64,000 bases of DNA, taken from NCBI GenBank assembly GCA_903868595.1, contig CAIPVV010000047.1, forward strand, positions 1 through 64,000, read 5' to 3'. Below the pieces are notes generated by a model. That model did not search any database. It had not been told where the DNA came from and was given only the letters and a program-made list of their open reading frames with translations. Shown one piece after another: positions 1 through 64,000 of the stretch. The translations under genes were made by a program, and so were the position numbers. Source of the stretch: an uncultured Pseudomonadota bacterium (GTDB taxonomy: Bacteria > Pseudomonadota > Gammaproteobacteria > Steroidobacterales > Steroidobacteraceae). Each line of letters starts with the position of its first letter. Position 1 is the first letter of the stretch.

Positions 1-1
1 C

Positions 2-241
2 ATCGAGAAGCACCTGCAGATGATCGGGCTGCTGCGTCCGGTGGGCCTGGACGTGCACCAGCAGAAGCTGGTGGACGAGAAGCGCGCGGAATTCGAGGCG
101 CGCCAGAAGCAGCAGGACGCCTTCTCCAAGTCGCATTTCCCCGAAGGGGCGCAGCTGTGCGCCAAGTGCAGCACGGCGGCTGTCGTGATGATGGACGGCT
201 GCATGACCTGCCTGAACTGCGGCGATTCCAAGTGCGGTTAA
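2..241 (+). CDS. nrdJ: Adenosylcobalamin-dependent (class II) ribonucleotide reductase, C-terminal fragment
   Basis: The reading frame is open from the left edge and ends at 241, so only the last 79 residues are present. The tail is a zinc-ribbon-like Cys module: CAKCS, then a stretch ending MTCLNCGDSKCG. This is typical of the C-terminus of vitamin B12-dependent ribonucleotide reductases, where the terminal cysteines re-reduce the active site. The enzyme makes deoxyribonucleotides from ribonucleotides using AdoCbl. A PduO-type cobalamin adenosyltransferase at 49.9 kb could supply the cofactor. The assignment rests on the tail only. Confidence 0.8.
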   Translation: MEKHLQMIGLLRPVGLDVHQQKLVDEKRAEFEARQKQQDAFSKSHFPEGAQLCAKCSTAAVVMMDGCMTCLNCGDSKCG

Positions 242-488
242 GTCGCCCGATCGCCCGCGCCTGAGCACCGCCCCGGGGTAAAATCCCGGGGGCGCCCGGG
301 CCCGGCCGGCGCAGGGCGGCACGCCACCGCCCCGACCGCCGCAGCGTCCTCCCGTCGCGCCCCTACCACTGCTCCGGCAGCACTGGTGGTGTGGCCACAT
401 GGCCGGCGCCGCCGGGCAGCGCCTAGCGCCTGACAACCCGCGTGAGCGCCTATATGCTGGCCCGAACGATCGGGGGGGAGCCGCCAAC

Positions 489-1412
489 TTGGGCAATGCC
501 CGTCACCACCAGCCGCGGATAGTCGCGCGGGCGCTTGCTGGCCTGCTGTACGCGATGGCCGGTTCAGGCGCGGCGTGGGCCACCGAAATGCGCTACGTGT
601 ACGACGCCCCGGAGTCCGCCTCCGACACGCGCTATGCGTATCAGTGGAAGATCCTCGAGACGGCGCTGGAGAAGACCAGGGACGAGTACGGCCCTTACTG
701 GCTGACGCCGTCCAAGGCGATGTCGGAACGGCGCCAGGCCTACGAGCTGGTGCACGGGACCGGCAAACTGACCGTCATGTACCTGAGCACGACACCGGAG
801 TTCGAGCGCACCCTCATCCCCGTGCGCATTCCGGTCGACCGAAACCTTGGGGGCTATGGCGTGTTTCTCATCCGCAAGCAGGATGCGGGGCGCTTTGGCG
901 CCATCAGGACGCTCAATGAACTGCGGCAGTTCAGCTACGGGCTCGGGCTGGACTGGATCGATGTCGGGATACTTCGCGCCAGTGGCTTTCGGGTCGTCAC
1001 GGGATCGACCTACGAGGGGCTGTTCGAGATGCTCGAGAACAAGCGCTTCGATGTCTTTCTGCGGGGTGCCGTCGAGGTGCTGGACGAATACGAGGCTCGC
1101 AGCAGGATGCTGCCGGACCTTGAGATCGAGCCCAGCCTCATCCTGTACTACCCACTGCCGATGTACTTCTGGTTCCATGACTCGGCCGACGGGCGGCAGC
1201 TGGCCGCGCGGGCCGAGGCCGGCATGCGCAAGATGATCGCGGACGGATCCTATGACCGCATCTTTGCCGAATACCAGGACGAGAAGATTCGCCGACTTAA
1301 TCTGCGCGGCCGCCGGATACTGCGCATCGAGAATCCCAACCTCGGCAAGGAAACGCCGTTCGCCGACCGCCGGCTCTGGTTCGATCCCCAGACCTATCGG
1401 CCCGTCCACTAG
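489..1412 (+). CDS. Periplasmic solute-binding-protein-like sensor or receptor
   Basis: A 307-residue protein of the bacterial extracellular solute-binding (PBP type 2) fold. I chose TTG at 489 because a GGGGGGAG ribosome site lies about 8 nt upstream and the product then begins with a clean signal peptide (basic start, hydrophobic core LAGLLYAMAG, predicted cut AWA|TE). An in-frame ATG at 399 would put a long non-signal extension in front. No ABC permease or ATPase is adjacent. Instead, a hybrid histidine kinase starts 21 bp downstream, so I infer that the protein presents a ligand to that kinase. The ligand is unknown. Confidence 0.65.
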   Translation: MGNARHHQPRIVARALAGLLYAMAGSGAAWATEMRYVYDAPESASDTRYAYQWKILETALEKTRDEYGPYWLTPSKAMSERRQAYELVHGTGKLTVMYLSTTPEFERTLIPVRIPVDRNLGGYGVFLIRKQDAGRFGAIRTLNELRQFSYGLGLDWIDVGILRASGFRVVTGSTYEGLFEMLENKRFDVFLRGAVEVLDEYEARSRMLPDLEIEPSLILYYPLPMYFWFHDSADGRQLAARAEAGMRKMIADGSYDRIFAEYQDEKIRRLNLRGRRILRIENPNLGKETPFADRRLWFDPQTYRPVH

Positions 1413-1433
1413 GCTCGTAGACGTAACGCCCCT

Positions 1434-3716
1434 ATGCCCTACAAGAAGATCTCGGTAGCCAATGTGGTGGACCTGCTGCTGGTCATTACCATGACCGCGG
1501 TGCTCGTGGTGTTCGCGACCCTGGAGTACAACTCCGAGAAGACGCGCCGGACCGCCCGCCTGCACAATGACATGGTCACCTGGGCCGAGCAGATGGCCGT
1601 CAGCCTGCAGCTGCCGATCTGGAACTTCGATCATGCGCAGATCGACAAGATCATCGAAAGCAGCATGCGCGACAACACCATCGCGGCGGTGGATGTGCTG
1701 CTCGCCGACCAGGCATCCTCGCGCCACGTGCACATCCGCGACGAGTCCTGGGGGATTAAATCCGCCGACCGGGCGCCCGTTACCCACGATGGCTGGGCCA
1801 CGTCCCGGGACGTCATGGCCGATGGTGAAAAGCTCGGTACCGTGACGGTCTACGTGACGCCGAAGTTCCTGCAGGCGGCGCTGACCGCGACATTTTATCG
1901 CACCCTGCTGGCCATCGCGCTGCTGGACGTGGTGTTCACCGCGTGCCTGTACCTGCTGCTGCAGGCGCTGGTGATCCGGCCGCTGAAGAAGCTGGAGAAC
2001 CATGCGCTCGCCCTGAGCGGCGGGGCCGGCGAGATCGAGGCACTGGAACAGTTGCGGTTTCGCGGCGAGATCGAGAGCCTGCGTCGCTCGGTGGCCACGA
2101 TGGTGCGGCAGCTGCGCAGCCGCTACGCGGAGCTCGCACTCAGCGAACAGCGGTTCCGCTTACTGGTGGACGGCGTGCGCGACTACCTCATCGTCATGCT
2201 CGACCGCGAGGGCCGCGTAACGACCTGGAATGCCGGAGCCCGCCGCATCACGGGCTACGAGGCCGAGCAGATCCTCGGACAGCCGGCCGAGCGCTTCCTG
2301 CTGGCAGGGGAGCTGCCCGGAGGGCTGACCGAGCATCTGGCGCTGGCGCTTCGCACCGGTCGGGCCGACTGGACGGGATGGCAGGTGCGGAGCGACGGCA
2401 CCCGGTACTGGGGCGACGCGGTACTGACGGCGTTGCAGGACACCGGGGATCTGGCCGGCTTTGCGGTGATCGCGCGCGATCTCACCGCCCAGCAGCAGGC
2501 CCAGGAGCTGCGCGACCGGCTGGAGTCGCAGCTACGCCAGGCGCAGAAGACCCAGGCCCTCGGGACGCTCTCCGGCGGTATCGCGCATGATTTCAACAAC
2601 ATCCTGGCGGCGATCCGCGGTTTTGCCACGCTGGAGCTGGAGGCCGAAGACCTGCCCGAACTGCTACAGGAGTCCCTGCGGCAGATCCAGCGCGCCGCGG
2701 AACGCGGTGCCGCGCTGGTGCGGCGCCTGCTGACCTTCGCGCGGCCCGAGGAGCCGAAATTGGCCGCGGTAAGCCTCGCAGCCGTGGTGGGGGAGGTCGC
2801 GGCACTGCTGCGCGCCACGCTGCCGGCGATGATCAGCATCGAGACTCGTATCGACGAGGCGGCCACCTACGCCCTGGTGGACGGCAACCAGATCCACCAG
2901 GTGCTCATGAACCTGGGCACCAATGCGGCCCATGCCATCGGGGGCCAGCCGGGACAGGTTCGCTTCGCGCTGCAACGGGCCATCGTGCACGAGTCGGACG
3001 GTGCGCCGACCCACGGCCTCGCGCCGGGCACCTATGTCTGTATGACGGTCAGTGACACCGGCAGCGGCATGGACCCCCAGACGGTGGAGCGAATCTTTGA
3101 TCCCTTCTTTACCACCAAGTCGAGGGAAGGCGGCACCGGCCTCGGGCTGTCGGTCGTCCAGGGCATTGTCAGGAGCCACGGCGGTGCGGTAACGGTCCAC
3201 AGCGAGCCTGGTGTGGGCACGAGCTTTCGCATCCTGCTGCCGGCGGCCGGCCGGGACTTGGCCCCGACCGCGGCCGGCGCCGGCGCCCCGCCGGGCCCAG
3301 CGGCAGCCGCGGGAACGGGTCATGTGCTGTTCGTGGACGACGAGGCGCCGCTCGTCGCGCTGGTGTCCCGGGCGCTGGAGCAGCAAGGCTACCGGGTGAC
3401 GGCAATTACCAATCCAGTCCAGGCGCTGGCGGCCCTGCGCGCCGCAGCCGATGGGTTTGACGTGCTGGTGACGGACCTGGCCATGCCGGGCATGTCCGGT
3501 CTTGACCTAGCACGGGCGGCACGCGAGCTGCGGAGTGACCTGCCCGTCGTGGTGTCCTCCGGCTACCTGCGGCAGGAGGACCTCGACGCCGGTCGCGCCC
3601 AGGGGGTGGTGCACTTCATCCTGAAGACCGACCTGCTGCAGCAGATCGGGCCAATCCTGGGCAGCGTGCTGGCTAGCACCCCGCGCGGCCAGCAACGGCC
3701 AGCAGACGGGCCCTGA
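1434..3716 (+). CDS. Membrane hybrid sensor histidine kinase (HAMP-PAS-HisKA-HATPase-REC)
   Basis: A 760-residue protein. A membrane segment at about 10-30 and a second at about 157-180 enclose a ~125-residue periplasmic domain. A HAMP-like linker (about 180-235) and a PAS domain (about 240-350) follow. The kinase core has the phospho-acceptor His385 in GIAHDFNN, the N-box around MNLGTNAAHA, DTGSGM and GTGLGLS. A C-terminal receiver (about 633-750) has Asp681 in VTDLAMPG. Kinases with the HDFNN box are typically of the NtrB-like/PAS hybrid group. No DNA-binding response regulator or Hpt protein is adjacent, so the output is unknown. It lies 21 bp after the solute-binding protein, probably in one operon. 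Confidence 0.88.
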   Translation: MPYKKISVANVVDLLLVITMTAVLVVFATLEYNSEKTRRTARLHNDMVTWAEQMAVSLQLPIWNFDHAQIDKIIESSMRDNTIAAVDVLLADQASSRHVHIRDESWGIKSADRAPVTHDGWATSRDVMADGEKLGTVTVYVTPKFLQAALTATFYRTLLAIALLDVVFTACLYLLLQALVIRPLKKLENHALALSGGAGEIEALEQLRFRGEIESLRRSVATMVRQLRSRYAELALSEQRFRLLVDGVRDYLIVMLDREGRVTTWNAGARRITGYEAEQILGQPAERFLLAGELPGGLTEHLALALRTGRADWTGWQVRSDGTRYWGDAVLTALQDTGDLAGFAVIARDLTAQQQAQELRDRLESQLRQAQKTQALGTLSGGIAHDFNNILAAIRGFATLELEAEDLPELLQESLRQIQRAAERGAALVRRLLTFARPEEPKLAAVSLAAVVGEVAALLRATLPAMISIETRIDEAATYALVDGNQIHQVLMNLGTNAAHAIGGQPGQVRFALQRAIVHESDGAPTHGLAPGTYVCMTVSDTGSGMDPQTVERIFDPFFTTKSREGGTGLGLSVVQGIVRSHGGAVTVHSEPGVGTSFRILLPAAGRDLAPTAAGAGAPPGPAAAAGTGHVLFVDDEAPLVALVSRALEQQGYRVTAITNPVQALAALRAAADGFDVLVTDLAMPGMSGLDLARAARELRSDLPVVVSSGYLRQEDLDAGRAQGVVHFILKTDLLQQIGPILGSVLASTPRGQQRPADGP

Positions 3717-4452
3717 CCCCCACGTCGCGACGACCCGACGGCCCCTTGGAACGCGCTCTGGCAGCCCGCTGGGGCGACCGCCGTCCAGGGCAACGAACCG
3801 CCCGGAAGGGCCTATTGGAGCCAGCGGCCGAGAAAAGGGATCCATTAGCCCTTCGTGGGGCCCGTGGAGGAGATTCGACGTTGCGCGGCCTGGAGGGCAA
3901 GACGCGCCGGAGTTCACGCAGCGCGAAGGACGCCTGGCGGTCCTGCTGGCGCGCCGCGCTGCCGCGATTAATGTAAGAGGTGCTGGGGACTGCACCGGGT
4001 GCAATCCGCTGGCGCCGCACCGGTAGTCCGCGCCCCGGAGGGCCTTGCCGCCCCCGCCGATGCGGTCGGCCGGCACCGAGCGCAGGGCCGTTCGCCCGCG
4101 CGGTCCGGACGGGTCGCGGCGCGCCAGGCCGGACCGATACCCGCCGCACGCCGTGCACAACCATCGCCTGCCCACACTACGTCGGCCTTTCTGGGCCAGA
4201 CGGCTGCCTCCCCCGGCCGGGTCACCGGGACATCCCGATCCCCGGTCGACTCGCGTGCCGCGCCGGGACACTGCCCGTCGATGCGCTCACGCAACATCAC
4301 TGTCCGGGACGTCAACTTCTTCAACGACCAATACAATCCGAATACAGCTCGTATCGTATTTGACCTATTAACTGTAATTCTGCAATGATCCCGCCCGGCG
4401 CGGCTCGGCCGACGCCAGTATCAAGAAAACAACAGCTCGGGGGGAGCCATCC
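3717..4452. other. 736-bp region with no recognisable gene; AT-rich promoter zone at its right end
   Basis: Open frames exist on both strands, but none gives a recognisable protein, a good ribosome site or family-like composition. The last ~130 bp (about 4310-4390) are conspicuously AT-rich compared with their surroundings. They contain a TTGACC hexamer at 4360-4365 and a small dyad, ATAC-AGCTC-GTAT, at 4342-4354. This end is the likely promoter and regulatory zone of the TonB receptor gene at 4453. The left part shows nothing I can name. Confidence 0.5.
4342..4354. promoter_or_regulatory. Candidate operator dyad upstream of the TonB receptor gene
   Basis: ATAC (4342-4345), a 5-nt spacer and GTAT (4351-4354) form a dyad. 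A further ATAC lies at 4331-4334 and another GTAT at 4356-4359, giving alternating ATAC/GTAT half-sites just before a TTGACC hexamer. This could bind a dimeric regulator. It is short and seen by eye only. Confidence 0.25.
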
Positions 4453-7400
4453 ATGAAGACCGTCATAACGACGGCGGCCAGGTCCGGTCGTCCGTCAATT
4501 TTCCTACGCCAGGGAGCGATCGCAATTGCGGTTGCGGCCGCCTGCGCGTCACCGGCTTTCGCCGACCCGGACGCCAGTCGCGCCCCGGCCGCGGATGACT
4601 CTGTGGCCGAGGTCGTCGTAACGGGTTCGCGCATCCTGCGCCGCGACTACGAAGCCAACAGCCCGATTACGTCTGTCGACGAAACGTTCCTGAAGAATTC
4701 AAGCACCGCGGGCATCGAGACCAATCTGGCGAAACTGCCGCAGTTCCACGCGGTGCAGACGCCCGCGCAGGGCGGTGATATTCAGGCGACCGCGACCAAC
4801 ACACCGGGCGCCGCAACGATCTCGTTGCGCGGCCTTGGATCCAATCGTGACCTGATCCTGCTGGACGGCCGCCGGGCGACCCCGGGCAACGCCTCGCAGG
4901 TGGTTGACATCAACACCATCCCGTCGCTCGCCATCGAGCGCGTGGAGACGATCACCGGCGGCGCTTCGGCGACCTACGGTGCGGACGCCGTCGGCGGCGT
5001 CGTGAACTTCATCATGCGCAAGAAGTTCGAAGGCGCGCAGGTCGACGCACAGTACGGTGGCACGGAGCATGGCGGCGGCGGCGAGTACCAGGTCGGCGGC
5101 ATTCTGGGCTCCAACCTGGCGGACGGGCGCGGCAACGTGATGCTGGCCTTCTCGCTGAACCATCGCGACTTGGCGCTGCACACCGACCGTCCTTGGTTCG
5201 CGGCGCTGGACAAGAACCCGAACGTGGGCCTGTCCGAGAACGACATCGACTACTTCCCGGTCTTCTCGGGGTATGACCCACAGGGGAACAACCCGAGCCA
5301 GGCCGCGATCAATTCGGTGTTCCCGAAGGCCGCCCCGGGCTCCGTGCCCACCTCGACCTACCGCTACTACTTCAACCCGAACGGCACGCCGTTCACGGGC
5401 TTCTTCCAGAGCTTTACGCCGGGCGGCACCGGCACGACCGCCTTCACCGGAGACACCACCGGCCTGAAGTGGACCAAGACCGTCGATGGGCAGCTCAAGC
5501 AGAACTTCCTTGATGCCACTGCCGTGCTGCCGCTCAAGCGCGACAACTTCCTGACGCGCGGCAACTACGATTTCAACGACTACGTGAGCTTCTTCGGCCA
5601 GGCGATGTTCAGCAAGGTCGAGACGCAGACCTCCCAGGCACCGGCACCGTCGGTGAATGGCTGGTCGGCGGTGGTCCCGGTGGACGGACGTGCACTGCCC
5701 GCGGCGTTGGCTACACTTCTGGCCAGTCGCGTGGTGGATCCGGCGAACCCGACGACCACGGGTCCGAATGCGCCGTGGAAGCTCGTGTTCGACCTGGCCG
5801 GCGTTCTGGGTAACCGCGTGGCGACGGTGGACGTCTTCACGTACAACATGCAGGGCGGCCTGCAGGGCAAGATCCCCAACAGCACCTGGACCTGGGAGGC
5901 TTATGCCTCGACGGGTGAGTCGGAGACCAATTCCCTGACCACTGGCAACGCCTCCCTGGAGCGCCTGCGCGCCGTGGTGGCCGCGCCGAACTGGGGCGCG
6001 GGCTTCTCCCAGCAGGGCAATCCCTCGGCTGGCGGTTTCGGCGCCAACAGCGCGACCTGCACGAGCGGGCTGGACCCGTTCAACCTGTCGCTCGTCGTCA
6101 GTGCCGACTGCAAGAACGCCATCGGTACGGATCTGAAGACGCGCGCGTCGCTGCAGCAGGACATTGGGGAAGTCAACGCCCAGGGCGTGCTCTTCAACCT
6201 GCCGGCGGGCGAGGTGCGTGCGGCGGTCGGCGCCACGCATCGCGAGGACAGGTACACCTTCCTGAATGACACGCTGACCACCCAGGGCCGCTCGTTCCTG
6301 GACCAGTCGGTTGGCATTTACCCCAGTGGCAACTCCTACGGCAAGATCTCCGTCAAGGAAATCTATGGCGAGGCGCTGGTCCCGGTGCTTGCGGGTCTGC
6401 CGTTCGTCAAGAAGCTCGAGCTGGAGCTGGGTGTTCGCAAGTCTGACTACAACACCACCGGTGGCAGCACGACCTGGAAGGCGATGGGCAACTGGGAGAC
6501 GAACGACTATCTGCGAATTCGCGGCGGGTTCAACCGCGCCGAGCGCTCGCCGAACATCGCCGAGCTCTACCTTGCTCCGCAGCAGACCTTCACGTTCAAT
6601 TCGACCGGCGATCTGTGCTCGCTGACGAATCCGTCGCCGTTGTCCGCCAATCCGGCCAACGGCGCCAATGGGGTCAAGGCTCTGGCCATCTGCAAGGCGC
6701 TGATGGAGGCGTCAGCTCCCGGTACGGCCGCTGCGTTCTACAACAATGCAACCAACCAGGTCGCCGGGCCCACCTACGCGTTCCCCACGCTGCAGGGCAA
6801 CCCGAGCGCCAAGCCGGAAAAGGCCAACACCTTCACCCTGGGTGCGGTGATCAGCTCGCCGTTCGAGAGTGAAATGCTGCAGACGATGCGGCTGTCGGTT
6901 GACTACTACAGCATCAAGGTCGATCAGGCCCTGGGCGCGCAGACGGTGGATCTGGCGCAGCGCCAGTGCTTTGATGTGGCGTTCAACCCGACGTTGAGCG
7001 CGACTTCGCCGTACTGCGTGGGTATCAACCGTGTCGCGCACGACGGCGCGCTCGGCAACATCATCACGACCTTCCTGAACCAGGGTCGGTTTGAGACGAG
7101 CGGCATCGACACCCAGTTCGACTGGTCGTTCCGTGCCGGTCCGGGCAAGTTCAGCCTGAACTCGGTCTTCACGTACCTGATTGACGAGAAATCGGCGCAG
7201 CTGCCCACCGACAAGCTCGTCGAGTACGCCGGTACGCTGGGCCCGAACGAGAACGGCCTGGACCCGGGCGCGTTCCGCTGGAAGATGTTCAACACCTTCG
7301 GCTATCAGCTGGGTGACTGGACGGCGTCGCTGCAGTGGCAGCACCTGCCGGCGATCGCGTCAGCGACCGCGGCAACGCAGCCGAACACGACCATTGGTGG

Positions 7401-7620
7401 CGCCGGGGCCTATGACCTGTTCGGACTGAACGGCACCTGGGCCGTCAGGAAGGACGTGTCGGTCCGCTTCGGCGTCGACAACGTGCTGGACAAGGCGCCG
7501 CCGCTGGTGGAATCCGACACCAAGGCCGCGCCGGGCACTCTGGCCGGTGGGTACATCAACGACCGCCTGTACGACGTCAATGGCCGTCGCTACTACGTCG
7601 GTGTGACTGCCAAGTTCTGA
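4453..7620 (+). CDS. TonB-dependent outer-membrane receptor
   Basis: A 1055-residue protein with a signal peptide (hydrophobic core AIAIAVAAACAS, predicted cut AFA|DP). A plug domain follows (about 50-200), starting near EVVVTGSRILRR and containing ISLRGLGSNRDLILLDGRR and IERVETITGGASATYGADAVGGVVN. The remainder is a long beta-barrel ending in an aromatic, YYVGVTAKF, as expected for an outer-membrane barrel. Such receptors import large or scarce ligands (siderophores, glycans, B12) using TonB energy. The plug resembles the large Xanthomonas/Caulobacter-type receptors of unassigned substrate. It stands alone between an AT-rich upstream region and a strong terminator. A TonB-like protein is encoded at 28.2 kb but is probably devoted to pili. 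Confidence 0.93.
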   Translation: MKTVITTAARSGRPSIFLRQGAIAIAVAAACASPAFADPDASRAPAADDSVAEVVVTGSRILRRDYEANSPITSVDETFLKNSSTAGIETNLAKLPQFHAVQTPAQGGDIQATATNTPGAATISLRGLGSNRDLILLDGRRATPGNASQVVDINTIPSLAIERVETITGGASATYGADAVGGVVNFIMRKKFEGAQVDAQYGGTEHGGGGEYQVGGILGSNLADGRGNVMLAFSLNHRDLALHTDRPWFAALDKNPNVGLSENDIDYFPVFSGYDPQGNNPSQAAINSVFPKAAPGSVPTSTYRYYFNPNGTPFTGFFQSFTPGGTGTTAFTGDTTGLKWTKTVDGQLKQNFLDATAVLPLKRDNFLTRGNYDFNDYVSFFGQAMFSKVETQTSQAPAPSVNGWSAVVPVDGRALPAALATLLASRVVDPANPTTTGPNAPWKLVFDLAGVLGNRVATVDVFTYNMQGGLQGKIPNSTWTWEAYASTGESETNSLTTGNASLERLRAVVAAPNWGAGFSQQGNPSAGGFGANSATCTSGLDPFNLSLVVSADCKNAIGTDLKTRASLQQDIGEVNAQGVLFNLPAGEVRAAVGATHREDRYTFLNDTLTTQGRSFLDQSVGIYPSGNSYGKISVKEIYGEALVPVLAGLPFVKKLELELGVRKSDYNTTGGSTTWKAMGNWETNDYLRIRGGFNRAERSPNIAELYLAPQQTFTFNSTGDLCSLTNPSPLSANPANGANGVKALAICKALMEASAPGTAAAFYNNATNQVAGPTYAFPTLQGNPSAKPEKANTFTLGAVISSPFESEMLQTMRLSVDYYSIKVDQALGAQTVDLAQRQCFDVAFNPTLSATSPYCVGINRVAHDGALGNIITTFLNQGRFETSGIDTQFDWSFRAGPGKFSLNSVFTYLIDEKSAQLPTDKLVEYAGTLGPNENGLDPGAFRWKMFNTFGYQLGDWTASLQWQHLPAIASATAATQPNTTIGGAGAYDLFGLNGTWAVRKDVSVRFGVDNVLDKAPPLVESDTKAAPGTLAGGYINDRLYDVNGRRYYVGVTAKF

Positions 7621-7676
7621 TCGGCTGTCCCCTCGCGCCGCGTGGCGCGGGGGGATACCAATTAGTTCGCGTGCGA

Positions 7677-7701
7677 GGCCGGGTTCGACCCGGCCTTTTT
7701 T
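7677..7701 (+). terminator. Rho-independent terminator of the TonB receptor gene
   Basis: A perfect 8-bp stem GGCCGGGT / ACCCGGCC (7677-7684 with 7688-7695) has a TCG loop and is followed by six T residues. The stop codon of the opposite-strand kinase gene lies inside the T-run, so the two genes converge here. Confidence 0.9.
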
Positions 7702-9590
7702 ATTGGTTGACCGCTTGGCGCGGGCCGCCCGCGCCGCGTGCCGTGGGCAGCGAGAAGTAGAAGGTCGCCCCTTCGCCGGCCGTGGATTCGGCCCAGACCC
7801 GGCCGCCGTGGCGATGCACGACGCGCTGCACGATGGCAAGCCCGACGCCGTTGCCCTCGAACTCATCGGCGCCGTGCAGACGCTCGAACACCCGGAACAG
7901 CTTGTGCGAGTGGCGCATCTCAAAGCCGGCGCCGTTGTCCTGCACAAACCAGTGGGTCTGCCCGTCGAGCAGGCAAGAGCCGACCGTGATACGCGCCTGC
8001 TGACTGCCGCGCGTGTACTTGATGGGCGTTGGAGAGGTAGTTCGTCCAGACCTGCCGGAGGAGGCTGGCATCGCCCTGGCAGGGGGCCAGCGGCTCGATG
8101 TGAAAATCGATCGAGCGGCCCTCCCATTCGGAGCGCAACGCCTCCAGCGCCTCCCTGACCAGCCGGTCGTTGTCGACCGGGCCGCGCGTAAGTGTGACGT
8201 GGCTCAGGCGGGCAAACGCCAGCAGGCCGTCGATCAGCTCGCCCATGCTGCGCCCGGCGGTGCGGATCCGCTCCAGGTGCTGGTTCGCTTCCGTGGGAAG
8301 GTAGGAGGCGAAGTCCTCGATCAGTATCGAGGAGAAGCCGTGCACGGTCCGCAATGGCGTGCGCAGGTCATGGGAGACCGAGTAGCTGAAGGCCTCCAGC
8401 TCCCGATTCAAGGCCTCCAGCTCCTGCGTGCGGGCCGCGACGCGCTGTTCAAGCTCCGCATTGAGCTCCCGCACCGCCTGCTCGGCCCGGCGCCGGTCGG
8501 TCACGTCATACAGTATGGAGCGTGACATCGCGTAGGCACCGTCCTCGTCGCGGACCACGTTGGCGGTGATGCTTACGCGCCGGGTTTCCCCTGTGCGCGA
8601 GACCAGGTCCACCTCCAGCCCCTCCAGGTGCCCGCTGGCACGCAGCCGCGGGTGATGGATCAGGAACGCCGCCTGGCCTTCCTCGGTCAGGAACTCGGTG
8701 ATGGAGGCCTTGCCGATCAGCTGCTCCCGCGTCGCACCCAGCCATTCCAGCTCTCGCTTGTTGATATTGAGGAACACACCCTCCGGGGACAGGGAGTGGT
8801 AGCCGCAGGGCGCGTTGTCGTAGAGGTCGGACATGTCGTGGGCGAGCTTGGAGAGCTCCCGCTCCAGCTCCTTCTGGCGGGTGATGTCCCGGCCTACGCT
8901 CTGGATCTCCAGCAGCCGCCCGTCGACCGCAAAGCTGCCACGGATCACGAACTGACCCCAGCGCTGCTGCCCGTCGGCCGTGCGCACGCGATTCTCCAGT
9001 ACCACGACCGGGTTGCCCGGTCCCAGGATCGCCAGCTCGTCCCGGATGTAGGGCAGTTCCTCCGGGCACACCAGGGCGTCAAAGTTGGTACCCACCAGGC
9101 TGGACTGGTCGGGGGCGAAGGAGCGCCGAAACGCCTGGTTTACGTAGATCAACTTGCCATCGGCTCCAGCGCGGGCGATCCAGTCGGTCTGCTCCTGCAG
9201 GATCCGCTCGTAGAGCTGCCCGATGGTGGCTGCCTCGAGCCGATAACGGTGCAGCTTGCCCACGATCCAGCCGACCAGCAGCGTCGAGGCCGCATACATG
9301 AACAGGGCCAGGCCGCTGGCGAACGCGGTCGCACCGGAGGTGTCGTGGGGCCAGAAGAGCGTAAAGCCCAGCGCGCAGCCCAGCGTCGCCGCCGTGATGC
9401 CCGGGCCCGTTCCCAGCGCATAGAAGGCCACGGTGGAGGCCAGGAAGAAGGTGATGAACGGAAAGCCGGCTGTGCCAGGCAGCATCATTACGCGCAGCAG
9501 CAACCCGAGCAGCACCAAGCCCACGGCCAGCCCGTATCGCAGGGAGGCCCCCAGGTGGTCGGAGGGCGCGGTGGGGAACGGCTTGGTCAA
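7700..9590 (-). pseudogene. PAS-domain sensor histidine kinase, interrupted by a 1-base frameshift
   Basis: The N-terminal part reads from a TTG at 9590 (ribosome site GAAGGA about 6 nt before it). It has four or so membrane helices resembling a KdpD-type (DUF4118) region, two PAS domains, a coiled coil and a HisKA domain with His407 in SVSHDLRTP. At WTNYLSNA the frame is lost and reads nonsense. One frame over, the HATPase domain continues exactly: [32 protein letters not shown], then stop at 7700. The break sits at a GGG run (8024-8026) and removing one base restores the domain. The restored protein resembles bacteriophytochrome-type light/redox kinases in its C-terminal half. It may be a sequencing error or a true lesion. 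An in-frame start at 9941 was rejected because it adds a low-complexity, signal-less extension. Confidence 0.82.
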
Positions 9591-9928
9591 CTCTTTTCCT
9601 TCGTCCGTAATGGTACCTGCGGCGATCGCCGGTGCGTTGCCTCCCGGTCGGTCGCTGCTGCCTTGCCAGGCCGAAGGTCGCAGGCCGATCCGGTCCGGCA
9701 CGGCAGTTCGCGACGCTTCGCTATCCGTGACGACTGCGCCAGCAACTACCGCTACAGGATGCACCGGATCTTGGGGGTGCCGCGGCGCGATCTGCAAGAG
9801 CCGCGCGCCAGTCCGCACGGGCGCCCTGGCGCGCCCGCGCAAGTGCCCTGCGCAGCCTGACCGGCGCTGCCGGCTGCGCGGTGTGCGCTGGGATGCGCAG
9901 ATCACCACTGCGGGGATGAAATGATGTG

Positions 9929-9957
9929 TTGTGAGCGACACACGGCGTCGCTATAGT
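9929..9957 (+). promoter_or_regulatory. Candidate sigma-70 promoter of the mltD-like gene
   Basis: TTGTGA (9929-9934), a 17-nt spacer and TATAGT (9952-9957) match the -35/-10 consensus at 4 of 6 and 5 of 6 positions. It lies about 100 bp before the start codon in the divergent region between the kinase and the transglycosylase genes. The rest of the region 9591-10054 shows no gene. Confidence 0.5.
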
Positions 9958-10054
9958 TTTCCCGACTGAACTTAATGCCTTGAATCCAAGGCGCTCTGGC
10001 ACGGCCGCAAGGCGGCTGTGCCCCTCCGGGGTGACGGTGCGCGAATACGGCAGG

Positions 10055-12220
10055 ATGCGAGGGGACGGACGGCGGGCCTGGCAGGCCTTGCTACTGGTGG
10101 TGGCCGCCTGGTTCGCCAGCGGCCCGGTGCTGGCCGAAACGGTCATGCCGCGCCCGGCGGAGCTGGAGCGGGACGTCCAGTTCTGGATCCGTGTCTACAC
10201 CGAGGTCACCACCAACGAAGGCTTCCTGCACGACGAGCACAACCTGGGCGTCGTCTACCAGCCCGTGCATTTCGGCCCGGAGGCCACCCCGGCGCAGCGT
10301 CACGAGCAGGTGGACGGGCTGCGCGAGCACTATCGCGCGACCCTGCGCCGCCTGGCCCAGGGGGCTGATGACCTCACCGAGGACGAGCGGCGCATCCGCG
10401 ACGCCTTTGGCAGCGAGGCCTCGCCCGAGCGCTTCGAGCAGGCGCAGTCCGAGGTTCGCTTCCAGCTGGGCCAGGCCGACCGTTTCCGCGAGGGCCTGAC
10501 GCGTTCCGGCATCTGGGAGGCGCACATCGCCGATACCCTGGCTAACCTGGGACTGCCGCCGGAGATCTCGGCCCTGCCGCACGTGGAGTCCTCCTTCAAC
10601 CCCGCCGCTTATTCCAAGGTGGGCGCGGCGGGGCTGTGGCAGTTCATGCGCTCCACGGGTCGGCGCTTCCTTCGCATTGACGATGCGGTGGATGAACGCC
10701 TGGACCCGTTCCGCGCGACCGAGGCCGCGGCGCAGCTGCTGGACTTCAACTACCGCCTGCTGGGCACCTGGCCGCTGGCACTCACGGCCTACAACCACGG
10801 GGCGGCCGGCATGCGTCGCGCCCGCGACGCCCTGGGAACCAGTGACATCGCGCTGATCGTGCGCCAGCACAAGAGCCCCACGTTCGGCTTCGCATCCCGC
10901 AATTTCTATGTTTCCTTCCTGGCCGCGCTGGAGATCGACCGCAATCCCGAGAAGTACTTCGGCCCGATTGCCCGGCAGCCTGAGTCGCGATTCAGGGAGG
11001 TCGAGGTGCCGGCCTACGTGTCCCTGTCGGCGCTGGAGCGCGTCGTGAAGGTTGACCGCACGCGTCTGGCGGCGCTGAACCCGGCCTTGCGGCCGCCGGT
11101 CTGGAAGGGCCAGCGTCGCGTGCCGCAGGGCTACCGGCTGCGCCTGCCGGCCGAGGCCGGCGAATGGACCAGCGCGCTGCTGGCCGCGAAGCTCAGCCCC
11201 GGCGAGCGTTTCGCCGGCCAGCCTCGCCCCGCGGTCTACAAGGTGAAGTCCGGCGATACGCTGGCGAGCATTGCCGCCAAGCAGGGCTACAACCTGACGG
11301 CGCTGGCCGACGTGAACGGCCTCAAGATGGCCGCGAAGCTCAAGCCGGGCCGCAGCCTGCAGCTGCCGGAGAACAGCCCGCAGCTCCTGCCGCGCGGCGC
11401 CGAGTCCGCACTGGCCGCAGCGCCCAAGCCGGCCGATACGGTCTATGTCGTGCGCGCCGGGGATGTACTGACCGACGTGGCCACCCGCGTCGGCGTGCCC
11501 GTGGCACAACTCGTGGCCGTCAACCAGCTCTCCAGCGCCGATTCCTTGTACGAGGGGCAGCGCCTGCGGCTCAGCCCGGCAGCGGGCGGTAGCGTGGCCG
11601 CCAGCGCCGCCACCGCCGTGAGCACCGCGAACTCCGCCAGCGAGGTCCTCTCCGAGGAGAAGGCGGAAACGCGCGCCGCGGCCTCGGAGGAGCGCAAGCC
11701 CGCGCGGCGCAACGAACCGGTCTCCGGTTCCCAAGCCGAGGCGCAGAGCCCGGCCGTGTTCCCGGCCGCGGTCCCGCAGGCCAGCGACCCGGTGGACTAC
11801 TCGGTCGGGGCCGACGACAGCATCCGCGTCGCGGCGGCCGAGACGCTCGGGCATTTCGCCGATTGGCTGGGCACCAGTGCGGCACGCCTGCGCGAGCTCA
11901 ACCACCTGAAGGCCGCGGCCACGGTGGTGATGGGCCACAAGCTCAAGCTGAGCTTCGGCAAGGTCGCCAAGGCCGACTTCGAGCAGAAGCGGCGCGACTA
12001 CCACCAGCAGCTGCAGGCGGCCTTCTTCGCGGGACACCGCATCATCGGCACGGAAGTCTATGTGTCGCGCCGTGGCGACTCCCTGTGGGCGGTGACGCAG
12101 CGCTTCTCGCGGCTGCCCGTATGGCTGCTGCAGCAGTACAACCCCGACGTCGACTTTGCGGATCTGCACTCCGGCGTGCAGATCGTCGTGCCGAGGGTCG
12201 AAGAAGTGCCCGCGGTGTGA
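10055..12220 (+). CDS. mltD: LysM-repeat membrane-bound lytic murein transglycosylase (MltD type)
   Basis: A 721-residue protein when started at ATG 10055, which gives a signal peptide with core ALLLVVAAWFAS cut near VLA|ET. GTG at 10037 is an alternative. The GH23 transglycosylase domain carries catalytic Glu178 in PHVESSFNP, followed by GAAGLWQFM and the TAYNHG motif. The C-terminal half has LysM peptidoglycan-binding modules: two clear ones starting YKVKSGDTLAS and YVVRAGDVLTD, a diverged third (YSVGADDSIRV) and a last one, YVSRRGDSLWAV. It cleaves glycan strands to 1,6-anhydromuropeptides in the periplasm. E. coli MltD is about 450 residues with two LysM, so this one is longer. It is followed closely by an L,D-transpeptidase gene. 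Confidence 0.9.
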   Translation: MRGDGRRAWQALLLVVAAWFASGPVLAETVMPRPAELERDVQFWIRVYTEVTTNEGFLHDEHNLGVVYQPVHFGPEATPAQRHEQVDGLREHYRATLRRLAQGADDLTEDERRIRDAFGSEASPERFEQAQSEVRFQLGQADRFREGLTRSGIWEAHIADTLANLGLPPEISALPHVESSFNPAAYSKVGAAGLWQFMRSTGRRFLRIDDAVDERLDPFRATEAAAQLLDFNYRLLGTWPLALTAYNHGAAGMRRARDALGTSDIALIVRQHKSPTFGFASRNFYVSFLAALEIDRNPEKYFGPIARQPESRFREVEVPAYVSLSALERVVKVDRTRLAALNPALRPPVWKGQRRVPQGYRLRLPAEAGEWTSALLAAKLSPGERFAGQPRPAVYKVKSGDTLASIAAKQGYNLTALADVNGLKMAAKLKPGRSLQLPENSPQLLPRGAESALAAAPKPADTVYVVRAGDVLTDVATRVGVPVAQLVAVNQLSSADSLYEGQRLRLSPAAGGSVAASAATAVSTANSASEVLSEEKAETRAAASEERKPARRNEPVSGSQAEAQSPAVFPAAVPQASDPVDYSVGADDSIRVAAAETLGHFADWLGTSAARLRELNHLKAAATVVMGHKLKLSFGKVAKADFEQKRRDYHQQLQAAFFAGHRIIGTEVYVSRRGDSLWAVTQRFSRLPVWLLQQYNPDVDFADLHSGVQIVVPRVEEVPAV

Positions 12221-12267
12221 TGGATGCACGGTCAACAGGAGCCTCGACGGTGTCTATAATCGGCTCC

Positions 12268-12783
12268 ATGTGTCGTCGACTCATCATGCCGGGGTTGATG
12301 GGCCTCATCCTCGCGCTGACCGCGATGGTGGGGGCGCCCCTGCGTGCCGATGAGTTGCCGGCGGCCGACCGCGTGGTCGTCTACAAGGCCGCGCGCCGGC
12401 TGGAGTTGCTGCGCGGCGACGAGGTGCTGCGCAGCTACAAGGTCGCGCTGGGCCTGCAGCCGCAGGGCCACAAGGAGCGTGCCGGGGATTTCCGCACGCC
12501 CGAGGGCAGCTACCGGCTCGTGCGGCGCAACGCCCGCAGCGACTATTTCCTCTCGATCCAGATTTCCTATCCGGGCCCGGATGACCTCAAGGTCGCCAAG
12601 AAGAACCACTGGGAGCCGGGTGGCGCGATCATGATCCACGGACTGCCCAACACGCTCAAGCGCGAGCCGACCTACTACGAGACCCGCGACTGGACCGATG
12701 GCTGCATTGCCGTCTCCAACTCGGATATGGTGGAGATCTGGATGCTCACCCAGAACAACATTCCCATCGATATCCGACCCTAA
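12268..12783 (+). CDS. L,D-transpeptidase family protein (YkuD domain)
   Basis: A 171-residue exported protein started at ATG 12268. The N-terminal hydrophobic stretch MPGLMGLILALTAMVGAP ends near LRA|DE and acts as a signal peptide. The YkuD domain has the expected IMIHGLPN histidine motif and TDGCIAVSN around catalytic Cys146. These enzymes make 3-3 crosslinks in peptidoglycan or attach proteins to it. The short form with one YkuD domain and KERAGDFRTPEGSY is common in Gammaproteobacteria (YafK-like), where some members act on lipoprotein-peptidoglycan links. It lies 47 bp after mltD and 5 bp before ppnN. Confidence 0.85.
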   Translation: MCRRLIMPGLMGLILALTAMVGAPLRADELPAADRVVVYKAARRLELLRGDEVLRSYKVALGLQPQGHKERAGDFRTPEGSYRLVRRNARSDYFLSIQISYPGPDDLKVAKKNHWEPGGAIMIHGLPNTLKREPTYYETRDWTDGCIAVSNSDMVEIWMLTQNNIPIDIRP

Positions 12784-12788
12784 AGATC

Positions 12789-14174
12789 TTGCAAGCCGTC
12801 ATAGACCTACCCGACGTTGTCGACGCGAGCGTCGGTCCGCGCGGCAGCCTTGAGAACCTCTCCCAGTCCGAAATCGAGATCCTCCTGAACTCCGGCGGCG
12901 GGGGCATCCATCCGCTGTTCCGGAAATGCGCCCTGGCGGTGCTGAATTCCGGCAGCGATAACGACAACGCCAAAGAGCTCTTCGACCGCTACCGGCACTT
13001 TGACGTGCAAGTGGTGCGCCATCCCTGGGGTATTCGCCTGGAGATCCGCAACGCGCCGGCCGGCGCCTTCGTCGACGGTCAGATGATCCGCGGCATCAAG
13101 GAGCACCTGTTCGCGGTGCTTCGAGATGTGGTGTTCATCACACACGAGATAGAGCAGGGTGCGCGGTTTGACCTGCAGCAGCCGGCGGCGATCACCAATG
13201 CCGTATTCCACGTGCTGCGCAACGCGCGCATGCTGGATCGCAAGATCAAGCCTAACCTGGTGGTCTGCTGGGGCGGCCATTCGATCAACCAAGTCGAGTA
13301 CCAGTACACGAAGAAGGTGGGCTACGAACTCGGCCTGCGTGGCCTGGACGTGTGCACGGGCTGCGGCCCGGGCGCGATGAAGGGCCCCATGAAGGGGGCC
13401 ACGATCGGCCACGCCAAGCAGCGTATCGCCACCGGCCGCTATATCGGGCTCACGGAGCCGGGGATCATCGCGGCGGAACCGCCCAACGCGATCGTGAACC
13501 AGCTGGTGATCATGCCGGACATCGAGAAGCGCCTGGAGGCCTTCCTGCGCCTCGCCCACGGGGTGGTGGTGTTCCCGGGCGGCCCCGGCACGGCGGAGGA
13601 AATCCTCTACCTGCTGGGTATCCTGCTGGAGCCGCGCAACGTCGAGCAGGTCCTGCCCGTCGTGCTGACCGGACCCGCCGAGAGTGCGAGCTACTTTGAG
13701 CGGTTGCGCACGTTCATCGGCGGGGCGCTGGGCCAGGAAGCCCTTTCGCGCCTGAGCGTGATCACCGGGGAGCCCGGCGACGTGGCCCGCCACATGGTCA
13801 ATTCGATGAGCCGGGTGCGGGGCTATCGCCGCGCCAGCAATGATTCCTACAATTTCAATTGGCTGCTGCACATTCCCGAGGATTTCCAGCACCCCTTCGT
13901 GGTCTCGCACGAGTCGATGCGCGGCCTGCAGCTGCACCGCGACCAGCCTCTGCACCTGCTGGTGGCCAACCTGCGCCGTGCGTTCTCCGGCATCGTTGCC
14001 GGCAACGTGAAGGAGCAGGGCATTAGAGCCATCGAGGCACACGGGCCGTTCGAGCTGCGCGGCGACCCGCAGATCATGGGGCTGCTGGATGAACTGCTGC
14101 GCGGCTTCGTGGCGGGTGGCCGCATGAAACTGCCCGGTACCGCCTACGTGCCATGCTACCGGCTGGTGGATTAG
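12789..14174 (+). CDS. ppnN: Nucleotide 5'-monophosphate nucleosidase PpnN (LOG family)
   Basis: A 461-residue protein similar over its whole length to E. coli PpnN/YgdH (about 454). It has the N-terminal DUF4478-like segment (SLENLSQSEIEIL, LAVLNSGS, HPWGIRLEI, AFVDGQMIRGI) and then the Rossmann-like LOG domain with PGGPGTAEE, the phosphoribohydrolase signature. It splits purine and pyrimidine nucleoside monophosphates into base and ribose-5-phosphate, and in E. coli it is stimulated by (p)ppGpp. The start is TTG at 12789. No ATG, and no better start, lies between it and the upstream stop, and the ribosome site is weak. A weak start plus a 5-bp gap suggests translation coupled to the L,D-transpeptidase gene. 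Confidence 0.9.
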   Translation: MQAVIDLPDVVDASVGPRGSLENLSQSEIEILLNSGGGGIHPLFRKCALAVLNSGSDNDNAKELFDRYRHFDVQVVRHPWGIRLEIRNAPAGAFVDGQMIRGIKEHLFAVLRDVVFITHEIEQGARFDLQQPAAITNAVFHVLRNARMLDRKIKPNLVVCWGGHSINQVEYQYTKKVGYELGLRGLDVCTGCGPGAMKGPMKGATIGHAKQRIATGRYIGLTEPGIIAAEPPNAIVNQLVIMPDIEKRLEAFLRLAHGVVVFPGGPGTAEEILYLLGILLEPRNVEQVLPVVLTGPAESASYFERLRTFIGGALGQEALSRLSVITGEPGDVARHMVNSMSRVRGYRRASNDSYNFNWLLHIPEDFQHPFVVSHESMRGLQLHRDQPLHLLVANLRRAFSGIVAGNVKEQGIRAIEAHGPFELRGDPQIMGLLDELLRGFVAGGRMKLPGTAYVPCYRLVD

Positions 14175-14306
14175 ATTCCGCGGCGCAGCGTGGGTCGGCC
14201 GTACGGCCATGTGATCCAGTTCCTGTCGAGCGTACCGGGTCGCGCCGTAAGCTCTCGCATCGATGCCCCATCTCGGGGCAATGGCTGACAGCCAAGGCCG
14301 ATCCGC

Positions 14307-14534
14307 ATGAGCAGCCCCGAACTCCCCGTCGAAGACAGCTCCCCGACCGGTGAATTTCGCCTCGCAGGCGGCGCCGAACTCTATGCCGACTGGGTCGCGC
14401 GCGTGGAGCGCGGTCGCGGGCGCCAGGCGGCCATCAGCCGCGACCTGGGAAGCCTTTCCAACTACAAGAACTGGGCCGCGAAGGTCCGGGACAGCTGGGA
14501 CGCGGATACCGCGCCGCCGGCTCGCAAGAAATAA
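14307..14534 (+). CDS. Small hypothetical protein (75 aa)
   Basis: ATG 14307 has a weak AAGG ribosome site about 10 nt upstream. The product is charged and soluble with no signal peptide: an acidic start (ELPVEDS), a middle LYADWVARVERGRGRQAAISRDLGSLSNYKNWAAKV and a basic PPARKK end. The middle could form two helices, loosely like a helix-turn-helix, but I do not recognise a family. It lies between ppnN and htpG, 133 bp after the former. Confidence 0.5.
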   Translation: MSSPELPVEDSSPTGEFRLAGGAELYADWVARVERGRGRQAAISRDLGSLSNYKNWAAKVRDSWDADTAPPARKK

Positions 14535-14545
14535 GGCGGCGCCCC

Positions 14546-14650
14546 GTGTCCCGCCTGGCCCTGCTGCTGGACGAGTTGGATGAGTACCTGTCCTGGGGGC
14601 GCCAGCTCACCGCCGGCGCTCAGATCTGGCGGCGCCGCAACCGCTCCTGA
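14546..14650 (+). CDS. Possible 34-residue small protein upstream of htpG
   Basis: GTG 14546 follows an AAGGCGG stretch about 8 nt upstream. It encodes a short amphipathic peptide beginning SRLALLLDELDEYLSWGR and ending in a basic tail, then TGA. It ends about 20 bp before the sigma-32 promoter of htpG. There is no family evidence, and it may be chance. Confidence 0.2.
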   Translation: MSRLALLLDELDEYLSWGRQLTAGAQIWRRRNRS

Positions 14651-14669
14651 TGAGGTCCTTAAAAAGGCG

Positions 14670-14698
14670 CTTGATATAACGCCCTCCTGACCCCATCT
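14670..14698 (+). promoter_or_regulatory. Sigma-32 (RpoH) heat-shock promoter of htpG
   Basis: CTTGATA (14670-14676), a 14-nt spacer and CCCCATCT (14691-14698) match the sigma-32 consensus CTTGAAA-N13-15-CCCCATNT almost perfectly. It lies 36 bp before the htpG start codon, which is the expected place. Confidence 0.85.
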
Positions 14699-14734
14699 CC
14701 GGCGGACGTTTCCCTTCCGTAGCCGGAGTCCGCC

Positions 14735-16639
14735 ATGACTGTCGATGCGCCCAGCGCCCCTGCGTCCGAAACCCGTGGCTTTAAGGCCGAGGTCCGTGAG
14801 CTGCTGAAGCTCATGATCCACTCCCTCTACAGCCACCGGGAGATCTTCCTCCGGGAACTGATCTCCAACGCCTCCGACGCCAACGACAAGCTGCGCTTTC
14901 TCTCCCTCGCCAACCCGGAGCTGCTGGGGGAGGAGAAGGAGCTGGGCATCTGGATCGAGCAGGACGAGAAGGCCGGGACGCTCTGCATCCGCGACAATGG
15001 CATTGGCCTCACCCGCGAGGACGCCATCGCCCACCTGGGCACCATCGCCAAGTCCGGCACGGCCGAGTTCTTCGGCAAGCTCACTGGCGACGCCCAGAAG
15101 GACTCCCAGCTCATCGGCCAGTTCGGCGTCGGCTTCTACTCCGCCTTCATCGTCGCGGACCGCGTCGAGGTGCTCTCGCGCCGCGCCGGGGAGCCGACCT
15201 CGGCCGGCGTGCGCTGGCAGTCCGCCGCGGACGGGGAGTTCACCGTGGACACCGTGGAGCGCGCCGAGCGCGGTACCACGGTCATCCTGCACCTGAAGGC
15301 GGATGCCAAGGAGTTCGCCGACGCCTGGCGCCTGCGGGCCCTGGTGCGCCGCTATTCCGACCACATCGCCTTCCCCGTGCGCATGGCCAAGCAGGGTGCG
15401 GCGACGCTGGAGTTCGAGGTGGTCAATCAGGCCCAGGCCCTGTGGACCCGGCCCCGCACCGAGATCCAGGACGAGGAATACCGCGAGTTCTACCGCCACA
15501 TCACGCACGACGGCAACGAGCCGCTGTCCTGGAGCCACAACAAGGTGGAGGGCAAGCGCGAGTACACGAGCCTGCTGTACTTGCCTGCCCAGGCACCCTT
15601 CGACCTGTACCAGCGTGACGCGGCGCGGGGCCTGAAGCTGCATGTCCGGCGCGTCTTCATCATGGACGACGCCGAGCAGTTCCTGCCGCTGTACCTGCGC
15701 TTCATCAAGGGCGTGCTGGACTCCAGCGACCTGCCGCTGAACGTCTCCCGGGAGCTGCTGCAGAAGGACCCGGAAGTGGACGCCATGCGCAGCGCGCTCA
15801 CCAAGCGCGCCCTGGACCTGATCTCCCGCCTGGCCAAGGAGGAGCCGGAGAAGTACGCCACGTTCTGGAAGGAATTCGGGCAGGTGCTCAAGGAGGGCGT
15901 TGGCGAGGACTACGCCAACCGCGACAAGCTCCTGCCCCTGCTGCGCTTTGCCAGCACCCACGAGGCTTCCGACGAGGACCGCACGGCCCTGGCGGACTAC
16001 GTGGCGCGCATGAAAGAGGGCCAGGAGCGGATCTACTACGTGCTGGCGGAGAGCCGCTCGGCCGCCCGCTCCAGCCCGTTCATCGAGCGCCTGCGTGCCA
16101 AGGGCATCGAGGTGCTGCTGCTGGGTGACCGCGTCGACCCGTGGATCATGGGGCAGCTGCAGGACTTCGAGGGTAAGCCGTTCCAGGACGCCGCCCGCGG
16201 CGACCTGGATCTGGGCAAGCTCGCGGACGAATCCGAGAAGCAGGCCGAGGAGGCGGCGAGCGAGGCCCACAAGGACCTCTTCGCCCGCATGGGCGCGGCG
16301 CTGGGCGATGCGGTCTCCGAAGTGCGGGCCAGCAGCCGCCTCACCGAGTCCCCGGCGTGCCTCACGCGCGAGGAGGACGACATGAGCGAGCAGATGCGCC
16401 GCATGCTGGCGGCAGCCGGCCGCGACGACCTGCCGCCCGGCAAGCCGCGGCTGGAGGTCAACCTCGCGCATCCGCTGGTGGTGCGCCTGGAGGCCACCCA
16501 GGGCGAGGACTTCAACGAGCTCTCGCAGCTGCTCTTCGACCAGGCGCAGCTCACCGAGCAGGGCCAGGTCGCCAATCCCGGCGAGTACGTGCGCCGCCTG
16601 AACCGCCTGCTGGTGAAGCTGGTGGGCGGTGCCACGTGA
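14735..16639 (+). CDS. htpG: Molecular chaperone HtpG (bacterial Hsp90)
   Basis: A 634-residue protein (E. coli 624). The N-terminal GHKL ATPase shows [28 protein letters not shown] and [11 protein letters not shown]. The middle domain has [18 protein letters not shown] with the catalytic-loop Arg, and the C-terminal dimer region ends with [15 protein letters not shown]. It remodels client proteins in the cytosol together with DnaK. A strong sigma-32 promoter lies directly upstream, so heat-shock control can be read from the sequence. The stop codon overlaps the msrB start (GTGA). Confidence 0.97.
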
Positions 16640-17034
16640 GCAAGCCCAAGCCCACCAGCGAGGAGCTGCGCCGCCGCCTCTCCTCCCTCCAGTACCACGT
16701 GACCCAGGAGAAGGGGACCGAGCGGGCCTTTTCCGGCCAGTACGCCGCGCACACGGCCGGCGGCACCTATACCTGCGTGTGCTGCGGGACGGAGCTGTTT
16801 CGCTCCGACACCAAGTTCGACGCCGGCTGCGGCTGGCCGAGCTTCTGGCTGCCGCTGGCGGGGGAGCGCGTGAAGACACACCGGGACACCAGCCACGGCA
16901 TGGTTCGTACCGAAGTGACCTGTGCGAACTGCGAGGCGCACCTGGGCCACGTCTTTGACGATGGACCGGAGCCCTCCGGTCTGCGTTACTGCATCAATTC
17001 GGCATCGCTCGACTTCCTGGCCGACGCCAAGTGA
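16636..17034 (+). CDS. msrB: Peptide-methionine (R)-S-oxide reductase MsrB
   Basis: A 132-residue protein (E. coli 137). It has two zinc CxxC pairs (CVCC and CANC), the fold motif [27 protein letters not shown] and the catalytic Cys in RYCINSASL. It reduces R-methionine sulfoxide in proteins using thioredoxin. The start is GTG at 16636, overlapping the htpG stop by 4 nt. It is therefore co-translated with the chaperone, and heat stress would probably raise both. Confidence 0.95.
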
Positions 17035-17687
17035 GCCCGCCGCAAGCGCGGCGGCTGGAGATTGAGGGGCCGGCAGGCCCGTTGCAGGCGGTACTGGAGG
17101 ATCCCCGGCCGAGCGGAGCCGGGGAGCCCTCGGCCTACGCAGTGGTCTGCCACCCGCATCCCCTGCACGGCGGCACGATGGACAACAAGGTCGCCACGAC
17201 GCTGGCGCGCAGTTTCCAGGAGCTGGGCGTGCCGACGCTGCGGTTCAACTTCCGCGGCGTCGGCGAGAGCGCCGGCAGTTTCGATGAGGGAGTGGGCGAG
17301 ACCCACGATGCGCTGGCCGTCGTCGCCCAGGGCCATGCACTCTGGCCGGGCGCAGCGCTCTGGCTGGCGGGCTTCTCCTTCGGCGGACACGTGGCGCTGC
17401 GCGCCGCGCGCCAGCCGGGCGGCGAGGGGGTGCAGCGCCTGGTGACGGTGGCACCGGCCTTCACCCGCTACTACGACTCGCCGGCTGCGGTACCGATGCC
17501 GCGCTGCCCCTGGCTCATCGTGCAGGGCGATGCGGATGAGGTGATCGCCCCGCAGGAGGTCATTGACTGGGCGCGGGCGCTGGAACCGGCGCCGGACCTG
17601 CAGGTGATGCCCGGCGTGGGGCACTTCTTCCACGGCCGGCTCAACGAGCTGCGCGAGGCCGTAGTGGGCTGGGCGCGACCCACCTAG
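17031..17687 (+). CDS. Alpha/beta hydrolase (serine hydrolase)
   Basis: A 218-residue protein with GTG 17031 overlapping the msrB stop by 4 nt. It has [14 protein letters not shown] near the N-terminus, [11 protein letters not shown], the nucleophile elbow GFSFGG, a putative acid in QGDADEV and His in PGVGHFFHG. This composition matches the short COG2945-type alpha/beta hydrolases (YfhR/CocE-like, DUF-like) whose substrate is not known. No signal peptide, so it is cytosolic. It is the last gene of the htpG-msrB operon. Confidence 0.88.
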
Positions 17688-17707
17688 GTTATTGATCAGG
17701 CAATAAA

Positions 17708-17740
17708 AAAGCCCGGAAAACACAAGGTTTTCCGGGCTTT
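17708..17740 (-). terminator. Terminator between the hydrolase and HU-like genes
   Basis: A 14-bp perfect stem AAAGCCCGGAAAAC / GTTTTCCGGGCTTT has a 5-nt loop. In the minus direction it is followed by TTTTTTATTG, so it mainly serves the HU-like gene. In the plus direction the stem itself ends in TTT, and it could also stop the htpG-msrB-hydrolase transcript. Confidence 0.88.
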
Positions 17741-17769
17741 GTGGCTCGTCACCGAGCGCACGGCGGGTC

Positions 17770-18081
17770 TTAGTTGACCATCGCCTTCAGGTTCTTCAAC
17801 GGCAGTGCGCGAACCTTCTTGCTCGCCGGCTTGGCCTTGAAGATCTGCTTTTCCTTCGTGAAGGGGTTGATGCCCTCACGCGCCTTGGTGGCGGGCTTCT
17901 TCACGACCTTCAGCTTCAGCAGGCCCGGCAGCGTCACGAGACCGTGGCTGCGAAGGCTCTTGCGGATGATGAGGTGCAGCGAGTCGAAGACCGCGCTGAC
18001 CTGCTTACGAGACAGTTCCGTGTCCTTGGAAATCGTCGCCAAGATGTCCGACTTGGTCGGAGCGCCACCCTTTTTCGCCAT
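17770..18081 (-). CDS. HU-family nucleoid DNA-binding protein
   Basis: A 103-residue basic protein. I placed the start at ATG 18081, just after an AGGAG site. It has an N-terminal helical body (TKSDILATISKDTELSRKQVSAVFDSL) and a DNA-binding beta-arm with KPATKAREGINPFTKEKQ, matching the HU/IHF arm with its NP motif. It is a little longer than HU (90), with a lysine-rich start and end as in the diverged HU-like proteins of Xanthomonadales. It is likely an abundant minor-groove DNA binder. It is monocistronic, with its own terminator and an AT-rich upstream region (about 18140-18230). Confidence 0.88.
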   Translation of the reverse strand: MAKKGGAPTKSDILATISKDTELSRKQVSAVFDSLHLIIRKSLRSHGLVTLPGLLKLKVVKKPATKAREGINPFTKEKQIFKAKPASKKVRALPLKNLKAMVN

Positions 18082-18329
18082 TGCCGATACTCCTGCGAGG
18101 TTTAGTTGGTCTTTTGCGGGGAACATCCCCGCAGAAGCGATCGGCGCGAAACATAACATATGGAATACGCGGCGCAAATACATTTCGTGCGCCAGCGCAT
18201 GCCGAAAAACACTTGTTTTCTAGGCTCGGGAGGCATGCGGCAGGAATGCGCCGTGCCATCGCCAGGGTTCGCTATGTCATCCTAAAGCACAGGGATGTGC
18301 CGGAAACGCCTTGTTTCTATGGCTTTTTG
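18082..18329. other. Intergenic region upstream of the HU-like gene
   Basis: No gene is visible in these 248 bp. The part at 18145-18225 is AT-rich (for instance around CATAACATATGG) and is the likely promoter of the HU-like gene on the minus strand. No exact sigma-70 match was found. Confidence 0.4.
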
Positions 18330-18857
18330 TCAGCGAATCAGCAGCAGCAGGGCCTGGATCGCGATGACCGCCCAGAGCGGCGATAGGTCCAATCCACCCA
18401 GCGCTGGTATGTGCCGGCGGATCGGACGCAGCACCGGTTCGCACAGAGAAGTCAGCAGCGACTGGCCCGGCGAGTAGCTACCCTGCGCGAAGAAGGAGAG
18501 CGCGGCGTAGAGCAGGATCGCGAAGAAGTAGGTCTGCAGCACCAGGCGAGCCAGTTCCACCAGCAGCAACCGCGCCAGCGACAGGGGCGGGGGCAGCGGC
18601 AGGCCGGAGAGCGCCAGCAGCATCAGGATCTTGGCGGCCATCACCGCCACCACGGCCACCACCGAGGCAGTGTCCACGCGGCCGACGGGCGGCAGCACCT
18701 TGCGCAGCGGCAGGATCAGCGGGTTGGTCAGCTGCACGACACCGCGGGAGAGGGGGTTGCGGAAATCCGCGCGTACCCACTGCAGCAGCAGGCGCAGCAG
18801 CAGGACGAACAGATAGAGCCCGACCAGCGTATCAACAAGGAAAATCAATGCTTCCAT
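18330..18857 (-). CDS. yggT: YggT family integral membrane protein
   Basis: A 175-residue protein with two repeated YGGT units, each with paired membrane helices: LIFLVDTLVGLYLFVLLLRL, then LTNPLILPLRKVLPP, and in the second half LLYAALSFFAQG, SLCEPVLRPIRRHIP and SPLWAVIAIQALLLL. The NPL...P(L/I)R motif after the first helix of each repeat is diagnostic. The family is linked to osmotic tolerance and division-site biology, with no defined reaction. It sits 20 bp after proC on the same strand, in the conserved yggS-proC-yggT order. Confidence 0.93.
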   Translation of the reverse strand: MEALIFLVDTLVGLYLFVLLLRLLLQWVRADFRNPLSRGVVQLTNPLILPLRKVLPPVGRVDTASVVAVVAVMAAKILMLLALSGLPLPPPLSLARLLLVELARLVLQTYFFAILLYAALSFFAQGSYSPGQSLLTSLCEPVLRPIRRHIPALGGLDLSPLWAVIAIQALLLLIR

Positions 18858-18877
18858 GGGGTCGTGGCGCTCCGGTG

Positions 18878-19717
18878 CTAGCCCTTGCCAAAGAGGTCGG
18901 CCAGTTCGCGGCTGCGCAGCGCCGCTGCGTCCATGGCCGCGCTGACCGTCTCGGGCAGGCCGCGGGCGGCGAACGTCGCCAGCGCCGCCTCGGTGGTCCC
19001 GCCCTTGGAGGTGACCTCCGCACGCATGCGCGCCAGGTCCGCGTCCTGCTCGGCCGCTACCAGCTGGCCTGAGCCGGCCAGCGTCTGGGCGGCGAGGGCG
19101 CGGGCGGTCTGCGGCGAGAGACCTTGCGCCGTGGCGGCCTCTGCCATGAGTTCCGCGAGGCGGAAGAAATACGCCGGGCCGCTGCCGGAGAGGGCGGTGA
19201 CCACATCCAGCTGCTCCTCGGTCTCCACCCAGACGCACAGGCCGGTCGCGGCCAACACAAGCGCCGCCAGCTCCCGTTGCGCGGGTGACACAGCGGCATC
19301 GGCGTAGAGGCCCGAGGCACCGGCGCCCACCAGCGCGGGCCGGTTGGGCATCGCGCGCACGATGGCGACGCCGGGGCCGGCCCAGCGCGAGAGGTCCTGC
19401 GCACGTATCCCCGCCGCGACCGACACCAGCAGGGGCCGGGAGGCAGCGATCCCCGGCCGAAGCGCGGCCACGACCGGTGCCATCTGCTGCGGCTTCACCG
19501 CCAGGACCACCACGTCGGCGCCCTGCACAGCCGTGAGGTTGTCGCGGCTGGTGGCAACGCCGTAGTCCCGGGCGAGGGCGGCGAGGCCGGTCTCGTTCAG
19601 GTCCGCCACCGTGATCTGTGCGGCCGGCAGGCCCCGCGCGATCAGTCCACCGACCAGACCGCGTCCCATGTTGCCGCCGCCGATCAGGGCGACACGCAGG
19701 TGTTTGAGCTCTTGCAT
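18878..19717 (-). CDS. proC: Pyrroline-5-carboxylate reductase
   Basis: A 279-residue protein (E. coli 269). It has the Rossmann GGGNMGRGLVGGL NADPH motif, AVKPQQM, RAMPNRPALVGAG, ALSGSGPAYFF and the C-terminal TSKGGTTEAAL signature. It performs the last step of proline synthesis, reducing pyrroline-5-carboxylate with NAD(P)H in the cytosol. It lies 9 bp downstream of yggS. Confidence 0.97.
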   Translation of the reverse strand: MQELKHLRVALIGGGNMGRGLVGGLIARGLPAAQITVADLNETGLAALARDYGVATSRDNLTAVQGADVVVLAVKPQQMAPVVAALRPGIAASRPLLVSVAAGIRAQDLSRWAGPGVAIVRAMPNRPALVGAGASGLYADAAVSPAQRELAALVLAATGLCVWVETEEQLDVVTALSGSGPAYFFRLAELMAEAATAQGLSPQTARALAAQTLAGSGQLVAAEQDADLARMRAEVTSKGGTTEAALATFAARGLPETVSAAMDAAALRSRELADLFGKG

Positions 19718-19726
19718 CGCTACATT

Positions 19727-20464
19727 CTACTCGACCGCCGGTGCGGCGATGCTGGCGTCCCGCGAACCGAACAGGGCGGTGCCGATGCGCACCACGGTGG
19801 CCCCATGTGCCACGGCCGACTCCAGGTCCGCGCTCATGCCCATAGATAGCGTGTCCATCGCAACGCCCCGCGCCCGGGCCTCCTGCAGCAGCTGGCGCAG
19901 GTGCCCGAAGCCCGTAGCCTGCTCGGCCGGGCTGGCCTCGTAGGGCAGGATGCACATCAGCCCCCGCAGCCGCAGGCGCGGCAGCTCGCGTACCGCCTCG
20001 ATCAGCGCCGGCAGCGCCTCGGGCGGCACGCCGCCCTTGCTCGCTTCGCCCAGGACGTTCACCTGCAGGCAGATGTTGAGGGGCGCAACGAAATGACCGC
20101 GCTGGGTGGAGAGGCGCTGGGCGAGCTGGACGCGGTCCACGCCGTGGACCCAGTCGAACTGGCTGGCGATCGCCCGCGTCTTGTTGGCCTGGATGCGGCC
20201 GATGAAATGCCAATACAGGCCCAGATCGGTGAGCTGGGCCATCTTCGGCAGGGCTTCCGTGACGTAGTTCTCACCGAAGTCCCGCAGCCCCAAGGCCGCT
20301 GCCGCGCGGACACGTGCCGCCGGCTGGCCCTTGCTGACGGCCAGCAGCGTGACCTCGCCCGGATTGCGGCCGGCGGCCCGTGCTGCGCCGTCGATGCGCT
20401 CGCGCAGGCCCAGCAGCCTGTAATTAAGGCGATCGTTCGGTGAATTCTGAGCAGTGCTTAACAT
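19727..20464 (-). CDS. yggS: PLP homeostasis protein YggS (PLPBP)
   Basis: A 245-residue single-domain alanine-racemase-fold protein. PLP-lysine motif VTLLAVSKGQP, FGENYVTEAL, WHFIGRIQANK, LMCILPY, SMGMSADLESAVAHGATVVRIGTALFG. It binds pyridoxal phosphate and balances vitamin B6 and amino-acid pools rather than acting as an enzyme. It is divergent from pilT, with only 52 bp between the start codons, as in Pseudomonas. Confidence 0.96.
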   Translation of the reverse strand: MLSTAQNSPNDRLNYRLLGLRERIDGAARAAGRNPGEVTLLAVSKGQPAARVRAAAALGLRDFGENYVTEALPKMAQLTDLGLYWHFIGRIQANKTRAIASQFDWVHGVDRVQLAQRLSTQRGHFVAPLNICLQVNVLGEASKGGVPPEALPALIEAVRELPRLRLRGLMCILPYEASPAEQATGFGHLRQLLQEARARGVAMDTLSMGMSADLESAVAHGATVVRIGTALFGSRDASIAAPAVE

Positions 20465-20516
20465 AGGGGGGGTGAACGGTGGGGGCTATACTGCGGCAAG
20501 CCCAAAGGGAGTCTCC

Positions 20517-21557
20517 ATGGCCCTCGATATCGCGCAGCTCCTGGCGTTTGCGGTCAAGAACAACGCCTCCGATCTGCATTTGTCTGCCGGCGTTCCGCCG
20601 ATGATCCGCGTCGATGGCGACATGAAGCGCGTCAACATGCCTGCCCTTTCCCACAAGGAAGTGCACAGCATGGTGTACGACATCATGAACGACAAGCAGC
20701 GCAAAGCCTATGAGGAGTTCTTCGAGACCGATTTCTCGTTCGAGATCCCCAAGCTTGCCCGCTTCCGCGTCAATGCCTTCAACCAGAACCGCGGTGCCGG
20801 TGCGGTGTTCCGCAGCATTCCGTCCGTGATCATGGGCCTGGATGAGCTCAACACGCCCAAGATCTTCCGCGACCTGTGCATGCTGCCGCGTGGACTGGTG
20901 CTGGTGACCGGGCCGACCGGCTCGGGCAAGTCCACCACGCTCGCGGCGATGATAAACCACTGCAATGACAACCGACCGGACCACATTCTCACGGTGGAGG
21001 ATCCGATCGAGTTCGTGCATGAGTCCAAACGCAGTCTGATCAACCAGCGCGAGGTGCATCGCGACACGCTGGGCTTCTCCGAGGCCCTGCGCTCGGCGCT
21101 GCGCGAGGACCCGGACGTGATCCTGGTCGGCGAGATGCGCGACCTGGAAACCATCCGCCTGGCGCTCACCGCCGCGGAAACCGGCCACCTGGTGTTTGGT
21201 ACCCTGCACACCAACTCGGCCGCCAAGACCATCGACCGCATCGTGGACGTGTTCCCGGCAGCCGAGAAGGAGATGGTCCGCTCGATGCTGTCGGAGTCCC
21301 TGCGCGCGGTGATCTCCCAGACCCTGCTGAAGCGGGTCGGTGGCGGGCGTGTGGCCGCGCACGAGATCATGATCGGCACCCCGGCCATCCGTAATCTAAT
21401 CCGTGAGGGCAAGATCGCCCAGATGTACTCTTCCATCCAGACCGGGCAGTCTCAGGGGATGCAGACACTGGACCAGTGCCTGTCCGAAATGGTTTCCAAG
21501 GGCCTGGTTAGCAAGGAAGAGGCCCGCTTCAAGGCTCAGAATAAGGATGCCCTCTAG
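20517..21557 (+). CDS. pilT: Type IV pilus retraction ATPase PilT
   Basis: A 346-residue protein. Start ATG 20517 lies behind AAAGGGAG. An earlier in-frame ATG at 20454 would overlap the yggS start and lacks a ribosome site. The N-terminal domain carries NNASDLHLSAG, and the ATPase has Walker A GPTGSGKST (Lys138), Asp/His boxes and Walker B VILVGEMRD. The C-terminal motif AIRNLIREGK is the hallmark of PilT, needed for retraction in known systems. It works as a cytosolic hexamer at the pilus base. Confidence 0.97.
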   Translation: MALDIAQLLAFAVKNNASDLHLSAGVPPMIRVDGDMKRVNMPALSHKEVHSMVYDIMNDKQRKAYEEFFETDFSFEIPKLARFRVNAFNQNRGAGAVFRSIPSVIMGLDELNTPKIFRDLCMLPRGLVLVTGPTGSGKSTTLAAMINHCNDNRPDHILTVEDPIEFVHESKRSLINQREVHRDTLGFSEALRSALREDPDVILVGEMRDLETIRLALTAAETGHLVFGTLHTNSAAKTIDRIVDVFPAAEKEMVRSMLSESLRAVISQTLLKRVGGGRVAAHEIMIGTPAIRNLIREGKIAQMYSSIQTGQSQGMQTLDQCLSEMVSKGLVSKEEARFKAQNKDAL

Positions 21558-21578
21558 GGGCACTCAGGCACGGCAATC

Positions 21579-22739
21579 ATGGATCGCGAGCAAGCCATCA
21601 AGCTGATGCAGGATCTCCTGCGCCGCGTCATCGAGCGCAAGGGGTCTGACCTGTTCATCACCGCCGGCTTCCCGCCGGCCGTGAAAGTCGATGGCGAGGT
21701 GCGTCCCCAGTCGGAGCGCAAGCTCTCGGCCGAGGAGTCCGCCATCCTGGTCCGCTCGATCATGAATGATCGCCAGGCCAAGGATTTCGACGCCTCCAAG
21801 GAATGTAATTTCGCCATCTCCCCGCCGGGTATTGGCCGCTTCCGCGTCAGCGTGTTCATGCAGCAGGGCCAGGTCGGCGCCGTGCTGCGCCTGATCAACG
21901 CGACGATCCCCACCTTCGAGGAGCTGGACCTGCCGCCGGTGCTGAGCGACGTCGTGCTCTCCAAGCGCGGCCTGGTCATCATCGTGGGCGGTACCGGCTC
22001 GGGCAAGTCCACGACGCTGGCGGCGATGGTTGGCTATCGCAACGAGAAGACCCGTGGGCACATCGTCACCATCGAGGATCCGGTGGAGTTCGTGCACCCC
22101 CACAAGGGCTGCGTGATCACCCACCGCGAGGTGGGCGTGGACACCGAGTCCTGGCAAGCCGCGCTCAAGAACACCTTGCGCCAGGCCCCCGACGTCATCC
22201 TGATAGGCGAGATCCGCGACCGCGAGACGATGGAATACGGCATCCAGTTCGCGGAGACCGGGCACCTGGTGCTGGCCACCCTGCACGCTAACAGCTCCAA
22301 CCAGGCGCTGGACCGCATCATCAACTTCTTCCCCGAGGAGCGGCGCGAGCAGCTGCTCATGGATCTCTCGCTGAACCTGCGCGGACTTATTTCCCAGCGC
22401 CTGGTGCCACGCGAGTCCGGCGTCGGCCGCATCGCGGCCACCGAGATCATGCTCAACTCGCCGCTGATCCAGGACCTGATCTTCAAGGGCGAAGTGGCCA
22501 AGATCAAGGAAGTCATGGCCCGCTCCAACCGGCTGGGCATGAAGACCTTCGACCAGTGCCTGTTCGACCTCTACGAGGGCTCGTGGGTTTCCTACGAGGA
22601 CGCCATGCGCAATGCCGACTCGAAGAACGAGCTGCGGCTGCGCATCAAGCTGGAGAGCAAGCGGGACAGCCGGCCTGCGGATGATGCAGCTGGGCTGACG
22701 CTGCTGAACGAAGAAGACGAGCATACCCAGACTTTCTGA
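21579..22739 (+). CDS. pilU: Type IV pilus retraction-associated ATPase PilU
   Basis: A 386-residue protein. KGSDLFITAGFPP, CNFAISPPGIGRFRVS, Walker A GGTGSGKST (Lys143) and VILIGEIRDRETMEY are the forms seen in PilU rather than PilT. PilT's AIRNLIRE motif is replaced by SPLIQDLIFKGEVA. PilU assists PilT in high-force pilus retraction and in P. aeruginosa is needed for twitching. It lies 21 bp after pilT. Confidence 0.95.
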   Translation: MDREQAIKLMQDLLRRVIERKGSDLFITAGFPPAVKVDGEVRPQSERKLSAEESAILVRSIMNDRQAKDFDASKECNFAISPPGIGRFRVSVFMQQGQVGAVLRLINATIPTFEELDLPPVLSDVVLSKRGLVIIVGGTGSGKSTTLAAMVGYRNEKTRGHIVTIEDPVEFVHPHKGCVITHREVGVDTESWQAALKNTLRQAPDVILIGEIRDRETMEYGIQFAETGHLVLATLHANSSNQALDRIINFFPEERREQLLMDLSLNLRGLISQRLVPRESGVGRIAATEIMLNSPLIQDLIFKGEVAKIKEVMARSNRLGMKTFDQCLFDLYEGSWVSYEDAMRNADSKNELRLRIKLESKRDSRPADDAAGLTLLNEEDEHTQTF

Positions 22740-22740
22740 C

Positions 22741-23862
22741 ATGTCGGCGACACCTACCTCAAACTCCGATGAGTACAAGATCGACACGCCGGGCGTGCCG
22801 GCGGGGCTGAACACACGCCCGCTGTTCAAGCTGATGGTGGATCGCAAGGCCTCGGACCTGTTTTTCTCTGCCAATGCGCCGATCAAGATCAAGATCGAGG
22901 GCCAGATCCACCCGGTCAACAAGAACATCCTCTCCCCGGACGCGGTCAAGGCCGCAGCCTTCTCGCTGATGACCACCGAGCAGCTGGAGTACTTCCGGCG
23001 CGAGATGGAAATCGACTTCGCGGTCTCCGAGCCCGGGCTGGGACGCTTTCGCGTAAACGTCTTCATGCAGCGCGGTTCGCCTTCGATGGTGATGCGCTAC
23101 ATTGCCGTCGAGGTACCCAAGCTGGAGAGCCTGGGCCTGCCGGACCTGCTGCCCGAACTGATCAGGCACAAGCGGGGACTGGTGCTGATGGTCGGCTCCA
23201 CCGGGTCGGGCAAGTCCACGACCCTGGCGGCGATGATCAACCACCGCAACGAGAACTTCTCCGAGCACATCGTCACGATCGAGGATCCGATCGAGTTCTT
23301 GCATCGCAACAAGAAGTCGATCGTGAACCAGCGCGAGGTGGGCACGGATACGCGCTCGTACGAGCGTGCCCTGCGCGGCGTCATGCGCGCCGCCCCCGAC
23401 GTCATCCTGATCGGCGAGATCCGCGACCGCGAGAGCATGCATGCCGCCATCACGCTGGCCGGCACCGGCCACCTGGTGCTGGCGACCCTGCACGCCAACA
23501 ACTGCGCCGAGACGGTGGATCGCATCATCAACCTGTTCCCGCACGACCAGCACGTGCAGGTCATGCTGGATCTCTCGCAGTACCTGCGCGCGATCCTTGC
23601 CCAGCGCCTCGTGCCGGGCAGGGATGGGCGGCGTATCGCGGCGGTGGAGGTCATGCTCAATACCGCCCACATCGCCGAACGCATCAAGAAGGGCGACGTC
23701 ATGGGGATCAAGGAAGCCCTGCGGGTGAGCGCCGAGCGCGGCATCCAGAGCTTTGACATGGCGCTCTTTGACCTCTACAAATCCGAGCGCGTCTCCCTCG
23801 AGGACGCACTGGCCTACGCCGACTCGCGCACGAACCTGGAAGCCAAGATCAACTTCGGCTGA
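22741..23862 (+). CDS. Second PilU-like pilus ATPase (third PilT/PilU paralogue)
   Basis: A 373-residue PilT/PilU-family ATPase starting one base after the pilU stop. It has KASDLFFSANAPIKIKIEGQ, EIDFAVSEPGLGRFRVNVFMQRG, Walker A GSTGSGKST (Lys158) and Walker B VILIGEIRDRESM. The C-terminal region NTAHIAERIKKGDVMGIKEAL is PilU-type, without AIRNLIRE. It is clearly diverged from the adjacent pilU and so not a recent duplicate. Its role is unknown: it may be a retraction accessory or partner specificity factor. P. aeruginosa has only pilT and pilU at this site. Confidence 0.9.
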   Translation: MSATPTSNSDEYKIDTPGVPAGLNTRPLFKLMVDRKASDLFFSANAPIKIKIEGQIHPVNKNILSPDAVKAAAFSLMTTEQLEYFRREMEIDFAVSEPGLGRFRVNVFMQRGSPSMVMRYIAVEVPKLESLGLPDLLPELIRHKRGLVLMVGSTGSGKSTTLAAMINHRNENFSEHIVTIEDPIEFLHRNKKSIVNQREVGTDTRSYERALRGVMRAAPDVILIGEIRDRESMHAAITLAGTGHLVLATLHANNCAETVDRIINLFPHDQHVQVMLDLSQYLRAILAQRLVPGRDGRRIAAVEVMLNTAHIAERIKKGDVMGIKEALRVSAERGIQSFDMALFDLYKSERVSLEDALAYADSRTNLEAKINFG

Positions 23863-23908
23863 CGCGCCGGCCGTACCGGCGCGCGGCCTGTGGCTGACCG
23901 CCAATAGT

Positions 23909-24319
23909 TTGCCTCTTGAGCTGCATGCCTGGTGCGAACGGCTGATGCTGCGCATCGCCGCCGCGATCGCGCTGCCCTGCCTGCTGCTGGGCGCGCTGGT
24001 CTGACTGTTTGCGCCCGGGCGCCCGGCCCTGCCGGGCACCTACCTGCCGGTTGCGATGGTCGCGCCTGCGCTTGGCGCGGGCCGGATCGGACTCCTGCAG
24101 GTGCACCGGCGGATCGCGCTGTATGGGGTCGCCGGCGTGGTGCTGGTGGTGGCCTGGTACGTGGACCTGGTCCAACCCCTGTTCCTGGGATCCGCGCAGC
24201 CGCGCTGGGGGGTGGTCGCCGCGCAGCGGGCGCTGGCCGTGCTGCTGCGGGAGGTTGCACTCGTGCGCTGGCGGGCGGCCGACTGGCCGCGCGGCCAGGG
24301 CGTGGTGCCGCTGGCGTGA
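23909..24319 (+). pseudogene. Possible small membrane protein split by an in-frame TGA
   Basis: From TTG 23909 or ATG 23945 the frame encodes a hydrophobic segment (LRIAAAIALPCLLLGALV), hits TGA at 24002-24004 and then continues open to 24319. Further hydrophobic segments follow (LPVAMVAPALGAG, ALYGVAGVVLVVAWYVDLV), and the end is basic. Changing the TGA to TGG would give a single protein of about 125-136 residues with three membrane helices. No family is recognised. This may be a decayed gene or chance hydrophobic frames in GC-rich DNA. Confidence 0.33.
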
Positions 24320-24378
24320 GGCCGGTGGCGTGGCCACAGCTGCCCGCCCGCGCCGCGATCCGGCTTCGTCACAGCACA

Positions 24379-24402
24379 GGGCCCGCGCTTCGGCGGGCCC
24401 TT
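24379..24402. terminator. GC hairpin, weak terminator candidate
   Basis: An 8-bp stem GGGCCCGC / GCGGGCCC with a 6-nt loop is followed on the plus side only by TT. There is no U-tract on the minus side. It lies 28 bp downstream of the methyltransferase stop codon. Confidence 0.3.
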
Positions 24403-24427
24403 GCTTGGCACGCAGGGGGCGTCCGGC

Positions 24428-25240
24428 TTACTTCTTCGGCTTGCGGAACTTGAAGACCGTCTGGTCCGTCATGCCGCGCAGGCCCGGCGCGAACACCAGC
24501 TGCGTGTGGTCGTCGGTCGGGTAGGCCAGCAGCTTGCTCTCCTCCTCCAGCTTGAAGCCCGCCGCGATGACTTCCTGGCGGATGACCGCCGGGTCAACGC
24601 GGTGCAGTTTCTTCACGTCGCGCGTGCCGGAGCCGGCCTCGGCATTGTGGTCGACGATGAAGAACACGCCACCCGGCTTCAGCGCCTTGAAGATCTTCGC
24701 GTTGAGCGCCGCCGTGTCGATCCCGTTGATGAACAGGTCGTGGTAGTACAGCACGTTGACCACGGCATCCACGTTCTGCGGCAACTCGACGCCGTTGTAG
24801 TTCACGAGCGTGTACTGCGTGTTCGGATGCTTGTCGACGAAGGCGCCGCTGGCCACCCCGGCGCGGGCGGCCGTGTAGGGCAGGTCCAGCATGTAGATGC
24901 GGCCCTGCGGGCCGACGATATCCGAGAGCAGTTGGGTGAAGTACTGGCCGAAGGAGGCGAACTCCACGACCCGGTCGCCAGGCTTGATTCCGGAGAGCAT
25001 CAGCAGCTCGGCCGGCTTTCGGTTGGCGTCGCGTGCCTTGGCCTCGGCGCCGCGGTCGGCCGAGTCGATGGCGGAGCGGATGTAGGCCGGCGTGTTCGCC
25101 GGCAGGACATAGGGTACGGCGGCGGGGGCCGCGGCCGGCGTGGCGGCGGCGCCTTCGGCGGCGCCGGCACTCATCGCGGCCAGGCTGAGTGTTGCGCAGG
25201 CCAGCACGGCGGATACCAGGCGTGGATACATCTTGTTCAC
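24428..25240 (-). CDS. Exported class I methyltransferase-like protein (COG4798 type)
   Basis: A 270-residue protein. GTG 25240 is preferred because GAGGGGG lies 5 nt upstream. Both it and the next ATG (25231) give a signal peptide with core LVSAVLACATLSLAAMS cut near AGA|AEG. The mature part has a SAM-methyltransferase-like fold: VLPANTPAYIRSAIDSADR, LSGIKPGDRVVEFASFGQYFTQLL (motif I), GRIYMLDLP, VNVLYYHDLF and ALKPGGVFFIVDHNAE. This matches the family of predicted methyltransferases carrying signal peptides. How SAM would be available in the periplasm is not understood. It is separated by 25 bp from the PyrK-like gene. Confidence 0.85.
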   Translation of the reverse strand: MNKMYPRLVSAVLACATLSLAAMSAGAAEGAAATPAAAPAAVPYVLPANTPAYIRSAIDSADRGAEAKARDANRKPAELLMLSGIKPGDRVVEFASFGQYFTQLLSDIVGPQGRIYMLDLPYTAARAGVASGAFVDKHPNTQYTLVNYNGVELPQNVDAVVNVLYYHDLFINGIDTAALNAKIFKALKPGGVFFIVDHNAEAGSGTRDVKKLHRVDPAVIRQEVIAAGFKLEEESKLLAYPTDDHTQLVFAPGLRGMTDQTVFKFRKPKK

Positions 25241-25265
25241 GAAAACCCCCTCGTAATGGTCTTTA

Positions 25266-26177
25266 CTAGGTCTTGGACCGGAAAACACTGTAGGCGTCAA
25301 ACACGGGACCATCGACGCAGACCCGCTTCATCGCAGGTCCCTTCGAGGTATGCACTTCGACGACGCAGCCCGCGCAGCCACCGACCGCACAGGCCATGAA
25401 CTCCTCCAGCGATACCTGGCAGGCCACGCCGAACTGGCTGGCGAGGGCTGCAACGGCCCGCAGCATGGGCGTCGGGCCGCAGCTGAAGATCTCCACCTGC
25501 GCCAGCGCCGCCGGCTCCAGCTGTGCCAGCCAGCTGCGGGCAAGGTCGGTGACGAAGCCATCGTGGCAACCAGCGAAGCTGGACTTGCTGGTCAGGCGGC
25601 TGGGTACGCCCCAGTCCTCCAGCAGCGGCATGCTGGCGATCACGCCATCCGGCATGCCCGGCACCAGGATGCGGGAGGGCCGGGCGCGGAACGGGAAGGG
25701 GATCTCTGAGCCCATGATGACGAAGGGCCGGAAGCCCTCGACCGCGCGATCGCGCAGCACTTCCGCCAGGTAGACCATCGGCGGGATGCCGACGCCGCCA
25801 CCTATCAGCAGCGCCAGGGGCTTCTCCGCATGCGGCGTGAACCCCTGGCCGATCGGGCCCAGCAGGTTCACGACGTCGCCGGCCTTGCGGCTGGCCAGGT
25901 GACTCAGGCCCTCGCCCATCACCTTGTAGAGGATCTCGATCCAGCCTTCCTGTGCATCGGCACGCATGATCGAGAGCGGGCGGCGCATCGGGATCGCCGG
26001 ATCAACGGCCACGTGCGCGAAGCAGCCGGCGGTGGCGCGCGAGGCGCACAGCGGCGCTTGCAGCCGCAGGACGTACTGCCGGCCGGGGTGGCTCTCCTGC
26101 GAGAGGACGCGGGCGTCCTCCACGTAGATGGTGCCGCGGTGGGCATGCCGGTCTGGTGCGACTTCAGCCACTGTCAC
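25266..26177 (-). CDS. pyrK: PyrK-like dihydroorotate dehydrogenase electron-transfer subunit
   Basis: A 303-residue protein with GTG start 26177, 1 base after the pyrB stop, and AGGAG just upstream. It has a flavin-binding region (PMRRPLSIMRAD), NAD-binding LIGGGVGIPPMVYLAEVL, SCGPTPMLRA and the C-terminal [2Fe-2S] cluster CAVGGCAGC plus Cys in VCVDGPVF. All four cysteines match PyrK. In Gram-positives PyrK passes electrons from class 1B PyrD to NAD. It could instead belong to another ferredoxin-reductase-like oxidoreductase. The coupling to pyrB supports pyrimidine synthesis. Confidence 0.85.
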   Translation of the reverse strand: MTVAEVAPDRHAHRGTIYVEDARVLSQESHPGRQYVLRLQAPLCASRATAGCFAHVAVDPAIPMRRPLSIMRADAQEGWIEILYKVMGEGLSHLASRKAGDVVNLLGPIGQGFTPHAEKPLALLIGGGVGIPPMVYLAEVLRDRAVEGFRPFVIMGSEIPFPFRARPSRILVPGMPDGVIASMPLLEDWGVPSRLTSKSSFAGCHDGFVTDLARSWLAQLEPAALAQVEIFSCGPTPMLRAVAALASQFGVACQVSLEEFMACAVGGCAGCVVEVHTSKGPAMKRVCVDGPVFDAYSVFRSKT

Positions 26178-27140
26178 TTAGCTCCTGCGGCCGACCGCAC
26201 GCGCGGACAGCGTTTCCAGGACCGCCATGCGAACGGCCACGCCGTTGGCGACCTGGTCCCGAATGACCGATTGTGGCCCGTCGGCCACGGCCGAGTCGAT
26301 CTCCACGCCCCGGTTCATCGGCTGCGGGTGCATGACGATCGCATTCGGCTTGGCCAGCGCCAGCCGCGCGGGCGTGAGGCCGAAGCGGCGAAAATACTCA
26401 TCGCCCGTCGGGATGGCGGTGTCGGCAAAGCGCTCGCGCTGGATGCGCAGCATCATCACCACGTCCGCATCGGCGATACCCCGCTCGATGCTCTCGAAAC
26501 GGCTGCAGCCCGCAAACTCCCCGGCCGGCGGCATCAGCACGGGCGGGGCCACGAGGCGCAGCTCCTTCACGCCGAGCGTCTGCAGCGCCTGGCAGGCCGA
26601 GCGCGCGACGCGCGAGTGCAGGATGTCGCCCACGATGGCCACGCTCAGCTGATCGCAGTGGCGCTTGTGCTGCAGGATCGTGAGCGTATCGAGCAGGCCC
26701 TGCGTCGGGTGGGAGAGGTGGGCCTCGCCCGCCGACAGCACGCTGACCTCCGGGCCCACGTGGCTGGCCACCAGCGCCGGAACGCCGGCCTCGGCGTCGC
26801 GCACGACGAAGACGTCCACGTGCAGGGATTCCAGCGTGTAGATCGTGTCCAGCATGCTCTCGCCCTTCACGCGCGAGGAGAGCTGCATCTCCAGGTTCAC
26901 CACGTCCGCCCCCAGCCGCTTGGCGGCCAGTTCGAAGGAGACTCGCGTGCGCGTAGAGGGTTCGGTGAACAGGTTGGCGACGGTCAGGCCGGCCAGCACA
27001 TCCGAGCGAGGCGCGACCTCGCCGCGGCGGCGCACGTAGTGCTGGGCGCGCTCCAGCAGCGTCTCCAGCTCATCACGCGACAGACCCTCCAGGGTGAGCA
27101 GGTGTCGCAGGCTGCCGTTGGCCCGCCGTTGGTCGGTCAT
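26178..27140 (-). CDS. pyrB: Aspartate carbamoyltransferase catalytic subunit
   Basis: A 320-residue protein (E. coli 311). It has the carbamoyl-phosphate loop STRTRVSFELAAKRLGA, HPTQGLLD, VGDILHSRVARS and HPQPMNRGVEID. It condenses carbamoyl phosphate with aspartate in pyrimidine synthesis. The position next to ruvX-algH is conserved with Pseudomonas, but pyrR and pyrC, which flank pyrB there, are not present. No pyrI is visible. Confidence 0.96.
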   Translation of the reverse strand: MTDQRRANGSLRHLLTLEGLSRDELETLLERAQHYVRRRGEVAPRSDVLAGLTVANLFTEPSTRTRVSFELAAKRLGADVVNLEMQLSSRVKGESMLDTIYTLESLHVDVFVVRDAEAGVPALVASHVGPEVSVLSAGEAHLSHPTQGLLDTLTILQHKRHCDQLSVAIVGDILHSRVARSACQALQTLGVKELRLVAPPVLMPPAGEFAGCSRFESIERGIADADVVMMLRIQRERFADTAIPTGDEYFRRFGLTPARLALAKPNAIVMHPQPMNRGVEIDSAVADGPQSVIRDQVANGVAVRMAVLETLSARAVGRRS

Positions 27141-27157
27141 GCGCGTGTCCCGTGTGT

Positions 27158-27598
27158 TCAGTTCTGGTTCTGCAGCCAGCTGCCGAGGATCACGGCCGCT
27201 GCTGCGCTGTCGATGTCCCCCGGCTGCAGGCGCCGCTTGAGCTCGCCGCTGGCGCGCCGCGACTTCAGTTCGCCGGCCGCTTCCACCGAGGAGTAGCGCT
27301 CGTCCATGCGCAGGACGGGCAAGCCGCTGCGCTGGCCCAGTTCCGCCGCGAAGCGGTTGGCCGCGGGCGCCACCCGGGCCGGGGTACCGTCGTCATTATA
27401 GGGGTCTCCGACGATCAGCAGGTCGGGACCGACGCTGCGGATCTCCCGCGCGATAGCGCTCCAGTCCGGGCCGCTGGCGGGACAAATCAGGGGCTTGCGT
27501 GGGGAGGCGCTGCGGCTGACCGTGTCGCCGACGGCAACGCCGATGCGCTTGAGTCCGAAATCGAAGGCGAGGACGACGCGTGCCCGGTTCTGGGTCAC
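27158..27598 (-). CDS. ruvX: RuvX/YqgF Holliday-junction-resolvase-fold protein
   Basis: A 146-residue RNase H-fold protein. VLAFDFGLKRIGVAVGD supplies the first acidic residue, LLIVGDPYNDDGT the second region, and LRMDERYSSVEA plus DIDSAAAAVIL the remaining acidic residues. The family is linked to 16S rRNA 5'-end processing and junction resolution. GTG 27598 directly adjoins the algH stop (TGA then GTG). The order algH-ruvX-pyrB is a standard gammaproteobacterial block. Confidence 0.95.
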   Translation of the reverse strand: MTQNRARVVLAFDFGLKRIGVAVGDTVSRSASPRKPLICPASGPDWSAIAREIRSVGPDLLIVGDPYNDDGTPARVAPAANRFAAELGQRSGLPVLRMDERYSSVEAAGELKSRRASGELKRRLQPGDIDSAAAAVILGSWLQNQN

Positions 27599-28162
27599 TC
27601 AGGCGTGGCCCGGCACGGTGCTCACGCTGCCCACGTCCACCCCGAGCAGGCGCCAAGCCGCCTGCCAGCGGTCCTCGTGCGGCAGCTCGAACATCAGCGC
27701 CTCGTCCAGCGGCAGGGTCAGCCAGGCGTTGTCCTTGATCTCCTGCTCCAGCTGGCCGGCTTCCCAGCCCGCGTAGCCCAGGGCGATGAAGGCATCCTGG
27801 GGGCCCTCGCCGCTGGCGATGGCCGCCAGCACGTCGCGCGAGGTGGTGACCTGGATCTGGTCGGAAATGCGGTGGGTGGAGTCCCACTTGCCGCCCGGCC
27901 GGTGCAGGACGAAGCCGCGGTCCTGGTACATCGGGCCTCCGCGCAGCACTGCCCGATCGCCTATCGCCGCGGTGCTGGCCGTGAGCCGCATCTGCGTCAG
28001 CACTTCGCCAAGCTTCATCGGCAGCGGCTTGTTCAGCACGATGCCCAGCGCGCCCTTCTCGCTGTGCTCGCAGATCAGTGTGACGCTGTGGCCGAATTGC
28101 GGGTCGGATGACCAGGGCATCGCCACCAGCAACTGGTTGGTGAGGCTGCTCTCGTTGCTCAT
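27599..28162 (-). CDS. algH: YqgE/AlgH family protein
   Basis: A 187-residue protein (family about 185-190). It has LTNQLLVAMPWSSDPQFGHSV, ICEHSEKGALGIVLNKPL, VLRGGPMYQDRGFVLHRP and ALGYAGWEAGQLEQEI with NAWLTLP, the DUF179 core. ATG 28162 is preferred over upstream options because it matches the family start. The molecular role is unknown. It is part of the gshB-tonB-algH-ruvX-pyrB block. Confidence 0.94.
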   Translation of the reverse strand: MSNESSLTNQLLVAMPWSSDPQFGHSVTLICEHSEKGALGIVLNKPLPMKLGEVLTQMRLTASTAAIGDRAVLRGGPMYQDRGFVLHRPGGKWDSTHRISDQIQVTTSRDVLAAIASGEGPQDAFIALGYAGWEAGQLEQEIKDNAWLTLPLDEALMFELPHEDRWQAAWRLLGVDVGSVSTVPGHA

Positions 28163-28194
28163 GCTCCGCAGTATGGGGTCGACTTCGGCCTTCC

Positions 28195-29136
28195 TCAAGG
28201 AACCGCCAGGGCGCCGGTGCCCAGTCGGCCGCCGACGAACTGCCACTCGTACGCGAAATGCAGCACCCGATAGCGGTCGGAGAGCTCCGGCGGGAAGGGG
28301 TCGAAGGGGCTGGCGAGCTTGAGGATGTCCAGGGCCGCGGCGTCGATCTCCGGGTACCCGCTGGAACTGCGAACGGCGGCCGACTCCAGGCGTCCGCCGC
28401 GATCGATCACGACCTCGATGACCGGGTTGCCCTTAAGTCCCCGTCGCTGCGCGGCCGAGGGGTAGTTCAGGGTGCCGATGCGTTCGACCCGGCGCCGCCA
28501 GCCGTCCAGGTAGGGGGCAAGGTCGGCGGCGCGCGTATCGGCCGTCACGTACAGCTCATCTCGCTTGCGCCCCCGCAGCGCCAGGTCCGCCGCGGCGTCC
28601 AGGCGCTGGGCGGCGGCTGGGGCGGCCCCCTGGCCGGGGCCCAGCAGCAGGGGCAGGTCCCGGGCCTCCGGGCGCTCCGCAGGAGGGGTCGGGGTCGATG
28701 CCGTGTACAGCACGCGGGCCCGCGGCACGGTGGTGGACAGCAGCTCGTCCGCTGCAGACTCGGTACGGCGGTCCGGCGGCGCGGCCGGCGGGGTGGCACC
28801 GCCCGGCGGGGCGCCGGGAATGCGCGCCGCGGTGCGCTCCGGGGTGTTGCCGGAACCCAGCTGGGTGCGCTGGGAGAGGTAGGTTGCCGTCTCGTTGTGC
28901 CGGGCCTCCGGCAGCTCTTCGGAGACCAGCAGGACCTCGAGCCCCTTGGAGCCGCTGCTGTCCTCGGCGAGGGGGCCGAAGGTCACGCCCAGGATGAGGA
29001 TGCCGTGCAGCAGGGCCGCCAGCACCAGCATCGAGACCAGGCGGTCGCGGGCCGCCTTGCCATCGGCCTGGGCGTCGCTGCGGCGGCGCTGCTGCGGGTC
29101 GCCGGCCTCAAGCGTCACCGTGGAGGAGCCGGCCAC
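28195..29136 (-). CDS. TonB-like energy transducer (TonB3 type)
   Basis: A 313-residue protein. An N-terminal anchor helix (LVSMLVLAALLHGILILGVTFG, about 33-54) is followed by a Pro/Ala-rich periplasmic linker (about 100-170) and a C-terminal TonB domain (about 220-313) with VERIGTLNYPSAAQRRGLKGNPVIEV, RGGRLESAAVRSSSGYPEIDAAAL. It lies 4 bp after gshB. At the same position in P. aeruginosa, tonB3 is needed for twitching and pilus assembly rather than iron uptake. I infer a similar role here. No ExbB/ExbD genes are adjacent. Confidence 0.88.
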   Translation of the reverse strand: MAGSSTVTLEAGDPQQRRRSDAQADGKAARDRLVSMLVLAALLHGILILGVTFGPLAEDSSGSKGLEVLLVSEELPEARHNETATYLSQRTQLGSGNTPERTAARIPGAPPGGATPPAAPPDRRTESAADELLSTTVPRARVLYTASTPTPPAERPEARDLPLLLGPGQGAAPAAAQRLDAAADLALRGRKRDELYVTADTRAADLAPYLDGWRRRVERIGTLNYPSAAQRRGLKGNPVIEVVIDRGGRLESAAVRSSSGYPEIDAAALDILKLASPFDPFPPELSDRYRVLHFAYEWQFVGGRLGTGALAVP

Positions 29137-29140
29137 GCGC

Positions 29141-30112
29141 CTAGCCCTGGGTCCGGGCGTCCAGGCGCCGGGTGATGGCGTTGATCAGCAGGCCGGCAAT
29201 GTCGGTGCCGAACTTCTTGTCCAGTTCCCGTACCCCGGTCGGGCTGGTCACGTTGATTTCCGTGACATAGCCGCCGATCACGTCCAGGCCCACGAACAGC
29301 ATGCCGGCCTCCCGCAGCACGGGCCCTATGCGGCCCGCCAGTTCCCGGTCGCGCTCGTTGAGCGGGCGGCCGACGCCGGTCGCCCCGGCGGCGAGGTTGC
29401 CGCGGTTGTCGCTGGCCGAGGGCATGCGGGCCAGCGCGTAGGGCACGGGCTCGCCATCCACCAGCAGCACGCGGGAGTCGCCTGTCACGGCGATTTCCGG
29501 CAGGTAACGCTGCACGATCGCAAACTGCGTCCCATACTGGGTCAGGGTCTCGAATACCACCGGCATGTTCTTGTCGCTGGGGTCCACCACGAAGATGGAG
29601 CGACCGCCCATGCCGTGCAGGGGCTTGCAGACGACCTTGCCGTGTTCTCGGGCGAAGGCTGCCATGTCACTCATGTCGCGCGTGATCAGGGTCGGCGCGC
29701 AGCACTCCGGGAACCAGGCCGTGTAGACCTTCTCGTTCATGTCGCGCAGGCCGCGCGGGCGGTTCACCACCAGCGCCCCGGCCACTTCGGCCCGCTCCAG
29801 GATGTACGTGGAGTAGATGTATTCCACGTCAAACGGAGGGTCCTTGCGCATCAGGATGGCATCGAACCCACCCAGGGGCTCCACCACCGGGTCCCCCAGG
29901 TCGTACCAGTGCAGCGGGTTGGCCTGTACGGTGAGGGCTCGGCCTCGCCCCAGGGCCACGCCATCGCGCAGGAACAGGTCGGAGAGCTCCAGGTAGGTCA
30001 GCACGTAGCCGCGGGCCTGGGCGGCCAGCAGCATGGCCAGCGTCGTGTCCTTGGCGTACTTGATGTCCCCGATGGGGTCCATGACCACGGCGAGGCGATA
30101 CGGTAGGGTCAT
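29141..30112 (-). CDS. gshB: Glutathione synthetase
   Basis: A 323-residue protein (E. coli 316). It has VVMDPIGDIKYAKDTTLAML, ILMRKDPPFDVEYIYSTY, VVNRPRGLRDMNEKVY, KPLHGMGGRSIFVV and INVTSPTGVREL, the ATP-grasp and substrate motifs of prokaryotic GshB. It joins gamma-glutamylcysteine to glycine. It is divergent from pilG, with a 175-bp gap, as in Pseudomonas. Confidence 0.97.
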   Translation of the reverse strand: MTLPYRLAVVMDPIGDIKYAKDTTLAMLLAAQARGYVLTYLELSDLFLRDGVALGRGRALTVQANPLHWYDLGDPVVEPLGGFDAILMRKDPPFDVEYIYSTYILERAEVAGALVVNRPRGLRDMNEKVYTAWFPECCAPTLITRDMSDMAAFAREHGKVVCKPLHGMGGRSIFVVDPSDKNMPVVFETLTQYGTQFAIVQRYLPEIAVTGDSRVLLVDGEPVPYALARMPSASDNRGNLAAGATGVGRPLNERDRELAGRIGPVLREAGMLFVGLDVIGGYVTEINVTSPTGVRELDKKFGTDIAGLLINAITRRLDARTQG

Positions 30113-30287
30113 CGGGGGGGTACTCCTGCGGGAAACCGGAATGGTATCTCAGTCTTGAGAACTGCTCGTCGCGCTGCCAACCCAAACGCGGTTAACTGCG
30201 CTCAGCATCGCGTGGCGAGGGGTGCCCCAGTATGTTAAAAGATCCTGTGTTTCCAGTGCCATGCAAACCTCAGGGAGCGTAGCGGCC

Positions 30288-30680
30288 GTGACTGGCGAAA
30301 GCTCTGGCCTCAACGGCCTAAAAGTCCTCGTTATCGATGACAGCAAGACCATCCGTCGCACTGCAGAAACCCTGCTGGCGAAGGAAGGTTGCGAGGTCTT
30401 TACGGCCATCGATGGCTTTGACGCCTTGGCGAAGATCGCCGACCACCGGCCCGACATCGTCTTCGTGGACATCATGATGCCGCGCCTGGATGGCTACCAG
30501 ACCTGCGCGCTGATCAAGCACAACAAGGTTTTCCGTTCTATTCCCGTGATCATGCTGTCCTCCAAGGACGGTCTGTTCGACCGCGCCCGCGGCCGCATCG
30601 TCGGTTCCGAGCACTACCTCACCAAGCCCTTCACCAAGGAAGAGCTGCTGGGCGCCATCGAAACGCATATTGGGAGATGA
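30288..30680 (+). CDS. pilG: Twitching motility response regulator PilG
   Basis: A 130-residue single-domain receiver. VLVIDDSKTIRRTAE, phospho-Asp in VFVDIMMPRLDGYQT, MLSSKDGLFD and LTKPFTKEELL are the PilG forms. I prefer GTG 30288 (AGGGAG about 10 nt upstream), which gives the short N-terminus of known PilG. ATG 30261 would add nine residues. It is phosphorylated by the ChpA kinase and acts on pilus extension and cAMP in Pseudomonas. The stop overlaps the first ATG of pilH. Confidence 0.93.
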   Translation: MTGESSGLNGLKVLVIDDSKTIRRTAETLLAKEGCEVFTAIDGFDALAKIADHRPDIVFVDIMMPRLDGYQTCALIKHNKVFRSIPVIMLSSKDGLFDRARGRIVGSEHYLTKPFTKEELLGAIETHIGR

Positions 30681-30685
30681 AGCAG

Positions 30686-31051
30686 ATGGCCCTTATCCTC
30701 ATCGTTGACGATTCCCCGACCGAAGTGCACGTCATGAAGCGCGCGCTGGAGCGCGGCGGCTTCACGACTGCGGTGGCGGGTGACGGCCAGGAGGGCGTTC
30801 GCCTCGCGCGCGAAATCCACCCCGACCTGATCTTCATGGACATCGTCATGCCCGGCATGAACGGTTACCAGGCCACCCGGGCGATCGTGAATGACCCGGA
30901 CACCCGGGCCATACCGATCGTGATGGTCACCTCCAAGGGGCAGGAAACCGACCGGATCTGGGGCTTGCGACAGGGGGCCGTGGACTACATGGTCAAGCCG
31001 GTCTCCCCCGACCAGCTGGTTGAGAAGGCTCAAGCGACGCTGGCGGCCTGA
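30686..31051 (+). CDS. pilH: Twitching motility response regulator PilH
   Basis: A 121-residue receiver. LILIVDDSPTEVHVMK, IFMDIVMPGMNGYQATR, VTSKGQETDRIWGLRQGA and DYMVKPV match PilH. ATG 30686 is chosen because GGGAG is then 9-10 nt upstream. The ATG at 30677 touches that site and overlaps the pilG stop. In Pseudomonas PilH acts as a phosphate sink or retraction-side regulator opposing PilG. Confidence 0.94.
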   Translation: MALILIVDDSPTEVHVMKRALERGGFTTAVAGDGQEGVRLAREIHPDLIFMDIVMPGMNGYQATRAIVNDPDTRAIPIVMVTSKGQETDRIWGLRQGAVDYMVKPVSPDQLVEKAQATLAA

Positions 31052-31058
31052 CTTGGCG

Positions 31059-31616
31059 ATGGACGAAAGCCTCGCCCTGCGCGGACTGCGCGACAAGCCT
31101 TTCGAGCTGCTGGCGGCGCTGGAGCGCCGCGGGCGCGCGGCCACGGCGACGCCGGCGGACGTGGCGGCCCGCGAGTGGGTCGGCGTCGCCCTGCGCATGG
31201 CCGGGGAGCTGTACCTGATTGCCCGCGAGGAGACGCGCGAGGTCCTGAGCGTGCCCGCGCAGATCACCCGCGTGCCCGGCGCCAAGCGATGGATCCGGGG
31301 CCTGGCCAACGTGCACGGTGGCCTGCTGCCGATCATCGACTTGCGCCAGTACCTGGGCAGCGGCCAGACCCCGCAGACCCGCACCACCCGCGTCATCGTG
31401 GTGAACCACCGCGAGGTGCCGGCGGGGCTGCTGGTGGATGAGGTGCTGGGTTTCCGCCGGTTTGCCGATTCCGAATTCAGCGGCGCCGCGCCGCCCACCA
31501 TCGTCCGCTGTGAGCAGTACCTCGCAGGCGCCTTCCGACGTGGACAGGAGCAGTGGCCCGTATTGAGCTTGCGCCTATTGGTAGAGAATCCGGGGTTCCT
31601 TGATGCCGCAGCCTGA
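31059..31616 (+). CDS. pilI: CheW-like coupling protein PilI
   Basis: A 185-residue CheW-domain protein. [18 protein letters not shown] is the PilI-type start, followed by [47 protein letters not shown] and [17 protein letters not shown]. It couples the receptor PilJ to the kinase ChpA. It starts 7 bp after pilH and overlaps pilJ by 14 bp. Confidence 0.92.
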
Positions 31617-32934
31617 AACGCCCACGACGGCCCGCAGCCTCCTGCTGATCGGCGCCACGGCGCTGCTGGTCATCGGCAGCGCGGGGTGTGCGGCCTTTGC
31701 CAACGGGAACACCGTCCTGGTCATCGTCGCCGGCGTGCTGGCGCTGATCGCGCTGGTGCCGCTGGGCCTGTTGTTCGTGACGCTGCGTGCCTCCGGCACG
31801 CAGGCCGTCGAGCAGCTGCGCGCGGCGCAGAACCAGCGCCAGGAGAACGAGCGCAACCAGGAGGCGATCCTGCGCCTGCTGGATGAGATCTCCGGCCTCT
31901 CGCAGGGCGATCTGACGGCGACCGCCACGGTCACCGAGGACATCACCGGCGCGATCGCCGACTCGGTCAACATGGCCGTGGATGCGCTGCGCAAGCTGGT
32001 TACGACGATCAATCACTCCGCCATCCAGCTGGATGGCGCGACCCGCCAGACACAGGCCCTCTCGCAGCACCTGGCCAAGGCCAGCATCGCGCAGTCGCGG
32101 CAGATCGCCTCGGCCACCGAGTCGATCGCCACGATGGCCGGCTCCATCGAGGAGGTGTCCGGCAACGCCGAGCGTGCCGCGGATGTCGCCCGTCACTCCG
32201 TGGACGTCGCCCACAAGGGCGGCGAGGCCGTGCGCCGCACGATCGACGGCATGAACACGATACGCGAGACGATCCAGGAAACCTCCAAGCGCATCAAGCG
32301 CCTGGGCGAGAGCTCGCAGGAAATCGGCAACATCGTCGAACTCATCAATGACATCGCCGAGCAGACGAATATCCTGGCCCTGAACGCCTCCATCCAGGCC
32401 TCCATGGCCGGCGAGGCGGGCCGGGGCTTTGCCGTCGTGGCCGATGAGGTGCAGCGCCTGGCAGAGCGCGCTGCCAATGCCACGAAGCAGATCGAAGTGC
32501 TCGTGCGCACCATCCAGACCGATACCAACGGCGCCGTCGTCTCGATGGAGCGCAGCACCACGGACGTGGTCGGCGGCGCGCTGCTCGCCGAGAACGCCGG
32601 TGCCGCGCTGGGGGAGATCGAGCAGGTCTCCAACCAGATCGCGAGCCTCGTTCACAACATTTCCTCCAGTGCCCGCGGCCAGGCCCAGGCCGGCCAGAGC
32701 ATTGCGCGCAACATGCAGGTGCTGCGCGAGATCAGCTCCCAGACGGCCGATTCCACCACCAGCACGTCGCAGGCCATCGCCAAGCTGGCGGAACTCTCGG
32801 CGGGCCTGCGCACCTCGGTCGCGGGCTTTCGCCTGCCCGCCGCGCTGGATCCCACCGGGCTGCATCGCAAGCCGCCGATAGATCCGTCCGCTTCCGGCAC
32901 CCTCCGCCGTGCCTCGGGGCAGGTCCGTGGCTGA
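31603..32934 (+). CDS. pilJ: PilJ-type methyl-accepting chemoreceptor lacking a periplasmic domain
   Basis: A 443-residue receptor. Two membrane helices ([21 protein letters not shown] and [22 protein letters not shown]) are separated by only about four residues, so there is no periplasmic ligand-binding region. A HAMP-like stretch ([36 protein letters not shown]) and a long MCP signalling coiled coil follow. The hairpin tip is [20 protein letters not shown] with [19 protein letters not shown]. aeruginosa PilJ is about 680 residues with PilJ sensor repeats outside the membrane, so this protein is shorter by roughly that domain. It overlaps pilI by 14 bp and chpA by 8 bp. Confidence 0.92.
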
Positions 32935-35900
32935 GGCATTGGTCCAGGATTCACGCCCTGCCGTCGCCAGCCAGACGCTCGACGCCGTTGCGCGCGAGAT
33001 CGCCGTGGCATTGGGCGAGGCGCGCATCGCGCTGGAGACCCACGTCGAGCAGCCGGACAATCCCCAGTTCCTGCAGCGCTGCGAAGCGGAGCTGCGGCAG
33101 GTGCAGGGCGTGCTGCGCGTGCTGGAAATACACGGCGCGGCGCTGCTGGCCGAGGAGATGTACCAGGTAGCCCGCTACCTGCAGGCCTCGATGGCCGAGC
33201 ACAAGAACCAGTCCGAGGCGCTGGAAGCGCTGATGCGCGCCATGGTGCAGCTGCCCGGGTACCTGGAGCGCGTCGTGGCCGGCGGCCGGGACCTGGCGCT
33301 GGTACTGCTGCCGCTGCTCAACGACATGCGCGCGGTGCGCGGTAGCGCGCTGCTCTCGGAAGGCACCCTGCTGGTGCTGAACCTCAAGTCCGACCGCCAG
33401 GCCTCGCCCGCGCAGCCGGACACCGGGGAGGAGGGCATCACGGTGCCGCAGTGGGCGCGCCGGGTGCGGGCCCGCTACCAGGTGGGACTCATCGGCTGGA
33501 TCCGCGGCGAGCGCGTCGACCAGAACCTGGAGATCCTCGCCAACGTCGCCAACCGCCTGGAGCACATCGCCACCATGCAGCCGGTATTCCAGCTGTGGTG
33601 GGTGATCGGCGCGATCATCGAGGCGCTGCGGGAGCACGGGGTGGATAGTGGCGTTTCGATCAAGCGGCTGCTGGGCCTGGGTGACCGCGAGATCCGCCGC
33701 CTCTACGAAGAGGGCGAGCAGCGCTATGCGCAGGATCCGCCCGTCGAGCTGCTGAACAACCTGCTTTATTACATCGCCCGCGCGAGCAGCAGCGGGCCGC
33801 GCGTCAGCGCCGTGCGCAGCTCCTTCCGCCTGGGCGAGTTGCTGCCGGTGGACGAGAGCATTGAGCAAGAGCGGGAGAACCTCTCCGCCCCCTCGGTCAA
33901 GCTCATGCAGACCGTGGCGGCGGCGATCCGCGAGGATCTCTCCAAGATCAAGGACGTGCTGGATATCTTCCTGCGTCGCGGCGGCGCCTCGCCGGATGAG
34001 CTGGCGCCGCAGGTGGAACTGCTGCGCAAGATCGGCGACACGCTAGGCGTGCTGGGCCTGGGCGAGCAGCGTGCACGCGTGCAGGCGGAGATCGCGCGGC
34101 TGGAGCAGTTGGTGGCCTCCGGCGAGCGTCCCGCCGACGGCGTGCTGGTGGATATCGCCGCCACGCTGATCCGCGTGGAAGACCACCTCGACGACGAGCT
34201 GGTTGGCATGATCCTGCCGCGCCGTGCGGACAGCACCGCGCCGCCGGTGGACGTGGACTTCCAGCAGGTGCAGGCCGCCGTGCTGCGCGAGTGCGTTGTG
34301 AACCTCGCGCGCGTGAAGGAATACGTCGGCCAGAGCGTCGGGGGCACGCTGGATACGGCGGGTTTCGACAACTGGCCCGACCTGGTGCGCGGCATCCAGG
34401 CCGGCCTGCTCATGCTGGACAAGACCCGCGCGGTCCAGGACCTGGAGCGCATCACCGGGCACCTGCGCGCCGTGCTGCAGCCGGGCGTTCGCATGGCCAA
34501 TGCCTCGCTGGACCGGCTTGCCGATGCGATCGTCAGCATCGAGTACTACATGGAGACGCTGCAGTCCGGCCGCGCCGACCCGTGGTACATGCTGGACAAC
34601 GCCGAGTCCGCACTGGATGCGGTCGATGCCGGTCCCGCCCCCGCGCTGCCCGTGGCGATGCCGGAGATGCCGGCCGAATACGAGCGCACCCAGTTCATCA
34701 ATCCGCCGCATACCCACGTAGGTCCCGGCACCCAAGTGCTCGCCGGGACCCATCCGGCCTTCGCCCCCCCGCCGTCGCGGCCGGTGCCGCTGCTGGAGTC
34801 CACGGATCCGGAGCTCATCGCCCTCTATATCGAGGAGGCGCGCGAGGAGGCTGCGCGCATCGAGCAGCAGTTCCCGGCCTGGGACCAGAACCCGCTGGAC
34901 GAAGACGCGCTGGTGCAGCTGCGCCGCTCCTTCCATACGCTGAAGGGCAGCGGCCGCATGGTCGGCGCCCGCGAGCTGGCGGATTTCTCCTGGGCGATCG
35001 AAAGCCTGCTGAACCGCCTGCTCGACAAGTCCGTGTCCCGCTCGCCGGTGATCCTCAACACGCTGCGCGACGCCGTGCGCGCGCTGCCGCAGCTGGTTAC
35101 CCAGCTGGCCGAAGGCATCCCGCCGACCGTCGACGTCGCGCTGCTCGCGGCTCGCGCGCACGCGCTGGCGGCCGGGCGGCCGCTGGATGCCGTGGTATCG
35201 GCGACCCAGAGGGGCCTCGCGCTGAGGCCGGAGGCCGCCGCCGTGGCCGCGCCGCCGCTGGACCTGCCGCTGCCGGACGAGCCGCGGCAGTTTGCCCCGC
35301 ACGAGGATCCGCCGACGGCGATACATCGCGTGGCGTCGGTCTTCGAGGCCGCCCCGCTGATCGCCCCAGACTTGGATTTTCAGGAAGTGTTCGGCGAGCC
35401 ACCCGCGCCCGAGCCGGCAGGCGCGCCGGCGCCACCCGCCGCGCAGGCGGAAGAGGCGTCCGAGCCGGATACGACGCTGCGCGAGATCTATGCGCGCGAG
35501 ACCGACAGCCACGTCGCCGTCGTGCGCGCTTACCTGACGCGCGAGGCAGGCCAGTCCGAGCCGCATGCCCTGCCGGAGCCCGTGTACCGGGCCTGCCATA
35601 CGCTGGCCGGCAGTTCCAAGATGGCCGCTGCGCGCCACGGCATCCGCCTGGCGCAGCCGCTGGACCACTGGCTGCGCAAGGCCTTTGACAGCGGCGTCGG
35701 CCTGCTCGATGGGGATTTGAAGAGCCTTGAGGACTGCATGCAGGCGATGGAGAGCATCAGCCGGAACCTGGATGCGGAGACCGGGTTCTTCATGACGCAC
35801 GAGGTCCTGCGCGATCGCATCGCGCAGGCTGAGCAGCAGCTGGAGCAGCGCATCTTGCTCGGCCAGTCGGTTGTCGAGCCGCCCAGCATGATGCTGCCGC

Positions 35901-38755
35901 AGAACCCCTCGCAGGGCGCGCCGCTGGCGGCAGCGCCGGCCTTTGCGCCCGAACCGGTACCTGAACCGGCTGCCGCTCCCGCAGCGGAACTGCCGCGTGA
36001 AACCGCGTCGGCGCCCGCGCCCGCCTTCGACTACGATCCCGAGATTGCCGCGATCTTCAGCGAAGAGGCGACCGAGCTGCTGGAAGCGGCGCAAGGCACC
36101 TTGGCCGCGCTGGGTCCGCACGACCAGAACCACGACGCGCTGATCTCGCTGAAGCGTCCGCTGCACACGCTCAAGGGCGGTGCGCGCATGGCGGGCGTGA
36201 CGACGATGGGTGACCTGGCCCACGAGCTGGAGACCCTGATCACCCGCCTGGAAGTGGGCCTGGTCCCCTGGGGGCCGGCTTCCCACGAGGCCCTGCAGGC
36301 GTCGCTGGATGAACTTGCACGCATGCGTGACCTGCTGGCCAATGGCCGGCCGGTCGGCGAGGCGCGGACGCTGGTGGAGCGCGTGCACGCGCTCGGCGAA
36401 CCGGCTTCGGCCGTGCAGGCGCCGCCCGTGCAGCCGGTTGCGGCCCTACCTGAACCCGAGCCCATGCCGGTGCTCCTGCCTGTCGAGGACGCGGTTCCGC
36501 TGGTGACGCCGGCGGAGGAATCGTTTGCGGAACTGCAGGTACCGGCCCAGCCGCCGGGCGAAGTGCTGCCGGTCAGCGAGCCGGCCGTGGCGGAGCCTGT
36601 GGCCGCGTTGCGGGGAGCTCCGGCGGCGGAGCCACCGGCAGCGTTCTGGCCCGCCGACCGGGCCTTCGAGACCGAGCCGCCGCCCGCACCGATTGTCCAG
36701 GCGCCGGCGCTCGCCAGCGTGCCCGCCGTCGCCGTGCACGAGCCGCCTTCGGAATCCGTGTTCGAGCCGGTGGCGCAGGCCGTTGCGGTCCCCCTGCCAG
36801 GGGAGCCCGCCGAGCCTGCGGTGCCGGACTTCATACCGATGCGCGCGCCGCTCCCGGTGCCGGCCCCGCCGCTCGCCGCGGCGCTGGTGCCGCCGGGCCG
36901 CGAGCCCTCGGTGCCCGGCGATCGGCCGGAGCTGGCGCGCGTGGATGCGGAGCTGCTTAACCAGCTGCTCAACAGCGCCGGTGAAGTAAGCATCGCCCGT
37001 TCGCGAGTGGAGCAGCAGCTGGGGTCCGTGGACTTTAACCTCGGCGAGCTCTCGCGCACGGTCACGCGTCTGAAGGAGCAGCTGCGCAAGCTGGAGATCG
37101 AGACCGAGACGCAGATCCTGCACCGCCACGAGGGCGAGGCGCCGCATCGCGGCGACTTTGATCCGCTGGAGCTGGATCGCTATTCCTCCATCCAGCAGTT
37201 CTCGCGCGCACTGGCCGAGACGGCCAACGACGTGGCGAGCATCCAGCAGCTGCTGGAATCGCTGACACAAGATACTCAGAACCTGCTGCAGCAGCAGGGG
37301 CGCACGATCACCGAGCTGCAGAACGGACTCATGCGCACGCGCATGGTCTCCTTCCAGCGGCATGTGCAGCGACTCTCGCGCATCGTTCGCCAGACGGCAG
37401 CCGATACGCAAAAGCAGGTTGAGCTGACCGTCGAGGGCGCCTCGGGCGAGTTCGACCGGCAGGTGCTGGAGCGCATGCTGCCGCCGCTGGAACACATGCT
37501 GCGCAATGCCGTGGTGCATGGCATCGAGTCTCCCGCCGACCGCCTCGCGCACGGCAAGCCCGAGACCGGCCAGATTCATCTCTCGCTGCGACGCGAAGGC
37601 GCCGAGGTGATCCTGGTGATCACCGACGACGGCATCGGCATGAATCTGGCTGCGATCCGCGAGAAGGGCATCAACCTGGGCCTGATCCAGGCCGGCCAGC
37701 AGCTCAGCGACGAGGCGGTGATGCAACTGGTGCTGGAGCCTGGCTTCTCCACGGCCACCCGCGTGACGCAGGCGGCCGGCCGCGGTGTGGGCATGGACGT
37801 GGTGGCCACCGAGGTCAAGAAGCTCGGCGGCGCACTGAACATGGAGACGACAGCGGGCCAGGGCACGCGCTTCACGATCCGCCTGCCGTTCACGCTGGCC
37901 GTGAGCCACGCGCTGGTGGTGCGGATCGGCGATGAGCACTACGCGCTGCCGCTGCCCACCGTGGAGGGCGTCGTGCGCCTCTCGCGCGACGAGATAGCCG
38001 CCCACCTAGGACCGGACGCGCCGCCCTACCTGAATGGCGGCCATAAGTACCGCCTGCAGCACCTGGGGCTGTTCGTGAGCCTGGAGCCGGCGCCCCTGCC
38101 GGAGCAGGACGTCACGCTCCCGGTCGTGCTGGTGCGCGCCGGCGAGCACTCCACCGGCCTGGTCGCCGAGGAGCTGATCGGCAGCCGCGAGATCGTCGTG
38201 AAGAGCGTGGGCCCGCAGGTCGCCTCGATCCGCGGCATCTCCGGCGCCACGATCCTGGGTGACGGCAAGATCGTGATCATCCTGGACATCGGCGCGCTGC
38301 TGCGCGCCGAGTGGCGCGGCCGGCCGTCGTTCACGGTGCCACGCGAGAAGGCGGACCGGCGCGTGGTCGCGCTGGTGGTGGATGACTCCATTACCGTGCG
38401 CCGCGTGACCCAGCGCCTTCTTGAGCGCAATGGCATGCGCGTGCTGACCGCGCGCGATGGCATGGACGCGGTGGCGGTGCTGCAGGAGACGATCCCCGAC
38501 ATCATCCTGCTGGACATCGAAATGCCCCGCATGGACGGCTACGAAGTGGCGGCGCAGGTCCGTGGCGACCCGCGCACCAGGGACGTCCCGATCATCATGA
38601 TCACCTCGCGTACCGGCGAGAAGCATCGCGCCCGGGCCATAGAGCTGGGCGTGGATGACTACCTCGGCAAGCCGTATCAGGAAAGCCAGCTGCTGGACGC
38701 CATCGCGCCGCTGGTCGCGCATCGTCTGGAAGCCCTCGGTCTGCCACCGAGGTAG
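32927..38755 (+). CDS. chpA: ChpA: giant hybrid chemotaxis histidine kinase/response regulator
   Basis: About 1942 residues, starting at GTG 32927, which overlaps the pilJ stop. The N-terminal ~560 residues resemble the FimL/ChpA head without a clear phospho-His. Three histidine phosphotransfer domains follow: His670 (HTLKGSGRM), His891 (HTLAGSSKM) and His1080 (HTLKGGARM), joined by Pro/Ala-rich linkers, the longest at about 1150-1330. The CheA-type core has the dimer region ([20 protein letters not shown]), N-box around His1531 ([10 protein letters not shown]), DDGIGM and [10 protein letters not shown] CheW domain and a C-terminal receiver with Asp1863 ([11 protein letters not shown]) follow. 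It phosphorylates PilG and PilH. The P. aeruginosa ChpA is about 2470 residues with more phosphotransfer sites. Confidence 0.95.
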
Positions 38756-38762
38756 GGGATAC

Positions 38763-39239
38763 ATGAGCGAGCACGATGCCGAGATCTACTGCCTGCTGGT
38801 GCCGCTCGTCGATGAGCGGCTGATCATCCCGCGCTCCTGCGTGGCCGAGGTGATCAGCTACCAGACGCCGGTGGACATGACGGGTGCGCCGCCGTGGTAC
38901 CTGGGCGTGGTGAACTGGAACGGCAGGCACGTGCCGCTGGTGTCCTTCGAGGGCTGCTGCGGGGAGAACATCCCGCCGGCCTCCAGCCGCTCGCGCGTGG
39001 TCATCCTGCACGCGGTGTCGCCGCGCGTTGAGAGCGGCTATTTCGCGTTGATCTCGCAGGGCTTCCCGCAGCTGGTACGCGCCAGCCGCGACTTGCTCAA
39101 GCCCGACTCCTCGCGCAGCTTCCCGGAACGCAGCCCGATCCTCTGCCAGCTGCGCCTGCTGAACGAGGCGCCGCTAGTGCCGGATCTGGTGCGGCTGGAG
39201 GCGATGGTCGCCGAAGAGACGACCATCCTGCCTCCCTAG
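38763..39239 (+). CDS. chpC: CheW-like protein ChpC
   Basis: A 158-residue CheW-domain protein. IYCLLVPLVDERLIIPRSCVAEVI, PPWYLGVVNWNGRHVPLVSFE and FPQLVRASRDLLKPD. It starts 8 bp after chpA at ATG 38763. In Pseudomonas, ChpC couples additional receptors to ChpA. It ends the operon. PilK and ChpB homologues are not present between pilJ and here. Confidence 0.9.
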   Translation: MSEHDAEIYCLLVPLVDERLIIPRSCVAEVISYQTPVDMTGAPPWYLGVVNWNGRHVPLVSFEGCCGENIPPASSRSRVVILHAVSPRVESGYFALISQGFPQLVRASRDLLKPDSSRSFPERSPILCQLRLLNEAPLVPDLVRLEAMVAEETTILPP

Positions 39240-39252
39240 GGACCGTGGGTTC

Positions 39253-40314
39253 CTAGCCGACCTGTGCCAGGGTTGGATAGTCGGTGTAGCCCTTGGCATC
39301 GTCCGCGTAGAAGGTGCTGAAGTCTGGGGGGTTGAAAGCCGAGTTCTGCGCAAAGCGGTGCGGCAGGTCGGGGTTGGCGATGAACAACTTGCCGAATGCG
39401 ACGGCATCGGCCTCGCCACTGGCGATCACGGCGTTGCCCGAGTCGCGATCAAACCCCTCGTTGGCCACGTACTTGCCGCTGAACTGCTGGCGTAGCTGCG
39501 GCCCAATGCGACCTGCGCCCGTATGCTCGCGAGCGACGATGAAGGCGATGCCGCGGGCGCTTAGCTTGCGCACGACGTACCCGAAGGTGGCCAGCGGGTC
39601 GCTGTCCCCCAGGTCATGGGCATCGCCGCGTGGCGCCAGGTGCACGCCAACCCGGTCCTTGCCCCATACCGAGACGGTTGCGTCCACCGCCTCCAGCAGC
39701 AGGCGCGCGCGATTCTCCACCGGGCCGCCGTATTCATCCCTGCGGTGGTTGCTCTTGTCCTGCAGGAACTGGTCGAGCAGGTAGCCATTGGCGCCGTGCA
39801 ATTCCACGCCGTCAAAGCCCGCGGCCTGCGCGTTGAGCGCGCCCACCCGGAACTGCTCGACGATCTGCGGGATCTCCACCCGGTCCAGCGCACGCGGTAC
39901 GACGTAGGGCGTCGCCGGTCGCAGCAGCGTGACCTGCCCGGCGGGTGCGATCGCGCTGGGGGCCAGCGGCAGGGCGCCGCCCAGGAAGCTGGGGTGCGAG
40001 ATGCGGCCCACGTGCCAGAGCTGCAGGAAGATACGGCCACCGGCCGCGTGCACGGCACGGGTCGTGAGCTTCCAGCCCTCCACCTGCTCGGCCGAGAAGA
40101 TGCCGGGCGTGTTGGCGTACCCGGCGCCCAGCGGCGAGACGATCGTCGCCTCGCTCAGGATCAGCCCCGCGGAGGCGCGCTGGCGGTAGTACTCGGCCAT
40201 GAGCGCGTTGGGTACGCGCTGCGGACCGGATCGGGCGCGGGTCAGCGGCGCCATCAAGACACGGTTGGGCAGGTCCAGGTCGCCCAGGCGCAGCGGGCTC
40301 AGCAAATCGGTCAT
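39253..40314 (-). CDS. nemA: Old-yellow-enzyme family ene-reductase (NemA type)
   Basis: A 353-residue TIM-barrel flavoprotein. It has LPNRVLMAPLTRAR, LQLWHVGRISHPSF, VELHGANGYLLDQFLQDKSNHRRDEYGG with the catalytic Tyr and FMN contacts, and GKLFIANPDLPHR. It reduces activated C=C bonds and nitro compounds with NAD(P)H, often as an electrophile-detoxifying enzyme. GGAGG precedes the ATG at 40314. Two dyads in the short upstream region (40332-40352 and 40354-40369) suggest repressor control. No regulator gene is next to it. It converges with chpC, with 13 bp between them. Confidence 0.93.
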   Translation of the reverse strand: MTDLLSPLRLGDLDLPNRVLMAPLTRARSGPQRVPNALMAEYYRQRASAGLILSEATIVSPLGAGYANTPGIFSAEQVEGWKLTTRAVHAAGGRIFLQLWHVGRISHPSFLGGALPLAPSAIAPAGQVTLLRPATPYVVPRALDRVEIPQIVEQFRVGALNAQAAGFDGVELHGANGYLLDQFLQDKSNHRRDEYGGPVENRARLLLEAVDATVSVWGKDRVGVHLAPRGDAHDLGDSDPLATFGYVVRKLSARGIAFIVAREHTGAGRIGPQLRQQFSGKYVANEGFDRDSGNAVIASGEADAVAFGKLFIANPDLPHRFAQNSAFNPPDFSTFYADDAKGYTDYPTLAQVG

Positions 40315-40331
40315 GGCGGGGAACCTCCAGG

Positions 40332-40352
40332 TAGTTCGTTTTTATTGAACTA
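40332..40352 (-). promoter_or_regulatory. Inverted repeat TAGTTC-N9-GAACTA upstream of nemA
   Basis: Perfect 6-bp half-sites (40332-40337 and 40347-40352) flank a 9-nt AT-rich spacer, just ahead of the nemA ribosome site. TAGTTC/GAACTA arms of this kind are typical binding sites of small redox-responsive repressors. The regulator cannot be named. Confidence 0.5.
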
Positions 40353-40353
40353 A

Positions 40354-40369
40354 ACCGGTGGCCACCGGT
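40354..40369 (-). promoter_or_regulatory. 16-bp perfect palindrome in the nemA promoter
   Basis: ACCGGTGGCCACCGGT is a perfect 16-bp palindrome. On the minus strand it falls between a TTTACC -35-like and a TTCAAT -10-like hexamer, 17 nt apart. A bound protein would therefore block the polymerase. It is a candidate operator, second to the neighbouring TAGTTC dyad. Confidence 0.45.
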
Positions 40370-40404
40370 AAAGCCATTAAACGCGAGAACCGGGCACCCG
40401 CGGG

Positions 40405-41160
40405 TTATCCGGCTGCGCCGAAGTCTCCGGCGAGGGCCTGCAGCGCGGCCAGGGCGGCCAGCGGTGCCGTCTCGGTGCGCAGGACCCGCGGGCCCAGCAG
40501 GCAACTGCGAAAACCCGCTTTCAGGGCGAGGGCTTCCTCGGCCGGATCCAGCCCCCCCTCGGGACCGATGAGCAGGCTGATGCCCCGCTGGAGCGCCGTG
40601 CCTGCCTCGCGCAGCAGCTGGGGCAGGGGCTGGGCGCCGTCGATGGCCAGCAGCAGCTTGAGCCCGGCCTGGTCGGCGGCACAGGCCTCGGCGACCGTCA
40701 GGGGCTCCAGCATCTGCGGCAGCGTGTTGCGGCCGCTTTGTTCACAGGCGCTGATCGTGATGCCGGCCCAGTGCGACAGCTTGCGCGCCCCGCTCTCGGC
40801 ATCCAGCCGCACGTTGCTGCGCAGGGCGCGTACCGGGCGCACGGCGCTGACCCCCAGCTCGGTCGCCTTCTGCACGATCAGGTCCATGCGTTCCCCGCGC
40901 GAGACCCCCTGCAGCAGCGTCAGGCGCAGCGGCGACTCGCGCGTGATGGGGTGGTGCGCCCCGATGGCCAGTGTCGCCCCGCGCTTGGCCACGGCGCGGA
41001 TCACCGCGTCGTATTCACCGCCGCACCCGTCGAAGAGGCGGACCGCTGCCCCTTGCTGCAGCCGCAGCACGCGCGTCAGGTGGTTGCTGGCCGCCTCCGG
41101 CAGGCTGATTTCCCCGCGCCCGGCCAGCGGCTCGGCCACGTACACCCGCGTCAGTCGCAT
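40405..41160 (-). CDS. rsmE: 16S rRNA m3U1498 methyltransferase RsmE
   Basis: A 251-residue SPOUT methyltransferase (E. coli 243). It has an N-terminal PUA-like part (NHLTRVLRLQQGAAVRLFDGCGGEY), LLQGVSRGERMDLIVQKATELGV and the knot motifs LLIGPEGGLDPAE and LGPRVLRTETA. The start ATG 41160 overlaps the bioA end by 10 bp, so it is probably co-translated. Confidence 0.96.
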   Translation of the reverse strand: MRLTRVYVAEPLAGRGEISLPEAASNHLTRVLRLQQGAAVRLFDGCGGEYDAVIRAVAKRGATLAIGAHHPITRESPLRLTLLQGVSRGERMDLIVQKATELGVSAVRPVRALRSNVRLDAESGARKLSHWAGITISACEQSGRNTLPQMLEPLTVAEACAADQAGLKLLLAIDGAQPLPQLLREAGTALQRGISLLIGPEGGLDPAEEALALKAGFRSCLLGPRVLRTETAPLAALAALQALAGDFGAAG

Positions 41161-42527
41161 GTGGCGGCCTCGATCGCCTCGCCGGCCACGCCGATCATGA
41201 AGTCGATCTCCGGCTCGGTGATCACGTAGGGCGGCATGAAGTACACGACGTTGCCGACCGGGCGCAGCAGCAGCCCCTGGGTCAGGCCGTGGCGGTAGAC
41301 GCGCAGGCCGCGCCGCTCGCGGTAGTCGTAGGGCTCGCGCGTGCGCTTCTCGCGCACGAGCTCGACCGCCAGGATCATGCCCGTCTGGCGGACCTCGGCC
41401 ACGTGCGGGTGGTCCACCAGCGCCGCCGCGGCTGTGGCCATGCGGGTCGCGAGCACGCGGTTGCGCTCGATCACCGGCTCGGTGGCGAAGATGTTCAGCG
41501 TCGCGCGCGCCACGGCGCAGGCCAGCGCGTTGCCCGTGTAGCTGTGGGAGTGCAGGAACGCGTTGAGCTTGTCGTACTCGTCGTAGAACGCATCGTAGAT
41601 TTCCTCCCCGGCCAGTACCGCAGAGAGCGGCAGGTAACCGCCCGTCAGGCCCTTGGAGAGGCACATCAGGTCCGGCGTGATGCTCGCCTGCTCGCAGGCG
41701 AAGAGGGTCCCGGTGCGGCCAAAGCCCACGGCGATCTCATCGGCGATGAGGTGCACCTGGAATTCATCGCAGGCCTCGCGCAGCAGCTTCAGGTAGATCG
41801 GGTGGTACATGCGCATGTTGCCCGCGCACTGCACCAGGGGCTCAACGATCACGCCAGCCAGGACCCCGGCATGCTGCTCGAGCATCGCGCGCATGGGCAG
41901 GAACAGCCGCCGCGCGCAGTCCTCCCAGCTCTCGCCGGCCTCGCGCTGCCAGGCATCCGGGGTGGGGGCCGTGAACACCTCCATCAGCAGCGGCGCGTAA
42001 ATGTCCTTGTAGAGCGCGACGTTGCCTACGGCCAGCGCCCCGAGCGTCTCGCCGTGGTAGCTGTTGGTCAGGGTGAGAAAGCGCGTCTTGCCGCCCCGGC
42101 CGCGGTTGCGCCAGTAGTGGAAGCTCATCTTTACGGCCACCTCGATGGCGGCCGAGCCGTTGTCGGCGAAGAAGCAGCGCGTGAGGCCCCGTGGCGCTAC
42201 GTTCGTCAGCGCCTCGGCCAGCTCGATCGCCGGCTCGTGGGTAAAACCGGCGAAAATCACGTGCTCCAGCTGCTCCAGCTGGTCGCGCACCGCGGCGTTC
42301 AGCGTCGGGTTGGCGTGCCCGAAGAGGTTTACCCACCAGGAGCTGATGCAATCCAGGTAGCGCCGCCCCTCGAAGTCCTCCAGCCACACCCCCTGGCCAC
42401 GGCGAATGGGAATCATGGGCATTGCCCGCTCGTGGTCCTTCATCTGGGTGCAGGGGTGCCAGACGTGGGCCAGATCGCGGGCGGCGAGGCGCTGGTTCAC
42501 GGCGCCGCCAAGGGTTTCTTGAGTCAT
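41151..42527 (-). CDS. bioA: Adenosylmethionine-8-amino-7-oxononanoate aminotransferase
   Basis: A 458-residue class III PLP aminotransferase. HVWHPCTQMKDHE, CISSWWVNLFGHANP, FADNGSAAIEVAVKMSFHYW, NSYHGETLGALAVG, IADEIAVGFGRTG and LSKGLTGGYLPLSAVL with the PLP Lys identify BioA. It uses SAM as the amino donor in biotin synthesis. ATG 42527 matches the family start; earlier in-frame ATGs only add unrelated sequence. No other bio gene is adjacent. Confidence 0.97.
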   Translation of the reverse strand: MTQETLGGAVNQRLAARDLAHVWHPCTQMKDHERAMPMIPIRRGQGVWLEDFEGRRYLDCISSWWVNLFGHANPTLNAAVRDQLEQLEHVIFAGFTHEPAIELAEALTNVAPRGLTRCFFADNGSAAIEVAVKMSFHYWRNRGRGGKTRFLTLTNSYHGETLGALAVGNVALYKDIYAPLLMEVFTAPTPDAWQREAGESWEDCARRLFLPMRAMLEQHAGVLAGVIVEPLVQCAGNMRMYHPIYLKLLREACDEFQVHLIADEIAVGFGRTGTLFACEQASITPDLMCLSKGLTGGYLPLSAVLAGEEIYDAFYDEYDKLNAFLHSHSYTGNALACAVARATLNIFATEPVIERNRVLATRMATAAAALVDHPHVAEVRQTGMILAVELVREKRTREPYDYRERRGLRVYRHGLTQGLLLRPVGNVVYFMPPYVITEPEIDFMIGVAGEAIEAATCD

Positions 42528-42631
42528 ATCCCCTAGCCTACTGCACAGAGATTCCCATGCGGCCCCCACTCGCGGCATGATCGGCATGTTGCGAGAAAAA
42601 CGTACCGCTGTTTTCCGGGGGGACCCTGCCG

Positions 42632-44875
42632 ATGAGCCACAAGACTGGCCAGACTCTGCTGCCGCGCCTCGCCTCTGCCGCCCTCGGGCTGGCACTGGCC
42701 GCGCTCCTTGCCGCCTGCGCCCAGCAGAAGGCGCCCGCGCCGGTTGCCCAGGCCCCCGCAGGCCAGGTCGATCAGGATCGCCTGCTTGCCGCGGACCAGG
42801 AGCCCGGCTCCTGGCTGGCCAGCGGCCGAGACGCCGGCAAGACGCACTACTCGCCGCTGGACTCGATCAAACGCGAAACGGTCGGGCGCCTGGGCTTTGC
42901 CTGGGAGTTCCAGACCGGCACCAACCGCGGCATGCAGGCCACGCCACTGATGGTCGATGGGGTGCTGTACACCTCGGGCGTGGCGGGCCGCGTCTATGCG
43001 CTGGACGCGCAGACCGGCAAGCCCAAGTGGCAGTTCGAGCCGCCGCTGAAACTGAAGAACGCGCGCGGCTCCTGCTGCGACATCGTCAACCGTGGTGTGG
43101 CCGTGTGGCAGGGCAAGGTCTACGTGGGTTCCTTCGAGGGCATCCTCTACGCCTTGGACGCGAAGGACGGCAAGGTCCTCTGGCAGACCGACACCTTGAT
43201 TGATCGCAGCCGCGCCTACTCGAGCACCGGAGCGCCGCAGATCGCCGGCAAGTACGTGGTCATCGGCAACGGCGGCGCGGAGTTCGACTCCCGCGGCTAT
43301 GTGTCCGCCTATGACCGGGAGACGGGCAAGCTGGCCTGGCGCTTCTATACGGTGCCGGGTGACCCGTCGAAGCCGCAGGAGAACAAGGCCCTGGAGATGG
43401 CCGCGAAGACCTGGGATCCGAAGCGGGATCCGCGCTATGGCGGGGGCGGCAATGCCTGGGATGGCTTTGCCTATGACGCCAAGACGAACCTGGTGTACTT
43501 CGGCACGGCCAACGGCGCGCCGTGGAACCGGGCCTATCGCAGCCCCGCGGGCGGCGACAACCTGTTCATCGCCTCCATCGTGGCGCTGAATGCCGACACG
43601 GGCGAGTACGTGTGGCACTACCAGCAGACGCCGGGCGAGCGCTGGGACTATGACGCCACGCCGCAGCTGATGCTGACGACGCTGAAGCTCGATGGCGTCG
43701 ACCACGACGTGTTGATGCAGGCCTCGAAGAACGGGTTTTTCTATGTGCTGGAGCGCGCCACCGGCAAGCTGCTGGCTGCCGACAAGTTCGTCGATGCGAA
43801 CTGGGCCAAGGGCGTGGACCTGGCCACGGGCCGGGTCATTGAGAACCCGGACGCCGACTACACCAAGGGCAAGCCGGTGATCGTGTTCCCCTCCGGCGTT
43901 GGCGGACACAACTTCAATCCGATGTCGCGGTCGGCCCGCACCGGTCTGGTCTATATCCCGGCCGTACACAGCGGGATGGGCGTCGTCTCGGCGCCGTTGC
44001 CGGCGTACCGGCCCGAGCGCATGGCCGGCGGTACGCAGCTGGCCTTTGCCACGCAGTTGCTGGTGCCCGGGATGCTGCCGCCTGCACTGCGTTCGGTGAC
44101 CACGCCGGCCTACCTGAAGACCGTGCCCAGCCTCGACATGCACGCCTCGCTCAAGGCCTGGGATCCGGTGGCCCGCAAGGTCTTGTGGGAGCACAAGTAC
44201 GCCAGCTTCATGGACCACGGCGGCGTGCTGTCCACTGGCGGCGGCATCGTGGTCCAGGGCAGCATTGATGGCCACCTGCGCGTGTTCAATGACGAGACGG
44301 GCGAGGTGCTCAAGGACCTGGACACGGGCAGCCCGCTGATCGCCGCCCCCATGACCTATACGGTGAACGGCGTGCAGTACGTGGCGGTCCTGGCCGGTAC
44401 GGGCGGTGGCGGCTGGAACTTCTGGATGCCCGAAAACGTCGCCTTCACCCGTGGCAATGACAACCGGGTGCTGGTGTTCAAGCTCGATGGCGGCGAGGTG
44501 CGCAAGCCGGACCTGCTGCCGGCGGTGGCCCCGATCCCCGAGCCACCCGCACAGGTGGGCACGGTGGCAGACATCGCCGCGGGCGCGGCCTTGTTTGGGC
44601 GTAACTGCGCGTCCTGTCATGGCAACGCCGAGCGGGGACCGGTGCCTGACCTGCGCCGCTCCGGCGTGATCCGCGAGTCGGTTGCTTTCCAGGCCGTGGT
44701 GCGTGGCGGCGCGCTGGAGAAGCGCGGCATGTCCAGCTGGGATGACCTGCTGACGGCAGCGGAAGTCGAGCAGATCCGCACGCACCTGATCTCGGTGGCG
44801 CGCGATGCCTATGCCAGTCAGCAGAAGGGAGGGACAGTTGCGCCGGCGCCGGCCGTTAAAGAAGGCCACCTGTGA
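42632..44875 (+). CDS. Quinohemoprotein (PQQ + cytochrome c) dehydrogenase lipoprotein
   Basis: A 747-residue protein started at ATG 42632 behind GGGGGGA. The N-terminus is a lipoprotein signal with lipobox LAAC (Cys29). An eight-bladed PQQ propeller follows, with the vicinal disulfide Cys148-Cys149 in GSCCDIVNRG and W-motifs such as GKLAWRFYTVPGDP and DTGEYVWHYQQTPGERWDYD. A C-terminal cytochrome c domain has Cys659-x-x-Cys662-His663. This is the class II quinohemoprotein alcohol dehydrogenase layout. It oxidises an alcohol in the periplasm and passes electrons to the respiratory chain. The substrate is unknown. Its stop overlaps the flavoprotein start (GTGA). Confidence 0.92.
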   Translation: MSHKTGQTLLPRLASAALGLALAALLAACAQQKAPAPVAQAPAGQVDQDRLLAADQEPGSWLASGRDAGKTHYSPLDSIKRETVGRLGFAWEFQTGTNRGMQATPLMVDGVLYTSGVAGRVYALDAQTGKPKWQFEPPLKLKNARGSCCDIVNRGVAVWQGKVYVGSFEGILYALDAKDGKVLWQTDTLIDRSRAYSSTGAPQIAGKYVVIGNGGAEFDSRGYVSAYDRETGKLAWRFYTVPGDPSKPQENKALEMAAKTWDPKRDPRYGGGGNAWDGFAYDAKTNLVYFGTANGAPWNRAYRSPAGGDNLFIASIVALNADTGEYVWHYQQTPGERWDYDATPQLMLTTLKLDGVDHDVLMQASKNGFFYVLERATGKLLAADKFVDANWAKGVDLATGRVIENPDADYTKGKPVIVFPSGVGGHNFNPMSRSARTGLVYIPAVHSGMGVVSAPLPAYRPERMAGGTQLAFATQLLVPGMLPPALRSVTTPAYLKTVPSLDMHASLKAWDPVARKVLWEHKYASFMDHGGVLSTGGGIVVQGSIDGHLRVFNDETGEVLKDLDTGSPLIAAPMTYTVNGVQYVAVLAGTGGGGWNFWMPENVAFTRGNDNRVLVFKLDGGEVRKPDLLPAVAPIPEPPAQVGTVADIAAGAALFGRNCASCHGNAERGPVPDLRRSGVIRESVAFQAVVRGGALEKRGMSSWDDLLTAAEVEQIRTHLISVARDAYASQQKGGTVAPAPAVKEGHL

Positions 44876-46413
44876 AACTGATCCTGCCGCCCGGGGTGAC
44901 CGCGGCGCGCTTTGAGCAGGCGATGGCCGCCTTCGCGCGCGTGCTCGGCAAGGAGTGGGTGCTCGCGACCGACGAGGATCGCGAGACCTACCTGGACATG
45001 TACTCGCCGGGGCGCGAGGAGAGCCACGCGGCGGCCGGTGCGCTCGCTCCGGCCAGCGTCGAGCAGGTCCAGGCCGTGCTGAAGGTCGCCAACGAGTTCC
45101 ACATCCCGCTCTGGCCGATCTCGCGCGGCAAGAACTTCGGCTATGGCGGTGCGGCGCCGCGCCTGAGCGGCACGGTGATGCTGGATCTGGGGCGGCTCAA
45201 CCAGATCATCGAGGTCAACGAGAAGCAGGGCTACTGCATCCTGGAGCCTGGCGTGGGCTTCTTTGACCTGTGGGACTACCTCAAGCAGAACAAGATCCCC
45301 CTGCAGATGGGCATTCCGGGCAATGGCTGGGGCAGTGTCGTGGGCAATGCGCTGGAGCGCGGCTTCAGCCCGCTGGGCGACCACAGCAGCAACATCTGCG
45401 GCATGGAGATCCTGCTGCCCACGGGTGAATTGGTGCGCACGGGCATGGGCGCCATGGCCAATGGCAAGGCCTGGCCGCTGTTCAAGCATGGTTTCGGACC
45501 GTCCTGGGACCAGATGGTCGTGCAGGGCAATTATGCGATCGTCACCAAGCTGTGCTTGTGGCTGAAGCAGGAAGACGAGGCGGCGATCACCGTCGACGTC
45601 AAGCTCGACAAGCCGCAAGAGCTGCAGTGGTACACCGAGGCGGTGACGCCGCTGCGCCTGCGGGGTGTGCTTGATGGGCTGGTGCGCATCACCAGTTATC
45701 AGTCGGCGGCCACCGTGCCGACGCTGCGCAGCGAGTGGTACCAGGGCAAGGACTCGATTCCCGACAGCGTCATCCCGCTGATGATGAAGCGCTTCAATGT
45801 GGGTTGGTGGAACGGCGCGCTGCGCCTGGCCGGCTACAGCGATGTCTGTGAGGCCAACCTAAGGCGCGTGCTGGACCGGGTGGCGAAGTTCACGAAGCAG
45901 GAATTCAAGGTCATCCGCGGTCCGGGCAATGCCTCCCCGGGACCGAGCACCTATCCGCTGCAGATGACCAACTGGTATGGCGGCCGTGGCGGACACATCG
46001 GCTATTCGCCCGTCATGCCGGCCGACGGCAAGCTGGTGCAGGAACAGTTCGAGCGCACGCGACGCCGCTACCAGGAGTTCGGGCTCGACTATTCGGGCAC
46101 GTTCTACAACGATGGGCGCAGCGTGACCAACGTCAACCTGATCCTCTACGGCAAGGACGACGCCGAGCAGAAGGAGCGGGTGCGCAAGCTGTTCCTGGCG
46201 CTCATCGCCGACGCAAGGGAGCAGGGCTACGGTGAATACCGGACCCATCTGTCGTACATGGACGACGTGGCGGCGAGCTACGACTTCAACAACCACTCGC
46301 TGCTCAGGCTCAACGAGCGGGTGAAGGACGCGCTGGATCCCAACGGCATCCTGGCGCCCGGCCGCAACGGCATCTGGCCCAAGGCCTACCGCGCGCAGCG
46401 GGGCAAGCTGTGA
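44872..46413 (+). CDS. VAO/4-cresol dehydrogenase-like FAD oxidoreductase
   Basis: A 513-residue flavoprotein of the vanillyl-alcohol oxidase family. The FAD-binding PCMH domain shows PLWPISRGKNFGYGG, EPGVGFFDLWDYL, GNGWGSVVGNALERGFSPLGDHSSN. The C-terminal substrate domain has YGEYRTHLSYMDDVAASYDFNN and ALDPNGILAPGRNGIWP, as in PchF, eugenol hydroxylase and VAO. The Tyr-Arg of EYRTH corresponds, I believe, to the phenol-binding pair in VAO. The likely reaction is oxidation or hydroxylation of a para-alkyl phenol, with electrons going to the cytochrome encoded next. No signal peptide is visible, while its partner has one. It overlaps its neighbours on both sides. Confidence 0.88.
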   Translation: MKLILPPGVTAARFEQAMAAFARVLGKEWVLATDEDRETYLDMYSPGREESHAAAGALAPASVEQVQAVLKVANEFHIPLWPISRGKNFGYGGAAPRLSGTVMLDLGRLNQIIEVNEKQGYCILEPGVGFFDLWDYLKQNKIPLQMGIPGNGWGSVVGNALERGFSPLGDHSSNICGMEILLPTGELVRTGMGAMANGKAWPLFKHGFGPSWDQMVVQGNYAIVTKLCLWLKQEDEAAITVDVKLDKPQELQWYTEAVTPLRLRGVLDGLVRITSYQSAATVPTLRSEWYQGKDSIPDSVIPLMMKRFNVGWWNGALRLAGYSDVCEANLRRVLDRVAKFTKQEFKVIRGPGNASPGPSTYPLQMTNWYGGRGGHIGYSPVMPADGKLVQEQFERTRRRYQEFGLDYSGTFYNDGRSVTNVNLILYGKDDAEQKERVRKLFLALIADAREQGYGEYRTHLSYMDDVAASYDFNNHSLLRLNERVKDALDPNGILAPGRNGIWPKAYRAQRGKL

Positions 46414-46754
46414 TGCGCGCCGCAAGCCTTCTGTTGCTCTCCGTGCTGCCGCTGGCGGCCCTGGGCGCGCAGACGCCAGCGCAGCTTGCCGCCCGCGGCC
46501 AGCAGGCGTTCGCGCATCGCTGCGGCATGTGCCATCGTGAGGGCGGTACCGGCACCTTCATCCTGGCGCGGCGACTCGGGGCCGATAAGTCCCTCTTGGA
46601 GAAGCGTACCGACCTGCAGCCGCTGTACCTGCGCACCGTGGTGCGCTGGGGCATCGGCAACATGCCGCGCATTTCCCGCGTGGAGCTGCCGGAGAGCGAC
46701 CTGGAGGCCGTGACCGCCTACCTGACCGCTCCCAAGGGCCCGGCCGCCCCGTGA
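46413..46754 (+). CDS. Small cytochrome c subunit (PchC/EhyA-like)
   Basis: A 113-residue protein with a signal peptide (AASLLLLSVLPLAALGA|Q) and one heme site Cys37-GM-Cys40-His41. A Met in the NMPR context near the C-terminus is a likely axial ligand. It starts with ATG at 46413, sharing a base with the flavoprotein stop. Pairing of a VAO-type flavoprotein with a small cytochrome is the arrangement of 4-cresol dehydrogenase and eugenol hydroxylase, so it is most likely the electron-accepting subunit. Confidence 0.88.
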   Translation: MRAASLLLLSVLPLAALGAQTPAQLAARGQQAFAHRCGMCHREGGTGTFILARRLGADKSLLEKRTDLQPLYLRTVVRWGIGNMPRISRVELPESDLEAVTAYLTAPKGPAAP

Positions 46755-47323
46755 GCACGGCCCCGGCGCTGAGCGTCCATGCGCCGACCGGCCTGCTGGT
46801 CGGCGTGCGCCAGGTGCTCAGCCCGCACCGCGATCCCCGCCCGCCCGGGACGCGGGTGGACCTGGTGGTGCTACACGGCATCAGCCTGCCGCCCGGCGAG
46901 TACGGCGGGCCGTGGATCCAGCAGCTGTTCACCGGCAACCTGCCCACGACCCGGCACCCGTATTTCGCCCAGATCGCGGACTTGCGCGTCTCGGCCCATC
47001 TGCTTATCCGCCGGGACGGGGAAATCGTGCAGTTCGTCCCGTTCGGGCAGCGCGCCTGGCATGCCGGCGTGTCCGCGTGGAAAGGGCGCGAGGCCTGCAA
47101 CGACTACTCCATCGGCATCGAGCTGGAGGGCGCGGATACCGACCCCTACACCACCGCGCAGTACGCCCGCGCTGCAGAGGCGATCACGGCGCTGTGCACG
47201 GCCTACCAGGACCTCAGCCCGGCGCGCGTCGTGGGTCACAGCGACGTGGCGCCGGGCCGCAAGAGCGATCCCGGCGAGGCCTTTGATTGGGGTGCCCTGC
47301 GCGCTCGGCTGGCGCCGAGCTGA
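46751..47323 (+). CDS. ampD: 1,6-anhydro-N-acetylmuramyl-L-alanine amidase AmpD
   Basis: A 190-residue zinc amidase (amidase_2). LVVLHGISLPPGEYGG, VSAHLLIRRDGEIVQFVP, RAWHAGVSAWKGREACNDYSIGIELEG and VVGHSDVAPGRKSDPG give the zinc His, His and Asp ligands. It cleaves anhydromuropeptides in the cytosol during wall recycling. No signal peptide, as expected of AmpD rather than AmiD. GTG 46751 overlaps the cytochrome stop by 4 nt, which places ampD inside the oxidoreductase operon. Confidence 0.95.
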   Translation: MSTAPALSVHAPTGLLVGVRQVLSPHRDPRPPGTRVDLVVLHGISLPPGEYGGPWIQQLFTGNLPTTRHPYFAQIADLRVSAHLLIRRDGEIVQFVPFGQRAWHAGVSAWKGREACNDYSIGIELEGADTDPYTTAQYARAAEAITALCTAYQDLSPARVVGHSDVAPGRKSDPGEAFDWGALRARLAPS

Positions 47324-47460
47324 GAGCGGCCAAGGCCCTCCCGCACGGCGGGCCGGCGCGCCAAGTGCTTGATCGGCCTGCGCTGCGGCATCACCAGGGA
47401 ACCGATGGCCGCCGCGACGGACCAATACCGGGTGACGGTATGCAGCCTGGGAGTAACGCG

Positions 47461-48162
47461 ATGAGGGCTCTGGACTCCAACGGACGGGTGATGCGGGCCT
47501 GGCAGCAGAACCGCGGCACGCTGCTCTTCCTGGCGCTGATGTTCTGCTTCCGCTCGGCCTGGGCGGACTGGGTGCGCGTGCCGACCGGCTCGATGAACCC
47601 TACGATCGTGGAGGGCGACCGGCTGATGGTCGACAAGCATGTCTATGGCCTGCGCGTACCGTTCACCCTGGCGCGGCTTACCGTGGGCCGCGATCCGCAG
47701 CGTGGCGAGATCGTGGTGTTCGAGTCGCCGCAGGACGGCAGCTCGCTGGTCAAGCGCGTGGTCGCCGTGCCGGGCGACGTGATCGCCCTGGACGGGGAGG
47801 CGCTGATCGTCAACGGCGTGCGCGCGCGCTATGAGCGCGGCGATGCGGAGCGCATCGCTTCGCTGCTGCAGGCAACGCAGGCGCAGGACCCGCAGATCGT
47901 GCGAGAGCGGGGGCTGGGGCCCGAACACGACATCCAGATCCTGCCGCACCGCGCGGCCCTGCGCAGCTTCGCCCCGGTGGTGGTGCCCGCGGGCGCCTAC
48001 TTCATGATGGGTGACAATCGCGATAACAGTGGCGATTCACGCTACTTCGGCTTCGTGCCGCGCCGTAACATTGTCGGCCTCGCTTCCCGGGTGGTGGTGT
48101 CCTTCGATCCGGAGCACTACTACCGGCCGCGGGGCGACCGATTCCTGACGCCGCTGGGCTGA
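47461..48162 (+). CDS. lepB: Signal peptidase I (S26 family)
   Basis: A 233-residue protein. ATG 47461 follows GGGAG at 7 nt spacing. One membrane helix (TLLFLALMFCFRSAWADW) precedes catalytic Ser44 in PTGSMNPT and Lys98 in VKRVVAVPGD. FMMGDNRDNSGDSRYFGFVP is the conserved box E. It cleaves signal peptides at the outer face of the inner membrane. It has a single N-terminal helix and is not next to lepA/rnc, so it may be a second, specialised signal peptidase. The 137 bp before it hold no other gene. Confidence 0.93.
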   Translation: MRALDSNGRVMRAWQQNRGTLLFLALMFCFRSAWADWVRVPTGSMNPTIVEGDRLMVDKHVYGLRVPFTLARLTVGRDPQRGEIVVFESPQDGSSLVKRVVAVPGDVIALDGEALIVNGVRARYERGDAERIASLLQATQAQDPQIVRERGLGPEHDIQILPHRAALRSFAPVVVPAGAYFMMGDNRDNSGDSRYFGFVPRRNIVGLASRVVVSFDPEHYYRPRGDRFLTPLG

Positions 48163-48276
48163 GTGGCGGCGCCGGAAGTCATCAGGTAGTTCAACGGATA
48201 TCTGCGGCCGGGCAGCGCCGCTCCAGCGCCGCGCGTTTTTCGCTGGCCATGAGGCTTCATCGACAAGGGGGAGACC

Positions 48277-49848
48277 ATGACAGATCAACGAGATTTAGAC
48301 CGCCGCAGCTTCCTTGCGGCTGCCATGGGCACCGCAGCCGGCGTCGGGGCCGTGGGCTTCAACGCCGCCGCCCATGCCGCGGATGCCGCGCCGGGTGGCT
48401 CGGACCTGTCGCGGCCGCCCGCGGGCGCACCGGGCAGCGGCGGGCAGTTCTCGCTGCTGCGTGCGGAAGTCACGATCAACGATTGCGAAGTGGACGGCAA
48501 GATCCCGGCTGAACTGGACGGCGGCTTCTACGCGACCGGCCCGGATCCGCAGTACCCGCGCCTGCCGAACAACATCCTGTTCGACGGCGAGGGCCATGTG
48601 CGGATGTTCCGCATCCAGAACGGTCGCGTCGACTACCGCACGCGCTACGCCAAGGGCGAGCGCTACCAGTTGCAGGACAAGGCGCGCCGCTCGCTGTACC
48701 CGATGTACCGCAACCCGTACATGGATGATCCGAGCGTCAAGGGTAAGTCCCGCGCTACCGGCAACACGCACGTGATCAACCACAAGGGCATGATCCTGGC
48801 GCTGAAGGAGGATTCACCACCGATCGCGATGGACCTCAATACGCTGGAGACCGTGGATGCGATCTTCACCTTCGGCGGCGAGCTCCCGAGCACGCAGCCG
48901 TTCACGGCGCACCCCAAGGTCTGCTCCCTCACCGGCAACCTGCTGGGCTTTGGCTACGAGGCCGAGGGGCTGGGTAGCGACGTCGTGTCGGTGTTCGAGA
49001 TCGACAAGACCACCAGCAAGAAGCTCTGGGAGACGAAGATCAAGGTGCCCTACGTGGGCATGATCCATGACTTCGGCGTTTCCGAGAAGTACGTGATGTT
49101 CTTCTGCGTGCCGATGACGATCGATATCCCGCAGATGAAGCGCGGTGGCATTCATTGGTCGTGGGACCGCAGCGGCAAGACGTACTTCGGGTTCTTCCGC
49201 CGCGGTGGCGACGGCAAGGACCTGAAGTGGTTCGAGGGTCCGACGCGCAGCGGCACGCACACCATGGGCGTGTTCGATGACGGCAAGAAGCTGTACTTCG
49301 ACACGGAGATCACCGCGGGCAACCCGTTCCCGTTCATGCCGAACAAGGACGGCTCGCCGCCGGACTTCAAGGGTGCCGAGAGCTACCTGCACCGCATCTC
49401 GGTGCCGCTGAACGGCAAGGCGAAGAGCTACGACATCGAGAAGCTCTACCCGTTGTCGGCGCCGCTGCCGCGCCAGGACGACCGCTACAACACCGTGCCG
49501 TACCGCTACGGCTACGCGGCCTGTCCGGACCCGGCTGTCGACCGGCGCGCCGCCGGCGCCTGCTATGCGCGCATGGACCTGCAGACGCGGACCTACAAGC
49601 TGTGGAACGCGGGGACGAGGATCTCGCTGGCGGAGCCGGTGTTCGCGCCCAGGAGCGCCACGTCGCCCGAGGGCGAGGGGTACCTGATGGGCATCGCCTA
49701 CCACCTGGACCAGAACCTGCGGTCTGATCTGGTGATCCTGGACGCGCAGCGGGTTGAGGCGGGGCCGATCGCCACGGTGAAACTGCCCGTGCAGGCCTCA
49801 CCGCAGGTGCACGGCCTGTGGGTACGCGGGGACCTCTACCCGACCTGA
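48277..49848 (+). CDS. Tat-exported carotenoid-cleavage-oxygenase family dioxygenase
   Basis: A 523-residue protein behind a strong AAGGGGGAG site. The N-terminus is a twin-arginine signal (DRRSFLAAAMGTAAGVG) ending near AHA|AD. The oxygenase domain has the four iron-binding histidines His212 (TAHPK), His264 (MIHDFG), His328 (GTHTMG) and His512 (QVHGLW), plus the family Glu region. MYRNPYMDDPSVKG near the N-terminus resembles isoeugenol monooxygenase and lignostilbene dioxygenase proteins more than plant carotenases. It probably cleaves a C=C bond in an isoeugenol-, stilbene- or apocarotenoid-like substrate. Export through Tat is uncommon for the family. Confidence 0.9.
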   Translation: MTDQRDLDRRSFLAAAMGTAAGVGAVGFNAAAHAADAAPGGSDLSRPPAGAPGSGGQFSLLRAEVTINDCEVDGKIPAELDGGFYATGPDPQYPRLPNNILFDGEGHVRMFRIQNGRVDYRTRYAKGERYQLQDKARRSLYPMYRNPYMDDPSVKGKSRATGNTHVINHKGMILALKEDSPPIAMDLNTLETVDAIFTFGGELPSTQPFTAHPKVCSLTGNLLGFGYEAEGLGSDVVSVFEIDKTTSKKLWETKIKVPYVGMIHDFGVSEKYVMFFCVPMTIDIPQMKRGGIHWSWDRSGKTYFGFFRRGGDGKDLKWFEGPTRSGTHTMGVFDDGKKLYFDTEITAGNPFPFMPNKDGSPPDFKGAESYLHRISVPLNGKAKSYDIEKLYPLSAPLPRQDDRYNTVPYRYGYAACPDPAVDRRAAGACYARMDLQTRTYKLWNAGTRISLAEPVFAPRSATSPEGEGYLMGIAYHLDQNLRSDLVILDAQRVEAGPIATVKLPVQASPQVHGLWVRGDLYPT

Positions 49849-49873
49849 CCTGCTTTGGGGTGACCGCAGGCGC

Positions 49874-50428
49874 TTACTCGAAGCGCTTGCGGTTCCAGAG
49901 GATCTCGCTGCCGTGCTCGTGGCGCGCAAGCGCCCGCGACAACACGAACAGCAGATCGGAGAGTCGGTTCAGGTACACCAGGGCCAGGGGGTTCAATGCC
50001 TCGGCCTTGGAGAGCGTCCAGCAGCGGCGTTCGGCGCGGCGCGCCACGGTGCGCGCCACATGGCAGTGCGCGGCCGCCAGGCCGCCCCCCGGCAGAATGA
50101 ATTCCTTCAGCGGCGGCAGGGCCTCGTTGAAGTGCTCCACGTCGGCCTCGATCTTATCGATATGCGCGTCGGTGACCATCGTGTAGCCGGGGACGGCCAG
50201 CTCGCCACCCAGGTCGAACAGGTCATGCTGGACGCGCAGCAGGCAGTGGCTCACGTCCTGCGGGACGCTGCTCACCGCCAGGACCACGCCCACGCAACTG
50301 TTGAGCTCATCCACGCAGCCCACGGCTTCCACGCGAGGTGAGTCCTTGGCGACGCGGCTGCCGTCGCCCAGGCCCGTCGTGCCGTCATCCCCAGTGCGGG
50401 TGACAATCTTGCTGAGTCGGTTTCCCAT
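49874..50428 (-). CDS. PduO-type cob(I)alamin adenosyltransferase
   Basis: A 184-residue protein with the ATP motif KIVTRTGDDGTTGLGDG, RVEAVGCVDELNSCVG, FILPGG and RTVARRAER, then YLNRLSDLLFVLSRAL. It makes adenosylcobalamin from cob(I)alamin and ATP. The class II ribonucleotide reductase at the left edge of the window is one obvious user of this cofactor. It converges with the dioxygenase gene, 25 bp apart, and is divergent from the hisN-like gene. Confidence 0.95.
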   Translation of the reverse strand: MGNRLSKIVTRTGDDGTTGLGDGSRVAKDSPRVEAVGCVDELNSCVGVVLAVSSVPQDVSHCLLRVQHDLFDLGGELAVPGYTMVTDAHIDKIEADVEHFNEALPPLKEFILPGGGLAAAHCHVARTVARRAERRCWTLSKAEALNPLALVYLNRLSDLLFVLSRALARHEHGSEILWNRKRFE

Positions 50429-50485
50429 AGGGGAGAGATGCTACCAGCTTGGCGCCCGGCTGCGCTTCTGTCACCGTTGCGTCCC

Positions 50486-51286
50486 ATGAAAAACCCTAGC
50501 CATACCCCCTCGCCCCAGCTGGCGGCGGCGCTGGAGGCGGCGCGGGCCGCCGATGCGGTGATCCGCCCGCTGTTTCGCAACAACCTGAGGGTGGAGATCA
50601 AGGCTGACCGCTCCCCCGTGACCGAGGCGGACCGCCAGGCCGAGGCGGCGATCCTCGCGGTGCTGGCGCGGCACTTCCCGGACTACGGTTTCTACGGCGA
50701 GGAGACCGGCCAGCACGCGATAAGCGCCGACTATGTCTGGCTGGTGGATCCGCTGGACGGCACCAAGTCCTTCGTCCGCGATACTCCGTTCTTCTCGACG
50801 CAGATCGCCCTGATGCACCGGGGCCGGCTCATCCTGGGCGTCTCCTCGGCGTGCGCCTACGGCGAGCTCGCCTGGGCCGAGGAGGGCGGCGGGGCATGGC
50901 TGGACGGCCAGCCCATCCAGGTGAGCGGCACCGCGCAACTGGCCGACGCGATCCTCTCCACCGGCAACCTGAAGACCTTGGCCGGCGCCCCGCAGTGGGC
51001 GAACCTCGGCCAGCTCGTGCGTGGCGTGAACCGCCTGCGCGGCTACGGGGATTTCGTGCACTACCACCTGCTGGCGCGCGGCGCGCTGGATGTGGTGGTG
51101 GAGTCGGACGTGAACATCCTGGACATCGCGGCCCTGAGCGTCATCGTGCGCGAGGCCGGCGGCCGCTTCACCGACCTCTCGGGCGGGCCTGTGGGGCTTG
51201 AGACCACCACGGTGCTGGCCAGCAACGGCCTGCTGCACGATGCCGCGGGCCGCGCAGTGGACTATCGCTACCACCCGGTAGCCTAG
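50486..51286 (+). CDS. hisN: Inositol-monophosphatase-family phosphatase (histidinol-phosphatase-like)
   Basis: A 266-residue Mg-dependent phosphatase. SPVTEADRQAEAAI, YGFYGEETGQH, VWLVDPLDGTKSFVRDTPFFST (metal-binding DPLDGT) and DVNILDIAALSVIVREAGG. The sequence is closest in feel to the HisN group, which removes phosphate from histidinol phosphate. CysQ or SuhB-like activity cannot be excluded. ATG 50486 is the first plausible start; the ribosome site is weak. Confidence 0.85.
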   Translation: MKNPSHTPSPQLAAALEAARAADAVIRPLFRNNLRVEIKADRSPVTEADRQAEAAILAVLARHFPDYGFYGEETGQHAISADYVWLVDPLDGTKSFVRDTPFFSTQIALMHRGRLILGVSSACAYGELAWAEEGGGAWLDGQPIQVSGTAQLADAILSTGNLKTLAGAPQWANLGQLVRGVNRLRGYGDFVHYHLLARGALDVVVESDVNILDIAALSVIVREAGGRFTDLSGGPVGLETTTVLASNGLLHDAAGRAVDYRYHPVA

Positions 51287-51532
51287 GCGCGCTCCACCGG
51301 CAGGCGCGGATCAGGCCCGGGACGCCAGTGCGCCGCCGCGTGCGATGGCCGACTGGCACGCGGGGCGCTGCTGCGTTCGGCGAGGCAGCGGTCGATGCCC
51401 GGGTAGCCGGCGGCCCGCGTCGCGCCGTGCTGGCCGCGAGCGCGCACTGTTGCAGCTCGGAAGGCAGCGCCCGTACTTCCCGCAGCCACAGGATGCGCTG
51501 GGACCTGGAGTTCTCCGGGTGATGGAGCGTGA

Positions 51533-52420
51533 TCAGCGGTTCAACAGGTTCGCCGGCGAGTACTGGTCGGTCAGCACGCGGGCGCCGGCATCCCAGTCCA
51601 CGCGGTTGGAGAACATCGTCAGCAGCGCCCCGGCGTCGACCCCGTAGGCCTTGAGCGCCGCCTCGTAGGTGGCGGAGCGCGCCTTGAGCTCCTCGGGCGT
51701 GGGCAAGCCGCCCAGGCGGGCCACCACCACGCGGTTCTCGCGCTTGAGGTTGTAGAAGCTGCCGTAGACGCTCGTATAGGTGGTGGACTCGTGGTCGTAG
51801 AGGTGGCTGGAGGAAAAGGTGTTGGCCACCAGCACGCCGCGCGGCGAGAGCAGGGCCTTGACCTCCGTCAGGAACTCCCGCGTCAACATGTGTTCGGGGA
51901 TGTACTCATGGTCAAACGCATCCAGCAGGATCACGTCGTACTGCTTGCCCTCGCGGCCCGCGCGCTTGACGTAGACGCGGCCATCCACCTCCGCCACGTG
52001 CAGCTTGGGGCCGTCGCTGAACCCGAAGTACTGCTTGGCCACCCGCGTCACCGCCGGATCGATCTCCACCACGTCGATCTGCGCGTCGGGCAGGAGGTGG
52101 CGCAGCGCCGTGGGCAGCGATCCGCCACCCAGGCCGATGATCAGGATGCGGCGCGGGTCGGGGCTTGAGAACAGCGCGCCGGCCAGCATCATGCGTGTGT
52201 AGTTCAGCGCGAAGCGGTTGGGGTGCGTGAGGTCGATGCAGGTTTGCCGGCCGATGCGGCACTGGCGCGTAAAGCACATGCAGCGCTCGCCGTCCTCCTC
52301 GTACACCAGCACCTCGCGGTAGAGCGAGCGCTCGGAGTGCACGATGCTCATCTGGGCGCTGGCGGGTTCCCCCAGCAGGAGGGCGCCGAGCCCCAGTAGC
52401 GTCACCAGCAGAAGTTTCAT
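51533..52420 (-). CDS. Spermidine-synthase-like protein with signal peptide
   Basis: A 295-residue protein. The start (MKLLLVTLLGLGALLLG, cut near ASA|QM) is a signal peptide. The aminopropyltransferase/methyltransferase fold follows: RILIIGLGGGSLPTALRHLLP, IDVVEIDPAVTRVAKQYF, VDGRVYVKRAG, YDVILLDAFDHEYIPEH. Cys pairs CMCF and CRIGRQTC are unusual for spermidine synthases. It begins at ATG 52420, overlapping the stop of the upstream membrane-protein gene by 4 nt. The two resemble the two halves of fused membrane/spermidine-synthase proteins. Polyamine synthesis in the periplasm would be odd, so the function is unknown. Confidence 0.85.
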   Translation of the reverse strand: MKLLLVTLLGLGALLLGEPASAQMSIVHSERSLYREVLVYEEDGERCMCFTRQCRIGRQTCIDLTHPNRFALNYTRMMLAGALFSSPDPRRILIIGLGGGSLPTALRHLLPDAQIDVVEIDPAVTRVAKQYFGFSDGPKLHVAEVDGRVYVKRAGREGKQYDVILLDAFDHEYIPEHMLTREFLTEVKALLSPRGVLVANTFSSSHLYDHESTTYTSVYGSFYNLKRENRVVVARLGGLPTPEELKARSATYEAALKAYGVDAGALLTMFSNRVDWDAGARVLTDQYSPANLLNR

Positions 52421-53037
52421 GCGCGTCTCCGGCCGGCCAGTACGCCGCTTGCGGACAGCAGTACCGAGAAGCCCATCAGGCTGAGCAGGATGCTGTTCAC
52501 TTCGAACCACAGCACCAGGTAGAAGGACGTGAGGATCGTGCCGGCGGCGCTGCCGAAGGTGGATACGAAGAACAGCTGGCCGGCCCGTCGCCCGGACGTG
52601 GCCTCTCCATCCACGACCAGCCGCACGCAATACGGCGAGACCATCCCTGAGAAGAACGTCGGTACGAAGAACAGCAGCGCCGCGGCGCTCAGCGAGCCAA
52701 AGCGCGGGTCCGGGATCGCGATGGCCAGTCGCTCCAGGGGCTCGCCGGCGAACAGCAGCACCGGCAGTGCCGTCACCGCGGCGGCCAGCAGCAGCAGCGA
52801 GAGGCGTTGCAGGCTGGGTCGCTCCAGCGACCAGCGACCGCCGGCCAGGTAGCCCAGCGAGAGCGCGAGCATGAACACCGTGATGATGGCGCCCCAGACG
52901 TAGATGCTGCTGCCGAAGTTCGGCGCGAGCAGTCGCCCGCCCAGCAGCTCGATGGCCATCACGAAGAAGCCTGACCACAGCGCGATCACGTAGCACAGCA
53001 GGCGCTCGGCGGACGTCGCGATCCCTGCGGTGCTCAT
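52417..53037 (-). CDS. Multi-pass membrane protein, partner of the spermidine-synthase-like protein
   Basis: A 206-residue protein with about six membrane helices: VIALWSGFFVMAIELLGGRLLAP, YVWGAIITVFMLALSLGYLAGG, LLLLAAAVTALPVLL, ALLFFVPTFFSGMVSPYCVRL, GQLFFVSTFGSAAGTILTSF, ILLSLMGFSVLLSASGV. ELLGGRLLAP, YVWGAIITVFM and GMVSPYCVRL match the N-terminal membrane half of fused MFS/spermidine-synthase proteins. ATG 53037 is the likely start. It overlaps the following gene by 4 nt, so the two are translationally coupled. Confidence 0.85.
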   Translation of the reverse strand: MSTAGIATSAERLLCYVIALWSGFFVMAIELLGGRLLAPNFGSSIYVWGAIITVFMLALSLGYLAGGRWSLERPSLQRLSLLLLAAAVTALPVLLFAGEPLERLAIAIPDPRFGSLSAAALLFFVPTFFSGMVSPYCVRLVVDGEATSGRRAGQLFFVSTFGSAAGTILTSFYLVLWFEVNSILLSLMGFSVLLSASGVLAGRRRA

Positions 53038-53053
53038 GGCGGGCAGTGCGCGG

Positions 53054-53719
53054 CTAGGGCTGCAGGCGCGTTGAATGCCACGGGCCGGTGTGGGCGGAGC
53101 CTGCGGCGTCGAACGTGAGCTGCCGCGTCCAGCGCGCGCGGTCATGGATGCGTGCGTCGCCCTCCACCCACAGCTCCACCGCCGACACCCACAGCATGTA
53201 GCCGCCCCAGTGCGCGGGTCGCGGAATGCCCGCGCCGCCGGGCTGCGGCGCAGCCCCGTACTGGCGCGTGACGGCATCGAGCCTCTCGATCAGCGTGCTG
53301 CGCGAGGCGATGGGCTCACTCTGCTGGCTCGCGTGTGCGCCCAGCTGGCTCTGCCAGGCGCGGGAGGCGAAGTACGCATCGCTCTCGGCGGGCGTGCTCT
53401 GGCGCATCACGCCCTCGATACGCAGCTGCCGGTGGCTGTGGTCCCAGTGCATGACGAGCGCGGCGCGGGGGTTGCCGGCGAGTTCCAGTCCCTTGCGCGA
53501 GTGGTAGTTGCTCACGAAGTGCACGTAGCCGGGCTCGGCCACGATGTCCTTGCACAACACCACGCGCGCGGAGGGCTGGCCGGCGGCGCTCACGGTGGCC
53601 AGGACCATGGCGTTGGGGTTGGGCTGTTCGGCGCGGCGGTAGGCCTCGGCAAGCCACTCCGCCGCGATCTTGAGCGGATCCGCGGGCAGCGGTTCCGGCA
53701 GTACGTCATTCATTGCCAT
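53054..53719 (-). CDS. pdxH: Pyridoxamine 5'-phosphate oxidase
   Basis: A 221-residue FMN enzyme (E. coli 218). It has AMVLATVSAAGQPSARVVLCKD, FVSNYHSRKGLELAGNPRAAL, WDHSHRQLRIEG, SRAWQSQLGAHASQQS and WGGYMLWVSAVELW. The usual end R-L-x-P is present (STRLQP). It makes pyridoxal phosphate. It is the first gene of the minus-strand set at 51.5-53.7 kb, 16 bp before the membrane protein. Confidence 0.96.
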   Translation of the reverse strand: MAMNDVLPEPLPADPLKIAAEWLAEAYRRAEQPNPNAMVLATVSAAGQPSARVVLCKDIVAEPGYVHFVSNYHSRKGLELAGNPRAALVMHWDHSHRQLRIEGVMRQSTPAESDAYFASRAWQSQLGAHASQQSEPIASRSTLIERLDAVTRQYGAAPQPGGAGIPRPAHWGGYMLWVSAVELWVEGDARIHDRARWTRQLTFDAAGSAHTGPWHSTRLQP

Positions 53720-53804
53720 GGCGGCATCTTAGCCGTTTGCGCGTTCAGGGGTCATTCAGCGCTCGCAGCCTACCGTGATTTCCAGGTAGACAAGGAGAAG
53801 GGTT

Positions 53805-54170
53805 ATGTTGCGTTCGATCCTGTTCTCGGTTTTGGCGCTCGCCGCGGCGGGCACGGCCCTGGCGCACGATGACGAGCGCTGGGATCGCGGCGGACACGAG
53901 CGCCAGGAGTGGCGCGGTGATCGCGGCGAGTGGCGGCATGGCCCGCAGGAATGGCGCCGCGAGCACTACGATCGCGATGACCGCTCAGAGGGTTACCGCG
54001 AGCATCGGCGGGTGGCGCGCTATTACGCCCCCAGTTATTACGCGCCCAGCTACTACGCCCCGGGCTATTACGCGCCCCCGCCGCGCTACTACCGCTACCA
54101 GGAGCCCTACGGCTACGGCCAGATCGTGGCGCCGGCGCTGGGCCTGAGCATCGTGATTCCGCTGCACTGA
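53805..54170 (+). CDS. Secreted Tyr/Arg-rich protein with YYAP repeats
   Basis: A 121-residue protein behind GGAGAAGGG. A signal peptide (core ILFSVLALAAAGTALA|HD) is followed by a highly charged Arg/Glu/His/Trp stretch. Four tandem YYAP(S/S/G/P) units, about 15 bp each at 54018-54080, and a hydrophobic C-terminal IVAPALGLSIVIPLH follow. Similar short exported proteins of unknown function with YY-repeat tails are common in Gamma- and Betaproteobacteria. The nucleotide repeats differ mostly at third positions, so they look maintained by selection. Confidence 0.75.
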   Translation: MLRSILFSVLALAAAGTALAHDDERWDRGGHERQEWRGDRGEWRHGPQEWRREHYDRDDRSEGYREHRRVARYYAPSYYAPSYYAPGYYAPPPRYYRYQEPYGYGQIVAPALGLSIVIPLH

Positions 54171-54269
54171 TCTTCGGGAAATATCAGGAAGCGCTTGCCA
54201 GCCTCGTGACGCGTCGATAAAACGGAGCCCGGGCTTTCCCGCCCGGGTTCCGCCGTACGAGGCCTTGCC

Positions 54270-55385
54270 ATGACTCTCGAGGAATTGCGCCGTCAGCTGG
54301 ATGAGCTGGACGGCGAACTGCTGTCCCTGATCGCCAAGCGGCAGGCCGCGAGCCGGGAAATCGCCGCCGCGAAGCGCGCCACCGGCTACCCCACCCGCGA
54401 CTACCAGCGCGAACGCGAGGTCATCCTGGGCGTGCGTGCGCGCGCCGAGAAGCTCGGACTGCCCGGGGAGCTGGCGGAGGACGTGCTGCGGCTGCTGATA
54501 CGCTCCTCCCTGACTACCCAGGAGCAGGCGCGTGTCGCGGCCCAGGGTGCGGGCACCGGGCGCCAGGCGCTGATCATCGGCGGCGCCGGCAAGATGGGGG
54601 GCTGGTTCACCCAGTTCCTGAGCTCCCAGGGTTTCGCCGTGCAGGTCGCCGACCCCAATGGCGCCGCACCGGGCGTCCCGGTGGTGGCCGATTGGCGGGA
54701 ACTGCCTGACCTGGCGAGCTATGACTTCATCGTCGTGGCCACGCCGCTGAGCGTGAGCGGCGCGATCCTCAGCGAGCTCGCGCTGCGCCGGCCGCCGGGG
54801 GTGGTCTTTGACCTGGGGTCGCTGAAGTCGCCCCTGCGCGGCGGGCTCTATGCCCTGCAGGCCGCAGGCGTGAAGGTCACCTCGCTGCATCCGATGTTTG
54901 GCCCCTCGACGGAGCTGCTCTCCGACCGCCACGTGATCTTCGTCGACCTGGGCTCTGAGGAGGCGCTCGCGGCCGCCCGCTCCCTGTTCGCCCCGACGAT
55001 GGCCGAGCAGGTGGTCATGGGCCTGGACGAGCACGACCGCTTGATCGCCTATGTCCTGGGCCTCTCCCACGCGCTGAACATTGCCTTCTTTACGGCGCTG
55101 GCGGAGAGCGGGGAGGCTGCCCCGCGGCTGGCCAAGCTCTCCAGCACGACCTTCGATGCACAGCTGGAAGTGGCCACCGATGTGGCGGAGGAGAGCCCGG
55201 AGCTCTATTACGAGATCCAGGCGCTCAACGACTATGGCGCCGAGTCGCTGGAGGCGCTGGCCAAGTCCGTCGATCGCCTGCGCACCGCCGTGCTGTCGCG
55301 CGACTTCCCGACCTTCAAGGCTTTGATGCTGCAGGGCTTCGACTACCTCAAGGACCGTCGCGCGGTCGTGCAGAGACGGGCCTGA
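54270..55385 (+). CDS. tyrA: Bifunctional chorismate mutase / prephenate dehydrogenase (T-protein)
   Basis: A 371-residue protein (E. coli TyrA 373). The N-terminal AroQ chorismate mutase (1-90) has [23 protein letters not shown] and [13 protein letters not shown]. The dehydrogenase has the NAD motif [29 protein letters not shown] and the conserved histidines and arginine. It converts chorismate to prephenate to 4-hydroxyphenylpyruvate in tyrosine synthesis. The 5' region 54171-54269 holds a GC-rich stem (54227-54251). Confidence 0.95.
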
Positions 55386-55453
55386 GGGCATCGGGCTGCA
55401 GGGCGTCAGCCGCGCCTTGAGCGCGGGGTGGCGCCCGGGTTAAAAGGGTTGCT

Positions 55454-56014
55454 ATGAGCGACGTGATCGATCGGGACGGCTTTCGCGCCAATGTCGGCAT
55501 AGTCCTGATGGACTCTGCCGGGCAGCTGTTCCTGGGCCGTCGCGCGGGAGGCAAGGGCTGGCAATTCCCCCAGGGCGGCGTGCGCCAGGGCGAGTCGCCG
55601 GAGCAGTCGCTGTACCGCGAACTGCACGAGGAGATCGGCCTGACGCCCGATGACGTGGAGATGGTCGGCCAGACCGAGCGCTGGCTGCGCTACCGGCTTC
55701 CCAACCGCTACGTGCGCCGCGACAAGCAGCCGCTGTGCATCGGGCAGAAGCAGCGCTGGTTCCTGCTGCGGCTGAAGCGACCCGTCGAGGCGTTTCGCTT
55801 TGATACGACCGGCGAGCCGGAGTTCGACCGCTGGCGCTGGGTGGACTACTGGCAGCCGGTTCGCGAGGTGATCTACTTCAAGCGCCCGGTATACGTGCGG
55901 GCGCTGCAGGAGCTGGGCCCGCTGGCCCGCCCGCAGGGACTGCCACCCTATCCGGCCTGGTGGGGTTCCCGCACGCGCGGCAAGGCCCCGACCGCCGCGC
56001 GTGCGGCCTCCTAG
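55454..56014 (+). CDS. rppH: RNA pyrophosphohydrolase RppH
   Basis: A 186-residue Nudix hydrolase (E. coli 176). FRANVGIVLMDSAGQLFLGRR, the Nudix box with GGVRQGE and RELHEEIGL, RYRLPNRYVRRDKQP and IGQKQRWFLLRL are RppH-specific. It trims the 5' triphosphate of mRNAs and so starts RNase E decay. It lies 68 bp after tyrA. Confidence 0.96.
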   Translation: MSDVIDRDGFRANVGIVLMDSAGQLFLGRRAGGKGWQFPQGGVRQGESPEQSLYRELHEEIGLTPDDVEMVGQTERWLRYRLPNRYVRRDKQPLCIGQKQRWFLLRLKRPVEAFRFDTTGEPEFDRWRWVDYWQPVREVIYFKRPVYVRALQELGPLARPQGLPPYPAWWGSRTRGKAPTAARAAS

Positions 56015-56046
56015 GGCGTTTGCCCGGGCCTGCCGGCCAAAGCCCC

Positions 56047-56757
56047 ATGCAGTCCCGGCTCCCCATCCGTACCGATTCCCCGCTGCGCCGTGCCCTGGTG
56101 TTTGGTGCGGTGGCGCTGGTGCCGGTGCTGCTGTACCTGGCCTACGAGCTGGGTCGCTACCGCGCCGGCTACGACGTGCGGGAGGCGCTTGCCGCGCGGG
56201 CGGCGCTGCGCGCCCAGATCAGCGAGCTGGAGCGTCTCGACCACGAGCAGCGCGTGCAGCTGGCGGCGCTGGAATCCGCCGGCATCGGCCAGACGCGCGA
56301 GCGTGCCGAGGTGTCGCGCACGATCGGCGAACTGCAGGCCCAGGTGGCCCGCCAGGCGCAGGACCTGGCCTTTTACCGCGGCGTCGTGGGCGACAGCGGG
56401 CAGTCGCCGGTGAAGATCCAGCAGTTCAAGGTGCAGGCCACGGCAACCCCGCGCCGGTTTGTGCTCAAGCTGGTGCTCGGTCGGCCCGTGCGCCCGGAGG
56501 ACATGGTCGGCGGAGCGCTGGGCGTGACGGTGGAGGGCAGCGAGGGCCTGCTGCCCGTCCGGCATGAGCTCGCGGATGTAACGGTCGATAAAAAGCGCGA
56601 AATACCATTCAACTTCCGCTATCTGCAGTCGATCGATGTGGAAATTGATATTCCGGGCGTGTTCCGCCCGGAACGCGTTACCGTCGAGCTGCGCCCAAAC
56701 CGCAAGGGCGCAGCGCCGTTGCGGCAGACTTTCCTGTGGAACCCCGAGCCTGCCTAG
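56047..56757 (+). CDS. DUF6776-like membrane-anchored coiled-coil protein
   Basis: A 236-residue protein with an N-terminal anchor (LRRALVFGAVALVPVLLYLAYELG, about 14-37). A coiled coil (about 48-112, REALAARAALRAQISELERLDHEQ and so on) is followed by a beta-rich C-terminal domain with LAFYRGVVGD, VKIQQFKVQATATPRRFVLKLVL and FNFRYLQSIDVEIDIPGVFRPERVTVEL. It has the features of DUF6776, usually next to bactofilin and erpA genes in Gammaproteobacteria, as here. No reaction is known. Confidence 0.8.
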   Translation: MQSRLPIRTDSPLRRALVFGAVALVPVLLYLAYELGRYRAGYDVREALAARAALRAQISELERLDHEQRVQLAALESAGIGQTRERAEVSRTIGELQAQVARQAQDLAFYRGVVGDSGQSPVKIQQFKVQATATPRRFVLKLVLGRPVRPEDMVGGALGVTVEGSEGLLPVRHELADVTVDKKREIPFNFRYLQSIDVEIDIPGVFRPERVTVELRPNRKGAAPLRQTFLWNPEPA

Positions 56758-57149
56758 GAGCATCGCGCCGGTTCACTCGCGCAGCGCGGCCTGCCGGCCG
56801 CGTGGCTACCCGGATCGGGCCCGCGAGACGCGTCCGGGGGGGGCGGGTTTCAGCGGTGGCCTGCACCGGGACGGCCAGGTCCGCGGCACCGTGGAAGCTC
56901 CCGAGGGGCCCCCTCTGCCTCAGCGCGCAGGGCACCCTCACCGGCTCGGTCCGAGTCCCGCGGGTGGAGGTGGGGGGTTGCGTGCGCGACGACCTCTACG
57001 CGGCGTCGCAACCGGTGCGGGGCCCCACCGCGCGCGTACACGGCGATGTGCTCTACGGGGCCATTGAAATGCCCCCGGGGGCCCGCATCAACGGTAAGCT
57101 GGTGAGCCTGGCTGGACCGATGTCCGGGCAAAGCCTAGAATCGCGTTAA
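56736..57149 (+). pseudogene. Bactofilin-family gene with two compensating frameshifts
   Basis: Bactofilin beta-helix sequence is spread over two frames. One frame reads ATRIGPARRVRGG up to a run of eight G at 56836-56843. A second frame reads FSGGLHRDGQVRGTVEAPEG (56849-56908). The first frame then resumes after the GGGGCCCCC tract (56905-56913) with LCLSAQGTLTGSVRVPRVEVGG, ARVHGDVLYGAIEM and GARINGKLVSL. Restoring one G and removing one C gives a single intact protein. This fits sequencing indels or, less likely, a decayed gene. The start is uncertain: the first in-frame ATG (56736) lies inside the DUF6776 gene. Bactofilins polymerise into cytoskeletal filaments. Confidence 0.7.
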
Positions 57150-57173
57150 CCCGTTGTCATATTTGGGTTTTTT

Positions 57174-57569
57174 ATGAGTGCCGAAGCAGACCACAGCCAC
57201 GACCACCACAGCCACGGCTCCAGCGAAGTTGCGCCGAACGGCGACCTGCTGATCTTCACCGACGCGGCGGCGACCAAGGTCGGCGAGTTAATCCGCGGCG
57301 AGGGCAACCCGGCGCTGATGCTGCGCGTCTTCGTGCAGGGCGGCGGTTGCTCGGGCTTGAGCTATGGCTTTGAGTTCGACGAGACGCTGCAGGATGGCGA
57401 CACGCTGGTGGAGAAGCTCGGCGTGAAGCTGCTCGTGGACCCGATGAGCTTCCAGTACCTCAGTGGCGCGGAGATCGACTATCGCGAGGGCCTTGAGGGC
57501 GCGCAGTTCGTCATTCGCAATCCCAACGCCACGACGACCTGCGGCTGCGGGTCTTCCTTCGCGGCTTGA
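57174..57569 (+). CDS. erpA: Iron-sulfur cluster insertion protein ErpA
   Basis: A 131-residue A-type carrier (E. coli ErpA 114). The conserved core has [46 protein letters not shown] and TTCGCGSSF with the three ligand cysteines. It carries an extra N-terminal His-rich tract ([12 protein letters not shown]). It delivers Fe-S clusters to apo-enzymes. The stop overlaps the ppx start. Confidence 0.95.
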
Positions 57570-59077
57570 ACCGCCAAGCGACGCGGGTACCGGACGTACT
57601 CGCGGCGGTCGATCTCGGCTCCAATAGTTTTCACATGGTCGTTGCGCGTCATGTCAACGGCCAGCTGGTGATCATCGATCGCCTGCGCGAGATGGTGCGC
57701 CTTGCCGAAGGCGTGGATGAGGACGGTCGCCTGGACAAGACGGTGGCGGCACGCGCGCTGGCCTGCCTGCAGCGCTTTGGCCAGCGTCTGGCCGACATGC
57801 ATGCCGATGGCGTGCGTGTCGTCGGCACCAATGCGCTGCGCCGCGCGCGGCGCAAGCAGGCGTTCCTGGAACGGGCGCGCGAGGCCATCGGCTATCCCAT
57901 CGAGATCATCGCGGGTCGCGAGGAAGCGCGCCTCATCTACTCCGGCGTCGTGCACACGCTGCCGCTGGATGCAGGGCGCCGCCTGGTGGTCGACATCGGC
58001 GGCGGCAGCACTGAGCTGATCATCGGCCAGGGTCTTGAGCCCCTGGACCTGGAGAGCCTGCACCTGGGCTGTGTGACGATGAGCGCGCGCTACTTCGGCG
58101 ACGGCAAGCTCTCGGCCAAGCGCTTCGAGCGCGCGCGGGTCGCCGCCCAGCAGGAACTGGAGCCGATCCAGATGGCCTACCGCGCCCGCGGCTGGGACGG
58201 CGCGGCGGGCAGCTCCGGCACCGTCAGGGCGATCTTCGATGCGCTGCGCGAGCTCGACCCGCAGTGCACGAGCATCACGCTGGAAGGCATGGAGCGGCTC
58301 ATCGAACTGCTGGTGCGCGCCGGCACCAATCGCGCGATACCCCTACTCACCGTCACCGAGGAGCGCCGCGCGGTGTTCGCCGGCGGCCTGGTGATCCTCA
58401 CGGAGGTCTTCGCCCAGCTGGGCATTCGCCAGATGCGGGTCGCGGACGGCGCGATGCGCGAGGGCCTGCTCTACGACATGATGGGCCGCTACTCGGCCGA
58501 GGATGCGCGCGAGCGCACCGTGCGCTCGATGCAGGGTCGCTACCACGTGGATGTCGCCCAGGCCGCGCGCGTCGAGGAGACGGCGGTGGACTTCCTGCAG
58601 CAGGTGCGCAAAGCCTGGGGGCTGGAGGATCCACTGGCGGAGCTGGCGCTGCGCTGGGCTGCGCGCCTGCACGAGATCGGCCTGGATGTCGCGCACAGCG
58701 GCTATCACCGCCACGGTGCCTATCTGCTGGAGAACGCCGACATGCCGGGCTTTGCGCACGAGGAGCAGCTGCTGCTGGCGCGCCTGGTCGGTGCGCACCG
58801 ACGCAAGCTGAGTCTGGAGGGCGTCGAGGACCTGATCCCGCCGTGGGACAGCCTCTCGCTGTACCTGGTGCTGCTGCTGCGCCTGGCCGTGCTGCTGCAT
58901 CGGGGCCGCAGCGGCGTGTCGCTGCCGGGGATTGAGCTGATGCCGCGGCCGCGCACGCTGGAGATGCATTTCAAACTGCGCTCGCTGCGTGACCACCCGC
59001 TGACCTCGGCGGACTTGCAGCAGGAAGTGGAACACCTGAAGGCGCAGGGCCTGCGCCTGAGGATCTTTACGTCGTAA
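57566..59077 (+). CDS. ppx: Exopolyphosphatase (Ppx/GppA family)
   Basis: A 503-residue protein (E. coli Ppx 513). It has [71 protein letters not shown] and [12 protein letters not shown], followed by a C-terminal HD-like domain ([25 protein letters not shown]). It releases phosphate from polyphosphate ends. TTG 57566 overlaps the erpA stop (TTGA). The gene is convergent with ppk and the two overlap by 11 bp at their 3' ends. Confidence 0.95.
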
Positions 59078-61184
59078 GGCTGGTCTGGGCAGCCGCTGCG
59101 TAGCGCTCGGTGAGTTCCTGCTGCGCGCTGATGCGGCCCTGTCCTGGAGGCAGGACGCGCTCGAAGCGGCCCTCCGGCCCCAGCAGCCACGCCTGCCGGT
59201 CATCCCGCAGGTACAGCTTCAAGTCCTCGATGATGCCGTCGCGCAGCTCCCGGTCCAGGATCGGGAAGGCCACTTCCACGCGCCGGAAGAAATTGCGCTC
59301 CATCCAGTCCGCGCTGGAGCAGAAGAGCTTGGCGTCGCCGTCGTTGCCGAAGCAGTAGACACGCGGGTGCTCCAGGAAGCGCCCGACGATGGAGCGCACG
59401 CGAATATTCTCCGACACGCCGGGCAGTCCCGGCTTCAAGCAGCAGACGCCGCGCACGATCAGGTCGATCTGCACGCCGCCGCAGGACGCGCGGTACAGCG
59501 CCTCGATGATCTGCGGCTCCACCAGCGCGTTCATCTTGGCGATGATGCGGCCCGGGCGGCCCTGGCTCGCCAGCTGCTGCTCGCGCTCGATCAGCGCGAG
59601 CAGCCCCTCGTGCAGGCTGAACGGGGCCTGCAGCAGCCGGCGCAGCGTTGGCGTGCGCGTCAGGCTGGTCAGCTGCAGGAAGATCTCGTGCACGTCGGCG
59701 CCGATCTCCTCCTGGCAGGTGAACAGGCCGTAGTCGGTGTAGGCGCGCGCCGTCTGCAGGTGGTAGTTGCCTGTGCCCAGGTGGCAGTAGCGGCGCATGC
59801 CGTCGCTCTCGCGCCGCACGACCATGCAGAGCTTCGCGTGGGTCTTGTAGCCGACCACCCCGTACATGACGTGCGCGCCGGCTTCCTGCAGGCGGTTGGA
59901 GAGCTCGATGTTGGCCTCCTCGTCGAAACGGGCCCGCAGCTCCACGATGACGGTCACGTCCTTGCCGGCATGGGAGGCGGCCACCAGCGCATCCACGATC
60001 GGCGACTCGGCGCCGGTGCGATACAGCGTCTGCTTGATCGCCAGCACGTGGGGGTCGGCTGCGGCCTGGCGCAGGAAATCCAGCACCGGCGCAAAGCTCT
60101 GGAAGGGGTGGTGCAGCAGCAGGTCCTGCTGGCGGATCGCTGCGAAGAGGTCCGGCGCGGCGAGCAGCCGGCGGTGTACCGCGGGTGTGAACGGCGGGTA
60201 CTTCAGGTCCGTGCGCGGCACCAGGTCGTACAGGGCCGAGAGGCGGTTGAGGTTCACGGGTCCCGGCACGGCGTAGTGATCCAGGGGCTCCAGCGCAAAC
60301 TGCTGCAGCAGGAACTCAGTCACCTCCGTCGGGCAGTCCTCGCCGGTCTCCAGGCGCACGGCGGCGCCGTAGCGGCGATGTGCAAGCTCGCCCTCCAGCG
60401 CGCGGCGCAGGTCATCGACCTCCTCGTCATCGACGAACAGGTCGCTGTTGCGGGTGACCCGGAACTGGAAGCACCCGCGCACCTCCATGCCCGGGAACAG
60501 CAGGTCCACGAAGGCCTCCACGATCGTGGATAGCAGGACGTAGCCGCCGTCGGGGTTCGCGGGCAACGGCACCACGCGCGGCAGCGACCGCGGCGCCTGC
60601 ACGACCGCCAGCTCGCTGTCGCGGCCGAAAGCGTCCTTGCCGGAGAGCTGCACCGCAAAGTTCAGGCTCTTGTTCTGGATGCGAGGGAAGGGGCGCGCGG
60701 GGTCCAGTCCCAGGGGACTGAGCACGGGCTCCACGTCATGGCGGAAGTATTCGCGCAGCCAGTCCCGCTGCTCGGGGCTCCACTCATCCGCCTGCAGCAG
60801 ACGGATGCCCTCGCGCTGCAGCGCCGGCAGGAGCACCTCGTTCAGGCACTCGTACTGGTCATGCACCAGTTGCAGGGCGCGGCCGTGGATGGCTTCCAGC
60901 TGCGAGTCGATCGGCAGCTGGTCGGTGCCGATCAGCAGGGTGCCCAGATCCAGCAGTTGCTTGAGGCCCGCGACGCGGATCTCGTAGAACTCATCCAGGT
61001 TGCTGCAGGAGATGCACAGGAAGCGAAAGCGCTCCAGCAACGGCAAGGTCTCATCCTGCGCCTGCGCGAGGACACGCTGGTTGAATTCCAGGAAGGAGAG
61101 GTCGCGGTTGCTGTAGTAGCTCGGGGACTTAAGGTCGCTCGAATCCATGGCACTTTTGAGGTTTGAGGTCATGTTGCGCAGCAA
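59067..61184 (-). CDS. ppk: Polyphosphate kinase 1
   Basis: A 705-residue protein (E. coli 688). It has RDLSFLEFNQRVLAQAQDE, CISCSNLDEFYEIRVAGLKQ, KQTLYRTGAESPIVDALV, VELRARFDEEANIELS, GYKTHAKLCMVVRRE with the phospho-His, LGTGNYH and ADWMERNFFRRVEVAFPI. It makes polyphosphate from ATP reversibly. ATG 61184 is the first start; MTSNLKS (61172) is an alternative. Its 3' end overlaps ppx. Confidence 0.96.
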   Translation of the reverse strand: MLRNMTSNLKSAMDSSDLKSPSYYSNRDLSFLEFNQRVLAQAQDETLPLLERFRFLCISCSNLDEFYEIRVAGLKQLLDLGTLLIGTDQLPIDSQLEAIHGRALQLVHDQYECLNEVLLPALQREGIRLLQADEWSPEQRDWLREYFRHDVEPVLSPLGLDPARPFPRIQNKSLNFAVQLSGKDAFGRDSELAVVQAPRSLPRVVPLPANPDGGYVLLSTIVEAFVDLLFPGMEVRGCFQFRVTRNSDLFVDDEEVDDLRRALEGELAHRRYGAAVRLETGEDCPTEVTEFLLQQFALEPLDHYAVPGPVNLNRLSALYDLVPRTDLKYPPFTPAVHRRLLAAPDLFAAIRQQDLLLHHPFQSFAPVLDFLRQAAADPHVLAIKQTLYRTGAESPIVDALVAASHAGKDVTVIVELRARFDEEANIELSNRLQEAGAHVMYGVVGYKTHAKLCMVVRRESDGMRRYCHLGTGNYHLQTARAYTDYGLFTCQEEIGADVHEIFLQLTSLTRTPTLRRLLQAPFSLHEGLLALIEREQQLASQGRPGRIIAKMNALVEPQIIEALYRASCGGVQIDLIVRGVCCLKPGLPGVSENIRVRSIVGRFLEHPRVYCFGNDGDAKLFCSSADWMERNFFRRVEVAFPILDRELRDGIIEDLKLYLRDDRQAWLLGPEGRFERVLPPGQGRISAQQELTERYAAAAQTSLTT

Positions 61185-61187
61185 TTA

Positions 61188-62306
61188 TTACAGCGACGTG
61201 ACGAGGCCGGGGTACAGGGCGCCCAGCACGCGGGGGCCCCGCGCGCCGGTCACGGCCGGCAGGTTCCCCGCGAGGCGCTCGATATGCCGGTGCGCAAGCC
61301 ACGCGAAGGCCGCGCCCTCCACGTGCAGCGGGTCGATGCCGTAGGCGGCGGTGCTCTCCACGGCCACGCCGGGCAGCTGCGCCGCGAGCCGGCGCAGCAG
61401 CTGGCCATTGAGCACGCCGCCACCGCACACCAGTACCCGTGCGGGCTGCACCGCGGCCAGGTCGCTGATCGCGCGGGCGATGCTGACCGCGGTGAACTCA
61501 CAGAGCGTCGCCTGCACGTCGGCCGCGCCCAGCGCACGGCCCGCCAGGGCCGCCTGCAGCCACAGGCTATTGAAGAGTTCGCGGCCCGTGCTCTTGGGCG
61601 CCGGCCGCGACAAATAGGGTTCGGCCAGCAGGTGCTGCAGTAGCGCGGCATCCACCCGGCCGGAGGCGGCCAGGGCGCCATCGCGGTCGAAGGCTTGCGG
61701 CCCCAGCGACTGAATCCACAGGTCCATCAGGCAGTTGCCGGGGCCCGTATCAAAGCCGGTGACCGCGCCATCCGCCGCCAGCACCGTGATGTTGGCGATG
61801 CCGCCGATATTGACCACCACGCGCGCTTCGCCAGGGTGCCCGAGGACCGCAGCGTGGAAAGCGGGCACCAGGGGTGCCGCCTCGCCACCGGCCGCCAGGT
61901 CGCGCCGGCGAAAATCCGCCACCACGTCGATCCCGGTCTGCTCGGCGATCAGGTTGGGGTCGCCGATCTGCAGCGTGAACCGCGGCAGGCTGCGGGGGCG
62001 GTGCAGGAGGGTCTGGCCATGGCTACCGATCGCGCGTACAGCGGCGGCATCGGTCGCCGTGAGGCGCAGCAGCGCCTGCGTGGCCTGGGCGAAGGCCTCG
62101 GCCACGAGGCAATCCAGCTGGCCCAGCTCATCCAGGCCCGCCTGGACCGGATTGGCGACGGCGCTGCGCAGTCGCTGCGTCAGGCCGGCGTCGTAGTCCA
62201 CATGGGTCGCCCCGACCACCTGGCAGCCTGCTGCCGTGACTTGCAGCAGGACGGCGTCGACGCCGTCCATGCTCGTGCCGGACATGAGGCCGGCGTACAG
62301 GGTCAT
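61188..62306 (-). CDS. anmK: Anhydro-N-acetylmuramic acid kinase
   Basis: A 372-residue kinase (E. coli 369). It has YAGLMSGTSMDGVDAVL, IGSHGQTLLHRP, LQIGDPNLIAEQTGIDVVADFRRRDLAAGGEAAPLVP and VNIGGIANITVL, GFDTGPGNCLMD. It phosphorylates and opens anhydroMurNAc for recycling. The order M23 peptidase-anmK next to tyrS is the usual pseudomonad arrangement. Confidence 0.96.
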   Translation of the reverse strand: MTLYAGLMSGTSMDGVDAVLLQVTAAGCQVVGATHVDYDAGLTQRLRSAVANPVQAGLDELGQLDCLVAEAFAQATQALLRLTATDAAAVRAIGSHGQTLLHRPRSLPRFTLQIGDPNLIAEQTGIDVVADFRRRDLAAGGEAAPLVPAFHAAVLGHPGEARVVVNIGGIANITVLAADGAVTGFDTGPGNCLMDLWIQSLGPQAFDRDGALAASGRVDAALLQHLLAEPYLSRPAPKSTGRELFNSLWLQAALAGRALGAADVQATLCEFTAVSIARAISDLAAVQPARVLVCGGGVLNGQLLRRLAAQLPGVAVESTAAYGIDPLHVEGAAFAWLAHRHIERLAGNLPAVTGARGPRVLGALYPGLVTSL

Positions 62307-62329
62307 GGCGGGGCCTCGTGCACGGCGGC

Positions 62330-63700
62330 TCAGCGAGCGGCCACGGCGCGCGTGGCCGTGACCGGTGGCACCGCGGGCGGCAGCGGCAGCGGCGAGCCGT
62401 TGAGGCTGGCCAGCAGCGGCCCGGACTGCCGCTGGAACGCCGGCCGCAATGCCGCTTCCAGCTGCGTGGCCTCCGCGCTCTTCACCGCGGTCTGCGGGTT
62501 GCGCTGCTCGCCGTGGACCAGGTATTCGAAATGCAGGTGCGGCCCGGTGGCCAGGCCCGTCATGCCGACGTAGGCGACCACCTCGCCCTGGCTCACCTTA
62601 TCGCCGGGCCTCAGGTTCGCGGCGAAGCGGGAGAGGTGGCCGTAGCGCGTGGTGATCTTGCCGGGATGCTCGATCTCCAGCACGTTCCCGTAGCCGCCCT
62701 TCTGCCCACGGAACACCACGCGGCCATCGCCCGCGGCGCGCACCGGCGTGCCGCTGGGAGCCGCGTAGTCCACGCCCTTGTGGGCGCGGATCAGGTTCAG
62801 TATCGGATGCTTGCGGGCCGCGGCGAACACCGAGCTGATGCGCGAAAACTCCACGGGCGCCTTCAGGAAGGCCTTGCGCAGGCTGCGGCCGTCGGGCGTG
62901 AAATAGCGCGCCTTGCCGTCCTCGCCGATGAAGCGCACGGCCTCGTAGGTCTTGCCCTGGTTCACGAAGCGGGCGGCCAGGATCGCGCCATCGCCGAGCC
63001 GCTCGCCCTCGCGGCTGACCTGCTCGTAGGTGACGGTGAAGTCATCGCCGCTGCGCAGGTCCAGCACGAAGTCGATGTCCCACCCGAACAGGTCCGCCAG
63101 GGCCAGTGCCGTCTGGTCGCGCAGGCCGGCCGAGGCGGCTGCCTCGAACAGCGAGGAGCGGATCACGCCGTGGGTGGTGACCGGCGTGCGGGTCAGCGGC
63201 GTCTCCTCGACGTGGGCGATGAAGCCGGCTTCCTCGTCGCGCTTGACCTTCAGCGTCTCGCTGGGCGTCAGGCGGCGCTCAAAGCCCATCAGCTCCCCGG
63301 CGCGGTGGCTCAGCGTGAGGACCTCGCCGGGTTTTAATCTATCCAGCATCACCTTCAGGCCCTGCATCGCCCGCAGGTTGGCCAGGTCCGACATCGACAG
63401 TTCCAGGCGACGGAAGATCTGGTCCAGCGTGTCGTTGCGGCGGACGATCACCTCGATCCGCGACAGGCCTGCCTCGGCAGCCTGCATCGCAGCGCCGACG
63501 TTGGCGGGGGAGGCCGGACGCAGGGCGGGCTCCATGACATTGAACGCCGCCTCCGCCAGGTGCAGTGAAGGATCCGAATCGGAGGTGGCGCGCACGCCCG
63601 CCCAGGCGACCACCGCGCAGCACAGCAGCTGCAGCGCGCGTACGCGCGCGGGGCCACTGATGATGCCGGGCATATGGTGGATATGGCTGCTGAAAATCAA
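62330..63700 (-). CDS. M23-family murein endopeptidase (MepM-like)
   Basis: A 456-residue protein. TTG 63700 follows GGAAGG at about 7 nt; a later ATG (63673) is an alternative. An N-terminal anchor (ALQLLCCAVVAWAGV), an OapA/LysM-like part (IVRRNDTLDQIFRRLELSMSDL) and the zinc peptidase domain are present. HKGVDYAAPSGTPVRAAGDG gives the HxxxD pair, GNVLEIEHPGKITTRYGHLS follows, and TGPHLHFEY gives the HxH. It cuts D-Ala-mDAP crosslinks for wall growth. It is divergent from tyrS. Confidence 0.94.
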   Translation of the reverse strand: MIFSSHIHHMPGIISGPARVRALQLLCCAVVAWAGVRATSDSDPSLHLAEAAFNVMEPALRPASPANVGAAMQAAEAGLSRIEVIVRRNDTLDQIFRRLELSMSDLANLRAMQGLKVMLDRLKPGEVLTLSHRAGELMGFERRLTPSETLKVKRDEEAGFIAHVEETPLTRTPVTTHGVIRSSLFEAAASAGLRDQTALALADLFGWDIDFVLDLRSGDDFTVTYEQVSREGERLGDGAILAARFVNQGKTYEAVRFIGEDGKARYFTPDGRSLRKAFLKAPVEFSRISSVFAAARKHPILNLIRAHKGVDYAAPSGTPVRAAGDGRVVFRGQKGGYGNVLEIEHPGKITTRYGHLSRFAANLRPGDKVSQGEVVAYVGMTGLATGPHLHFEYLVHGEQRNPQTAVKSAEATQLEAALRPAFQRQSGPLLASLNGSPLPLPPAVPPVTATRAVAAR

Positions 63701-63891
63701 CGTGAAAACCTTCCGGAATCAGAACTTTAGGAAGTGGCCGGCAACCGTAACCGACGCCACCAGGTGGGTCAATGAAGGGGCCCTGCGCACGCGCCAAGTT
63801 GGGACTTCCTGCACGCGCGCGGTTATTCTTCTATAAGAGGCTCTGCGCGAAAAGGCGATGTCCGCCCCAGGGCGCGAGACATTTAATCGCC

Positions 63892-64000
63892 ATGACCCAT
63901 ACCCCGGACCCCACGGTCCTCGACCCTGTTCTTGCCGACCAGCTCGCGGAACTTCGCCGCGGCGCACAAGAAATCCTGACCGAAGCGGATCTCATCAAGA
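63892..64000 (+). CDS. tyrS: Tyrosyl-tRNA synthetase, N-terminal fragment
   Basis: ATG 63892 opens a frame running off the right edge (36 codons): DPVLADQLAELRRGAQEILTEADLI. This is the N-terminal helix of the bacterial TyrS subgroup (compare xLALIKRGxxEIL). Placement beside the M23 peptidase and anmK, as in Pseudomonas, supports the call. No catalytic motif is within the window. Confidence 0.75.
   Translation, partial: MTHTPDPTVLDPVLADQLAELRRGAQEILTEADLIK

Follow-up and report, generated by a model that had tools for sequence, protein, structure and literature searches.

Among the published routes for lignin dimers, several proceed through the cleavage of a stilbene or a diene, and the excerpts of that literature available to us make no mention of export of the enzymes. 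LdpA, whose structure is 8ABV (excerpt of PMC11476836), forms the stilbene that is cleaved by LsdA (excerpts of PMC12997858 and PMC11323797), and the flavocytochrome PinVW makes a diene that is cleaved by the lignostilbene-type dioxygenase PinU (excerpts of PMC12607616 and PMC12997858). In the pocket of LsdA, Phe59 stacks on the ring of the substrate, and Tyr101 and Lys134 bind the 4-hydroxyl (excerpt of PMC8191317). In flavocytochromes of the PinVW kind SignalP detects a signal for the cytochrome but not for the flavoprotein, and PchCF is periplasmic (excerpt of PMC12724174). The words periplasm and signal are absent from the main text of four papers on such dioxygenases (PMC8191317, PMC6097328, PMC12607616 and PMC11323797), and a P. 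putida secretome paper, in the excerpt available, reports no LsdD homologue in P. putida.

The gene described here lies in a window (the whole stretch of DNA that was analysed) of 64,000 nucleotides, which belongs to a MAG (G000) of 3.03 Mb that is 94% complete. Its product, P0001, belongs to the RPE65/carotenoid-oxygenase family, and the gene has the following features:

48267..48273, plus strand: Shine-Dalgarno-like GGGGGAG, ending 3 nt before the ATG of P0001 (from the sequence)
48277..49848, plus strand: P0001 gene, RPE65/carotenoid-oxygenase family, lignostilbene-dioxygenase type (from PF03055, 5v2d and 6ojr, and the LSD4 and NOV1 folds)
48277..48381, plus strand: predicted Tat-type leader, residues 1-35, with the twin-arginine codons at 48301-48306 (from Tat HMM placement and clade conservation)
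48580..48582, plus strand: Phe102 codon, equivalent to LsdA Phe59, ring stacking (from alignment and the excerpt of PMC8191317)
48706..48708, plus strand: Tyr144 codon, equivalent to LsdA Tyr101, 4-hydroxyl binding (same sources)
48805..48807, plus strand: Lys177 codon, equivalent to LsdA Lys134, 4-hydroxyl binding (same sources)
48910..48912, plus strand: His212 codon, predicted iron ligand (from alignment to LsdA)
49066..49068, plus strand: His264 codon, predicted iron ligand (from alignment to LsdA)
49258..49260, plus strand: His328 codon, predicted iron ligand (from alignment to LsdA)
49810..49812, plus strand: His512 codon, predicted iron ligand (from alignment to LsdA)

The open reading frame begins with ATG and encodes 523 amino acids, and the coordinates and length given in the first-pass annotation are correct. 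The Pfam RPE65 profile PF03055 covers residues 62-516 (E=1.4e-104; 351.2 bits, above the curated cut-off of 27), and a Gly/Pro-rich linker stands ahead of the domain, after the leader. An AlphaFold model, built on 10 sequences, has a mean pLDDT of 69, with values below 50 for residues 1-57 and for the segments that hold F102 and Y144.

The first-pass annotation had described a complete four-histidine oxygenase, and the four residues are indeed in place: His212, His264, His328 and His512 align with the iron ligands His167, His218, His282 and His472 of LsdA. It had also proposed a phylogeny against lignostilbene dioxygenases, which places P0001 in the lignostilbene group in agreement with the structure matches. 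The nearest folds are those of LSD4 (6xm9), NOV1 (5j55) and PbLSD, and LSD4, NOV1, PbLSD and LsdA all rank before apocarotenoid oxygenase (ACO). Judged by tree, bit scores and structure matches, P0001 is thus grouped with the lignostilbene dioxygenases. Against the equivalog profile NF053778 (LigStilDioxAlpha) it scores 440.8 bits, below the cut-off of 800, and P0001 is therefore termed lignostilbene-type rather than LsdA.

The leader of P0001, MTDQRDLDRRSFLAAAMGTAAGVGAVGFNAAAHA-ADA, has the twin arginine within DRRSF, a weakly hydrophobic, uncharged run and an AxA site (AHA-ADA), so that the DRRSF leader first noticed in the sequence is present and ends in a candidate cleavage site. It passes a home-made Tat rule that looks for a twin-arginine n-region, a hydrophobic stretch and AxA. 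The same rule is passed by 5 of 189 predicted proteins of its own genome, of which P0001 is one and one or more are spurious, in a background drawn from the window and 11 further stretches, with proteins filtered by length and coding score. As for the Tat-signal prediction suggested earlier as a check, the profile HMMs TIGR01409 and PF10518 both match at the expected residues, but with 13.1 and 16.5 bits P0001 falls below their cut-offs of 16.7 and 22.7. Among three Tat-bearing relatives tested, one (from G029, 22.1 bits) exceeds the TIGR01409 cut-off and none reaches that of PF10518. TatC is encoded in the genome of P0001 (E=2.1e-70). A leaderless protein made from a downstream start, which the first-pass annotation had named as the case against export if conserved in homologues, was rejected. 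In-frame starts occur at residues 17 and 26, within the leader, and at 72, within the domain; starts between the twin arginine and the core vary from one relative to another and are missing altogether in the Tat members L012, L033 and L052, so none is conserved. Export of P0001 via Tat is considered very likely.

To see how widely the leader is shared, 189 distinct family proteins were gathered from the P0001 genome and its relatives, from named MAG contigs and from a sample of 397 genomes within the phylum, Pseudomonadota according to the named contigs. The family is present in 63 of those 397, and the best three matches at most were scored in each; five fragment rows (G109, G147 and G369) and 15 mostly partial rows of a search of related genomes were left out of the set. 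The Tat rule flagged 51 of the 189 proteins, one of them (L004) falsely through a spurious upstream frame, and missed one true case (L158), whose start lies more than 30 residues upstream. Five genomes of the genus have orthologues that are 81-87% identical to P0001, align with it from residue 1 onwards and begin with a similar leader. The twin arginine is found in all 28 flagged lignostilbene-type members, as the rule itself guarantees; AxA follows it by 15-42 residues in 27 of the 28, Phe stands at the second place past it in 24 and Asp or Asn before it in 23.

When the leader is excluded from the tree computation, the Tat members of lignostilbene type form one clade of 27 rows (bootstrap/SH-aLRT support 94/76, a node that is not starred), and the leader recurs in 25 of these. 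The careful tree holds 42 of 116 rows; the trees omit lower-scoring and short rows, near-copies of more than 95.5% identity and the incomplete L022 and L052, and their references are LsdA and PbLSD, with no ACO-like outgroup. The two rows that lack the leader are a paralogue in the same genome, on C42, and the orthologue in G008 (68% identical), while the sister rows of the clade, L019-L021, also have none. The leader label changes three times on the tree, in comparison to a mean of 12.4 for shuffled labels, which fits one gain of the leader and two losses. Between P0001 and L039 the leader is 71% identical and the core 89%, with dN/dS values of 0.065 and 0.125, a contrast of which only the sign is meaningful because dS in the leader is saturated.

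The conservation of the leader gives good support to the first proposal, that the enzyme is exported by Tat already folded and loaded with iron. Since two close relatives are leaderless, the same enzyme type must also occur without export. Those two relatives, the sub-threshold HMM scores of P0001 and a signal-less LdpA homologue that adjoins the Tat-type gene in G029 would also suit a leader that is vestigial or a mere membrane anchor, with the enzyme acting, as its relatives do, on the cytoplasmic face. Against this stand the retention of the twin-arginine leader across nearly the whole clade in spite of its lower identity, the AxA site in all but one of the flagged members and the relative in G029 that exceeds the TIGR01409 cut-off, and we consider a vestigial or merely anchoring leader unlikely.

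A Tat leader exclusive to the P0001 type within the family was a further idea that had to be rejected. In the same-phylum sample, among the best three matches at most per genome, 20 of 82 family proteins pass the rule, all of them outside the lignostilbene-like part, in which none of 23 proteins passes on the same terms. A signal on a member of this family is therefore less unusual than the first-pass annotation had assumed, Tat leaders being common in the apocarotenoid-oxygenase-like branch. This second Tat-bearing group comprises part of L130-L155 together with L029 and L031, that is, the 20 of 82 in the phylum and two in the order. No report of a Tat-exported branch in the lignostilbene group was found in the open-licence literature; that branch is the element that looks new, export in the wider family being already non-unique.

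The pocket separates the two Tat-bearing branches. The Phe/Tyr/Lys triad is kept in all 28 flagged lignostilbene-type members, and it is also found in 30 proteins without a flagged leader, and so it marks the enzyme type and not export. In the second branch, 21 of 22 members have Trp at the position of LsdA Lys134, and for L139, the sole member tested, the nearest solved enzyme is the apocarotenoid oxygenase 2biw. With the triad in one branch and Trp in the other, the exported clade looks suited to 4-hydroxyaryl alkenes. Membership of the carotenoid oxygenase family, and the likeness of the second Tat branch to apocarotenoid oxygenase, might instead point to carotenoids or apocarotenoids, set free in the periplasm, as the substrates of P0001 in place of phenols. 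This is highly improbable given that the nearest solved sequences are PbLSD (5v2d, 336 bits) and LsdA (6ojr, 328 bits), as against 90.5 bits for native apocarotenoid oxygenase, and that P0001 has Tyr and Lys at the phenol-binding positions where the second branch has its Trp in place of Lys.

The genes ahead of P0001 are arranged as follows:

42632..44875, plus strand: PQQ alcohol dehydrogenase with a C-terminal cytochrome c domain and a lipoprotein-like signal, LLAAC (from profiles and the N-terminus)
44872..46413, plus strand: vanillyl-alcohol oxidase / cresol dehydrogenase (PchF)-type flavoprotein, no signal (from Pfam and solved relatives)
46410..46754, plus strand: small cytochrome c with a signal-like N-terminus, likely the partner of the flavoprotein (from Pfam and the N-terminus)
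46751..47323, plus strand: ampD amidase, overlapping the cytochrome gene (from a profile match)
47461..48162, plus strand: signal peptidase I (lepB), between ampD and P0001 (from a profile match)

The first four of these genes overlap successively by 4 bases. A signal-less flavoprotein of the VAO/PchF type adjoining a cytochrome c with a signal is the pattern of the periplasmic flavocytochromes described above. The module of PQQ dehydrogenase, flavoprotein, cytochrome and ampD lies upstream of the dioxygenase gene in G000, G001 and G006; in the latter two the dioxygenase gene comes directly after ampD, with no lepB there, and in G001 the two genes overlap. Orthologues of the flavoprotein (72-91%) and of P0001 (68-87%) co-occur in seven of nine genomes of the genus, G005 and G007 having neither and at most distant matches. 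A stable linkage of dioxygenase and flavocytochrome is weakened by the finding that the two adjoin in only three of the seven genomes that have both: G003, G004 and G008 have different genes around the dioxygenase gene, and in G002 it sits at the end of another contig.

The solved relatives of the flavoprotein include eugenol oxidase, vanillyl-alcohol oxidase and p-cresol methylhydroxylase, and this brings up a narrower form of the preferred reading, in which the exported enzyme would act on a small phenol such as isoeugenol or 4-vinylguaiacol instead of a lignin dimer, the substrate being made from alkylphenols in the periplasm by the neighbouring flavoprotein. Bacterial members of the family turn isoeugenol and 4-vinylguaiacol into vanillin (excerpt of PMC6700365), and the identical pocket triad would serve. 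The nearest solved enzymes, however, cleave stilbenes, and in other genomes it is an LdpA-like (stilbene-forming) or a tannase gene that adjoins the Tat-type gene; a small phenol as the substrate is therefore entertained tentatively, as possible but short of probable.

Those other neighbourhoods are varied. A tannase/feruloyl esterase gene adjoins the clade gene in L049 (by Pfam) and L047 (by similarity), and a MarR regulator does so in G012 (by Pfam) and in G029 and G008 (by similarity). LdpA-like NTF2 genes adjoin two Tat-type genes (G029 and L046) and one leaderless gene (G008). The NTF2/SnoaL protein of G029 matches LdpA 8ABV with E=2.9e-86 and has no signal; that of L046, encoded some 200 bp downstream from its Tat-type neighbour, has three NTF2 domains and a lipoprotein-like signal; and that of G008 has a signal-like start, the adjacent dioxygenase being the leaderless one. 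In the P0001 genome, the second Tat paralogue (L056) has two LdpA-like copies roughly 8 kb away, each with a signal-like start. No LdpA-like gene was found in the 64,000-nt window. LdpA-like NTF2 domains, single or in threes and with Sec- or lipoprotein-like signals, were seen at L061:5809-8877 (G000:C38), L056:18297-19785 and L046:6868-8949, the L061 protein being fused to an esterase domain. Separately, L055:4710-5795 was seen to encode a short-chain dehydrogenase whose leader, IDRRQFLGG, is Tat-like; it lies just behind a gene for a fusion of a virginiamycin-B-lyase-like propeller and a tannase.

The genome of P0001 is rich in genes of these kinds. It has ten full-length RPE65-family genes plus fragments, compared with eight lignostilbene dioxygenase homologues in SYK-6:

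G000 contigs C2, C4, C8, C11, C27, C38, C42, C43, C47 and C55: the ten full-length family genes (L001-L008, L053 and that of the window)

The fragments (L054 and L055; G000:C31:13919-14372 and C31:60162-60314) appear to be decayed copies: an N-terminal and a C-terminal piece separated by roughly 50 bp, and a lone C-terminal piece. PQQ dehydrogenases are encoded by 19 genes that score above 170 bits, next to a few weaker matches; the seven tannase matches correspond to six genes, and of the LdpA-like domain matches 18 are strong and one is weak. Seven of the 19 PQQ genes lie within 10 kb of an RPE65-family gene (0.0006 under random placement) and five of the ten family genes within 10 kb of a PQQ gene (0.003), results that are exploratory because the PQQ family was chosen after the window had been seen and some contig sizes were assumed. 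Beyond this genome, close relatives of P0001 lie on 14 named contigs, all from MAGs, nine assigned to Gammaproteobacteria or a subgroup and five to Proteobacteria only. Among 369 sampled genomes of the same class, a match at E<=1e-100 was present in two, the genome itself and G766; in G766 the closest member has a Tat-like leader and the second match has none.

Taken together, P0001 is probably a Tat-exported dioxygenase of the lignostilbene type that cleaves 4-hydroxyaryl alkenes in the periplasm. The protein would form a seven-bladed propeller around a four-histidine Fe(II) centre, with a Phe/Tyr/Lys pocket that recognises the 4-hydroxyphenyl ring. It would fold and load its iron in the cytoplasm, be exported by the Tat pathway and be released after the AxA site, and in the periplasm it would use O2 to cut the double bond beside the 4-hydroxyaryl ring to give aromatic aldehydes. 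A lignin-derived stilbene, diene or vinyl/propenyl phenol is the proposed substrate, and the external origin of the substrate, already suggested in the first-pass annotation, is what we infer as well. The neighbouring cresol-dehydrogenase-type flavocytochrome, itself probably periplasmic, may make such alkenes or share compounds with the dioxygenase, and the PQQ dehydrogenase may handle alcohols or aldehydes.

A bolder proposal is that the entire route for splitting lignin dimers lies outside the cytoplasm in these bacteria and that only monomers enter the cell. Exported LdpA-like NTF2 lyases (through Sec or as lipoproteins) or the periplasmic flavocytochrome would turn dimers into stilbenes and dienes, Tat-exported dioxygenases would cut these to aldehydes, and PQQ dehydrogenases would oxidise the products. 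The cofactors would be carried or assembled outside: none for the lyases, flavin and cytochrome c, pre-loaded iron, and PQQ. The basis for this is the presence of LdpA-like genes near clade genes, together with the feeding of the LdpA stilbene to LsdA, but in neither G029 nor G008 do the predicted compartments of the two proteins agree, an argument against a wholly extracytoplasmic route that leaves it doubtful.

If the preferred reading, a periplasmic dioxygenase of the lignostilbene type, is correct, an O2-dependent, iron-loaded cleavage step would take place in the periplasm and part of the breakdown of lignin fragments would occur outside the cytoplasm. Bulky or toxic dimers would then not need to pass the inner membrane, and PQQ enzymes could oxidise the aldehydes. 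With the exported branch, the site at which environmental bacteria process lignin fragments could be tested directly, and secretable enzymes for vanillin-type aldehydes would become available.

In comparison with the known systems, P0001 has the same fold, four-histidine iron site and Phe/Tyr/Lys pocket as LsdA (6ojr), LSD4 (6xm6-9), NOV1 (5j53) and PbLSD (5v2d), with 35-37% identity in structural alignments. Unlike the characterised lignostilbene-alpha,beta-dioxygenases as they have been described, P0001 and most of its clade have a Tat leader. The apocarotenoid-oxygenase-like Tat proteins of Pseudomonadota belong to the same superfamily and share such leaders, but they form a different branch. 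The likeness to LdpA-LsdA, which handles beta-1 dimers in sphingomonads, lies in the LdpA-like genes beside the clade genes of G029, L046 and G008; unlike that system, most dioxygenases of the clade are of the Tat type, and Sec or lipoprotein-like signals occur on several LdpA-like proteins. By analogy, the arrangement in the window resembles the PinVW-PinU pair of the Novosphingobium rhizosphaerae pinoresinol pathway, where, in the available excerpts, a cresol-dehydrogenase-type flavocytochrome likewise goes with a lignostilbene-type dioxygenase, whose gene is translationally coupled to pinZ, a gene for an NADPH-dependent reductase. The main text of the PinVW-PinU paper uses none of the words periplasm, signal and export; P0001, unlike PinU, has a Tat leader and shares its locus with both a flavocytochrome and a PQQ dehydrogenase.
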